Assembly (NCBI GenBank): GCA_015486215.1
Contig: WFSA01000220.1
Coordinates: forward strand, 1-38,736
Direction: 5' to 3'
DNA length: 38,736 nt
From: Anaerolineae bacterium
Lineage (GTDB): Bacteria > Chloroflexota > Anaerolineae > Promineifilales > Promineifilaceae
Program-made: the position numbers and the translations under genes
Notes under the pieces: generated by a model
The model's database searches: none
Told to the model about the DNA's origin: nothing
What the model saw: only the letters and a program-made list of their open reading frames with translations
Shown here: piece after piece, positions 1 to 38,736 of the stretch
Layout: each line of letters begins with the position of its first letter
Position numbering within the stretch: the stretch's first letter is position 1

Positions 1-17
1 ATACCTATCTGATGGGA

Positions 18-184
18 GTTGCGGGAATTCTGATTCCCGCAACAAATAAGATACAAAGACTTCCGCCAGCGTGTACTAGTATAACTTGGCCTAAGTTCTT
101 AGATGATATACGCCGCCTGTATCGGGAATCGGAATTCCCGATACTTGTCTGGTATGAGGTTGCGGGAATTCCGATTCCCGCAAC
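18..184. repeat. Three GGGAAT-N4-ATTCCC palindromes with duplicated flanks
   Basis: Perfect 11-bp inverted repeats with 4-nt spacers lie at 18-43 (GTTGCGGGAAT arms), 119-144 (GTATCGGGAAT arms) and 159-184 (GTTGCGGGAAT arms). The first and third are each followed by CAACAAATAA and then, a little further on, ACTTCCGCCAGC (59-70 and 211-222), so a larger unit is duplicated. Spacing is irregular and there are no uniform spacers, so this is not a CRISPR array. It lies directly upstream of the lipoprotein gene. Function unknown; a REP-like repeat or a regulatory array are both possible. Confidence 0.7.
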
Positions 185-278
185 AAATAATCGCAAGAAA
201 ACCCCGAAGAACTTCCGCCAGCAGTTACAAGTATCATATTTCACAAGAAGTTCTATGAAGTCCCACAAGGAGCGCATC

Positions 279-2270
279 ATGTCTTCCCTAAAAAAGAAAC
301 GCCCATTCATAAACACCTATAGTTTACCAATCACCCTTTTTATTGCCTTATTTATTTCAGCTTGTTCATTAGCAACGATTGCGCCGTCAACCTCACCGGT
401 AGACGGCGATACAGAATCAACGGTGGCAACAGCTATCGCGGCCACCATAGCATCGGGAGCAATGGCCGATACTGCCACCAATAATGGTGCATCAGCAAAC
501 GCAGGGGAAGCGACTGTTACCATTGCCGCTAATAGCACCCTGCCGCCCACGCCGCAAAGCCCGCCGGCACAGCCCACACCCAACAGTGCAGGTTCAGCCG
601 CAACTGAAACACCTTCGAATAATGGTCAATCAGCAGCCGATGTCACATTGCCCGCCTTCACCAATGTAGGCACAGCGAGCGACAATGTCTATTATGGTGA
701 CATCTCCTGCGGATCATCAATGGTCACTGTCCAAGCAACGGTCAGTGATAATACGGGCATCAGCCAAGTATGGGTCAACTATCTGTTTGCGGGTAATATG
801 GGAGGCGGCAATTGGAATCAGGTCAATTTAACGGCCGTTGGCAACAATAATTACGAAGTAGACATAGACATTGCCCTGCTCGTCAATAACGATCTGCAAG
901 GAGAGGATGGCGTGATGCAATATCAAGTTTACGCCATAGATGGGGCGGGAAATACGGCCGTTATGCCCGACGGTCACCCCTACGGAGTCAGCGTCACCCA
1001 TTGCAATCCTGCTGGGGCACAACCACAACCCAATAACGGCATCAGCATCGAAAACAGCCAATGGTCTCCTGATGTCAACACCTTTTATTACGGCGCATGT
1101 GCCGCCGATCAACCCACCCAGATCAATATACAAAGTTCAATTGAGCCGCGCGACCAGATTGATGTTGCCGAAATCGTCTACAGTTATGGAAACGACTCCA
1201 TAACATCTCCTGAATATACGGTAGATTTATTCGAGTTAGGCATAGGTGATATGGCTGGCGACATAGATACCGCGTGGCAAGCGGCTGACACTTTAGGCGT
1301 AGAGAACGGCCATATTAATATACGCATCCATGTAGTGGATAGAAATGGCAACGCAATGGACAGTTTGCAAATCAGATTAGCAATGGAGCCTTGTGCCGTA
1401 CTTGGCGATCCACCCGCCCTTATGATGCCGACCATTAACTATTTTAATGCGCCTGTCTCCGCCGCTGTCGGCGATACAGTCACCTTAGATTGGGATGTAT
1501 CCGATGCTTGCAAGGTATTCTTAGATGGCGATGAGGTGAACGCGCACGACAGCTTCCAATACGTTATCCCCATTCGCAAACCCGGCTCATTTCATGAACA
1601 CATGTTGACCGCATGGGGATCAAGTTGCAGCAATTTGACAGAGGCAGAGTCTGTTACTTCTATTCTAACGGAGGCAGATGGAAATGGGAATGGGAACGGC
1701 AATAATGCGGTATTGTTTGTGAACAACAGCTCTCATCCCATGATTTCATTGGTAGTTGATGGGGTAGAACTGCTGCGGAAAGAGCAGTCAGCAATCGCTG
1801 TCGGCGGCACAAAAACAGTAGAGGTATCTGCTGGCTCACATAATTTTATCGCTTCTAATGGCTGGTGGGCGTTTGGTGTCCGCAATGAAATGTACACCTT
1901 CTCTGGCACGTTCGAAGCGCAGGATGGTGTTGCCCAGACATTTAGAGACCCCAGTATTGCCGATCTGCTCACTGATTGGCAAAATAGCCGCTATTTTGGA
2001 GCGTTCTACATGGATAGTGACTTGAACGCGCACGCGGCGGGGTTCTGTTTCTATGCTGATGGTACGTTTGTGGAATTTGATAATGGGGTTCAGGTGGACA
2101 ACGGCCGTTTTGAACAGATCGACAGCAACGGCCAAATGGTCAGCACGCGGCTGATAGGGAAAAGCGTTTCAGTGGAAGCGTTGTATTATAATGCGTTCGG
2201 CACGCTGGATGTGCCGCGCGGCAATCTAGTGGATGAATTCGCGGCAGATAACAGCGTCGCTTGTCCATAA
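279..2270 (+). CDS. Large secreted lipoprotein with Ig-like segments
   Basis: A 663-residue protein with a lysine-rich N-terminus, a hydrophobic stretch and a lipobox ending ISAC (Cys29), so it is predicted to be exported by Sec and lipidated. Residues ~30-120 are Ala/Thr/Ser/Pro-rich and look like a flexible linker. After this come segments with beta-sandwich character: one around 'VTVQATVSDNTGISQVWVNY' typical of Ig-like repeats, a second similar one, a third around the Cys-containing 'DWDVSDACKVFLDG', a short GNGNGN linker, and a C-terminal domain without a recognisable family. The reading frame stays open upstream to position 12, but the ATG at 279 follows AAGGAG-like bases (267-272) and starts exactly at the signal peptide. 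The upstream part only translates the palindromic repeats. Function unknown; surface or binding role inferred. Confidence 0.85.
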   Translation: MSSLKKKRPFINTYSLPITLFIALFISACSLATIAPSTSPVDGDTESTVATAIAATIASGAMADTATNNGASANAGEATVTIAANSTLPPTPQSPPAQPTPNSAGSAATETPSNNGQSAADVTLPAFTNVGTASDNVYYGDISCGSSMVTVQATVSDNTGISQVWVNYLFAGNMGGGNWNQVNLTAVGNNNYEVDIDIALLVNNDLQGEDGVMQYQVYAIDGAGNTAVMPDGHPYGVSVTHCNPAGAQPQPNNGISIENSQWSPDVNTFYYGACAADQPTQINIQSSIEPRDQIDVAEIVYSYGNDSITSPEYTVDLFELGIGDMAGDIDTAWQAADTLGVENGHINIRIHVVDRNGNAMDSLQIRLAMEPCAVLGDPPALMMPTINYFNAPVSAAVGDTVTLDWDVSDACKVFLDGDEVNAHDSFQYVIPIRKPGSFHEHMLTAWGSSCSNLTEAESVTSILTEADGNGNGNGNNAVLFVNNSSHPMISLVVDGVELLRKEQSAIAVGGTKTVEVSAGSHNFIASNGWWAFGVRNEMYTFSGTFEAQDGVAQTFRDPSIADLLTDWQNSRYFGAFYMDSDLNAHAAGFCFYADGTFVEFDNGVQVDNGRFEQIDSNGQMVSTRLIGKSVSVEALYYNAFGTLDVPRGNLVDEFAADNSVACP

Positions 2271-2275
2271 ATTCG

Positions 2276-2304
2276 AGGGGCGACCCAGCGAGCGGGTCGC
2301 CCCT
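2276..2304. terminator. Hairpin between convergent genes (GGGGCGACC repeat)
   Basis: A perfect 11-bp stem (AGGGGCGACCC / GGGTCGCCCCT) with a 7-nt loop sits six bases after the lipoprotein stop and just before the end of the convergent TRAP operon. There is no T-tract. A related GGGCGACC/GGTCGCCC hairpin occurs at 31971-31991, so this may be a dispersed repeat used as a bidirectional terminator. Confidence 0.5.
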
Positions 2305-2310
2305 ACCATA

Positions 2311-3777
2311 TTATTTACCCAAATTGACCAGCCACGTCACCGTAGCGGGGAAGAGCATCACAATAATTAAGCCAACCCCTTGTAGAACCATAAACGGCAG
2401 TGCCCCCTTATGAATATCCGACGTTTTCACCTCCGGAGGGGCAACACTTTGTAGATAGAATAACGAGAATCCTACAGGCGGCGAGATAAAGGCCATATTC
2501 AAATTGATAGCCATCATCACACTAAACCAGACCAGATCAACCCCCAGCGCAAGAGCGGCGGGAACAAAGATCGGCATAACAATAAAGCTGATTTCCAAAA
2601 ATTCCAAATTGATTCCCAACAGAAACACAGCGATATTAGCGACAATGATGAAGCCCCAGAAACCGCCCGGTAATGTTGTCAGAAACTCTTTAGCTAATCG
2701 TTGACCGCCAAGTTGGTCAAATATAAGGCCGAAGAATGTAGAAGCGAATAGAATCATCAAGACTAATGCGGTGATATTTGCCGTTTGACGGGCAGAAGCC
2801 TTCAACATTTCCCAGTTTAAGTTCTTGTTCATCAACGCCAATGTCAGCGCACCAGCAGCCCCTACCGCACCAGCTTCCGTCGGTGTGGCGAAGCCAAAGA
2901 AGATGCTACCCAAAACGGAGAAAATCAGAAGTAACGGCGGAACGACGGATAACAACGTTTTACGCGCCAACGCCCACCCTTTGATGGTACGCGCTTCTGG
3001 CGGCAAGGCGGGGGCATCTTCTGGGCGGACAATCGCCACATAAACGACGTATAAGGCGTATAAGCCAGCCAAAATCAAGCCGGGGATGAGTGCGCCAAGA
3101 AAGAGGTCGCCAACTGAGATACCAACTTGATCACTTAAAACGACGAGAACGATGCTGGGCGGCAATAGTTGTGCCAATGTCCCTGTCGAGATAATAATTC
3201 CTGTCGCTAATTTATGTTCGTAGCCGTATTTCAACATAATGGGCAATGATAGAATACCCATCACGATGACGGTTGCGGCGACAACGCCTGTAGCTGCTGC
3301 TAATAAGGTTCCTACAAGGACGACGGCTAAGGCGACACCGCCGCGCAGAGGGCCTAGTAGAATACCAATTGTAGTCAGCAACTCCTCTGCCAAGCCCGAC
3401 TTTTCAAAAACAGCTCCCATGAATACGAAGAAGGGAATTGCTAATAAAGTGAAATCGGACATCGATCCAAACCAACGATTTTGCAATAAGAGCAATCGAG
3501 CAAAGGGAAATAATCCTGTAGCCATACCGATTAGGGAGAATACAATTCCTGTGCCTGCAAATGAGAAAGCGACGGGGTAGCCGCTCAAAATTAGGGCGAG
3601 GAAAAAGTCGAACATGACGATTGAGTACCAGCGTGGATCGTGGGTTAAGGCGACCAGTATACCAAAGATGCCAAAGGCGATTGAGGTGATGGTATACGAG
3701 CGTAACGCTGAGTTTCCGCGTTTCCAAAGTATGGGGAATAGTAGTATTGATGCTAATGCGAGCCATTGAAATATCAT
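2311..3777 (-). CDS. TRAP transporter large permease subunit (DctM-like)
   Basis: A 488-residue, very hydrophobic protein with about 12 or more membrane segments. This is the DctM subunit of a tripartite ATP-independent periplasmic (TRAP) transporter, which forms the ion-coupled transport channel in the cytoplasmic membrane. Family marks visible include the early '[14 protein letters not shown]' segment, 'AIPFFVFMG', '[18 protein letters not shown]' and the C-terminal '[18 protein letters not shown]'. It is longer than the usual ~430 residues, as in the mannitol/chloroaromatic-type subgroup, with an extra cytoplasmic loop around residues 250-275. It starts 20 nt after the small-subunit gene ends, with an AAGGAAC ribosome site. 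The substrate cannot be read from the sequence. The solute-binding DctP/TAXI gene is not adjacent. Confidence 0.93.
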
Positions 3778-3797
3778 GATTTTGTTCCTTTTATCCT

Positions 3798-4460
3798 TTA
3801 CTCAATCCGTATAGGAGCTTCTGTATCTGGTTCGTCAGAGGCAAATATGTCGCCTTGACCGCGCGTGATGGCAAATAACCGAATCATTTCGGCTATCGTT
3901 TGCAAAAGTAGAAGGGCGAATACGAATAGCACCATCGTTTTGATAGGTGCGCGGTTCAGTCCATTGGGATCGGGAGATATTTCACCGCAATAGCGGCCCA
4001 TCACATTAAATATATCTAAAAAGTAGGTGACGGCAGAGCCGCCGTCTCCTTGAAAACACCACTCGCCATTCGGCCGTTTGCCCCACGAAGTTAAAATTGG
4101 TGACCAAGTGACGTAAATGGCTAATAGAGTGAAGGGGATAAGAGCAATAAAATTACCAACAATATCAATCATTGCTTTTAGTTTTGGAGATTGCTCTGCA
4201 TACCAAAAGTCAACGCGGACATTGACCTGATGTCTGAGTATGTATGGAAATCCAAGCAAAAAGATGAGTGCATATAGATACCATTGTAATTCAATTAGAA
4301 CGTTATTAGTTAATTTTAGGCCGACGACTTGGCCTGTGTATCGTAAAACAACGTTGAGGAATCCCATAAAAACCGTAATAAGTACGATGTAAACAGGGAT
4401 GTTTCCTATCCAATCTGTTATTTTGTCCACGAAATCTACATATTTTTTCAAAATACGCAC
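3798..4460 (-). CDS. TRAP transporter small permease subunit (DctQ-like)
   Basis: A 220-residue protein with four predicted membrane segments (about residues 17-38, 55-75, 95-120 and 175-195). The '[13 protein letters not shown]' and '[30 protein letters not shown]' segments are typical of the DctQ family. It pairs with DctM downstream in the same operon. The start is GTG at 4460: a good GGAGGT site lies 8 nt upstream, and an ATG nearer the ribosome site is out of frame and closes after five codons. A Cys-containing loop of about 35 residues precedes the last membrane helix. Upstream lies nearly 1 kb of repeats rather than a binding-protein gene. Confidence 0.9.
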
Positions 4461-4743
4461 GGCATGTTACCTCCATTGTGATTGCTTCTTATTTAATTTA
4501 TTTCCTTGTGTTTGAAGACGAAGAATCATACCAAATTTTCAATGATAAGCGAATAATCTTCGGAGATAAACGGGGGCGGTTGTATACTCAAAAATTGGAC
4601 ACTGATTGCACAGATGAACATAGATTGTCGGGATAAATGCGGATAGATTAAAAGAAACTTGCGCTCATCCTGATAACCGTGAAAATTTGCGCTCTATTAA
4701 ACTGTAAGGATGCTTGGGAACGAGAATTTAATAACTTATGGAA

Positions 4744-4865
4744 GTATCTTTTCAATATTTCGGGGTGATTATAACAGATGAAGAAAGGAACAGATTGCGT
4801 TAGTCGAGAAAACCTGTTTTTTTCTAATCTGTTGTACTCTTGCCCCCAGATTTTTGAGAGGATAC
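4744..4865. mobile_element. MITE family B, copy B1
   Basis: A 122-bp element running from GTATCTTTTCAATATT to a GAGAGGATAC end, with the inner arms ('TAACAGAT', 'AATCTGTTGTA') also inverted. It is flanked by TTATGGAA and TTGTGGAA, a 7/8 match to an 8-bp target duplication. Related copies lie at 10736-10878, 21976-22098 and 34940-35062. No coding capacity. Confidence 0.8.
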
Positions 4866-4920
4866 TTGTGGAACTTCAAATTGTCATTCCTTAGGGAAAA
4901 CTCGTAAATAACTGTGGCCA

Positions 4921-4953
4921 AGGTGACAGGCACTTGCCAAGTGCCTGTCACCT
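4921..4953. repeat. 33-bp perfect palindrome
   Basis: The arm AGGTGACAGGCACTTG, one central C and its exact reverse complement form a perfect 33-bp palindrome, able to form a cruciform or a 16-bp hairpin. It sits between MITE B1 and the ABC permease relic, with no gene start nearby. It could be a REP-like dispersed sequence, but no second copy lies in the window. Confidence 0.75.
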
Positions 4954-4983
4954 GAAAGTCCAAAGTTAAAAACGAACCATCCC

Positions 4984-5298
4984 TTAGATGTTGATCGTGC
5001 TTCCTGATTCGTAGCGGCGCAGGCCGATGTAGAAAACGGCCGTTGCTATCCTCCCCCACATCAAAAATGCGACTCCCCATAAAGCGAGCAGCAGCATCCT
5101 ATTCCCCGTTTTCGTAATTTGAACAGGAATCGCGGTATCTTCTCAATAAATCGTGGACAAGACTTGACAAATTTCATCAGCACTTTATTTTACACGAGTA
5201 CCATTAGGAAAATTTGTCAAGTCTCCCCAGAATACTGAGAAGATACGAATCGCGCCTATGGAAAATGCGGGGATCAACGTATGAAGGAGGAACGGCCG
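4984..5298 (-). pseudogene. Relic of ABC-2 type permease C-terminus, split by MITE A1
   Basis: Removing the 112-bp MITE A1 (5135-5246) and one copy of its 8-bp duplication joins an open minus-strand frame of about 64 codons ending at 4984-4986. It reads '..RPFLLHTLIPAFSIGAIPVQITK..' and then '..WGRIATAVFYIGLRRYESG..'. A hydrophobic segment followed by a 'GLRRYESG' tail is how many ABC-2 family permeases end. The frame is closed by a stop just upstream of 5298, so only the C-terminus survives. The MITE insertion and the open frame are seen directly. The family assignment is from recall of the tail motif and is tentative. Confidence 0.45.
5135..5246 (-). mobile_element. MITE family A, copy A1 with 8-bp TSD
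   Basis: A 112-bp element bounded by GTATCTTCTCAATA and its inverse, with long internal complementarity (GACTTGACAAATTT in both arms). It is flanked by perfect 8-bp duplications GAATCGCG at 5127-5134 and 5247-5254. It lies in the reverse orientation relative to copies A2, A3 and A5. It interrupts an ABC-2 permease relic. On the plus strand it contains a TTGACA (5164-5169), 16 nt, TATTTT (5186-5191) pair pointing at the tetR-type gene. Confidence 0.92.
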
Positions 5299-5333
5299 TC
5301 AACCCTGCTTCAGTTTTCCACTCCTCCGTTTCC

Positions 5334-5362
5334 TTGATAATCTCATGCCCACATCATAAAAT
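5334..5362 (+). promoter_or_regulatory. Sigma70-type promoter of the TetR gene
   Basis: TTGATA (5334-5339), a 17-nt spacer and TAAAAT (5357-5362) make a good -35/-10 pair. The -10 directly abuts the palindromic operator at 5362-5378, an arrangement expected for autorepression. Confidence 0.55.
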
Positions 5363-5378
5363 GTTATCAATGATAACA
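5362..5378. promoter_or_regulatory. Palindromic operator, probable TetR binding site
   Basis: TGTTATCA-A-TGATAACA is a perfect 17-bp palindrome immediately downstream of the predicted -10. A further half-site TGATAACA lies at 5409-5416, right before the start codon. Binding of the adjacent TetR-family product is inferred from position and symmetry. Confidence 0.65.
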
Positions 5379-5418
5379 ATAGTAAAGATATATAACTTTA
5401 GTTTAGACTGATAACATT

Positions 5419-6120
5419 ATGACAAAAACCCGCCGTGAGCGCATCCGCGCCGCCACAATAAACGAAATAAAAGAGATCGCCCGCCAACAGATGGGAGAAA
5501 GCGGAGCCGGCGCGCTCTCGCTTCGTGCCATCTCCCGTGAGATGGGGATGAGCAGCCCCGCCCTTTACCGCTACTTTGCCAGCCGTGATGATTTAGTCAC
5601 TGCGTTGCTCGTAGATGTGTACACAGCTTTTGCGGACGCGCTGGAAATGGCGCGAGACGGCCGTTTACAAGGAGATCATATCGGTCGTTTTACCGCCGTC
5701 GCCTGCGCTTACCGCGACTGGGCGGTGGCAAGCCCGCAAGAGTACGCCCTCATTTTCGGTGTACCTATTCCCGGATATAAAGCCCCCAGCGATGTGACTA
5801 GCCCAATCGCCGCTCGCAGCATGATCGTCTTCTTAGACGTATTGGTGAATGCTGAAAAGGCGGGAAAAGCAGATTTCTCTGACAGTTACGTCGCCATCAC
5901 CCCTGCCGTGGCAGCGCAACTGCAACCGTGGGTTGATAAATTGCAATTCGATGGGGATATAGAGATCTTATACACAGCGATGAGCAACTGGAGCCTAATG
6001 CACGGTCTCGTGTCATTAGAAATTTTCGGTCATTTCGACTTGTGCATAACAGACGTAAGCTCCGGTGAACTCTACCGAACAGAAGTGGCAGCATTAGCAA
6101 AACGATTAAGCATACAATGA
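5419..6120 (+). CDS. TetR/AcrR family transcriptional regulator
   Basis: A 233-residue repressor-type protein. The N-terminal helix-turn-helix covers about residues 10-60, with the recognition region 'LSLRAISREMGMSSPALYRYFASRDDLVTALL' split by the usual Gly and ending in the YRYF motif. The C-terminal ligand domain contains 'AYRDWAVASPQEYALIF', characteristic of the WHG-type TetR C-terminal group. The gene is preceded by a promoter/operator palindrome and is followed after 29 nt by the oxidoreductase gene, with which it probably forms an operon, so it likely controls itself and that enzyme. No clear Shine-Dalgarno precedes the ATG. The ligand is unknown. Confidence 0.92.
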   Translation: MTKTRRERIRAATINEIKEIARQQMGESGAGALSLRAISREMGMSSPALYRYFASRDDLVTALLVDVYTAFADALEMARDGRLQGDHIGRFTAVACAYRDWAVASPQEYALIFGVPIPGYKAPSDVTSPIAARSMIVFLDVLVNAEKAGKADFSDSYVAITPAVAAQLQPWVDKLQFDGDIEILYTAMSNWSLMHGLVSLEIFGHFDLCITDVSSGELYRTEVAALAKRLSIQ

Positions 6121-6149
6121 ACGAGCATCACCCGAAAAATGGAGAATAG

Positions 6150-6224
6150 ATGAACTATAAACAGGTACTTATCACAGAATTCGGCAACCCAGACGTATCT
6201 TCTCAGTATTCTGGGGAGACTTGA
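6150..6224 (+). pseudogene. Original 5' end of the oxidoreductase gene, cut by MITE A2
   Basis: ATG 6150 follows a good GGAG site (6141-6144) and begins MNYKQVLITEFGNP, the normal beginning of this enzyme family. After codon 15 the frame enters MITE A2 and ends at TGA 6222-6224 inside the element. The codons after the element continue with 'PDVMKVVEKE', so the uninterrupted gene would have read ...FGNPDVMKVV.... The insertion plus duplication is 120 bp, which keeps the frame but brings in the stop. Confidence 0.85.
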
Positions 6225-6306
6225 CAAATTTTCCTAATGATACGCGTGTAAAATAAAGTGCTGATGAAATTTGTCAACTCTTGTCCACGATTTATTGAGA
6301 AGATAC
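6195..6306 (+). mobile_element. MITE family A, copy A2, inside a coding sequence
   Basis: A full-length 112-bp copy with intact GTATCTTCTCA ends. The flanks ACCCAGAC and GCCCAGAT are an 8-bp duplication with one change in each copy; the core CCCAGA is exact. It has inserted at codon 15 of the MDR oxidoreductase gene. It provides a GTG (6258) and an ATG (6264) in frame with the rest of the gene. Confidence 0.92.
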
Positions 6307-7283
6307 GCCCAGATGTTATGAAAGTGGTCGAAAAAGAGACACTGCCCGAACCATCAGCAAATAAAGTACGGGTCAAACTGTTGGCCGCCAGTGCCACCTT
6401 CACCGATACGATGGTACGCAAAGGAGTCTATTACGGTTTCAAGGAGAAGCCGCCGCTCTCTCCGGGCTACGATATGGTCGGCATGGTGGATAAACTCGGT
6501 ACGGCCGTTGCCAACTCAACGCTAAGAACCGGGCAGACGGTCGCCGATCTGACAGTGTGGGGCGCATACACCGAATATATGATCCGCCCAGCCGATTCAC
6601 TCATCCCCGTCCCCGATGGGATAGACCCCGCCGAAGCAGTCAGCGTGGTTTTATCCTATATGACCGCCTACCAAATGCTACATCGGGTGGCAAAAGTGAA
6701 GCGCGGGCAAAGTATTCTCGTTCATGGAGCGGGAGGCGCAGTGGGAACAGCGTTGATCGAGTTAGGCCGCTTGCTTGACTTAAACATGTACGGAACAGCC
6801 TCTGCATCAAAGCGTGAATTGGTGCAAAAATTAGGCGTGATACCGATTGATTATAGGAAGGAGGATTTTGTCACCCGCCTGCAAACTGAGGGCAAAGTTG
6901 ATGCCGCTTTCGATGCCATCAGCGGCGAAAATTTCAAGCGTTCCTTCAACTCCTTGAAAAAAGGGGGCATACTCATCCCGTATGGGTTTTATGATCAAGC
7001 GATGGGCAGAGGGGGCAATGTAGTACTAGATTATATGAAGGTGATGCTGTGGAATGTGCTACCCAACGGCCGTAGAGCCTCTTTCTACTCCATCACCGAT
7101 CTTCACAAAAAGAACCCCGACTGGTTCAAAGAGGATTTAGGCGCACTCTTCACCCTATTAGCAGAAGGAAAAATCAAACCAACCATCGAACGACGCATGA
7201 AATTAGAAGATGCCGTTGAAGCACATAAATTGATCGAGAGCGCGGCCGTTAAAGGAAGGATTGTATTAAGGGTGGCAGAGTAG
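6258..7283 (+). CDS. MDR superfamily NAD(P)-dependent oxidoreductase (quinone reductase-like), MITE-altered N-terminus
   Basis: A medium-chain dehydrogenase/reductase of the zinc-free quinone oxidoreductase type. The GroES-like fold comes first (reading 'LPEPSANKVRVKLLAASATFTDTMVRKG' in part, 'GYDMVGMVDKLG'), then a Rossmann domain with 'ILVHGAGGAVGTALIELGRLL' and 'GTASASKRELVQKLGV', which fits NADPH binding. The zinc ligands of alcohol dehydrogenases are absent. As it stands, the frame opens inside MITE A2: GTG 6258, ATG 6264, or the ancestral internal ATG 6318. None has a good ribosome site. The first ~16-18 residues are MITE-encoded in place of the natural start at 6150. The product lacks the first beta strand, or is expressed poorly. 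Reading after 6307 is intact to the stop. Confidence 0.85.
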   Translation: MLMKFVNSCPRFIEKIRPDVMKVVEKETLPEPSANKVRVKLLAASATFTDTMVRKGVYYGFKEKPPLSPGYDMVGMVDKLGTAVANSTLRTGQTVADLTVWGAYTEYMIRPADSLIPVPDGIDPAEAVSVVLSYMTAYQMLHRVAKVKRGQSILVHGAGGAVGTALIELGRLLDLNMYGTASASKRELVQKLGVIPIDYRKEDFVTRLQTEGKVDAAFDAISGENFKRSFNSLKKGGILIPYGFYDQAMGRGGNVVLDYMKVMLWNVLPNGRRASFYSITDLHKKNPDWFKEDLGALFTLLAEGKIKPTIERRMKLEDAVEAHKLIESAAVKGRIVLRVAE

Positions 7284-7311
7284 TCAGATCGCAAAGCCAA
7301 TTTATGCGAGT

Positions 7312-7340
7312 TTGACTTGCCAATTTTGGACAGGTATAAT
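7312..7340 (+). promoter_or_regulatory. Sigma70-type promoter for the DUF4388/GTPase operon
   Basis: TTGACT (7312-7317), 17-nt spacer, TATAAT (7335-7340): near-consensus, in the gap between the oxidoreductase stop and the DUF4388 gene. The predicted leader is about 100 nt. Confidence 0.7.
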
Positions 7341-7450
7341 GTTCCTGCGTGAGAAATTGTGACCTATCTTTCGCGCAATATGTATACATTTCAATACAGG
7401 ATAAGTATCTACTTTTAGTAAGATTGAAATCAGATAGCAGGAATTGAATT

Positions 7451-8287
7451 ATGGCCCTGAAAGGCAACCTGCGTGATTTTTCCACGACGCAACTACTCAA
7501 CTTAATCAACTTGGCTCGTAAAACAGGTACGCTTACTGTTCAAGGTGACGAACTTGCACGAATGTCATTTCGTGAAGGAAAACTCATCTACGCCCATATT
7601 GGCAACGAAACAGGAAATCAACTTGCTCATGTATTAGAGCAGGCAGGCAAGCTGACAAAAGAGCAAGCACGGATTATACAGACTCGCGTTAAGGGAAAGA
7701 GCGACAAACAAATTGGACACCTGCTCATTCAAGCAGGATATGTGACGCAAAGCGATATTATTCAAAGCGTGCGCCAACATGTACTTGGTATTGTATATAA
7801 ACTATTTACATGGCGTGATGGCCTTTTCCGTTTTGATGCTAATAAACTGCCGCCATCTACCCATATAACCATTCCCATTGATTTGGAAAGCGTTCTTATG
7901 GAAGGCAGCCGTCGGGTACAAGAGTGGGAAGTATTGCAAGAAGAGCTTCCTGATTTAGACGTATCTTTACGTTTTGCAGATAAACCCGATGAGAAACTGC
8001 GTAATGTGAATCTGACGGTGGAAGAGTGGCGCGTTATTTCATTTATTAACCCGCAAAACTCAGTGCGGCAAATCGCAAGGGCAAATAACCTGACCGATTT
8101 TGAAGTGCGGCGTATTATCTATGGAATGTTGCAAGCTGGTATTGTTCAAATTATCCAGCCGCCAAAACCAAAGAAACCGCCGACACCAACCTCAGCACGC
8201 CGACGCAAATCGGCCGCACCAGAACAATCCCCATCAGTAAAACGGGGCGTGGTCGTACGCTTAATCGATCGTATCCGAGGGTTATAG
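7451..8287 (+). CDS. DUF4388 (PatA N-terminal-like) domain protein
   Basis: A 278-residue cytosolic protein. Residues 1-75 ('MALKGNLRDFSTTQLLNLI', then 'RKTGTLTVQGD' and 'REGKLIYA') are a clear DUF4388 domain, found in gliding-motility and signalling proteins and in PatA-type regulators. A middle helical part (about 75-150) continues the pattern 'IGHLLIQAGYVTQSDI'. Residues ~180-240 have a winged-helix-like look ('VEEWRVISFINPQNSVRQIARANNLTD'). The tail is rich in Pro, Lys and Arg. In many genomes such proteins lie beside small GTPases and act as adaptors or effectors, and here the GTPase gene follows by 125 nt. Exact role unknown. Confidence 0.85.
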   Translation: MALKGNLRDFSTTQLLNLINLARKTGTLTVQGDELARMSFREGKLIYAHIGNETGNQLAHVLEQAGKLTKEQARIIQTRVKGKSDKQIGHLLIQAGYVTQSDIIQSVRQHVLGIVYKLFTWRDGLFRFDANKLPPSTHITIPIDLESVLMEGSRRVQEWEVLQEELPDLDVSLRFADKPDEKLRNVNLTVEEWRVISFINPQNSVRQIARANNLTDFEVRRIIYGMLQAGIVQIIQPPKPKKPPTPTSARRRKSAAPEQSPSVKRGVVVRLIDRIRGL

Positions 8288-8412
8288 GGTTCAAGACCAT
8301 ATAATATGGTTTGATTTTTTATAAGACTATAGGAAGTAACTGTCATATTAACCACAGTGGGTTAAATAGTGATTACGCCTTCCCAATGTATATTTGAGCA
8401 AGGGCAACAGCT

Positions 8413-8955
8413 ATGCAAGCAGCAAAAATGGTTATCACAGGTCCGTTTTCCTCAGGAAAAACGGAGTTCATAGGCGCAATTAGTGAGATTGATGTCGTCT
8501 CTACTGAGCGTAAAATCTCTAGCGCGGCCGAGCAAATCAAAGAAAGCACAACGGTGGCGATGGATTTCGGCCGTATTACCGTTGGCGATGATCTTGTTCT
8601 TTACCTCTTTGGTACACCCGGTCAGCGTCGATTTGATTTTATGTGGGATATTTTATCTCAAGGTATGCTTGGTTTCGTGGTGATGGTAGATAGCACAAAG
8701 CCAGAGACCTTCCGTGAAGGCAAACGCATTTTAGAAACATTCGATGGATACGCACATACACCATACGTTGTCGCCGCCAATAAGCAAGATATGGAAGACG
8801 CGTGGGATCCAGAAGATTTGCGCATTATTCTGCGCTTGCCGCCAGAGGTCAAAATCTTACCTTGTGTAGCAACAGACAAAGAGAGCGTTAAGAATGTGTT
8901 ATTAGAGCTTCTTTACTCTATCTTAGAAGAAATTGACGCGATGGACACTGCTTAA
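8413..8955 (+). CDS. Small Ras-like GTPase (MglA/Rag/COG2229 type)
   Basis: A 180-residue P-loop GTPase. Motifs are in order: G1 GPFSSGKT (residues 10-17), G2 region with the conserved Thr in 'KESTTVAMDFG', G3 'LFGTPGQRRF' (66-74) and G4 NKQD (123-126). A 'CVATDKES' stretch stands where G5 is expected. The G3 glutamine/arginine arrangement and size match prokaryotic small GTPases encoded next to roadblock, DUF4388 or histidine-kinase genes. It probably switches a signalling complex with the upstream DUF4388 protein. An AAGGG ribosome site precedes the ATG. No membrane anchor is visible. Confidence 0.92.
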   Translation: MQAAKMVITGPFSSGKTEFIGAISEIDVVSTERKISSAAEQIKESTTVAMDFGRITVGDDLVLYLFGTPGQRRFDFMWDILSQGMLGFVVMVDSTKPETFREGKRILETFDGYAHTPYVVAANKQDMEDAWDPEDLRIILRLPPEVKILPCVATDKESVKNVLLELLYSILEEIDAMDTA

Positions 8956-9134
8956 CGCCTTGTTTACATCACATTTACCTGCCTTTTATGGTTCGCTGGT
9001 GCAACAACTGTTACTATTCTATTAATTATTTAGTAGCATAGTAAAAGCGAATTTATTAGAGGCTAGTTGTTGGCATTTGCCTCAACTTACATTCTACCCA
9101 TTCTACATGTAGATGGCCTAAATAAAGACGACGC

Positions 9135-9172
9135 AAAGCGTTTCGCAAATACTTTGTGAAACGCTTTTTATT
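9135..9172 (+). terminator. Rho-independent terminator downstream of the GTPase gene
   Basis: AAAGCGTTTC (9135-9144) pairs with GAAACGCTTT (9158-9167). The loop can extend the stem (CAAA/TTTG) to about 15 bp, and TTATTATTT follows. It separates the DUF4388-GTPase pair from the hydrolase gene. The rest of 8956-9241 shows no gene. Confidence 0.75.
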
Positions 9173-9241
9173 ATTTGGGAACAAGCCTAAACAGAACCCT
9201 GATATAGATTGTTCCCAAATTGAATCACGATTGAGGTTGAT

Positions 9242-10051
9242 GTGAGTTCTATTGTTACAGAGCGGGGCATACTTCATTACGAATCCATTGGACGCGGCCG
9301 GCCAGTTATCTTGCTGCACGGATGGATAAATTCGTGGGATGTATGGCGTGACTCAATGGTGACATTGGCAAAGACTCGCCGCTATCGTGTCTATGCTCTT
9401 GATTTTTGGGGATTTGGGGATTCAGCAACGGGTGCAGAAGATTCAGACGCTACTTTTCAAGTTTCCAGCTATGTAGAGATGGTTCATCAATTTATGATGA
9501 CATTGGGTATCCAGAAAGCTCCGATTATTGGTCACTCAATGGGCGGAACGGTTGCTCTCTCAATGGCATTGGAACATCCAGATCGTGTAGCAAGAACGGC
9601 AATTGTTGGAGCCCCAGTTGTGGGTTCGTCGCTTAACCCATTTCTTCGCCTATCTGGTTACAATCTTATTGCCCAACTCGTGTGGCGATACCCCTTTATA
9701 CGTGACAATATTATGAAGATATTGCTCGCTGGTGACTCTAGAGAAGTTAAAGCGATGATTTTCCGTGACGTGCAGCGTACGACGATGGAATCGTTTTTTC
9801 GTAGTATCGGTGATCTGAGAGCCACAGATTTGCGAAGCAGATTAGATACATTAGAATCTCCTGTGTTAGGCATGTATGGCGTAAAAGATAATATTGTTTC
9901 TCCTTCTAACGCAGGTTTATTAACGAGCGGATCTCGTATCGCTAAAATCGTTATGATGAATCATTCACGTCATTTTCCAATGATTGATGAACCAGATCGG
10001 TTTGTAGCAGCATTGCAAGAGTTCCTAAATGACGATGGTGCAGGTGATTGA
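9242..10051 (+). CDS. Alpha/beta hydrolase
   Basis: A 269-residue alpha/beta-hydrolase fold enzyme starting at GTG 9242 (GAGG ribosome site at 9233-9236). The HGW oxyanion motif is at 26-28, and the nucleophile elbow GHSMGG gives Ser99. The acid is probably Asp216 in 'YGVKDNIVSP', and the base is His244 in 'SRHFPMIDEP'. The catalytic triad thus looks complete. Substrate unknown; family members are esterases, lipases and C-C hydrolases. The stop overlaps the next gene (V4R protein) by 23 bp, suggesting translational coupling. It is paralogous to the gene at 18230, with the shared 'LGRGRP..HGW..SW' opening and 'WGFGDS' motif. Confidence 0.9.
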   Translation: MSSIVTERGILHYESIGRGRPVILLHGWINSWDVWRDSMVTLAKTRRYRVYALDFWGFGDSATGAEDSDATFQVSSYVEMVHQFMMTLGIQKAPIIGHSMGGTVALSMALEHPDRVARTAIVGAPVVGSSLNPFLRLSGYNLIAQLVWRYPFIRDNIMKILLAGDSREVKAMIFRDVQRTTMESFFRSIGDLRATDLRSRLDTLESPVLGMYGVKDNIVSPSNAGLLTSGSRIAKIVMMNHSRHFPMIDEPDRFVAALQEFLNDDGAGD

Positions 10052-10688
10052 TTTGGCAAAAGAAATGGAAGAAACACAGTATTATTATCCTAATAAAATG
10101 GGGCGCATTGTATTGACGGCTCTAGAACAGATTACGGGGCGGCATGGAGTTAATGCAGTTCTTAATTTGGCTAATCTGGAACATCTTGTCAATAATTATC
10201 CGCCGAATAATCTGCGGCGAGGCTTTTCTTTTGATGAATTTGGAGCCATTCAGCAGGTTCTGGAAGAAATGTATGGGATTCGCGGCGGGCGGGGCCTGGC
10301 GTTACGTTCAGGTCGTGAGACGTGGACATATGCGCTTAAAGAGTTCGCTCCAGTTCTTGGCATTACTGATTTGGCTGTGCGGATGTTGCCATTGGGAATG
10401 AAGCTGAAAATTGGTTTGGATGTATTTGCGGAAACATTCAATAAATTTAGCGATCAAAAAGTGCGTTTATCTGAGGATGAACGTGGCTATTTGTGGATTA
10501 TTGAGCGTTGCCCTGTTTGTTGGGGACGCACGTCAGAAGAGCCTTGTTGTCATTTGGCAGTGGGACTATTGGAAGAATCACTTACTTGGGTGAGCCGTGG
10601 GCGCCAATTTGATGTAAAAGAGGTATCTTGTATTGCTACTGGTGATGAGAATTGCACTATTGTCATATCAAAGAAACCAATAACGTAG
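10029..10688 (+). CDS. V4R domain (4-vinyl reductase-type) small-molecule sensor
   Basis: A 219-residue cytosolic protein. The C-terminal half (about 130-215) is a V4R domain with the conserved Cys pattern 'RCPVCWGRTSEEPCCH', then 'EVSCIATGDENCTIVI'. V4R domains bind small hydrophobic ligands and sometimes metals, and occur in bacteriochlorophyll BchJ, XylR-type activators and archaeal regulators. The N-terminal ~120 residues are helical, starting 'KMGRIVLTALEQITGRHGVNAVL'. The gene overlaps the hydrolase by 23 bp, so one may produce or remove the ligand of the other (inference). No DNA-binding or catalytic domain is attached. Confidence 0.85.
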   Translation: MTMVQVIDLAKEMEETQYYYPNKMGRIVLTALEQITGRHGVNAVLNLANLEHLVNNYPPNNLRRGFSFDEFGAIQQVLEEMYGIRGGRGLALRSGRETWTYALKEFAPVLGITDLAVRMLPLGMKLKIGLDVFAETFNKFSDQKVRLSEDERGYLWIIERCPVCWGRTSEEPCCHLAVGLLEESLTWVSRGRQFDVKEVSCIATGDENCTIVISKKPIT

Positions 10689-10735
10689 GCATTTGGACTG
10701 GCTTCCGCTTAAACTTGTTAAATGTAAGGAATGAG

Positions 10736-10878
10736 GTGGCTTCTCAATATTTCGGGGTGACTACAACGGACGAAAGAAATAAACGGATGGTGTAGCCGAG
10801 AAAATATCCGTTCATTTTCATAATCCGTTGTAGTCACAGTAAAAACAAAATAATTTCCCCGCTTTTTTGAGAAGATAT
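10736..10878. mobile_element. MITE family B, copy B2 with perfect 8-bp TSD
   Basis: A 143-bp B-type element (GTGGCTTCTCAATATTTCGG ... TTTTTTGAGAAGATAT) with a variant left end. Perfect 8-bp duplications GGAATGAG flank it (10728-10735, 10879-10886). It is longer than B1 because of an expanded middle. Inserted in repeat C1. Confidence 0.88.
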
Positions 10879-10894
10879 GGAATGAGGATTAAAT

Positions 10895-11085
10895 GACTCC
10901 AGTGAAAAAAGGTCAATTTCGGAAAATTGGTGGTTATACACGCCTTTTTTTGAAGGTTTTGGCGCATAAAGCATAATTTTTTTGTACACCTCATTGTGGC
11001 GCATTTATGCACGATACAGGCTTCGATCACTTGGTGTTGTGTGATTTTTAGCAACTCTCCAAAATGGAGTAAATTCAGTGGAGTC
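10895..11085. mobile_element. Element D, 191 bp, with 7-bp TSD and known empty site
   Basis: Inverted ends GACTCCAGTGAA / GACTCCACTGAA. Flanked by ATTAAAT on both sides (10888-10894 and 11086-11092). The related repeat at 17499 reads 'GGATTAAATAAAACC' without the insert, which is the empty site. No ORF of note. Confidence 0.88.
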
Positions 11086-11264
11086 ATTAAATAAAACCCG
11101 AAACTTCCATCTATCATTCCTCCATCTTCATGAGAGCAGGCTCTGCGAATGCAGGAATTCACAGTCTGAAAAATCATAGATTCCCGCCTAAAAGAGTTTA
11201 CCCTCACGAAGATGAGGGCGGGAATGACAACTTTGGTAGTTAAATAAATCCTCGTTCCTAAGTT

Positions 11265-11312
11265 ACCATACAGGTATTGTTCTCGTGAAAATGGAAACGA
11301 TACCTGTATGGT
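11265..11312. repeat. 13-bp inverted repeat hairpin
   Basis: ACCATACAGGTAT and its exact complement ATACCTGTATGGT are separated by 22 nt. No T-tract follows, so this is either a weak terminator or another short repeat. It lies between repeat C1 and MITE A3. Confidence 0.5.
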
Positions 11313-11352
11313 GGCTTATTTACTGTGCGTCTTTGATAAATTGTGTGGTGAG

Positions 11353-11464
11353 GTATCTTCTCAGTATTCTGGGGAGACTTGACAAATTTTCCTAATGATA
11401 CTCGTGTAAAATAAAGTGCTGATGAAATTTGTCAAGCCTTGTCCACGATTTACTGAGGAGATAC
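11353..11464 (+). mobile_element. MITE family A, copy A3
   Basis: A full 112-bp copy, same orientation as A2, with slightly decayed right end (CTGAGGAGATAC). The flanks GTGGTGAG and TGGTTGAG resemble each other but are not a clean duplication. Located 165 bp upstream of the beta-helix protein gene. Confidence 0.85.
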
Positions 11465-11629
11465 TGGTTGAGCATGGATTCGCTAACATTATGACGGCTT
11501 TGTTGACTTAACCCCATATTTTTTATGGTAGCTGTATCCAAGCCTGAAAAGTGTATGGTGGTAATGAATGTGATATATTTTTAGAAGATAATGGGATGAT
11601 ACTCTGTAGATAAAACAGGAAAAATTATA

Positions 11630-12913
11630 ATGCGCCGTGTAATTCTTACAGAAAAAAGCCATATTGCTCCGTTTAATCAACCAGCTAGAGATTTGAGGGT
11701 TCAGAATAAACCGCTCTGGTTATGGCAGCGAGATTTGCTGTCACGATATGCGTCTGAAGAGCGAGAGTATGAAGATTGGCAGATGGCGTATGAGATGGAG
11801 AGCGAAGAAGTTGAGACGCTTGTTCATCGGGATAATCTTTTTTTTAATGCTGCGTTGATTGATGAGTTTGTTGAGTTGGCAAAAGCGGGTAAACGGCCGG
11901 TACGGTTGGCTTTTCGACAGGATGATTTGTCTATTGCTACGCATGTTGTTCCATTGACGCATTCATTTTTTCAGCAGGGGGAGTTGTTACTGGCTGATAT
12001 GTGGTATCTCCCTCGTGGTATTTCGCAGAGTGTTGAAGTTGAGCCATTGATTATAGATACTGAGCCAACTGAGGTTGGCTATTATCATGTTCCTCCTTAT
12101 ATGGCTACTGAGGTGGGAGATTTAGTTTATCAATTACCCAAAAAATCTTTTGTCCTTATTGAAAATTGGGTACATTTATTTATTGCTGATATTTTGTTTG
12201 GTGTTTTTTCTAATGGTGTTTTTCGGCAAGAGCGTATTGATCAGGAGTGGTCATATAAGTTAAAATTATTGTGGCGTTCCATTCTTGAGCAGAAGCAGAC
12301 ACGTTCTAATAGCGAGATGATAGAAATTGGAAAAAATGTTGTTATTGACCCATCGGCAACTGTGTTGGGTCCGACGATAATTGGAGATAATGTAGAGATT
12401 GGGGCGGGGGTGGTTATTGACAATTGTATTATTGGTAATAGTGTTACTGTTTCGCAAGGATGCCAGTTAATGTTGAGCGTTGTTAGTGATGGTTGTTTTC
12501 TACCATTTAGAACATCTTTGTTTATGACAACATTGATGGAAAATACGATGGTTGCTCAAAATACTTGTTTGCAATTGTGTGTTATTGGTCGTGATACGTT
12601 TATTGGCGCGGGGACGACGTTTACTGATTTTAATGTTTTGTCTGGTCCGTTGAAAACATCAACAAGGGATGGGGTTTTAGAAGAGACAAATTTATTGATT
12701 TTGGGCGGCTGTGTGGGGCATCATTGTCGGTTAAGTGCTGGGGTTATTGTTTATCCAGCACGAACGGTTGAGTCTGATGTGGTGATTTTGGCTTCGGATG
12801 ATCGACATATTTTTACTAAGAATGTCGCTTATGAGGAGAGTAATTTTTACTCATATGAGCATAAGTATGAGTATATGCGTCAATATCCGCGTGAAGATGA
12901 GGGTAATTTTTGA
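11630..12913 (+). CDS. Left-handed beta-helix (hexapeptide repeat) protein, GlmU-like architecture
   Basis: A 427-residue protein. Residues ~231-395 carry hexapeptide repeats ('IEIGKNVVIDPSATVLGPTIIGDNVEIGAGVVID' in two halves, 'VIGRDTFIGAGTTFTD', 'LLILGGCVGHHCRLSAGVIV'), forming the left-handed beta helix of acyl/nucleotidyl transferases. The N-terminal 225 residues have no sugar-nucleotide motif that I recognise but contain 'VHRDNLFFNAALIDEFVELA' and 'GKRPVRLAF'. Such two-part proteins resemble GlmU-type sugar-1-phosphate enzymes whose nucleotidyl part has diverged. The active-site His of acyltransferases cannot be assigned. The coding strand is rich in T at third positions, unlike the GC-richer genes beyond 22 kb. 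The start has only a weak AGGA upstream. Confidence 0.85.
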   Translation: MRRVILTEKSHIAPFNQPARDLRVQNKPLWLWQRDLLSRYASEEREYEDWQMAYEMESEEVETLVHRDNLFFNAALIDEFVELAKAGKRPVRLAFRQDDLSIATHVVPLTHSFFQQGELLLADMWYLPRGISQSVEVEPLIIDTEPTEVGYYHVPPYMATEVGDLVYQLPKKSFVLIENWVHLFIADILFGVFSNGVFRQERIDQEWSYKLKLLWRSILEQKQTRSNSEMIEIGKNVVIDPSATVLGPTIIGDNVEIGAGVVIDNCIIGNSVTVSQGCQLMLSVVSDGCFLPFRTSLFMTTLMENTMVAQNTCLQLCVIGRDTFIGAGTTFTDFNVLSGPLKTSTRDGVLEETNLLILGGCVGHHCRLSAGVIVYPARTVESDVVILASDDRHIFTKNVAYEESNFYSYEHKYEYMRQYPREDEGNF

Positions 12914-12954
12914 TACGTTGTGTTAAATGGGAATCATCTACGGCTTTTTAAGAT

Positions 12955-13231
12955 TAAGGCGATTGCAATCTCCAAGATTGGACACTGATTACACAGATAA
13001 GGCCATTTATGAAAAATAATTATACGTTTGTCATTCCCGTGAAGACGGGAATCCATATGTTTTTGAGGAGTGGATTCCCGCCTACGCGGGAATGATAATC
13101 AAAGTTTTGGATGATTTAAATTTAGAAATGGCCTAAAAGGATCAAGATCGGTGAAATCAGCGTGATCAGTGTTCAATTTCAACACAAGGTCAACTCAATT
13201 TTCTGTAAAAGATGAGTATGCAATCGCCCTA
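12955..13231. mobile_element. Element F, copy F2, containing nested element G1
   Basis: Ends TAAGGCGATTGCA and TGCAATCGCCCTA are inverted (one mismatch). The flanks TTTTAAGAT at 12946-12954 and 13232-13240 are a perfect 9-bp duplication. Inside the ends is a second inverted pair ('TTGGACACTGATTACACAGAT' versus 'ATCAGTGTTCAAT'), and in its centre lies element G1. Region 13241-13475 beyond it is a G/T-rich leader with no gene seen. Confidence 0.85.
12998..13136. repeat. Repeat family G, copy G1, with two ATTCCC-N8-GGGAAT units
   Basis: Bounded by TAAGGCCATTT and its near-inverse AAATGGCCTAA. It holds ATTCCCGTGAAGACGGGAAT and ATTCCCGCCTACGCGGGAAT, both of the ATTCCC-N8-GGGAAT form known for neisserial dRS3 repeats. 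A second copy lies at 34741-34862. It interrupts element F2. Confidence 0.8.
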
Positions 13232-13475
13232 TTTTAAGATAACATTGGCACATAGGCTGACAGTTGATAAAATTAGGTGGGGTGTTTTTGTTTGTACTGT
13301 GAAGGTTTTTGTAAGTGGTATAAAAACCTATTGATTGTTGTTTGTCGGTGTTAGGATATAAAGAGTGTTTACTGCCTGAGTGTGTTGTGATATGAAGTGT
13401 AGTTGTTCAGCATTTATGTCAGCGGGATGGTTGTGAGACTATCTGATGCGAGTATGAGTGTTAAGGGAAAATTTT

Positions 13476-14372
13476 ATGAGTGACGGCCGTATTTTAATTG
13501 TAGAAGATGATTTTGACATATCAAATATGTTACGCATTTTCTTTACTGGACAGGGGTATAATGTTGAGGTTGCAGTGCGGGGTAATGACGCTTTAGAAAT
13601 GTGTCGGCGACATGTCCCGGATCTTGTTGTTTTAGATATTATGCTTCCTGATATGGACGGGTACGCTGTGTGTAAATCTATGCGTACGACGACCCGTACC
13701 AGTCACATTCCTATCATTTTTCTAACGCAGAAGGATGAGCGAAGTGACAAGATTGCTGGTCTTGAATTGGGTGCAGATGATTATATTACCAAGCCATTTG
13801 ACATTGAAGAATTAAAACTTCGTGTAGGCACGGCAATTCGTAATCATCAGCGTTTGAATATGACCAATCCTATTTCTGGGTTGCCTAGTTCTCGATTGAT
13901 TGAAGATCAATTGCGGTCATTGATGCGTATGCAGAATTGGACATTACTGCTGATTGGGATTGATAATTCCAAAGCATTCAATGATGTGTATGGCTTTATC
14001 GCTGGGTCTGAGGTTATTCGCAATACGACGCTGGTTTTGAATGCAGTTATAGATGAATATGGTACCTTGGATGATTTTGTTGGTCATGCGAGTGATGATT
14101 CATTTGTGCTTGTGACAATGGCTGCGGATATAAAGGGGATGATTGGGGCTTTGCGTATTAGATTCCATGATAATATTGTGAACCATTACAACTTTATGGA
14201 TCGTGAGCAAGGATTCATCGAATTGCCAGATGGGGAACAAGTTCCATTGATGCGTTTGTCTGTCGGTATGGTCTCTAGTGAGCAGCGTTTTGCTGATATT
14301 CGTGAAATTACGGAGACTGCGGCTGAATTGCGTAATCGTGATCAGGAACGGCAAGCGGAAGCTGAGGCGTAA
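13476..14372 (+). CDS. Response regulator with REC and degenerate GGDEF domain
   Basis: A 298-residue protein starting at ATG 13476 (AAGGGA seven nt upstream; an upstream in-frame TTG is less likely). The REC domain at 1-120 has acidic pocket EDD (10-12), phospho-acceptor Asp54 in 'VVLDIMLPDMDGY', Thr84 and Lys106 in 'YITKPF'. The second half begins 'NPISGLPSSRLIEDQL', the typical linker into GGDEF, but the GG(D/E)EF signature reads SDDSF (206-210), so diguanylate cyclase activity is probably lost. It lies 41 nt before the large histidine kinase gene and is its likely partner. Confidence 0.9.
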   Translation: MSDGRILIVEDDFDISNMLRIFFTGQGYNVEVAVRGNDALEMCRRHVPDLVVLDIMLPDMDGYAVCKSMRTTTRTSHIPIIFLTQKDERSDKIAGLELGADDYITKPFDIEELKLRVGTAIRNHQRLNMTNPISGLPSSRLIEDQLRSLMRMQNWTLLLIGIDNSKAFNDVYGFIAGSEVIRNTTLVLNAVIDEYGTLDDFVGHASDDSFVLVTMAADIKGMIGALRIRFHDNIVNHYNFMDREQGFIELPDGEQVPLMRLSVGMVSSEQRFADIREITETAAELRNRDQERQAEAEA

Positions 14373-14413
14373 TCTTATTTTTATAACGAACTTATAGGGG
14401 AGCTATTGAGTTA

Positions 14414-17374
14414 ATGGATAACGCTTTATTACAAACGGCCGTTTGGCCGTTATTCGATACCCTTCACGAAGGTGTACTTGTTGCTGATCAGCAGGGGGAT
14501 GTGCTGTATGTTAATCCCGTTGTCGCCGTATTGACGGGTATTGAACTGCCGATTACCTTAGCTGACTCTCCTTTAGCTGACTCACCTGATTGGAAATCTT
14601 TATTATCTCCTCCCTTTTCCCTTTTGTTGCGAACTGAAAATGGTATTTTTCGTATTGATGCACACGTGCATCTAAATGATCTTGTACAAATTCAGATTTC
14701 TCCTGATACAGAATCTGTCAACCGTGATTTAGAGATATTACTGAAAGCAAATCAAACCATTTCAGGGATATTAGATACAAAAAGAGTGCTGGCCTTAATG
14801 GGACAGCAATTGATGGAAACCGTTCATGGGGATAGATATGATATTTATCAGTGGAAACGGCAGCAAGATGAATTGATGCTGTTGCGCTCTATGGCAGCGG
14901 ATGGCAAAGAGACAACTACCGCTGACAGGTCCGTTCCTTTATCCCCCGACAACCCTATTTATGACAGTATTCAGGAACAAGCTGTCATTATTTCCCAAAC
15001 AGATAATAGTATCATCTTTCCCATTATCACATCAGGAGAGCCATATGGTGTGGTGGTGGTTTTTGTGGACGATACCACCTTTGCAGTCAATGATAATAAT
15101 ATACGATTACTCTCGGCTCTCTCTAATCAAGCGAATACGGCATTGGAGACAGCCCTCATTTTTGAGGATATTTTTGATCGTGAACGTTTTTATAATGCGT
15201 TAGGACGCGTTCATTTAGCGATCAATTTTACATTAGGCGAGCAGAGGATTCTGTCGTTGATAAGCGGCGAAAGCTTGCAAGTTTTTAATGTTGATGGAGC
15301 GTATATTTGGCAAGTTGTCGATGATAAACTGATCGGTGCGGCGGCTCATGGGCATGGTGCTGATGATTTCATTGGCTCTTCGCTTGCATTGTCTGACGAT
15401 AATACGTTTATTGCCTCTATTGTACAAACAGGGACACCTAATTATATAAATCATTTTAGTTGTGATGATCAATGTGGCAATGGATTCCCCTTACCAGAGA
15501 AGATTAAATCTGTTCTAGCCATTCCATTTGAGCAAGATGAACAGATAATGTCGGTTCTCGCTTTGGTTGATACGAATAATTCAGATCGTTTTGGTGAGGC
15601 AGACCTCACACGAGCGATGACATTTGGGATGCAAGTTGCCATTTCTTTGCAAAATGTGCATCTTTTCAAACAATTGCATGACTTGAACGCTGATTTGGAT
15701 GCACGAGTTGCACGGCGTACTGCTGAATTGAATCAGGAAAGCGGCCGATTTAAGACATTATTAAATATCACGGCCAGATTATCAGACACATTAGACGAAA
15801 ACTTAGTCTCTACTCGTGCATTAGAAATGGTTAGTGCGATGGCAAATGCTACGCATGGGGTGATTTTGCTGCTGGACCCGATACGGGGCAATTTAATGGT
15901 GAAGGCTGCCGTCGGCACATATCGCACGAAGGGTACGGCCGTGTGGGACGAACCTGTCTCTACACAGAATAGATTACCAGAAGCGGTGATGAGAACACAA
16001 ACGGCCGTTATCATCTCCGATGCTACAGAAGACCCCCGTTGGCAAAACCCATTACCTGATGACAATTTAACTTCTGTCATGGCCGCTCCGCTCGTTTCCA
16101 ATGAAGAAGCGATTGGCGTGTTAATGCTATTCCATCCAGAACCATCTATGTTTACGTCGCAACAGGCAGAACTAGTCGAAGCGGCCGCAACTCAAGTTGC
16201 TATTGCCATCAGCAACGCGAGCCTGTATCGCTTTATCCGCGAACAAGCGGAGAGAATGGGAACCTTGTTGCAAGCAGAGACGGTCGAAGCGGCAAAACAA
16301 CGCGCTATTTTAGAAAGTATTGCCGATGGTGTCGTCGTCGCTGATGAAGATGGCGCGATTACATTGGCAAACACAACAGCCGTTGCTATTCTAGGCATTC
16401 CCCAGAACCAATTACTCTCCAAGAAATTAGGCAACCTGATCGGTATTTACGGCAGTTTTCGTGATGAATGGTTCCACGCCATTGAAGGATGGCGCGACCA
16501 TGCGGAAAATATCCGTATTGGCACCTTTGTACGTAAACAGTTTGAAATCAGCGGCAAGGTCATCCTTGTCCACCTTTCTCCTGTTTTAGTACAAGGACAG
16601 TATGTAGGTACAGTTTCCATCTTCCGTGACATCACCAAAGAAGTTGAAGTAGACCGATTAAAAACAAACTTCATCTCCACCGTTTCGCACGAATTGCGTA
16701 CACCGATGACTTCCATCAAAGGATACGCCGATCTATTGTTGATGGGCGTTGCCGGTGAGTTAAACGATGGCATAACCGAACATCTAAACATCATCAAAGC
16801 ACATTCCGAGCGTATGGAGATGCTTGTTAACGATTTATTAGATATTTCTGAAATCGGCTCAGGGAAAATGGTATTACAGTCAAAACCTCTTGATATTAGC
16901 GACCTTATCATCGCAACAGTAGATGTGTATCTAGGTGACCGTATTCTCCATGAGAACAAACAATTAACTGTTAAGAGCAATATCACCGCCCCATTACCGT
17001 TCATTCGCGCTGATTCTAAGCGAATTACTCAAATACTGACGAACCTGATTGATAATGCGTTCAACTATACACCAGAACATGGCACAATCTCGGTCAGTGC
17101 ATTTAGTACAAATGATCATGTAACCATCATTATTAAAGATAGCGGCATCGGAATTGCGAAAGATGATTTAGAAAGCATCTTTGATAGATTCTTCCGTTCT
17201 GATAAAGCCGACGTACAGAAAATTTCAGGTACAGGATTGGGATTATCCATCGTACATACATTAGTAGAAATGCACGATGGTAAGATAGATCTGGATAGTG
17301 TAGAACAGGAAGGAACAACTGTTACACTCACTTTCCCCATCATTGACAAGAAGGCCAATCACTTAACCCCTTAG
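14414..17374 (+). CDS. Hybrid-sensing histidine kinase (PAS-GAF-GAF-coil-GAF-PAS-HisKA-HATPase)
   Basis: A 986-residue soluble histidine kinase; no membrane helix is evident. Domains: PAS ~10-95, GAF ~115-250, GAF ~260-415, a coiled coil ~415-445 ('LHDLNADLDARVARRTAELN'), GAF ~450-605 and PAS ~630-745. Then comes HisKA with His759 in 'STVSHELRTPMTS', and an ATPase domain with N box 'LTNLIDNAFNYTP', G1 'DSGIGI', F box 'FDRFF' and G2 'GTGLGLS'. It autophosphorylates and should pass phosphate to the REC proteins on either side (13476, 17801). A GGGGAG site precedes the start at a longish spacing. No transmembrane sensor is present, so the signals are cytosolic. Confidence 0.94.
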   Translation: MDNALLQTAVWPLFDTLHEGVLVADQQGDVLYVNPVVAVLTGIELPITLADSPLADSPDWKSLLSPPFSLLLRTENGIFRIDAHVHLNDLVQIQISPDTESVNRDLEILLKANQTISGILDTKRVLALMGQQLMETVHGDRYDIYQWKRQQDELMLLRSMAADGKETTTADRSVPLSPDNPIYDSIQEQAVIISQTDNSIIFPIITSGEPYGVVVVFVDDTTFAVNDNNIRLLSALSNQANTALETALIFEDIFDRERFYNALGRVHLAINFTLGEQRILSLISGESLQVFNVDGAYIWQVVDDKLIGAAAHGHGADDFIGSSLALSDDNTFIASIVQTGTPNYINHFSCDDQCGNGFPLPEKIKSVLAIPFEQDEQIMSVLALVDTNNSDRFGEADLTRAMTFGMQVAISLQNVHLFKQLHDLNADLDARVARRTAELNQESGRFKTLLNITARLSDTLDENLVSTRALEMVSAMANATHGVILLLDPIRGNLMVKAAVGTYRTKGTAVWDEPVSTQNRLPEAVMRTQTAVIISDATEDPRWQNPLPDDNLTSVMAAPLVSNEEAIGVLMLFHPEPSMFTSQQAELVEAAATQVAIAISNASLYRFIREQAERMGTLLQAETVEAAKQRAILESIADGVVVADEDGAITLANTTAVAILGIPQNQLLSKKLGNLIGIYGSFRDEWFHAIEGWRDHAENIRIGTFVRKQFEISGKVILVHLSPVLVQGQYVGTVSIFRDITKEVEVDRLKTNFISTVSHELRTPMTSIKGYADLLLMGVAGELNDGITEHLNIIKAHSERMEMLVNDLLDISEIGSGKMVLQSKPLDISDLIIATVDVYLGDRILHENKQLTVKSNITAPLPFIRADSKRITQILTNLIDNAFNYTPEHGTISVSAFSTNDHVTIIIKDSGIGIAKDDLESIFDRFFRSDKADVQKISGTGLGLSIVHTLVEMHDGKIDLDSVEQEGTTVTLTFPIIDKKANHLTP

Positions 17375-17390
17375 TACCTTATCAGCGATA

Positions 17391-17470
17391 TTCTTGTACC
17401 ATGTACAAGAAATTGTTCGCAGATCTCGCAGATTGAAAGTTTTTATCTGCGTCAATCTGCGAAATCTACG
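17391..17470. repeat. Two hairpins after the kinase gene
   Basis: TTCTTGTAC-CAT-GTACAAGAA (17391-17411) directly follows the kinase stop. Next comes an imperfect inverted repeat CGCAGATCTCGCAGATT (17418-17434) / AATCTGCGAAATCTACG (17454-17470). The first could end transcription, although no T-tract follows. Confidence 0.5.
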
Positions 17471-17498
17471 GATTGTTCTTTTCTGGTTTATCCAGATT

Positions 17499-17729
17499 AG
17501 GAATGAGGATTAAATAAAACCAGAAACTTCCATCTGTCATTCCCGTGAAGACTTGATAAATTTTCCTAATGATACTCGTGTAAAATAAAGTGCTGATGAA
17601 ATTTGTCAAGTCTTGTCCACGATTTATTGAGAAGATACATTTAAATTTAGAAATGGCCTAAAAGAGTTTACCCTCACGAAGGTGGGGGCGGGAATGACAA
17701 CTTTGGTAGTTAAATAAGCCCTCGTTCCT
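17499..17729. repeat. Repeat family C copy C2, mosaic with A and G fragments
   Basis: Starts AGGAATGAGGATTAAAT and ends CTCGTTCCT like C1. Its centre has been replaced. At GAAGACTTGA it passes into a 5'-truncated MITE A (17549-17638). That joins the right end of repeat G (ATTTAAATTTAGAAATGGCC), which then returns to C at CCTAAAAGAG. The joints fall in short shared words, suggesting recombination or gap repair between repeats. Confidence 0.7.
17549..17638 (+). repeat. MITE family A fragment A4 (left end missing)
   Basis: Matches A2 from AGACTTGA to the intact right end TTGAGAAGATAC; the left ~22 bp are absent. Embedded in C2. Confidence 0.8.
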
Positions 17730-17800
17730 TAATGATTCTGTGGTGAATTGTTATAGAGGCTGAGTAGGTATATATATACAGTTAATGTAGCGTATAGATT

Positions 17801-18166
17801 ATGGCAAAAATTCTAATTGCGGAAGACGATAGAGATATACGAGGATTGGTTGTCTTGGCACTCGGTTATAGCGGATTCGAGGTCATAGATGTGATTGATG
17901 GCAGCTATGCTATTGAAAAGGCAACTGAAGAAAAGTATGACTGCATCTTGCTGGATGTGAATATGCCGCATACAAATGGATACACTGCGTGCCGTGAGAT
18001 ACGTCAAAATGGGATGAATCAAGATACCCCAATTTTTATTTTATCCGCTGCAGAGCAAGAAGAGGAGCGCATAAAAGGAATGGATGCAGGCGCAAATGGA
18101 TATATATTAAAACCATTTGCACCATCTATGCTAGTAAAAAAGATAAATGAGATAGTAGGTAGTTAA
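17801..18166 (+). CDS. Single-domain response regulator
   Basis: A 121-residue stand-alone REC domain: acidic pair EDD at 8-10, phospho-acceptor Asp52 in 'ILLDVNMPHTNGY', Ser82 and Lys104 in 'YILKPF'. There is no output domain, so it works by protein contact or as a phosphate relay, likely with the kinase encoded upstream beyond repeat C2. The hydrolase gene follows after 63 nt. Confidence 0.92.
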   Translation: MAKILIAEDDRDIRGLVVLALGYSGFEVIDVIDGSYAIEKATEEKYDCILLDVNMPHTNGYTACREIRQNGMNQDTPIFILSAAEQEEERIKGMDAGANGYILKPFAPSMLVKKINEIVGS

Positions 18167-18229
18167 GAAAATATATGATAGTTGATAGATAGTTGATAGC
18201 ATACAATAGATCAAGGTTGAAGCGAGTAA

Positions 18230-19030
18230 ATGAGCATTACGACAGTTAGTAATCAACTTATTCATTATGAAGCATTGGGTCGGGGACGGCCGTTACTCTT
18301 CATTCATGGATGGGTCGGGTCATGGCGATATTGGTGGCCTTCCATGCAAGCTATGTCGTCACGCCACCGCTCATTTGCTTTCGACTTATGGGGCTTTGGC
18401 GATTCCAGCAAAGCGACTGATAAATATACCCTTGATGCATATGTTGAGATGATCGACCAATTTGTTGAGCGGCTCGGCATTGCCAGCCCCTTTGATATTG
18501 TCGGGCATTCATTAGGCGCAGTCATTGGCTTAGCCTACACTATGAAACATTCAGATAATGTTCGTCGATTAGCTGCAATCTCTATGCCCTTGCGAGGATC
18601 ATATATACACGAGCATCTAAGCCATAATGATCCAGTGACCTTTGCCAACAAATATCTAGGTAAAGAAAATGGCAGTTTCCCAGAAATAAACAACGAATTA
18701 CGAAAAACAGATCCTAGTGCGATGAATAAGCTCGCTATTGAGTTGCGTAATCAGGATTTCATGAACAAGATCGGTCAATGTACTTGCCCTTTGTTGATGG
18801 TTAATGGCGCACGGGACTCTATTATTACGCCGCCGCAGGGTGAAAAGCAGTATTTAGAAGAAGGAATGGGCGATAATCAACATATCGTGGAACTCGATAA
18901 TAGTGATTATTTTCCGATGCTGCAAGAGAAAGCAAAATTTAACCGCTTATTACTCGATTTTACATCGGCCGCTGATAATAGTAAGACGAAAATTGCCCCC
19001 AAACAGTATTGGCAGCGTCGCGTACGGTAA
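18230..19030 (+). CDS. Alpha/beta hydrolase paralogue with incomplete catalytic triad
   Basis: A 266-residue paralogue of the 9242 hydrolase, sharing 'LGRGRP', 'HGW' (26-28), 'WGFGDS' and the elbow GHSLG (Ser94). Asp196 in 'NGARDSIITPP' matches the acid residue. The base is missing: where the paralogue has 'HSRHFPM', this protein has 'NSDYFPM', so both candidate histidines are replaced (Asn224, Tyr227). It may therefore be a non-catalytic binding or signalling protein. It follows the single REC gene closely and precedes moaA by 294 nt; that gap shows no gene and no clear terminator. Confidence 0.88.
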   Translation: MSITTVSNQLIHYEALGRGRPLLFIHGWVGSWRYWWPSMQAMSSRHRSFAFDLWGFGDSSKATDKYTLDAYVEMIDQFVERLGIASPFDIVGHSLGAVIGLAYTMKHSDNVRRLAAISMPLRGSYIHEHLSHNDPVTFANKYLGKENGSFPEINNELRKTDPSAMNKLAIELRNQDFMNKIGQCTCPLLMVNGARDSIITPPQGEKQYLEEGMGDNQHIVELDNSDYFPMLQEKAKFNRLLLDFTSAADNSKTKIAPKQYWQRRVR

Positions 19031-19324
19031 CGATAATACGGAAGAAGAATTCCATAACCCTGAATATCTTCCCCTTATTCCCATACAAATTTTATTATTT
19101 TTGATTTTTGAGGAATTTTGCGGTTTCACAGGCCAAGCTATTCGCTTGTTCGACAAAAACGCAGAAAGCTCTCTTTATTTGCGGCATTACAATCCTTGTT
19201 TTGCCAGCTTCCCACATTTTGTTGTAATTGATTATTCCCCAAAAAACAAGCAAAGTTACCCAGTGTAATCAGCATAATCGGTGTTCTATCTTTTAGTTAA
19301 GGGAGTGATCGTTTACATTTTATT

Positions 19325-20305
19325 ATGGTATCAGATCGTTTTGGACGTACAATTAATTATCTTCGCATCTCTCTAACTGACAGATGTAATTTGCGCTGTG
19401 TCTACTGTATGTCAGAAGACATCACTTTTCGCCCCAACGCTGAATTGCTTCAAGATAATGAAATCATTCGTTTGGTTAAAATTTTCGCTACATTGGGATT
19501 TTATAAATTCCGTTTAACGGGCGGGGAGCCGACTATTCGGCATAATGTGGTAGATATTGTGAGCCGTATTGCCCAGACGGAAGGGGTAGAAACGGTGGCA
19601 ATGACTACGAATGGATTATTGTTGGATGAGTTAGCACGGCCGTTGGCCGCGGCTGGCTTACAGCGTGCCAATATCAGTATCGATACCATCGATCCTGATA
19701 AGTTCAAAAAATTGACCCGATGGGGACGTGTTGAACAAGTGTGGGAAGGTATTCGTGCTGCGGAAGAGGCGGGGATAGAGGTTAAGTTGAACGCGGTTGT
19801 GGTTAGAAATTATAATGATAAGCAAGATGTGGTCGACTTGGCACGTTTGACATTGGAACATGGATGGCAGGTTCGTTTTATTGAGATGATGCCTTTTGGC
19901 GACGTGGCTGATTTTCAACAATCTGGCACAGTGAGCCAAAAAGAGTTGATGGAGACAATAACGGCCGACTTGGGGAGTTTAACGGCCGTCAACGACGGCA
20001 CACTTGATGGTGAAGCCCAACTGTATACATTGGATAATGCTCCCGGAACGATTGGCTTTATCAGCTCCGTTACTCAACCATTTTGTGCCAGCTGCACACG
20101 GGTAAGATTGACTGCCGACGGCCGTCTACGGCTTTGTTTATTGCGCGAAAAAGAGCTAGACCTGCTTACCCCCATACGTAACGGCGCGACCGATGCCGAA
20201 CTTACAGGAGTCATCACTGAAGCAATCTGGTGGAAACCGTGGGGACACAAACTAGATAAAGACGTTATCCCCCTTAATCGCGGCATGTCTGAAATCGGTG
20301 GTTAG
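19325..20305 (+). CDS. moaA: GTP 3',8-cyclase MoaA
   Basis: A 326-residue radical SAM enzyme of molybdenum cofactor synthesis, making 3',8-cyclo-7,8-dihydro-GTP from GTP. The N-terminal [4Fe-4S] motif is Cys21-x3-Cys25-x2-Cys28 ('CNLRCVYC'). 'RLTGGEPTIR' is the SAM-binding GGE region. The C-terminal cluster is Cys254-x2-Cys257-x13-Cys271. The protein ends in Gly-Gly, as MoaA must for activity. Length is normal. No moaC, moaB or other moa genes are in the window. The 294-nt leader is long enough for regulation, but I could not recognise a Moco riboswitch. No clear Shine-Dalgarno precedes ATG 19325. Confidence 0.96.
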   Translation: MVSDRFGRTINYLRISLTDRCNLRCVYCMSEDITFRPNAELLQDNEIIRLVKIFATLGFYKFRLTGGEPTIRHNVVDIVSRIAQTEGVETVAMTTNGLLLDELARPLAAAGLQRANISIDTIDPDKFKKLTRWGRVEQVWEGIRAAEEAGIEVKLNAVVVRNYNDKQDVVDLARLTLEHGWQVRFIEMMPFGDVADFQQSGTVSQKELMETITADLGSLTAVNDGTLDGEAQLYTLDNAPGTIGFISSVTQPFCASCTRVRLTADGRLRLCLLREKELDLLTPIRNGATDAELTGVITEAIWWKPWGHKLDKDVIPLNRGMSEIGG

Positions 20306-20329
20306 ACAGGAACAACACGCATAAAAATA

Positions 20330-20384
20330 GCTGATAAAGCCTCTTGTTCCCATGTAGAATGTCAGAACAAGAGGCCTTATCAGC
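20330..20384. terminator. Bidirectional hairpin between moaA and the TPR gene
   Basis: A 20-nt arm beginning GCTGATAA pairs with its near-complement ending TTATCAGC across a 15-nt loop, with one mismatch pair. It sits between convergent genes. A second, smaller repeat (CCTATCAG 20408-20415 / CTGATAGG 20451-20458) follows. Confidence 0.55.
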
Positions 20385-20463
20385 CATGTACCTAAATTTT
20401 ATCTATTCCTATCAGTGAAAGTAGCGCAATCCGTTTCCAACTCCTCTTTCCTGATAGGTCAGT

Positions 20464-21549
20464 TTAGCCGCTTAACGCCTCGCGTATACCATCTGCATAA
20501 GCCGCATTCTTACCCGCTATTTTTAATACACGTTTAGCCTTATCTAGTTGATTCTGCTTTCTATATAACAAGCCCAAGCTAAAATATGCAGCCGGCAATG
20601 TTAAGCCGCCGCCGATAGCACGCTCATAACACCCAATCGCATTCTTTACCTGTCCGCGGGATTCATAATCCATCGCCTGCCCAATCAAAGCATCACGCTC
20701 CAACTTACTCAAACTGCCTTCGTCATCCTCATCCCCTTCGTCACGGAAAATCTCTTCAGCAAGATGTTCCTGCGCCAATTTATGAGCATCCTCTAGGGCC
20801 GACGCTTTTTGTGAAGATTGTTTTACAGGTTGACGCTCTGCTTCAAAAGCACGTGCCATCTGTCGTACCATCGCGGGTAAATCTTCTTCATCCGTTTTTA
20901 CCGCTTCTTTCTCAACGACTGGTTCCTCTTCTTCCTCTTCTTCGCGGTTATACTCATCCGCTCCCTTGCGAATGAGGCTGATAGCGGTGATAACATCAGG
21001 ACTGTCGGGGTCTAAGCGTAACGCCGCCCGGCACATTTTTAATGCTTTCTTATCTTCATTCCGCATCTGCAAAATGCGGGCAATTGCCAGATATTCACGA
21101 ACCGCGTCACGGATATTTTCTTGTCGTTGGTACACCATCGCTAAACGGCGGTGCGGCCCTAATAGGGATGATTCAAGCCGTACAGCACGCTGCCAATGGC
21201 TGACCGCATTATCCAGCTTCCGTTGACGGAAGAACACTTCGCCAACAGCCATATAGGTGCGTGCTGCCTCGCTCAGTCGTCCAAGCCGCTCCTGCATATC
21301 GGCTACTTTTTGCAGATAGCTGACATCCCCCTTTGAATAACGTGCCGCTAATTTATAACATTCCAACGCCCGATCAAGCTGCTTTAAGCCAAAACAGGCT
21401 TGACCTAAACCATCATATGCGGGTGCAGATTTGGCAAATTCAGAGATTGCCACACGGTAAACACCAAATGCTTTTTTCCATTGCTCGTCTTCCAAATAGA
21501 TAGAGCCTTTTTTGAGTGCTTTTTCATACCTTGCGCGATTTTTAGCCAC
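20464..21549 (-). CDS. TPR-repeat protein
   Basis: A 361-residue cytosolic protein from GTG 21549, which has AAAGGAG at the right distance. The frame stays open further upstream, but that part translates MITE A5 and is unlikely to be native. At least five tetratricopeptide units are visible around residues 20-190 (for example 'AYDGLGQACFGLKQLDRALECYKLAAR' in two halves and 'AVSHWQRAVRLE'), plus two near the C-terminus ('YFSLGLLYRKQNQLDKAKRV'). A Glu/Lys-rich low-complexity segment (~200-280) divides them. TPR proteins act as protein-binding scaffolds; the partner is unknown. A MITE-borne promoter-like pair lies upstream. Confidence 0.9.
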   Translation of the reverse strand: MAKNRARYEKALKKGSIYLEDEQWKKAFGVYRVAISEFAKSAPAYDGLGQACFGLKQLDRALECYKLAARYSKGDVSYLQKVADMQERLGRLSEAARTYMAVGEVFFRQRKLDNAVSHWQRAVRLESSLLGPHRRLAMVYQRQENIRDAVREYLAIARILQMRNEDKKALKMCRAALRLDPDSPDVITAISLIRKGADEYNREEEEEEEPVVEKEAVKTDEEDLPAMVRQMARAFEAERQPVKQSSQKASALEDAHKLAQEHLAEEIFRDEGDEDDEGSLSKLERDALIGQAMDYESRGQVKNAIGCYERAIGGGLTLPAAYFSLGLLYRKQNQLDKAKRVLKIAGKNAAYADGIREALSG

Positions 21550-21621
21550 TAGCTTACTCCTTTGGGTAACAATAATGGATGCAAGAACTAAACCGCTTGA
21601 TTTTAGCTCTATGCTCTGTTG

Positions 21622-21733
21622 GTATCTTCTCAGTATTCTGGGAAGACTTGACAAATTTTCCTAATGATACTCGTGTAAAATAAAGTGCTGATAAAATTTG
21701 TCAAGTCTTGTCCACGATTTATTGAGAAGATAC
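21622..21733 (+). mobile_element. MITE family A, copy A5 with perfect 8-bp TSD
   Basis: A full-length 112-bp copy. Flanked by perfect CTCTGTTG duplications (21614-21621 and 21734-21741). It lies 72 bp upstream of the TPR start. On the minus strand it has TTGACA (21704-21699), 16 nt, TATTTT (21682-21677) facing the TPR gene. Confidence 0.93.
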
Positions 21734-21932
21734 CTCTGTTGCTACTATGATAAATGAAAATGATTACCCTTGATTTCTTAGAAGATAAATAAACCTACGA
21801 ATTCTACATAACTATAATTTGCCCATTATAACATACCATAACGAGAGATTATAATTAGAAATGGGGGAAACGGTAGCAGACTGGATGAATGACGGGAAAC
21901 GGCCGGTTTTCCGTTGCCAAGTAACAATTGCC

Positions 21933-22183
21933 GTAACTACTCAGCCTATCAATTATTTCACCACAAAGAAGCAAGGTATCTTCTCAATAAAGTGGGGACA
22001 TGAGTGCAGCTGATTTGGAAAAGAACAGATTGACTCGACTGACGCAATTTGCTCCTTTCTTAATTTGTTGTACTCACCCCGAAATATTGAGATGTTACGA
22101 AGCAAAGATCACAGAGAAAATCTTAAAAAACTTTATGTTCTTCGTGTCTTTGTGGTTAATTTGGACAAGGGCTGAGTAGTTAC
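21933..22183. mobile_element. Element E, copy E1 (IS66-like ends), carrying MITE B3
   Basis: Inverted ends GTAACTACTCAGCC. Perfect 8-bp duplications CAATTGCC (21925-21932, 22184-22191). About 120 bp when B3 is removed. Ends starting GTAA and 8-bp duplications are features of IS66-family elements (known), so E may be mobilised by an IS66-type transposase (inference). Other E ends: 35181-35224 and about 30260-30273. Confidence 0.88.
21976..22098. mobile_element. MITE family B, copy B3, nested in element E1
   Basis: 123 bp, from GTATCTTCTCAATA to a decayed end TTGAGATGTTAC. The flanks GAAGCAAG / GAAGCAAA match at 7 of 8 positions. It inserted into E1 after E1 had arrived. Confidence 0.87.
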
Positions 22184-22193
22184 CAATTGCCAA

Positions 22194-23723
22194 TCAAAGC
22201 GTACGCGGCCGATACTGCAACGCTTCAGCCAAATGTGTCGGCGTGATCACCTCTTCTTTAGCCAAGTCGGCGACAGTGCGGGCGATTTTGATGATACGAT
22301 GAAAGGCGCGTGCGCTCAAATTCATCTGCGACATCGCTGATTTCATCAATTTTGTGCCAGTTTTATCAAGCGGGCAAAGTTCACGGATTTCACTTGGCCC
22401 CATGTCGGCATTACTGTTAATGCGGGGGAGATGGGCAAAACGGCCGTGCTGCTTCTCTCTCGCCTCTTCAACCCGCTTCCGTACTGCCGCGCTTGTTTCG
22501 CCCCGATTGACGGCCGTCAACTTCTCAAAATCCACGCGCGGAACCTCTACATGCAGATCGATCCGATCCATCAACGGGCCAGAAATACGCTTTTGATAGC
22601 GGGTCACCATCGAATTAGAACAAGAGCATGTATGCGTTGGATCACCAAAATAGCCGCATGGACACGGATTTTGTGCCGCCACCATCATAAAATTAGCGGG
22701 ATAGGTGACCGTCCCCGTTGCCCGCGAGATAGATATTTCGCGCGAACCTTCAAGCGGTTGGCGTAACACCTCGATGAGCGTTTGCCCAAATTCGGGCAGT
22801 TCATCCAAAAACAGTACCCCGCGATGAGCTAACGAAATTTCGCCCGGACGCGGCCATGCGCCGCCGCCGACAAGGCCGGCATAGCTGACTGTGTGATGTG
22901 GAGAGCGAAACGGCCGTTGACGGATCAACGGCGTATCTGTGGGCAGTAACCCGGCCACACTATAAATTTTGGTCACCTCTAACGCTTCGTCCACCGGCAT
23001 CAAGGGCAAGATAGAGGGCAATGCCCGCGCGATCAATGTTTTTCCTGCACCGGGCGGGCCAGTGAGAAGGATATTATGCGATCCAGCCGCCGCGACCTCC
23101 ATCGCCCGTTTTACATGTTCTTGCCCCATAATATCGGCAAAATCGGCCGAATACTCCACCTGCTCGGCAAACGTCTCTTCAATATCAACTTCATGGGGAG
23201 AGAGGGCACGCAAGCCCGTTAAATGACCAACGAGTTCGTTCAAACTGCGGACAGCAAATACATCAATCCCTTCGACTAAAGCTGCTTCATCAGCATCAAT
23301 CACAGGCACAAAAACCCGTTCGTATCCCTTCTCTTTGGCGAGGGCAGTTATGGAGAGGATGCCTTGCGTGTGCCGCGCCGTGCCATCAAGCGAAAGTTCG
23401 CCGATGAACATGCCGCCGACTAATTTATCAGGCCACACTTGCTGCGTGGCTGCCAAAACGCCGACAGCGATAGGCAAATCGTAAGAGGGGCCTTCTTTGC
23501 GTACATCAGCAGGGGCAAGATTGACGGTGAGGCGGCGGCTGGAGGGGAAATTGAAGCCGCTGTTTTTGACGGCAGAGTGAACACGATCCCGACTTTCACG
23601 TACAGCCGCGTCGGGCAGACCGACGATATTAAAGGATGGTGCGCCGCGAATGATGTCTACTTCAACTTCGACAACGGCCGCTTCTAAGCCGACGACGGCG
23701 CAGCTCATTACTTTAGCCAGCAT
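22194..23723 (-). CDS. YifB/ComM family Mg-chelatase-like AAA+ ATPase
   Basis: A 509-residue protein from ATG 23723, the normal YifB/ComM length, beginning MLAKVMSCAVVGLEA as the family does. The N-terminal Lon-protease-like domain spans ~10-165 ('GLPDAAVRESRDRV', 'GELSLDGT'). The AAA+ domain has Walker A GPPGAGKT (222-229), Walker B 'GVLFLDELPEF', and the Cys cluster 'NPCPCGYFGD' plus 'HTCSCS'. In naturally competent bacteria ComM is a hexameric branch-migration helicase for incorporating transforming DNA. The start overlaps the stop of the kinase gene (shared ATGCTGGCTAA), so translation is probably coupled. An upstream in-frame extension to 23843 lies within the kinase gene and is rejected. 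Confidence 0.94.
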   Translation of the reverse strand: MLAKVMSCAVVGLEAAVVEVEVDIIRGAPSFNIVGLPDAAVRESRDRVHSAVKNSGFNFPSSRRLTVNLAPADVRKEGPSYDLPIAVGVLAATQQVWPDKLVGGMFIGELSLDGTARHTQGILSITALAKEKGYERVFVPVIDADEAALVEGIDVFAVRSLNELVGHLTGLRALSPHEVDIEETFAEQVEYSADFADIMGQEHVKRAMEVAAAGSHNILLTGPPGAGKTLIARALPSILPLMPVDEALEVTKIYSVAGLLPTDTPLIRQRPFRSPHHTVSYAGLVGGGAWPRPGEISLAHRGVLFLDELPEFGQTLIEVLRQPLEGSREISISRATGTVTYPANFMMVAAQNPCPCGYFGDPTHTCSCSNSMVTRYQKRISGPLMDRIDLHVEVPRVDFEKLTAVNRGETSAAVRKRVEEAREKQHGRFAHLPRINSNADMGPSEIRELCPLDKTGTKLMKSAMSQMNLSARAFHRIIKIARTVADLAKEEVITPTHLAEALQYRPRTL

Positions 23724-26100
23724 CGGGGGTAACCTCTGGTTTATTGGTACGCATACTGCTGGGCAAAATAATGGAGAACTCAGCACCGCCGTCAGGATGA
23801 TTGCGAACGGCCGCTTTACCGTTATGCGCCTGTGCGATGGCACGCACCACCGAAAGCCCTACACCTGCGCCCGACTTGTCTTGGATACGTTTATGTTTAC
23901 TGCGGAAATATCGATCAAAAACACGGTCTATCTCATCTTCTTGGATACCATCCCCCTCATCCCGTACCGTGATTACGATATATTGTTGATAGAAAGCAAG
24001 CGTGACGAATACACGGCTCTTTTCAGGCGCATATTTAATAGCGTTGTCTACCAGATTCAAAATCATATGCAACATACGCACTTCATCAGCCAGTACCAGA
24101 GAGAATTCGCCCGTTTCTTTGTATATAATGGAAATTTCTTTAAAAAGAGCCGCCCCTTCAACATCATTTAGAACTTTGTGAACAACAGTGTGCAAATTAC
24201 ATACGCTCAATTCGGTTTTTATGACATCGTTGCGGGAAACGAGGAGAAGTTGGTTGATCATATCCAACATACGATCTGATGAGGTGACGATGCGATTGAC
24301 AAATCGCATACCTGTTGTGTCTAATGAGGCAGCGCGTTCTAATAATTGGGCAAAGCCGCGAATGGAGGTTAATGGGCTTTTCAAATCGTGGGATAATGCC
24401 CGCATAAATTCGGCGCGATCTTTTTCTAATCGTTTGACATAGGTAATATCCTGCATGACGATAATTGTACCTACATTCTCTACATGCTGTGCGCTGGTCA
24501 AATATGTTTTATCGCCGATAGAAATTTCAATGGTGCGCCCGATACCGCTGCTGATACCGTTTAGTAGATCGGGCATATGGGAATCAATAATGTCTTGAGC
24601 GGGATCATTGGCGATGAGCAATTTTCCTTCTTTATCCAGAATGATTAACGGCTCTGATAATGTTTGGGCGGTGGCTAAAACGGCTAACCGTTGTTGCTCA
24701 GACTCTTGGAATAGGCGTGCATTTTTAACGGCCGTTGCCACTGGTCGCACAAAAGATTCTAATCGAGATATATCACCTTCATCGAATGCGCCGCCCTCTT
24801 TATCGAATAATGTCACAATGCCAACTACTACCTTTTGGAATTTAAGCGGCACACAAGCCATTGATTGTGGTGGATGCCCATTGATATGATCAAATCTGGC
24901 ATGATAATCAGGATCGTTGACAACATCATTTATGATTCTTGGCGTTCCTGCTTGAGAACTCTCATACATGATACCCGCATAAATACCATGTTCTGGCAAT
25001 GTTTGATTGGCATCAGAGATAAATAAATCGTTTTCGTCAGGGTCGAGTAAGTAGAGGGCAGCACCCCCAATCTGCCAATTTTTATTTAACTGTTCCACCA
25101 AAACGGAGGCGATACTTGGGATGTCTAATGAGGCAGATACAACACGGGAAACCTCATTTAAGGCGGCTAATTCTTGTACTTGTTTAGCTAACGCTTGGTC
25201 AGTCGCTTCGTATAGGCGTGAATTTTGGATGGCAATGGCTGCATAATCAGCGATTGATCTTAATACTTTTTCATCCCAATCGGTAAATTCACGCCCAACA
25301 ACGCGATGGGTTGCTGTCAGTACGCCTAATGCGACTTCAGCCAGCATGATGGGAGCGTAGACAACTGCCTCAACCAGATAATCGGTTGAGATTTTAACTT
25401 TGCTGCGGCCGGGTCTATGGGTGGCGCGTAAAGCTTTACCCGTACGCAACACCTGTCCCACCATATTATCCTCGCGTACTTCTAAGTGTGTACGGCGAAT
25501 TTTGCGGTCGTCTACACCGCGCTGCGCCTCTAGCTTTAGTTCGCCGTTGAATTCGTCTACCAGCCAAATGCTGGTTTCGCCAGCGTTGGTCAATGTCATC
25601 GCCGTTTCGGCGACTTGGTTTAACGCTTCTTCCAGTTTGAGTTGAGAGGTGATCGCTTTGGCAATTTGGGAGAGGGCATCTTCAATGTCAGGACGTTGGG
25701 TAGACAGCATCCGGGTTTGGAATGCTGGCCGCTCATCTATATACACCGTCATCACCAGTTCGCCTAAGCGTAAATTGTCGCCATCGGCTAGATGGGCGGG
25801 GCTGTGGGGGGTAACAGTACGGCCGTTGCGGTAAGTGCCGTTTGTGCTGCCTAGATCAATTAAAAATAGATTAGCTGCTGTCGGCCGTAACATGACATGA
25901 CGACGGGATACGCCTAAACTGGTCGCGCCATGTGGATTAAGATCGATCATATCTTGTCCGTCACCGCGTCCTAAGATAATTTCTCCATTGATCTTAAATG
26001 CTAATTCAACCTCTTCAGCGAGTTGGAAACGGATATACCACGTTGGTTTATTTGGATTGCTCCTCCCTACAGGGATAGTTGTATATTTTGTTTCACTCAT
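23713..26100 (-). CDS. FHA-GAF-GAF-PAS histidine kinase
   Basis: A 795-residue soluble kinase. The FHA domain spans ~25-120 with 'GRGDG', SRRH (65-68) and STNGTY (85-90), implying binding to a phosphothreonine partner. Then come GAF ~145-300, GAF ~310-465, a PAS-like part ~470-555, HisKA with His571 in 'RALSHDLKSPLTS', and an ATPase domain with 'LNLVDNAIKYAP', 'DEGDGI', 'FDRYF' and 'GAGVGLS'. Organised as REC-GAF-GAF, this kinase, then YifB. It starts 6 nt after the REC-GAF-GAF stop, with a GGAG site overlapping that stop region. An FHA on a histidine kinase suggests crosstalk with Ser/Thr kinases, none of which is in the window. Confidence 0.94.
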   Translation of the reverse strand: MSETKYTTIPVGRSNPNKPTWYIRFQLAEEVELAFKINGEIILGRGDGQDMIDLNPHGATSLGVSRRHVMLRPTAANLFLIDLGSTNGTYRNGRTVTPHSPAHLADGDNLRLGELVMTVYIDERPAFQTRMLSTQRPDIEDALSQIAKAITSQLKLEEALNQVAETAMTLTNAGETSIWLVDEFNGELKLEAQRGVDDRKIRRTHLEVREDNMVGQVLRTGKALRATHRPGRSKVKISTDYLVEAVVYAPIMLAEVALGVLTATHRVVGREFTDWDEKVLRSIADYAAIAIQNSRLYEATDQALAKQVQELAALNEVSRVVSASLDIPSIASVLVEQLNKNWQIGGAALYLLDPDENDLFISDANQTLPEHGIYAGIMYESSQAGTPRIINDVVNDPDYHARFDHINGHPPQSMACVPLKFQKVVVGIVTLFDKEGGAFDEGDISRLESFVRPVATAVKNARLFQESEQQRLAVLATAQTLSEPLIILDKEGKLLIANDPAQDIIDSHMPDLLNGISSGIGRTIEISIGDKTYLTSAQHVENVGTIIVMQDITYVKRLEKDRAEFMRALSHDLKSPLTSIRGFAQLLERAASLDTTGMRFVNRIVTSSDRMLDMINQLLLVSRNDVIKTELSVCNLHTVVHKVLNDVEGAALFKEISIIYKETGEFSLVLADEVRMLHMILNLVDNAIKYAPEKSRVFVTLAFYQQYIVITVRDEGDGIQEDEIDRVFDRYFRSKHKRIQDKSGAGVGLSVVRAIAQAHNGKAAVRNHPDGGAEFSIILPSSMRTNKPEVTPDAG

Positions 26101-26106
26101 TGGTAC

Positions 26107-27555
26107 TCACTCCTGTGGTGGAACAGAGAGTGCATTGGAGACAGCTATGGCAACGGCCGTTGCTATTGAGGTTGCCCACTCTACATCATGCTCATTAAAT
26201 TTACTGTTTAAGTTATTGACCAATTGCATTGCACCAACCGTTTTCCCGTGTGCGATTAGGGGGACGCACACTAATGAATACGTCTGGAATCCTGTTATAT
26301 CATCCACTGCATGGTGATGTCGTATATCTTCAACAACATTATTGGATATAATTGGTTTGCCCGTTTCGATAACACGGCCAACAAAGCCCGCGCCTATGGG
26401 AATACGGACATTAGCTAACTCTTCAACGGCCGTTCCCACGCTGGCTAATACCGATAATTCCCCCGCTTGTTCATCCACAAGCCATATAGAGGATGCTTCG
26501 AGATTCCAATGCGTATGCACTTGGTTGATTGTCAATTGTGCGATTTCATCTAAATTTACCGTTGAAGTGATCGCATGCGTAACTTCAATCAATGTATTTA
26601 ATTTATCTACTTCTATGGAGAGCGCATTATCTACCGTGTGCATGATACGCGCATTTTTCAAGGCAATAGCGGTGTAATCACTTAAAAATGAGAGAAGGAA
26701 CTCATGGCGGCGGCTGAAACGGCGGATAATTGTTGTGTTAACGACACTTAAAGCTCCCAACGCCTCTCCGCCTAATTTGAGAGGAATACATAAGACAGCC
26801 CGCGCTCGATAATCACCAAATAGATGTAGCCCATCACCAGAAAATTCTGAACGGCGTATAGGTTTGCCACTGTTCATCACCTCTTCCACCAACATACCTG
26901 CTATTGACGTATGCTTCTGATATAGGGCTGGTTCTCCGTTTTCATCACTAATGTATGCACGTACTGCGCCGTCATTTCCATCAGGAATCCACATCACGCA
27001 ATGCTCGCCTCCAGTGAGCTTTACCACCGCTTCCATCACCAGTTTCATGATTTTTCTGACGCTTAATAATGATGTGACCGCTTTGCCGATATTGAAAAGC
27101 GTACGCATTTCTTGCGCCTGCCGATCTAATTCTACCCGCAGTCGGCGAGATTCCTCAGCTAAAGCCTCTTTATCATGCAGCAAACGCATCTCCACCAGCG
27201 CACGACTGATCGCATCTACCACTTCATCCATCGTGAATGGTTTTATTAGATAATCTTTGGCTCCCAAGCGGAAGGCTTCAATTGCACTTAATTCTGAACC
27301 ATATCCTGTCATTAAAATGACAGGAGTATTCAATGATTCTTGTGCCATCTGCTGTAATACGTCGATCCCCGTCATGCGCGGCAGGTTATAATCAAGCATG
27401 ATGAGGTCGGGGTGTTGATTACGAATCAAGGACAGGCCGCTCTCCCCATCCATGGCAGAGATCGTTTCGTAACCAAAGGTGGGCAAGATATATTCCGTAA
27501 GATGAGTGATCATCTCCGTACTGTCATCTATGACCAAAATTGTTTCGCTGCTCAT
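26107..27555 (-). CDS. Response regulator with REC-coil-GAF-GAF architecture
   Basis: A 482-residue protein. REC domain 1-120: acidic DD (10-11), Asp55 in 'LIMLDYNLPRMTG', Thr84 and Lys107 in 'YLIKPF'. A coiled segment follows (~120-155, 'EALAEESRRLRVELDRQAQEM'). Then GAF ~155-305 and GAF ~320-475. There is no enzymatic or DNA-binding output, so it probably works with the FHA kinase encoded immediately downstream. It could be a phosphorylation-gated sensor of small ligands. It opens the three-gene minus-strand operon. Confidence 0.92.
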   Translation of the reverse strand: MSSETILVIDDSTEMITHLTEYILPTFGYETISAMDGESGLSLIRNQHPDLIMLDYNLPRMTGIDVLQQMAQESLNTPVILMTGYGSELSAIEAFRLGAKDYLIKPFTMDEVVDAISRALVEMRLLHDKEALAEESRRLRVELDRQAQEMRTLFNIGKAVTSLLSVRKIMKLVMEAVVKLTGGEHCVMWIPDGNDGAVRAYISDENGEPALYQKHTSIAGMLVEEVMNSGKPIRRSEFSGDGLHLFGDYRARAVLCIPLKLGGEALGALSVVNTTIIRRFSRRHEFLLSFLSDYTAIALKNARIMHTVDNALSIEVDKLNTLIEVTHAITSTVNLDEIAQLTINQVHTHWNLEASSIWLVDEQAGELSVLASVGTAVEELANVRIPIGAGFVGRVIETGKPIISNNVVEDIRHHHAVDDITGFQTYSLVCVPLIAHGKTVGAMQLVNNLNSKFNEHDVEWATSIATAVAIAVSNALSVPPQE

Positions 27556-27970
27556 ATATACATTCTCTTATAAGTTACTGTGTTGAAAATCAACCGATTT
27601 GTTGCACAACAACGGCCGTTACCTTATTGCATCATCGCAAAGGAATATCCTCAAAATTATAACATAAGCTACCCAATCGTGGGAAATAAGAGATAAAAAT
27701 CCCGTGATATTTGGTTAACATTCCGTTAGTCCACCCCTAAACAGGACTGTATATAAAACAATTCCCCACTGTTCCTTATCCATTTGGCGAGAAGAGGTGC
27801 TTAAAGCCGTATAAATACCCCGCTTGCCCGCATATTCCTTTTGACAAAATAGAACATACGTGCTATTTTTTGTTCACTTATTAAGTAGCGAGCGGCAATC
27901 AGTACATAGAATGCTTGTGGATACGCATCTTTTATTCCGCCGCTCAAAAAGAGAGAAGAGAGGTGATAGG
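27556..27970. other. Divergent intergenic region
   Basis: About 415 bp between the minus-strand REC-GAF-GAF operon and the plus-strand membrane-protein gene. Contains one ACGGCCGT at about 27611 and an AT-rich stretch (27650-27740) that should hold both promoters. I see no confident -35/-10 pair, no RNA gene and no MITE. Confidence 0.5.
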
Positions 27971-28885
27971 ATGAGAAGTCAAACGATGAGTGGGTATGAT
28001 GGTAATTTCAAATTGGCTATCGGCAGATTTGATGCCAAAATATCCCGTCCACTATTTGTTGCAGGTATTTTGATGCTTTCCCTGTTTGCATTTGAGATGT
28101 TTAATTTTGATACGACTCGTTTTGCCCTCAGCAGTTTGCTGGGCGACGAAAAATTTTTATGGTTTCAATGGGCAACCATTCTAGCCATTGCATTTTGCTC
28201 CATTGATTTTGCCGGCCTTGTGCGCCTGTTCACGCCCCAGAAGGGGATGGACGAGCCAAAAGAGGTGTGGTATTTGATGGGCGCGTGGCTATTAGGGGCG
28301 ACGATGAATGCGGTGATGACATGGTGGGCTGTTTCGCTGACATTGCTGAACCATGATTTTGGTAATGAGGTGTTGAGCCGCGCACAATTGCTCGCTTATG
28401 TGCCGATTTTTGTGGCGGTGCTTGTTTGGTTGACGCGCATTTTGTTCATCGGTGCATTTACCATCGCTGGGGAACAGATATTTGATTTGCACGGGGAGAA
28501 GAAAGGGCAGAGTTATCAAGAAGCATCATCTGTTCATACGTCGCAATCGGCTCATGTGCCGCAAGTTGTCCGTGCGCCGCAGAGAGCGGCAATGCCTAAA
28601 CGGTCAGTCCCGCAGGTGACAAAACCAATGGCAGCGCAAATGCCATCACGGCCGTTTACACGTCCATCGCAACCCGCCAGAGCAACAGCACCCGTTGCTC
28701 CCATCGAAACGATTGTCACCCAACCGAGGAAGGTTCCTTCGATGGCGGCAGGAAATGGCAGAGCGACACGGCCGTCACCCCCATCACACCACCCTGTCCG
28801 CAAAGTGCCAAAGGTGAGCAAAAAAGCATCGCGCATTCGGCAGCGACCGCCAATGCCAAACGGCCGTGTGCGGCGAACAGATTGA
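27971..28885 (+). CDS. Four-TM membrane protein with basic Pro-rich tail
   Basis: A 304-residue protein from ATG 27971, just after a GAGAGGTGATAGG ribosome region; the frame is open 37 codons further up without support. Membrane segments at about 27-47, 63-86, 99-126 and 139-167. The region ~170-304 is cytosolic and rich in Pro, Arg, Lys, Gln and Ala ('KVPKVSKKASRIRQRPPMP'), likely disordered and able to bind nucleic acid or membranes. I do not recognise the family. The tail contains three ACGGCCGT sites, showing how the octamer is tolerated in disordered regions. The next gene, a lytic transglycosylase, follows beyond element F1. Confidence 0.8.
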   Translation: MRSQTMSGYDGNFKLAIGRFDAKISRPLFVAGILMLSLFAFEMFNFDTTRFALSSLLGDEKFLWFQWATILAIAFCSIDFAGLVRLFTPQKGMDEPKEVWYLMGAWLLGATMNAVMTWWAVSLTLLNHDFGNEVLSRAQLLAYVPIFVAVLVWLTRILFIGAFTIAGEQIFDLHGEKKGQSYQEASSVHTSQSAHVPQVVRAPQRAAMPKRSVPQVTKPMAAQMPSRPFTRPSQPARATAPVAPIETIVTQPRKVPSMAAGNGRATRPSPPSHHPVRKVPKVSKKASRIRQRPPMPNGRVRRTD

Positions 28886-28941
28886 TCGGATTATTGACAG
28901 CCAATGGGCAATTGCCTGTTGGCTGTCGTCGTTAAGAGGAT

Positions 28942-29154
28942 TAGGGCGATTGCAACCTCCAAATCGCACTGTTAAATTCCAAATTTACACCGTTTTTGAC
29001 AGCTCCGCAATTGACATAACATGTGAATTGCGGAGAATTTATACGTTATGATTGTCGTGATCGTATGTCGTGATCGTTTTCGTGATCGGTTTTTTCGATT
29101 TTCGATCACGAAAACGATCACGATTACGAATTAAGGCGAGTATGCAATCGCCCT
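28942..29154. mobile_element. Element F, copy F1, with 10-bp TSD and internal 20-bp hairpin
   Basis: Ends TAGGGCGATTGCA and TGCAATCGCCCTA are exact inverses. The flanks TTAAGAGGAT (28932-28941, 29155-29164) are a perfect 10-bp duplication. The centre holds a perfect 20-bp inverted repeat (29068-29087 / 29102-29121, built from CGTGATCG units) with a 14-nt loop. The right-hand duplication supplies the AGAGGA ribosome site of the transglycosylase gene. Confidence 0.92.
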
Positions 29155-29171
29155 ATTAAGAGGATACACTC

Positions 29172-29939
29172 ATGAGCGCATACCATCTACAATATGACAT
29201 AATGGAGTCGCCCTTGAGCGAAGAGAACGATACCTTTTACGAATACGAGTACGCCTATGAATATGATCAGCCTGTCGCCACCGTGTATGCGGGCAATGTT
29301 ATGCACCAGCGCATGATGCTGATTCTTATTACCGTTGCTTTTGTGGTTGGGATGGGTGTTTGGCTAAACGGCCGTCGCGGCACTCCCGTGATGATGAGTC
29401 AGGGGGGAAAGGAGCAGGAGCAGACGGCCGTTAAAGAGATTCCCCGTTCTAGCAATATTTCTCCCCTATTTGATAAAGCAGTCCGTTATTGGGAGCCACA
29501 AATTCTCATATGGGCAGCCCAATACAACCTTGATCCTAATATCGTCGCCACCATCATGCAGATAGAGTCATGCGGCGATCCGCAAGCGGTCTCCTCCGCT
29601 GGCGCACAAGGGTTGTTCCAAGTGATGCCCGGCCACTTTGGCGCGGGCGAAGATATGCTCGATCCAGATACAAATGCGATGCGCGGCCTTAACTATTATG
29701 CGGCTGGCCTTGAGTACCATCACGGCGATATTTATCTCAGTTTTGCGGGGTATAACGGTGGTCACGGCACAGTCACCCATACCTACGCGAGTTGGCCGAA
29801 CGAGACCCAGCGATACTATTATTGGAGCAAAGGGATTTATGACGAACTTCCTTCCGGCAGCAGTCCAACATTGAATGAGTGGCTGCAAGCTGGCGGTGCG
29901 GGATTGTGTCAACAAGCGGCTGCTCGGCTGGGGATTTAA
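29172..29939 (+). CDS. Membrane-anchored lytic transglycosylase (SLT domain)
   Basis: A 255-residue protein with an acidic Tyr/Glu-rich N-terminus, one membrane helix (~48-66) and an extracytoplasmic SLT domain (~105-215). Catalytic Glu132 lies in 'IMQIESCGDPQAVS', followed by the family's 'GAQGLFQVMP' and 'FAGYNGG' motifs. It cleaves peptidoglycan glycan strands to anhydromuropeptides. Position 134 is Cys, with a second Cys near the C-terminus, so a disulphide is possible. The AGAGGA ribosome site lies in the target duplication of element F1. Confidence 0.92.
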   Translation: MSAYHLQYDIMESPLSEENDTFYEYEYAYEYDQPVATVYAGNVMHQRMMLILITVAFVVGMGVWLNGRRGTPVMMSQGGKEQEQTAVKEIPRSSNISPLFDKAVRYWEPQILIWAAQYNLDPNIVATIMQIESCGDPQAVSSAGAQGLFQVMPGHFGAGEDMLDPDTNAMRGLNYYAAGLEYHHGDIYLSFAGYNGGHGTVTHTYASWPNETQRYYYWSKGIYDELPSGSSPTLNEWLQAGGAGLCQQAAARLGI

Positions 29940-29971
29940 TTTGGCGGGGACGGCCGTTTCTCGTTGATAAT

Positions 29972-30015
29972 TGCCGATTTTATCGGCATTTAACTAGCAG
30001 GTGGATTTCACCTGC
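29972..30015 (+). terminator. Paired hairpins after the transglycosylase gene
   Basis: TGCCGAT-TTT-ATCGGCA (29972-29988) and GCAGGTG-GATTT-CACCTGC (29997-30015) follow the stop. Neither has a T-tract, so termination is only likely. Confidence 0.45.
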
Positions 30016-30113
30016 GTTGTACAGAATGTGGCGCAAATTGGTTAATCCGCACTTGTTGAGGTGAATTGTTTTTACAGTGGCGCGTCCAGTCGGCGTTAAT
30101 CCGATGATGAGTG

Positions 30114-30273
30114 TGCAATCGCCCTAATCAACCCTTTCTGTTTACGTAACTTCTCAAAAAGTTGGGGGCAAGACTTGACAAATTTTCCTAACGGCCGTCA
30201 GTCCCAATTCATTATTAAAGATGATTGTGCTAAAATCAGCCGTGCTGTATGAATTTTGAATAACTACTCAGCC
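30114..30273. repeat. Solo ends of elements F, A and E
   Basis: A right end of F (TGCAATCGCCCTA, 30114-30126), a left fragment of an A/B-type MITE (30146-30190, GTAACTTCTCA ... TTTTCCTA) cut off exactly where ACGGCCGT begins (30191), and an E-like end (ATAACTACTCAGCC, 30260-30273). The rest of 29940-30377 shows no gene. Confidence 0.6.
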
Positions 30274-30377
30274 CTGTGGCCGAGTCGTTATAGTATGACA
30301 AATAAAAAGCAGGGTAAATGATTGATATGTACAAAACGCCCTCCTTTCCCCATTTGTTGTACCCTTTTGGAGAAACT

Positions 30378-31769
30378 ATGTCAGAAAATTACGATCTTGT
30401 TGTATTGGGGGCCGGGCCGGGCGGCTACGTGGCTGCGATTCGCGCAGCACAATTAGGGCTAAACTGTGCCATCATCGAAAAAGAGTATTGGGGCGGCGTT
30501 TGTTTGAATGTCGGCTGCATTCCCTCAAAATCATTATTGAAAAATGCAGAAGTGGCGCACACATTGCAGCACCGCGCCCGCGAATTTGGGTTCAAATTTG
30601 ATAATTTGACGCTCGATTACGGCAAAGCGTTTAAACGCAGCCGTCAAGTTTCAAGCCGATTAGTCAAAGGCATCGGCTTTTTGATGAAGAAGAACAATAT
30701 CGCGGTGTACGAAGGAAATGGTAAATTGCTGGGCGAGAATCAGATTGAAGTGGCGTTGAACAGTGGCGAAACGGCCGTTCTTACCGCCAAAAATACCATC
30801 ATCGCCACTGGCGCACGACCACGCGCCCTGCCCGGCGCACCATTCGATGGCGAACGCATCATCTCTTATAAAGATGCCGTTCTCTCCAAAGACCTGCCCA
30901 AAAAGCTGATCATCATCGGCGGCGGCGTAATCGGGGTCGAATTTGCGTATATGTGGGCAAATTATGGCGTAGAAATCACCATTATCGAGATGATGCCCCA
31001 TCTACTGCCCAACGAAGACCCCGCTGTGAGCCAACTATTAGAGAAAGCGTATAAAAAATTGAAGGTGAAGCTGCTGTTGAAAACGGCCGTTTCCCAGATC
31101 ACCCCCACCGATGACGGCGTGACCGTTTCTCTGCCCGATGGCAGCACGCTAGAAGCGGATAAAGTGATGGTCGCCATCAACTTCCAGCCCAATATCGAAA
31201 ATATCGGTTTAGAAGCGGCGGGCGTACAGCTTACCGAGCGCGGCAATATCGCCATTGACGATCAGATGCGTACCAATGTCGATAACATTTACGCCATCGG
31301 CGACGTGGCAACCAACTTCCGTTTAGCACATATCGCTTCGGCGATGGGCATTGCGGCCGCTGAAACAATCGCTGGCGAAGAGACCAAACCGATTGAGTAT
31401 CTGATGATGCCGCGTGCGACCTACTGCGTGCCGCAAGTTGCCAGCTTTGGCTATACCGAAGCCGCCGCCAAAGAGGCTGGCTATGAAGTCAATGTTGGTT
31501 CATTCAATTTCCAAGCGAACGGAAAAGCGTTAGGTTTGGGCGAGCGGGATGGGTTCATCAAAATCATTTCCGAAGCCAAGTATGGCGAAATTTTGGGCGC
31601 GTCGATGATCGGCCCTGATGTGACGGAACTGCTGCCAGAGTTGACATTGGCACGGAATGCAGAGTTGACGGCCGTTGAAATCGCCCGCAACGTCCATGCC
31701 CATCCCACCCTTAGCGAGGCGTTGATGGAAGCGGCACACGCAGTTGAAGGACACGCCATTCACGCATAA
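30378..31769 (+). CDS. lpdA: Dihydrolipoyl dehydrogenase
   Basis: A 463-residue flavoprotein, the E3 component of 2-oxoacid dehydrogenase and glycine cleavage complexes, oxidising dihydrolipoyl groups with NAD. FAD-binding GAGPGG (11-16), redox disulphide Cys42/Cys47 in 'GGVCLNVGCIPSKS', NAD-binding 'IIGGGVIGVEFA', second FAD motif 'IYAIGDVA', and C-terminal 'HAHPTLSEALMEAAHA' with the catalytic His of the partner subunit. The start is ATG 30378, with GGAG nearby; an open extension to 30318 lacks support. No E1 or E2 genes are adjacent, so this is a stand-alone E3. A good terminator follows. Confidence 0.95.
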   Translation: MSENYDLVVLGAGPGGYVAAIRAAQLGLNCAIIEKEYWGGVCLNVGCIPSKSLLKNAEVAHTLQHRAREFGFKFDNLTLDYGKAFKRSRQVSSRLVKGIGFLMKKNNIAVYEGNGKLLGENQIEVALNSGETAVLTAKNTIIATGARPRALPGAPFDGERIISYKDAVLSKDLPKKLIIIGGGVIGVEFAYMWANYGVEITIIEMMPHLLPNEDPAVSQLLEKAYKKLKVKLLLKTAVSQITPTDDGVTVSLPDGSTLEADKVMVAINFQPNIENIGLEAAGVQLTERGNIAIDDQMRTNVDNIYAIGDVATNFRLAHIASAMGIAAAETIAGEETKPIEYLMMPRATYCVPQVASFGYTEAAAKEAGYEVNVGSFNFQANGKALGLGERDGFIKIISEAKYGEILGASMIGPDVTELLPELTLARNAELTAVEIARNVHAHPTLSEALMEAAHAVEGHAIHA

Positions 31770-31851
31770 AGGAACAGGATAGCGCAGCCGTCGATTAAAG
31801 TCGGCGGCTGAATGTAACATCAACGCGCTTCGGCGTGTTTTCTATATCAGA

Positions 31852-31881
31852 CAACTTCTCCAAGAAGTTGAACGTTTTTTT
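31852..31881 (+). terminator. Rho-independent terminator of lpdA
   Basis: CAACTTCT (31852-31859) pairs with AGAAGTTG (31863-31870) over a 3-nt loop, followed by AACG and seven T residues. Confidence 0.8.
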
Positions 31882-31970
31882 ACATTCTTGATATGATTCA
31901 TTTTACGCAAGATGATCTTTACACTTTGAGGGCGGGCACAAGGCTATGTCCCTACAATTTCCTCCTGTAG

Positions 31971-31991
31971 GGGCGACCTTTGTGGTCGCCC
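31971..31991. repeat. GGGCGACC/GGTCGCCC hairpin repeat
   Basis: Eight-base arms with a 5-nt loop, preceded by CCCTACA...TGTAGGG, which can form an alternative hairpin. Same family as the hairpin at 2276-2304 read on the other strand (TAGGGGCGACC). Confidence 0.6.
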
Positions 31992-32070
31992 AATCGCACA
32001 ATAACTGTAAAGATGATTCACCCTAATTTGAACCATGTCACATTCTTTAACGAATACAGACGAGGTACAT

Positions 32071-33330
32071 ATGAAAATAGGCATGGTGACGGCTTGTTAT
32101 AAACCTGTTATCAATGGTGTGACTCGTATGGTTTCACTTTATAAAGAGAAGTTGGAAGCACGCGGGCACGAGGTAACTATTTTTACATTGGGCGATCCAG
32201 ACCCTGCTGGTGAGGAGGATAATGTCGTCCGCTCGCCGGGCATAGCGGTTGGCAGCGAAGGGTATTATGCGGCAATGGGATACACAGTCGCCGCCCAAAA
32301 ATTATTAAGTCAGATGGACATCATCCATTGCCACCATCTGTTTATGAGTGTCGATTTGGCACATCGGTATGCCGGCTGCCCCATCGTTTACACTAATCAC
32401 ACCCGATACGATTTGTACACGGGCAACTTCATCCCCATCGCCCAAAAAACGGGGGATGCGATTATGCAGCAAATATGGCCTGAGTATACCGATTTGGCCG
32501 ATGTCATCGTCACCCCGTCGGCCGCTGTGCGTGATGTGATGCTTGGGTTTGGGGTTAGACGGCCGATTGAGGTGATTGGAAACGGGGTTGACCTTCAACC
32601 GTTCCTTTTCCCATCCACCCCCAAAACGAAGGCGGAATTGGGTGTGCCAGAAACGGCCGTCCTGCTCATTTACGTCGGTCGGCTCGCTATCGAAAAGAAT
32701 GTGGAGACTTTACTGCGGCAAACGGCCGTTGCCCGCAACATCATCCCCAATATCCATCTCGTCCTCATTGGTGAAGGAAAATTACGAGCTAAGTTAGAAC
32801 AGCTTTCTATTGAATTAGGTATGGGAGACAGCACCCATTTTCTTGGCCGCATTCCCTACGAAAAGATTGGCAATTACCTCGCCGCCGCCGATATATTCAG
32901 CACCGCCTCCGTCACTGAGGTGCATCCGCTGACGGTGATGGAAGCGATGGCCTCTGGCTTGCCCGTGGCCGCCACGCTCTCGCCGGGTATTGAAGGCACG
33001 GTTAAAGCAGGGGTGACAGGCTATCTCGTCCCCGATCCGACCGCAGGATTAGCGGCAGCTATCGTCGGTTTGGCGGTTGATGCCGATCATTTACGCGAAA
33101 TGGGCGCGGCCGCACAAGAGGCAAGCTATCATTTTGACATCAACAATACGGTCAAGCGCACGCTGGAACTGTATGAACGATTGCGACGAGAACGGCCGGA
33201 CTTGACGCGCGCGAAGGTACACGGCCGTTGGCGGCGCACCAGCGAGAAGTTTGAACCATTGGTCCAGCAGTTAGACAAATTGATCCGTCCCATCAAAGAG
33301 AGCCGAATGAAAGCAAATGGACAGGCGTAA
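32071..33330 (+). CDS. Family 4 glycosyltransferase
   Basis: A 419-residue GT-B fold glycosyltransferase. The start MKIGMVTACYKPVINGVTR has the N-terminal glycine-rich loop of GT4 mannosyl/diacylglycerol-type enzymes. The C-terminal half has 'YVGRLAIEKNVETLL' and the E-x7-E motif in 'TEVHPLTVMEAMASGLPV', which binds the sugar nucleotide. ATG 32071 follows GAGGT (32062-32066) closely; the ATG 36 bp upstream is the alternative. Family members transfer sugars to lipids or polysaccharides; the acceptor is not readable here. It overlaps yraN by 14 bp. Confidence 0.92.
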   Translation: MKIGMVTACYKPVINGVTRMVSLYKEKLEARGHEVTIFTLGDPDPAGEEDNVVRSPGIAVGSEGYYAAMGYTVAAQKLLSQMDIIHCHHLFMSVDLAHRYAGCPIVYTNHTRYDLYTGNFIPIAQKTGDAIMQQIWPEYTDLADVIVTPSAAVRDVMLGFGVRRPIEVIGNGVDLQPFLFPSTPKTKAELGVPETAVLLIYVGRLAIEKNVETLLRQTAVARNIIPNIHLVLIGEGKLRAKLEQLSIELGMGDSTHFLGRIPYEKIGNYLAAADIFSTASVTEVHPLTVMEAMASGLPVAATLSPGIEGTVKAGVTGYLVPDPTAGLAAAIVGLAVDADHLREMGAAAQEASYHFDINNTVKRTLELYERLRRERPDLTRAKVHGRWRRTSEKFEPLVQQLDKLIRPIKESRMKANGQA

Positions 33331-33682
33331 GCAGTTAGGCGCGTGGGGCGAATCGCTCGCCGCCGATCATTTGCAAGCGAATGGATATGATATCGTCGCC
33401 CGTAATTGGCGTTGTCAGCAGGGCGAGATTGATTTGGTGGCAAGACGGGATGGCGATTACATCTTTGTGGAAGTCAAAACCCGTCGCGGGCGGAGGATGG
33501 GAACGCCAGAAGAGGCTCTTACACCGTATAAAGCGAAAAAACTGCTGAAATTGGGCGCGTTGTACCTCGCTGAACAGGAGTTAGATGTCGGCTGGCAGAT
33601 TGATCTTGTGGCAGTTGAACTGGATAAAGCGGGGAAATTACTGCGTTGCGAACATATTCCCAATGCTGTTTTGGGCTGGTAG
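33317..33682 (+). CDS. yraN: YraN/UPF0102 family nuclease-like protein
   Basis: A 121-residue small protein with a restriction-endonuclease-like fold. It begins 'RKQLGAWGESLAADHLQANGYDI', then 'GEIDLVARRDGDYIFVEVKTRRG', showing the conserved Glu, Asp and E-x-K active-site pattern of the family, and 'LTPYKAKKL'. The cellular role of YraN proteins is poorly known. It overlaps the glycosyltransferase gene, so the two are co-translated. Confidence 0.93.
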   Translation: MDRRKQLGAWGESLAADHLQANGYDIVARNWRCQQGEIDLVARRDGDYIFVEVKTRRGRRMGTPEEALTPYKAKKLLKLGALYLAEQELDVGWQIDLVAVELDKAGKLLRCEHIPNAVLGW

Positions 33683-33696
33683 ACGGCTTACGCTTT

Positions 33697-33741
33697 CCAG
33701 ACCTGACAGGGTTCTTAATAGCAGAAACCTGCCAGGTCTGG
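33697..33741. terminator. Hairpin between convergent yraN and flavodoxin genes
   Basis: CCAGACCTG-A-CAGG pairs with CCTG-C-CAGGTCTGG over a loop of about 16 nt. It is placed to stop transcription from both sides. The same word family is a frequent dispersed hairpin in other phyla (recall only). Confidence 0.5.
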
Positions 33742-33751
33742 GTTCTTGCTT

Positions 33752-34273
33752 TTAATCTAAGTCGAACTCGCCAACGAGCTGCATGACCCATTCGGTAACG
33801 CGATCATCGGTCAATTCGTCTTGATTATCTTCATCAAGGGCTAAACCGAGCCAACGGCCGTTTTCCACGCCGCGTGACGTGTAGAAATCATAGCTGTCAT
33901 CCACATCGCGGGAACCGACTAATTCAGCACCCAATTCGCGGAATTTTGTTCCCAAAATGCCGATGGCATCACAATAGTTGTCGCCATATCCAAATTGGTC
34001 GCCTACGCCGAAGAGAGCCACTTTTTTGCCGCTGAAATCGAGATCGTCAAGCTCTTCATAGGCAATGTCCCAATCGTCTTGCAGTTCGCCAACGTTCCAT
34101 GTTGAGCTGCCGATGATCAGATAATCGAACGCCATTAAATCACTGGCTTCGGCATCACCAATATCGGTGAGGCTGATTTCAAACCCTGCATCTTCAAATT
34201 TTTCCACAACGATGTCAGCTACGGTAGCTGTATTATCTGTGGTTGAACCGAAAAACAATCCTATTTTTGTCAT
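33752..34273 (-). CDS. Flavodoxin
   Basis: A 173-residue long-chain flavodoxin: the FMN phosphate loop 'GSTTDNT' (9-15), 'IIGSSTWNVGELQDDW' with Trp over the flavin, and 'LFGVGDQFGYGDNYCDAIG' for the second FMN loop, very acidic overall. It carries electrons at low potential between redox enzymes, replacing ferredoxin under iron limitation. The start is ATG 34273, with AGGAG 11 nt upstream; the GTG at 34285 would sit directly on that site. The ortholog name fldA is plausible but not certain. Confidence 0.93.
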   Translation of the reverse strand: MTKIGLFFGSTTDNTATVADIVVEKFEDAGFEISLTDIGDAEASDLMAFDYLIIGSSTWNVGELQDDWDIAYEELDDLDFSGKKVALFGVGDQFGYGDNYCDAIGILGTKFRELGAELVGSRDVDDSYDFYTSRGVENGRWLGLALDEDNQDELTDDRVTEWVMQLVGEFDLD

Positions 34274-34740
34274 AATGATAAACACTCCTTTGTGTTAATT
34301 TTGTATCGTCTTTGAGGTTTTTTTAACGATACCTTTGCAATAAAATTTAGGATATGAGCTGTTGCGTATACCCTATTTCCGCCCGAAATTCTCTGTCCTC
34401 AAACGGGGCAGAGGGAATTGAACGCGGTTACTTTGTCTAAGATGCGTTGCCTGCCGTTTGATAGGCGAATGAACGTATCTTTTGTAAATGACCATCAGCG
34501 TCGGCGGACTGCGATGGTTTGCTGGTGAAGGAAACGGCCGTCTACTCTCGCCCCAACTCTTAGCCGCATTCGCGTACCTGCCGCAAAACGCAACGATTGT
34601 TTCATCATTAACGGGCGTGCCTTCGCCATGATTTGCATATTTTACCTTATTAAACTCATCTATAAAAGCAATATCCAATAAGAGAAGCGTACTGTTATAA
34701 ATAGAATGCGGATAGGGCGGATTTTGCAAATGAATGCAGA

Positions 34741-34862
34741 TAAGGCCATTCATGAAAAATAATTACACGTTTGTCATTCCCGCCCCCATCCCCACTTTCG
34801 TGAGGACAGGGGCGGGAATGACAATCAAAATTTTGGGTGATTTAAATTTAGAAATGGCCTAA
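34741..34862. repeat. Repeat family G, copy G2
   Basis: TAAGGCCATTCATG ... AAATGGCCTAA, like G1 at 12998-13136, with a different GGGGCGGGAATGA hairpin in the middle. The flank 34286-34740 shows no supported gene; its one open minus frame (34373-34753) runs into this repeat. Confidence 0.75.
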
Positions 34863-34894
34863 GAAAAACGGCGTGTATCGATTTTCGCAAACTT

Positions 34895-34925
34895 AGGGGC
34901 GAGGATTTATTTAACTACCAAAGTT
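34895..34925. repeat. End fragment of repeat family C
   Basis: AGGGGCGAGGATTTATTTAACTACCAAAGTT is the inverse of the C1 right end; only this end is present before MITE B4 begins. Confidence 0.65.
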
Positions 34926-34939
34926 ATGGGACTTTTTAG

Positions 34940-35062
34940 ATAACTTCTTAATATTTCGAGGTGAGTACAACAAATTAAGAAAGGAACAAATTGCGTCAGT
35001 CGAGTCAATCTGTTCTTTTCCAAATCTACTGTACTCATGTCCCCAATTTTTTGAGAAGATAC
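34940..35062. mobile_element. MITE family B, copy B4
   Basis: 123 bp, left end decayed (ATAACTTCTTAATATT), right end intact (TTTTTTGAGAAGATAC). No clean target duplication, since another element follows after 4 bp. Confidence 0.8.
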
Positions 35063-35066
35063 CAAA

Positions 35067-35177
35067 GTATCTTCTCAAAAAATTGGAGACATGACTTGAA
35101 AATTTCATCAGCACTTTGTTTTACACGAGTATCATTAGGAAAATTTGTCAAGTCTCCCCAGAATACTGAGAAGATAC
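35067..35177 (-). mobile_element. Hybrid MITE A6 (B-type left end, A-type body)
   Basis: The first ~30 bp (GTATCTTCTCAAAAAATTGG, then AGACATGA) match the inverted right end of family B. From ACTTGA on it is an inverted family A copy with an intact right end. This is a recombinant between the two families. Confidence 0.8.
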
Positions 35178-35180
35178 ATA

Positions 35181-35224
35181 CTTTGCTTCTTTGTGGTGAA
35201 ATAATTGATAGGCTGAGTAGTTAC
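35181..35224. repeat. Element E half-copy E2
   Basis: CTTTGCTTCTTTGTGGTGAA ... GGCTGAGTAGTTAC is the inverse of the E1 left part; the other half is not present. Confidence 0.7.
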
Positions 35225-35236
35225 AAACCGCCTTAC

Positions 35237-35312
35237 GATCATTCCGAACCCCCAGCGGGGTGAGGAATTTTGCCCGTACTTGTGCGAAGATTTCTCCCTC
35301 TAGCCGAAATGA
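35237..35312. repeat. TCATTCCG...CGAAATGA dispersed repeat
   Basis: An inverted-repeat block containing GATTTCTCCCTCTAGCCGAAATGA at 35289-35312. A 23/24 direct copy of that piece recurs at 36198-36221, so the two flank the apbE pseudogene. Confidence 0.6.
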
Positions 35313-35455
35313 GATGGGTGGCAATGATGAAAACAGGGATTTTTGAAAATTTAAGGAAGATTTAACATTCCTTAACACAAAGCACATGAAAACGGCCGTT
35401 AATTCCTCTATCATCCTCATCAAGTTAAACGCACGACAACACGAGGTGATTGATA

Positions 35456-36176
35456 ATGACAGACAAGATGCACACACACGACTTTTACGCGATGGGCTGC
35501 CATATGGCGGTCTGGCTGGAGCATGAAGATATGCAAACGGCCGTTCATGCGTTCAGCGAAGTCGAATCCATCTTCACCGATGCAGAAAAGATGATGTCTC
35601 GCTTTGCGGCGGACAGCGAGTGAACGCCCGCGCTGGCGAATGGGTGCAACTGTCGCCCGATTTATGGGCAGTGGTGCATCAAGCGGTGCAGATGGCGGCC
35701 GAGACGGGTGGCTTGTTTGACCCGACGCTGCTTAATGCGTTGGAAGCGGCGGGATATGGGCAGACATTTACGGCAATTACGGAGCAAACGGCCGTTTACA
35801 CCCAGACGCAACCAGAAAACGGCCGTTTTCAAGAGATTGCATTCGACGACAGCAACCGCGCCATCAAATTACCGCGCGGCGTGCGGCTCGATTTGGGCGG
35901 CATTGGCAAAGGGTACACCGCTGAACAAGCGGTCGCTTATCTCAACATGCTGGGGCCGTGTTTGGTGGATGCTGGCGGCGATCTTGTTGCTGGCACAGCC
36001 CCGCGACTGCTTCCCGGCTGGCCTGTCGGCTCGCCGCCCTCGTCGCTGGGCTGGAAGAGGGCAGCGATTGGATGACCGCGCAAACGATGGCCGCCGCCTT
36101 CATCAATCAAGATGGAGAAGTTGCCCTCACACAAACCCTCGCCCCGCAAGTGCAGTGGGAACGGGCGGCGGCATAA
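35456..36176 (+). pseudogene. apbE: apbE pseudogene (FAD:protein FMN transferase)
   Basis: ATG 35456 has a good GAGGTGA site and opens 'HDFYAMGCHMAVWLEH', as ApbE does. It stops at TGA 35621 right after 'SRFAADSE', where the family has 'SELSRLN'. The next frame (from 35620) resumes 'NARAGEW' and continues 'GLFDPTLLNALEAAGY', 'RLDLGGIGKGYTAEQAV' and 'CLVDAGGDLVAG'. Around 36030 it shifts again to a third frame, 'LVAGLEEGSDWMTAQ', which jumps to 'INQDGEVALTQ' and the C-terminus. About 10 bp are missing at the first joint. A large piece before the C-terminus, including the catalytic DP-x-TG region, is gone. ApbE attaches FMN to secreted redox proteins; this copy is dead. Confidence 0.88.
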
Positions 36177-36253
36177 TCTGGCTTATACCAGCGTGGAGAT
36201 TTCTCCCTCTGGCCGAAATGACACCTGAATAGACACCTGTATCATTATCATTT

Positions 36254-36365
36254 GGGTGTGTTTCAAATGAGTTGAGCCAAAGTGATTGTCACGGGGCGAA
36301 CGGACTTGGTTTACCCAAAACTTTGTGCCCCGTGACTGTCACTTCTACTGAAATGAAACACACCC
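36254..36365. mobile_element. Element H, 112 bp, with 9-bp TSD
   Basis: Ends GGGTGTGTTTCA are exact inverses, and an inner arm GTGATTGTCACGGGGC pairs with GCCCCGTGACTGTCAC. Flanked by perfect 9-bp duplications TTATCATTT (36245-36253, 36366-36374). Only copy in the window. Confidence 0.88.
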
Positions 36366-36505
36366 TTATCATTTTACTGGAGCGTGGGTTTTATGATGTA
36401 CAATGGTGCAATCAATAGATAAAATCCGCGTTCCATATATTTTAATCAGACAAAGGATGGTTCAATGACCCACCCACACAACAAACAAGGAGTTTCAAAC
36501 ACAGA

Positions 36506-36931
36506 ATGAAGAAAATAATTGGTTACGTCGTACTTGGAAGCATCATCTTATTTGGATTGATTCAACTCGTCCCCTACGGACGCAATCACACCAATCCACC
36601 CATCATTGCCGAGCCAGAATGGGACAGCCCGGCCACCCGTGATTTGGTCGTCCGCGCCTGCTATGATTGCCATAGCAACGAGACGGTATGGCCGTCCTAT
36701 TCCAATGTCGCCCCGATTTCGTGGCTGGTGCAAAACCATACCGATGAAGGACGCGGAAAGCTGAATTTCTCAGAATGGGGTACACGGCGATACGAAGTAG
36801 ATGAGTTGGCGGAGACGGTAGCTAATGGCAGTATGCCGCCATTCGGATACACACCGATGCACCCAACGGCCGATTTAACCCCTGCTGAAAAGCAACAGCT
36901 TATTGATGGATTCAACGCCACTTTCCGTTAG
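36506..36931 (+). CDS. Membrane-anchored haem-binding domain protein
   Basis: A 141-residue protein with an N-terminal membrane anchor or signal (~4-24). A single c-type haem motif Cys52-x2-Cys55-His56 lies in 'CYDCHSNETVWPSYSNVAPISW', followed by 'GRGKLNFSEW' and 'MPPFGYTPMHP'. This is the pattern of the small Haem_bd family. It faces outside the membrane and probably carries or senses electrons or redox state. It sits beside a dead apbE (another extracytoplasmic redox gene) and upstream of the two-component pair. AAGGAG is at 36487-36492, a rather long distance from the ATG. Confidence 0.9.
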   Translation: MKKIIGYVVLGSIILFGLIQLVPYGRNHTNPPIIAEPEWDSPATRDLVVRACYDCHSNETVWPSYSNVAPISWLVQNHTDEGRGKLNFSEWGTRRYEVDELAETVANGSMPPFGYTPMHPTADLTPAEKQQLIDGFNATFR

Positions 36932-36943
36932 GGAGTGGAGATT

Positions 36944-36979
36944 AAGAGAGTGGAGATTGTTCGCAATCTCCACTCTCTT
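36944..36979 (+). terminator. Strong hairpin terminator after the haem-binding gene
   Basis: A 16-bp perfect stem (AAGAGAGTGGAGATTG and complement) capped by a TTCG tetraloop, followed by TCCC rather than a long T run. Separates the haem-protein gene from the two-component genes. Confidence 0.65.
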
Positions 36980-36993
36980 TCCCATAAACCGAT

Positions 36994-37680
36994 ATGAAAA
37001 CGACGATCTTGCTGATTGATGATGATTATTTAATCACTGAACCGTTGTCGCGTTCCTTGCGGCAACAAAATTATGAGGTGCTGGTGGCAAACAACGGCCG
37101 TTTAGGATTAGAAACCGCCCTCAGCCAACAGCCCGACATCGTGATACTCGACATTATGATGCCAGAGATGGACGGCTGGGAAGTGTGCCGCCAATTGCGC
37201 CAGCAAAGCGGTGTGCCAATTTTGATGCTGACCGCGCTCGGCGAAGAGATTGACCGCATTTTGGGGCTGGAATTGGGCGCGGATGATTATTTGACCAAAC
37301 CATTCAGCACGCGCGAACTGTTGGCGCGTATCAAGGCGATGTTACGGCGGGTTGCGCTCGATCAAGCCGTCCCCGTCGCCAAAACGATCAACAGTGGTGA
37401 TATTGTGATGACGGTGGAAGCGCGGCAGGTGACGAAAGGAAAACGGCCGTTAACCCTGCGCTACAAAGAGTTTGAACTGCTCTACCTGCTGATGAGCAAT
37501 GCGGGGCAAATCGTCAGCCGCGCTGATATTTTTGACAAAGTGTGGGGGACGGATTGGCTGGGCGACACGCGCACGCTCGATGTTCACATCCGCTGGCTGC
37601 GCGAAAAGATCGAAGACAATCCCAGCCAACCGACCTACATTCAAACCGTGCGCGGTGTCGGCTACCAATTCGCCGCCTAA
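36994..37680 (+). CDS. OmpR/PhoB-family response regulator
   Basis: A 228-residue DNA-binding regulator. REC domain 1-120: DDD (9-11), Asp53 in 'VILDIMMPEMDGW', Thr80 and Lys102 in 'YLTKPF'. Winged-helix domain ~135-226 with 'LTLRYKEFELLYLLMSNAGQIVSR' in two pieces, 'RTLDVHIRWLREKIE' as recognition helix, and the terminal 'IQTVRGVGYQF'. It activates or represses promoters on phosphorylation by the kinase encoded 3 nt downstream. Target genes are unknown. Confidence 0.95.
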   Translation: MKTTILLIDDDYLITEPLSRSLRQQNYEVLVANNGRLGLETALSQQPDIVILDIMMPEMDGWEVCRQLRQQSGVPILMLTALGEEIDRILGLELGADDYLTKPFSTRELLARIKAMLRRVALDQAVPVAKTINSGDIVMTVEARQVTKGKRPLTLRYKEFELLYLLMSNAGQIVSRADIFDKVWGTDWLGDTRTLDVHIRWLREKIEDNPSQPTYIQTVRGVGYQFAA

Positions 37681-37683
37681 GAA

Positions 37684-38736
37684 ATGGGGAGTGTTGTGTT
37701 TACATCGTTGCGTTCACGTTTAATTGGAGTGTATGTCGGGCTGGTCGTCATCGGCTTTGGCGGCTTGACGCTGTTAGCTGGGCGGCAAATCGCCGTCAGT
37801 GCGTATGATGATTTTGGCTCCAGCCTGCACATTCACGCGCTGTTGCTGGCTTCTCGTTTGGGCGAACCGCTCGAAAAATCACCAGAAACGGCCGTTCCGC
37901 TCATGCAAGATTTAGCCGACCAATTAGACGGACAAGTCGCCATCTTTGACCCCGCAGGCAATTTCGTATTCAGTTCAGACTTCAATCCAGTTGATTTGGT
38001 GAGTACCAACAGTTACATCATCAAAGAAAATTATGACGGGGTTAAAACCATCTATGTCTCCACGCCGATCACCAATGAAGAGAGCGAAATCGGTGGATAT
38101 GTGCAGATTGGTGTGCCTGCATCGGTGCCGCAAACGGCCGTTACCCAGCGATGGATCGCGCTTGGCATCGGTTTCCTCCTTTTTTCGTTACTCGGTTTCG
38201 GCGTGAGTTTGTGGCTGTTGACCACATTGACCAAACCATTGGCACGATTGGAGCAAACTGCCCTCAAAATGGCCGACGGCGATCTGTCACAGCGGGTTGC
38301 GCCGCTACCCAACGACGAAATCGGGCATGTGGGCGCGGCGTTCAACACGATGGCCGCCCGCGTGGAAGCGATTGTCACCGAACAGCGTGCTTTTGCTGGC
38401 AATGCGTCGCACGAACTGCGTACCCCGTTGACCACCATCCGCCTGCGGACGGAGTGGCTGCAATCGGGACAGTTGGACGCGCAGACCAGCCAGCAGTACA
38501 TCGCCGAAATCGACAGTGAGGCGCGGCGCATGAGCCGTCTGGTCGCTGATTTGCTATTGTTGTCACGGCTGGATGTGGGGGACGAACGGCTGGACATCGG
38601 CCGTTTATGGTTGGTTTTGGAGCGCGAATATGAGAAAACGGCCGTTTCCAAACAAATCACCCTCACCATCCACCCCCCATCCGCCCCTCTGCCTCCCATC
38701 CGCGCCAACCTAAATCACGCTCAAGTTGTCTTTCGC
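37684..38736 (+). CDS. Membrane sensor histidine kinase, cut by window end
   Basis: 351 codons open to the window end; the ATPase domain is not reached. Membrane helix ~13-33, an extracytoplasmic sensor ~35-155, second helix ~157-180, HAMP ~180-232 ('LARLEQTALKMADGDLSQRV'), and HisKA with His243 in 'GNASHELRTPLTT'. It is the cognate kinase of the OmpR-type regulator just upstream. The start could be ATG 37684 or GTG 37696, the latter lying closer to a GGGGAG site. The sensor part contains an acidic, Asp/Glu-rich stretch, but its ligand cannot be named. Confidence 0.9.
   Translation, partial: MGSVVFTSLRSRLIGVYVGLVVIGFGGLTLLAGRQIAVSAYDDFGSSLHIHALLLASRLGEPLEKSPETAVPLMQDLADQLDGQVAIFDPAGNFVFSSDFNPVDLVSTNSYIIKENYDGVKTIYVSTPITNEESEIGGYVQIGVPASVPQTAVTQRWIALGIGFLLFSLLGFGVSLWLLTTLTKPLARLEQTALKMADGDLSQRVAPLPNDEIGHVGAAFNTMAARVEAIVTEQRAFAGNASHELRTPLTTIRLRTEWLQSGQLDAQTSQQYIAEIDSEARRMSRLVADLLLLSRLDVGDERLDIGRLWLVLEREYEKTAVSKQITLTIHPPSAPLPPIRANLNHAQVVFR

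Follow-up and report, generated by a model that had tools for sequence, protein, structure and literature searches.

MITE open reading frames fused to host genes have already been described (PMC2759123, PMC10969869). In enterobacteria, the small mobile sequences RU-1, RU-2 and RU-3 are found fused to genes, with RU-2 making up the N-terminal half of YP_0349 wbbJ (Delihas 2007, PMC2759123), and the Rickettsia palindromic elements are short repeats inserted in frame in protein genes (review PMC10969869). In case of Coxiella burnetii, QMITE1 and QMITE2 are present in 45 and 78 copies respectively, which overlap gene ends and carry ORFs (PMC5896051); for Photorhabdus, 711 ERIC copies are quoted (review PMC10969869). 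The case described here joins this known kind: in a window of 38,736 nucleotides (the whole stretch of DNA analysed, which is one entire contig of a Chloroflexota-type draft genome of 4.13 Mb in 341 contigs), a 112-bp MITE has split the start of an oxidoreductase gene.

Anatomy of the insertion and the ancestral start

The element occupies positions 6195–6306 (+ strand) and is bounded by TIRs (GTATCTTCTCA...TGAGAAGATAC) that are perfect over 11 bp (arms of 15 bp at 93%), with a hairpin extending over almost its whole length. Its single strand folds with −40.4 kcal/mol (z = −6.35), and exact TIR 11-mers occur 598 + 623 times in the genome versus 1 + 1 for the reversed control: taken together, these values indicate that the element is not a product of chance. 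It is flanked by 8-bp target duplications (TSD), the left copy at 6187–6194 (ACCCAGAC) and the right copy at 6307–6314 (GCCCAGAT), which agree at 6/8 positions with both mismatches adjoining the element; we read these mismatches as mutations after insertion, an unusual insertion event being a possible alternative. The native first 15 codons (6150–6194, +; MNYKQVLITEFGNPD), which align with the orthologue segment MSYKRVIITEFGGPE, are cut off from the intact gene body (6315–7283, +; orthologues at 70–80% identity), which is open as far as TAG 7281–7283. The initial annotation had proposed that a MITE splits an oxidoreductase gene, that the frame is kept and that TGA 6222 ends the native frame, and all three points were borne out: the MITE lies after codon 15; the element and one 8-bp duplication amount to 120 bp, so that the downstream reading frame is preserved; and the native frame from ATG 6150 meets a TGA within the MITE (6222–6224, +), now giving the 24-codon product MNYKQVLITEFGNPDVSSQYSGET.

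The product of the split gene contains the Pfam domains ADH_N and ADH_zinc_N_2. The nearest NCBIfam model, the PIG3-type quinone oxidoreductase TIGR02824, is matched with 160.6 bits, well under the curated cut-off of 296.8; a Foldseek search with the structural model returned VAT-1 and quinone oxidoreductases as the best matches, with query-normalised TM-scores of up to 0.90. By domain content and predicted fold, the gene belongs to the medium-chain dehydrogenases/reductases, quinone oxidoreductase branch, and encodes a putative quinone-reductase-like enzyme. A TetR-type regulator gene (5419–6120, +; Pfam TetR_N and TetR_C_33) lies 29 bases upstream. In a genome of the same family (G028, locus L062), an orthologous TetR gene (66% identical) is found directly upstream of an intact orthologue (70%; MSYKRVIITEFGGPEVMK...) that starts MSYKRVIITEFGGPEVMKFVEE and has no insert.

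Orthologues in five Chloroflexi/Anaerolineae-type genomes as well as in Bacteroidales, Ignavibacteriales and other groups begin with an ATG 15 codons before the residue encoded at 6315. Identity of these close orthologues from public genomes is 71–80% for the Chloroflexi/Anaerolineae-type MAGs and 53–60% for Spirochaetaceae, Bacteroidales, Ignavibacteriales and a Hodarchaeota MAG, with a conserved N-terminal segment MSYKxVIITEFGGPE; distant orthologues start a few codons around the equivalent of ATG 6150, or farther upstream. Since the ATG of the close orthologues lies exactly 15 codons before the 6315 residue, the ancestral start is 6150. Orthologues that naturally start at the equivalent of 6318 had been named as evidence that would speak against a split gene: among those compared there is none, and the close orthologues start at the ATG 6150 equivalent.

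The MITE family and its IS66-type right end

In a 1.55-Mb sample of the genome we counted 234 full copies of the MITE, which corresponds to about 600 genome-wide (estimate about 622). A perfect 8-bp duplication is found at 140 of the 234, indicating that 8 bp is the right TSD length; a further 32 match at 7/8 and three at 6/8, the remainder having no recognisable duplication, and the copy at 6195–6306 is one of the three in this tail of the distribution. Comparison of 140 copies with the consensus revealed 11 that are identical and most others within 3 changes; the copy at 6195–6306 carries a private G at position 50 and, at position 84, a C that is a subfamily base present in 38/140 copies. 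The element is thus a MITE by its 112 bp without a transposase-length ORF, by its TIRs and constant TSD and by its many near-identical dispersed copies. Length classes of 143 bp and of 122–124 bp also exist, other genera of the family (G010, G012, G014) contain related elements at 71–89% identity, and a version of 63 bp, flanked by an 8-bp duplication, is present in G028.

In a draft of 341 contigs that is full of this repeat, the element at 6195–6306 could in principle have been placed by misassembly, the true gene being uninterrupted. We consider this very improbable: both flanks come from one gene, with duplicated bases and in synteny with G028, the copy has its private base at position 50, and typical read pairs are longer than a repeat of 112 bp.

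Further repeats are found in the window. Just upstream of the TetR gene lie a 122-bp relative of the MITE (4744–4865, TSD 7/8) and a 112-bp copy (5135–5246, TSD GAATCGCG, 8/8). Another 112-bp copy (21622–21733) has the TSD CTCTGTTG on both sides and contains the TTG start of the longest ORF of a TPR-like gene (20464–21654, −; MSSLPRILRRYQQ...), which is likely a wrong start. A GTAAC-ended element (21933–22183, 251 bp in all, TSD CAATTGCC) hosts a nested 123-bp element of GTATC type at 21976–22098 (TSD GAAGCAAG/GAAGCAAA), and the first ORF of the window (12–300), upstream of a lipoprotein-like gene, opens with a repeated peptide (GVAGILIPATN ... EVAGIPIPATN) that looks to derive from another repeat. 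Elsewhere in the genome, two MITEs about 700 bp apart have the octamer GATAATTG on all four sides and a response-regulator-like ORF between them (L098:2652–3570), which looks like a segmental duplication or composite, and at L127:14225–17219 several repeat families are packed together, GTAAC-ended elements and a GTGACAGGCACTTGGCAAGTGCCTGTCAC palindrome among them. Repeats in this genome are far from limited to the one MITE family.

IS66 elements are characterised by an 8-bp target duplication and by ends beginning GTA, and the 8-bp duplication and GTA-starting ends of the MITE suggested this family as parent. A fragment from G012 matches the C-terminus of the IS66 transposase (PF03050, DDE_Tnp_IS66; 22.1 bits versus a cut-off of 23.1) and continues into a MITE-type end. 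Numerous contig ends in three genomes of the same family (G012, G014 and G029) show this order again: transposase C-terminus, stop, some tens of bases, ...TTTATTGAGAAGATAC, and then a unique flank that differs from case to case, as is typical of an IS present in many copies at which the assembly breaks. In the genome of the window itself, a 119-aa remnant of an IS66-type transposase C-terminus ends in a MITE-type terminus (L204, G000:C263, about 1501–1862); the Pfam search of this genome gave no PF03050 match above threshold and no intact transposase, and the 1.10 Mb scanned for paired ends held no full element with both ends. All IS66-type pieces recovered are C-terminal parts of the transposase, with no left end, accessory gene or intact autonomous copy among them. 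Three other candidates for the parent or an autonomous element were rejected: two DDE_Tnp_1 matches in the same genome are without matching ends, the 2,995-bp unit at L127 with matching 8-bp flanks contains a membrane-transporter-like ORF and other repeats and no transposase, and the 919-bp unit at L098 consists of two MITEs around the response-regulator-like ORF. From the shared right end, the MITE is most likely an IS66-type derivative.

Consequences for the split gene

In order to place the insertion among the other copies, we removed each TSD-bearing copy and asked whether the restored site falls inside an ORF of 150 aa or more; these counts rest on the 1.55-Mb sample, 38% of the genome. 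Only 21/175 sites lie within such an ORF versus 472/600 random positions, and nearly all of the 21 either are within a few codons of an ORF end or concern ORFs that are doubtful, leaving the window gene and one at L166 as the only clear gene interruptions among the 175. In-gene insertions are therefore strongly depleted, which is what one would expect of insertions that tend to be harmful, and the window case is a rare gene-breaking insertion. At L166 (15098–15209), the gene of a GIY-YIG-like protein (264 aa) is interrupted after codon 59 by a MITE whose orientation and phase match those in the window gene, and the frame from the MITE GTG/ATG runs on into the gene.

As the initial annotation had stated, a GTG (6258–6260, +) and an ATG (6264–6266, +) of the MITE are in frame with the body: the first opens a 341-aa ORF (6258–7283), the second a 339-aa chimera. 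The new start codon claimed there is real as anatomy and putative as to function. Its shortened protein has to be corrected: initiation at ATG 6264 yields 339 aa versus 337 aa for the ancestral protein, with MKFVNSCPRFIEKIRPDVMKVV... in place of MNYKQVLITEFGNPDVMKVV..., such that 17 residues encoded by the MITE and by the mutated duplication substitute for 15 native ones; a shorter product of 321 aa would arise only from the native internal ATG (6318–6320, +). The native ATG 6150 is preceded by a Shine-Dalgarno-like site TGGAGA (6139–6149, +; duplex −6.4 kcal/mol, spacing 4), whereas the duplex energies at GTG 6258, ATG 6264 and ATG 6318 are 0, −0.5 and −1.5 kcal/mol. Other window genes, those at 19325 and 5419 among them, are also without a clear Shine-Dalgarno sequence, so its absence is no proof of silence. 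A search of the MITE for an outward + strand sigma-70-type promoter found none, the sole match being directed back out of the left end.

Initiation at ATG 6318, yielding a truncated 321-aa enzyme, would use a native codon, upstream of which the end of the MITE places a GAGAAG/AGAAGA stretch. However, this Shine-Dalgarno-like stretch is weak and lies 14 nt off, no orthologue begins at this position and the first strand of the fold would be lost, making this the start we regard as improbable.

The second alternative is that the MITE rescued the gene: the 339-aa chimera made from GTG 6258 or ATG 6264 would be active and under selection, with the MITE-encoded PRFIEKI supplying the first strand. 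Frame, orientation and near-ancestral length fit such a rescue, as does a body without relaxed constraint. In the centroid fold both codons are within the apical loop of the predicted hairpin, and a ribosome stopping at 6222 would open the 5′ arm. The AlphaFold2 model of the chimera has a strand at residues 9–15 beside the next native strand, and L166, the sole other clear gene-body case, also reopens its frame from a MITE start. Against this, both codons lack a Shine-Dalgarno match, and the substituted segment is conserved across phyla. The model itself also argues against rescue: pLDDT over the first 20 residues was 52 and 72 for the chimera, compared to 93 and 90 for the intact orthologue (in both runs, homologue alignment rows had been stripped of all N-terminal sequence), and a 2-residue turn stands where 8 residues stood, such that the predicted MITE-encoded N-terminus appears at best a poor substitute. 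The agreement in orientation and phase between the two gene-body cases would be expected 1 in 36 by chance, with n = 2 and counted after the fact. On balance, we hold a functional rescue to be unlikely, although it retains some weight.

Extending this idea to the whole family, copies within genes may persist chiefly where the frame leading out of them (GTG/ATG...KFVxSCPRFIEKI) matches the phase of the gene, the MITE then acting as a portable translation start and the genome holding functional proteins with MITE-encoded N-termini. We regard this wider proposal as doubtful.

The claim that the remainder of the gene is undamaged was confirmed: the body at 6315–7283 is free of further stops and frameshifts, the accumulation of which had been named in advance as counter-evidence. 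At sites invariant in nine other orthologues, the split gene is changed at 2/94, a value bracketed by those of the closest intact orthologues (L230–L232: 1, 4 and 2 changes out of 93–96), although this measure mostly reflects the time before insertion, as dS from the nearest relative is close to saturated. The gene does not look like a decayed pseudogene, showing neither relaxed constraint nor further body lesions, and both observations speak against disruption. The two differences in the TSD suggest that some time has passed since the insertion, in which case a dead gene could be expected to show some decay. Divergence since insertion is estimated at 2.3% (three changes at 128 sites, namely the private base and the two TSD differences), at which an unselected body would remain without a stop with a probability of about 0.37, or about 0.08 when indels at an assumed rate are included: the absence of stops is thus a weak dating argument.

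Considering that the only start with a good Shine-Dalgarno sequence is the native one and that the MITE-encoded N-terminus is poorly modelled, the gene is most likely disrupted or weakly expressed. We therefore favour, with moderate confidence, a disruptive insertion: a non-autonomous MITE, moved in trans by an IS66-type transposase, would have entered after codon 15 and duplicated 8 bp. The native ribosome-binding site and ATG 6150 would then drive only a 24-residue peptide ended at TGA 6222, and the enzyme body could be made only through reinitiation 34–40 nt downstream (GTG 6258/ATG 6264) or at ATG 6318. The gene would be silent, or weakly expressed as an N-terminally swapped chimera, with enzyme activity probably lost or reduced, and the intact body would mean that the time since insertion has been too short for visible decay.

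Comparison with known systems

The locus offers a clean before-and-after case, in which a bacterial MITE breaks a gene yet supplies an in-frame replacement start codon; if the chimera were active, a protein N-terminus would be replaceable in one step. Gene callers will place starts inside MITEs, and by mechanical calling several ORFs here begin in one; in the sample, around eighteen copies open frames of about 150 aa or more that extend into an adjacent gene. With about 600 full copies, the setting is among the denser MITE invasions reported for bacteria.

The element shares with IS66-family ISs and their MITE derivatives the 8-bp TSD, the GTA ends and a right end in common with a multi-copy element matching DDE_Tnp_IS66, differing in that only C-terminal pieces of the transposase are seen here. 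Rickettsia palindromic elements are read through as protein, whereas the MITE in the window brings an in-frame stop and a new start. QMITE1 and QMITE2 affect functional genes at the 3′ end, the MITE described here at the 5′ end, and the copy number is about 600 in this genome. As with RU-1, RU-2 and RU-3, host ORFs come to begin or end in a small repeat that itself carries an open frame; the sequences are unrelated, and in the present case orthologues show how the ancestral gene was built before it was split.

Follow-up and report, generated by a model that had tools for sequence, protein, structure and literature searches.

The window, by which we mean the whole stretch of DNA analysed (38,736 nucleotides), is contig C220 of an Anaerolineae genome, G000, assembled to 4.13 Mb in 341 contigs and 96% complete. 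The best matches of its MoaA, in a comparison from which records of this genome may have been left out, are from Anaerolineae and other Chloroflexota, in keeping with a Chloroflexota source. Names such as C220, C122 and C192 refer throughout to contigs of this genome; C1 and C2 are copies of a repeat, C. Between a V4R-domain gene that ends at 10688 and a hexapeptide-domain gene that starts at 11630 lies a gap holding three nested elements. The outermost is C1, a MITE-like repeat on the forward strand at 10728-11258 that measures 182 bp once its two guests, B2 and D, and their duplications have been subtracted. It is flanked by a 3-bp TAA on the left (10725-10727) and by an identical TAA, read directly, on the right (11259-11261). 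B2, 143 bp on the same strand at 10736-10878, has the ends GTGGCTTCTCA and ATATCTTCTCA and is bracketed by two copies of the 8-bp GGAATGAG, at 10728-10735 and 10879-10886, the left one coinciding with the opening 8 bp of C1. Since B targeted the extreme terminus of C, its insertion re-formed an intact C end internally, at 10879. D, 191 bp long, non-coding and likewise on the forward strand, occupies 10895-11085 between direct 7-bp repeats, ATTAAAT, at 10888-10894 and 11086-11092. Its inverted ends, GACTCCAGTGAA at 10895-10906 and GACTCCACTGAA at 11074-11085 (read on the other strand), are 12 bp long in this copy and match at 11 of the 12 positions. Exact direct repeats, then, surround all three elements. 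The original prediction for this DNA had C1 interrupted by both B2 and D, with just these 8-bp and 7-bp duplications, and so it proved; the limits it gave for C1, 10727 and 11259, had to be drawn in to those above, with the TAA repeats outside them.

The surroundings are hardly less crowded. Element A, with B-like ends (GTATCTTCTCA), adjoins C1 on the forward strand at 11353-11464. Farther along is C2 (17500-17728, forward strand, flanked by TTA), which is an empty site at the point where D entered C1: from 17500 it reads GGAATGAGGATTAAATAAAACC, unbroken. That continuity had been correctly called, with a start at 17499, but C2 is not a clean copy, its original middle having been exchanged for a truncated A repeat (about 17549-17638) and a piece of another repeat. 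Repeats of the A/B type abound in the 38.7-kb window, some of them adjacent to one another (4741-5247, 6192-6306, 11350-11464, 17524-17638, 21619-22097 and 34937-35177). The window has no match in Rfam at gathering thresholds.

C1, B2 and D belong to three unrelated families of short, non-coding elements with inverted ends, that is, MITEs. The sequence shows that C inserted between the two genes and duplicated TAA. Two later arrivals then entered C: a B element, which took the opening 8 bp of C as its target and duplicated GGAATGAG, and a D element, whose target was the ATTAAAT lying 16 bp into C and which duplicated those 7 bp. Each of the three arrived as a unit with defined ends. That C is older than both B and D, as originally proposed, follows from the direct repeats of B and D, which consist of C sequence, and for D also from the many C copies that are continuous where D entered.

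Empty sites and the C family

The continuity of C was followed through the whole of G000 with a C-end pattern, GAATGAGGATTAAATAAAACC, at up to three mismatches and with a reversed control. The pattern has 110 matches and the control none. We scored as empty only those ends with no mismatch or one, at least 36 exact and 44 with a single mismatch, because the looser matches include the filled window site itself, which fits the pattern at three mismatches since D's own end permits it. At least 80 C ends in the genome thus read through the D point. The original prediction had called for a search for such sites, and would have been refuted had D proved to be present in every C copy; it is absent from all of these, so that this refutation fails.

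Could D nonetheless be native to C, the copies that lack it having arisen by deletion between two ATTAAAT repeats? The argument for this is one of reasoning, in that a single ATTAAAT would likewise remain if the DNA between two direct repeats were precisely deleted. Set against it are the 80 or more C ends without D, the occurrence of D outside C with different 7-bp repeats, and a D copy in contig C122 that sits in C reversed and belongs to another subfamily. We regard the deletion account as having next to no chance of being right. The simpler notion that D is a fixed part of C is refuted by the D copies outside C with duplications of their own, together with the empty ends.

C has a target preference of its own. 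Identical 3-mers flank 24 of the 38 distinct C copies that we extracted, and in 23 of those 24 the 3-mer is TTA or TAA. A 3-bp TNA target repeat is a feature of IS5-type MITEs; C has this feature and is a candidate member of that type.

D as a mobile element

D matches ten places in G000, nine full-length copies and one fragment, the window copy included. The further copies that the original prediction had asked for therefore number eight at full length. A search based on the ends alone added an interrupted D in C88, a D cut by the contig end in C186 and, in C261, a D-like element with another interior. D is 191-192 bp long and contains no gene; its longest stop-free run is 63 codons in the window and 39 in C129.

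Eleven D-type copies have both ends, a count that excludes the fragment in C332 and the one-ended copy in C186, and eight of them lie between exact 7-bp direct repeats: those of C220, C129, C122, C323 and C88, two in C192, and the D-like element of C261. The remaining three, in C283, C35 and C320, have no matching 7-bp repeat, which counts against our explanation. We did not score C186 and C323 as separate insertions: each has its D at the end of the contig, and the two sequences are identical but for 1 of 151 bases. The target is ATTAAAT in both C220 and C122, TTATGTA in C129, TTAACAT in C192 (for its two copies), TTAAATT in C323, CTATAAT in C88 and TATTTAT in C261. Over these seven 7-mers A and T make up 46 of 49 bases, for which the chance is near 2e-6 even at 65% A/T.

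D thus has terminal inverted repeats, a short length without a gene, a target-site duplication and a presence at several unrelated sites, which are the features of a MITE. The original prediction that D moved as a unit is borne out by the copies at unrelated sites with 7-bp repeats of their own, and again by the D of another subfamily that sits, reversed, at the same spot in a second copy of C. Its description of the ends as the 7 bp GACTCCA was too short; they extend over 12 bp, GACTCCASTGAA.

D might instead be a hairpin repeat that spread without transposition, in the manner of a REP-like element or by recombination. It is short and non-coding, after all, and is far from the only dispersed or inverted repeat in the window, where there are many, but such a repeat sits badly with exact 7-bp duplications around eight of the 11 two-ended copies, or with ends that D has in common with transposase-bearing elements (below). 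We rate this as very improbable and continue with D as a transposed element.

D has no match in 51 other genomes of the family, and a scan for CCACTGAATTTACYCCATTTYGG over a collection of genome contigs, from which the window's own genome may have been left out, found nothing; the empty scan means only that close D copies are not widespread.

One site hit twice

In C122, D lies in another copy of C at the same ATTAAAT, in the orientation opposite to that of the window. This D is 97% identical to the D copies of C129 and C283 and 81% identical to the D of the window. Being reversed, and so much closer to those two copies than to the window's, it must count as an independent insertion, so that D entered the ATTAAAT site of C at least twice. 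This second filled site is our strongest evidence. If D landed at random among 7-mers made up entirely of A and T, the chance of two hits in one such site would be about 4e-5, an estimate that takes the rate of all-A/T 7-mers from the window and the number of C sites as 110. A stronger liking of D for words resembling ATTAAAT would make the double hit unremarkable.

A second doubling is found in C192 (254-644), where two tandem D copies of different subfamilies, 75% alike, stand among three TTAACAT. The later D used a target which the earlier D had duplicated.

B elements within C

B lies inside C at three of 30 B loci, those of the window, C84 and C339, and at a fourth the right flank resembles C. 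C44 is a further case of B in C; it comes from the 40 scored B matches and has no locus of its own. The variant CACAGT at positions 100-105 of B occurs in the copies of the window, C84, C44 and C5:20318 and is absent from the other 27 of 31. Its carriers are exactly the four of 31 whose right flank starts (G)GAATGAGGATTA, a coincidence with a chance of about 3e-5.

Such a tight association raises the prospect that B entered a C end once, and that the outer ends of C then carried the B-in-C composite to several places. The confinement of CACAGT to four B copies at C-like starts favours this, as do the TAA flanks of the outer pair in both the window and C44. Other details speak for separate insertions. 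The 8-bp repeat in C44 is shifted by one base, to GAATGAGG, on both sides, as a second insertion would leave it; internal deletions in C differ between C84 and C44; and further A/B elements are found at different places in C ends, flanked by different 8-bp repeats. We give the composite an appreciable chance, though one that falls short of even.

In the scanned loci as a whole we found 70 A/B-type pairs whose flanking 8-bp repeats agree at 7 or all 8 positions, a set biased to loci chosen for C or B and including a few overlapping pairs, and some of these too lie in C ends elsewhere. The ends of C have been landing sites more than once, for D and for A/B elements.

Relatives of D and a candidate transposase

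What, then, moved D? The end of D alone, GASTCCACTGAAAAAAGG, was searched in 56 genomes of the order at up to one mismatch, again with a reversed control. It was found in 13 of the 56; the reversed 18-bp control was found in none. Among the genomes with matches, G042 had 15 and G043 had 94. Of ten loci that we read in these two, nine have exact 6-bp repeats, eight of them on elements of 100-101 bp and one on a 232-bp pair, and one has no repeat. A repeat of 6 bp, not 7, on elements of about 101 bp that have the D end counts against our explanation. G025 has a 101-bp element with a 7-bp repeat, ATTTATT. Locus L186 of G027 showed no repeat, and locus L193 of G008 is cut by the contig end.

In three genomes, G025, G052 and G055, the end of D, GACTCCACTGAAAAAAGG, adjoins an IS1182-like transposase gene, directly before its reading frame. 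The whole gene is bounded by similar ends in G052 (1845 bp) and in G055 (2006 bp). Searching with the G052 protein gave matches in ten of the 56 genomes, and through the protein we found one more complete gene, in G020; it is 42% identical, and the distance between its related ends is 1866 bp. DUF772 and DDE_Tnp_1_6 domains score above cut-off in G052 and G055. The G052 protein has PF13751 and PF05598 above their cut-offs and reaches 143.5 bits against NF033551 (IS1182), whose cut-off is 270. The two NF033551 scores, 143.5 and 104 bits, both fall below the curated IS1182 score, yet this is the best family in the library.

The likeness between D and these elements has clear limits. The ends common to D and the autonomous elements of G052, G055 and G020 extend over about 18 bp, and beyond those terminal bases the likeness ceases, which tells against our explanation. 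So do two poor matches among the ends of the IS elements, GACCCTCCCGAAAAAAGG in G020 and GACTCTTCTGAAAGAAC in G055. A clean 7-bp repeat is missing from all three complete elements: in G055 five of the seven bases agree, and in G052 and G020 there is no match. Nor do the target repeats, 7 bp for D and 6 bp for its short relatives, agree with the 4 bp of two published IS1182 cases.

All this leaves room for a cognate transposase of some other family, the link to IS1182-like genes being a short end that arose twice. With a shared part of only about 18 bp, such a coincidence is conceivable, and G043 has its 94 end matches without an IS1182-like protein having been found there. It would, however, have to accommodate a reversed pattern that occurs in none of the 56 genomes, and ends of this kind around three IS1182-like genes, two of which are 42% and 60% identical to the third (best matches). 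We think a different family unlikely. As a side observation, the D-type ends of G043, many as they are, belong in the loci read mostly to elements of about 101 bp, and it was the search with the IS1182-like protein that had no match in that genome.

G000 has no match to the G052 transposase protein or to PF13751, for which the control, Methanosarcina acetivorans, was positive; repeats of this sort can drop out of an assembly in 341 contigs. With no such transposase found in the assembly, D is probably an orphan now, or else its gene lies in an unassembled repeat.

The mechanism we propose is that D would have moved, by cut-and-paste or by copying, through the action in trans of a transposase from an IS1182-like element with the same 18-bp end as D, with a staggered cut that would be 7 bp long and fall in AT-rich DNA. 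D is thus most likely a MITE that depended for its movement on an IS1182-like element acting in trans and now lost or unassembled. As a whole, three nested MITE families of which D was moved by an IS1182-like transposase is very probably the right account of the locus.

Relation to known systems

MITEs derived from IS1182 have a precedent in Methanosarcina acetivorans, where the passages on ISMac2-related elements in Kamoun et al. (2013, PMC3852290) describe MITEs of 160 and 169 bp with direct repeats of 4 and 0 bp. As described there they resemble D in being short, non-coding and present in many copies, and in sharing little with the IS1182 element beyond the terminal inverted repeats. They differ from D in their target repeats, which are 7 bp in D and 6 bp in the short elements of G042 and G043, and in that the partner gene of D was not found in G000. 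ISPse1 of the IS1182 family is given in the relevant passage of PMC3281130 as 1653 bp long with 16/16 ends and a 4-bp repeat. Compared with that description, the candidate partner of D is likewise a one-gene element of similar size, with DUF772 and DDE_Tnp_1_6 domains and NF033551 as its best match; unlike the IS1182 family, it scores 143.5 or 104 bits against a cut-off of 270 and has a different target repeat. The 7- and 6-bp repeats, together with the low family score, make it plausible that the partner represents a distinct group.

That one repeat family should receive the insertions of a different mobile element also has its parallel, in the REP repeats that are targets of IS elements (Tobes and Pareja 2006, PMC1525189). 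Here, unlike in that account, both the target and the inserting element are MITEs. None of the papers listed by our literature search dealt with MITEs of these bacteria, and in the excerpted text of a prokaryotic MITE review (PMC10969869) the words 'nested', 'IS1182' and 'Chloroflex' do not occur.

Nested MITEs are already known, and the case is well documented but ordinary. What is new is the family, the length of its target repeat (6-7 bp, against 4 bp in two IS1182 cases) and the repeated use of C ends as landing sites. For a set of prokaryotic MITEs it offers a full record, with filled and empty sites, a double hit in opposite orientations and two subfamilies on one target, and it allowed a candidate transposase to be traced in related genomes from ends alone. 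The repeated use of C ends also makes testable the idea of MITEs as landing sites that divert later insertions from genes. One might go further and suppose, all at once, that D, together with the related elements of G025, G042 and G043, forms an IS1182-related group outside the curated family with a 6-7-bp cut in AT-rich DNA, that the MITEs of G000 outlived their transposase, and that abundant C ends serve as landing pads that shield genes; we put this combination forward tentatively, and think it rather doubtful that every part of it will hold.

Nesting itself is so common that a published detection pipeline separates it; what sets the present case apart is that two D subfamilies entered one and the same site, each in its own orientation. 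Nesting is not a one-way affair in G000. At about 7719-8012 of C88, a D with CTATAAT repeats encloses an A element as well as a portion of another repeat, and in C323 D lies inside that same kind of repeat, so these families nest in both directions.
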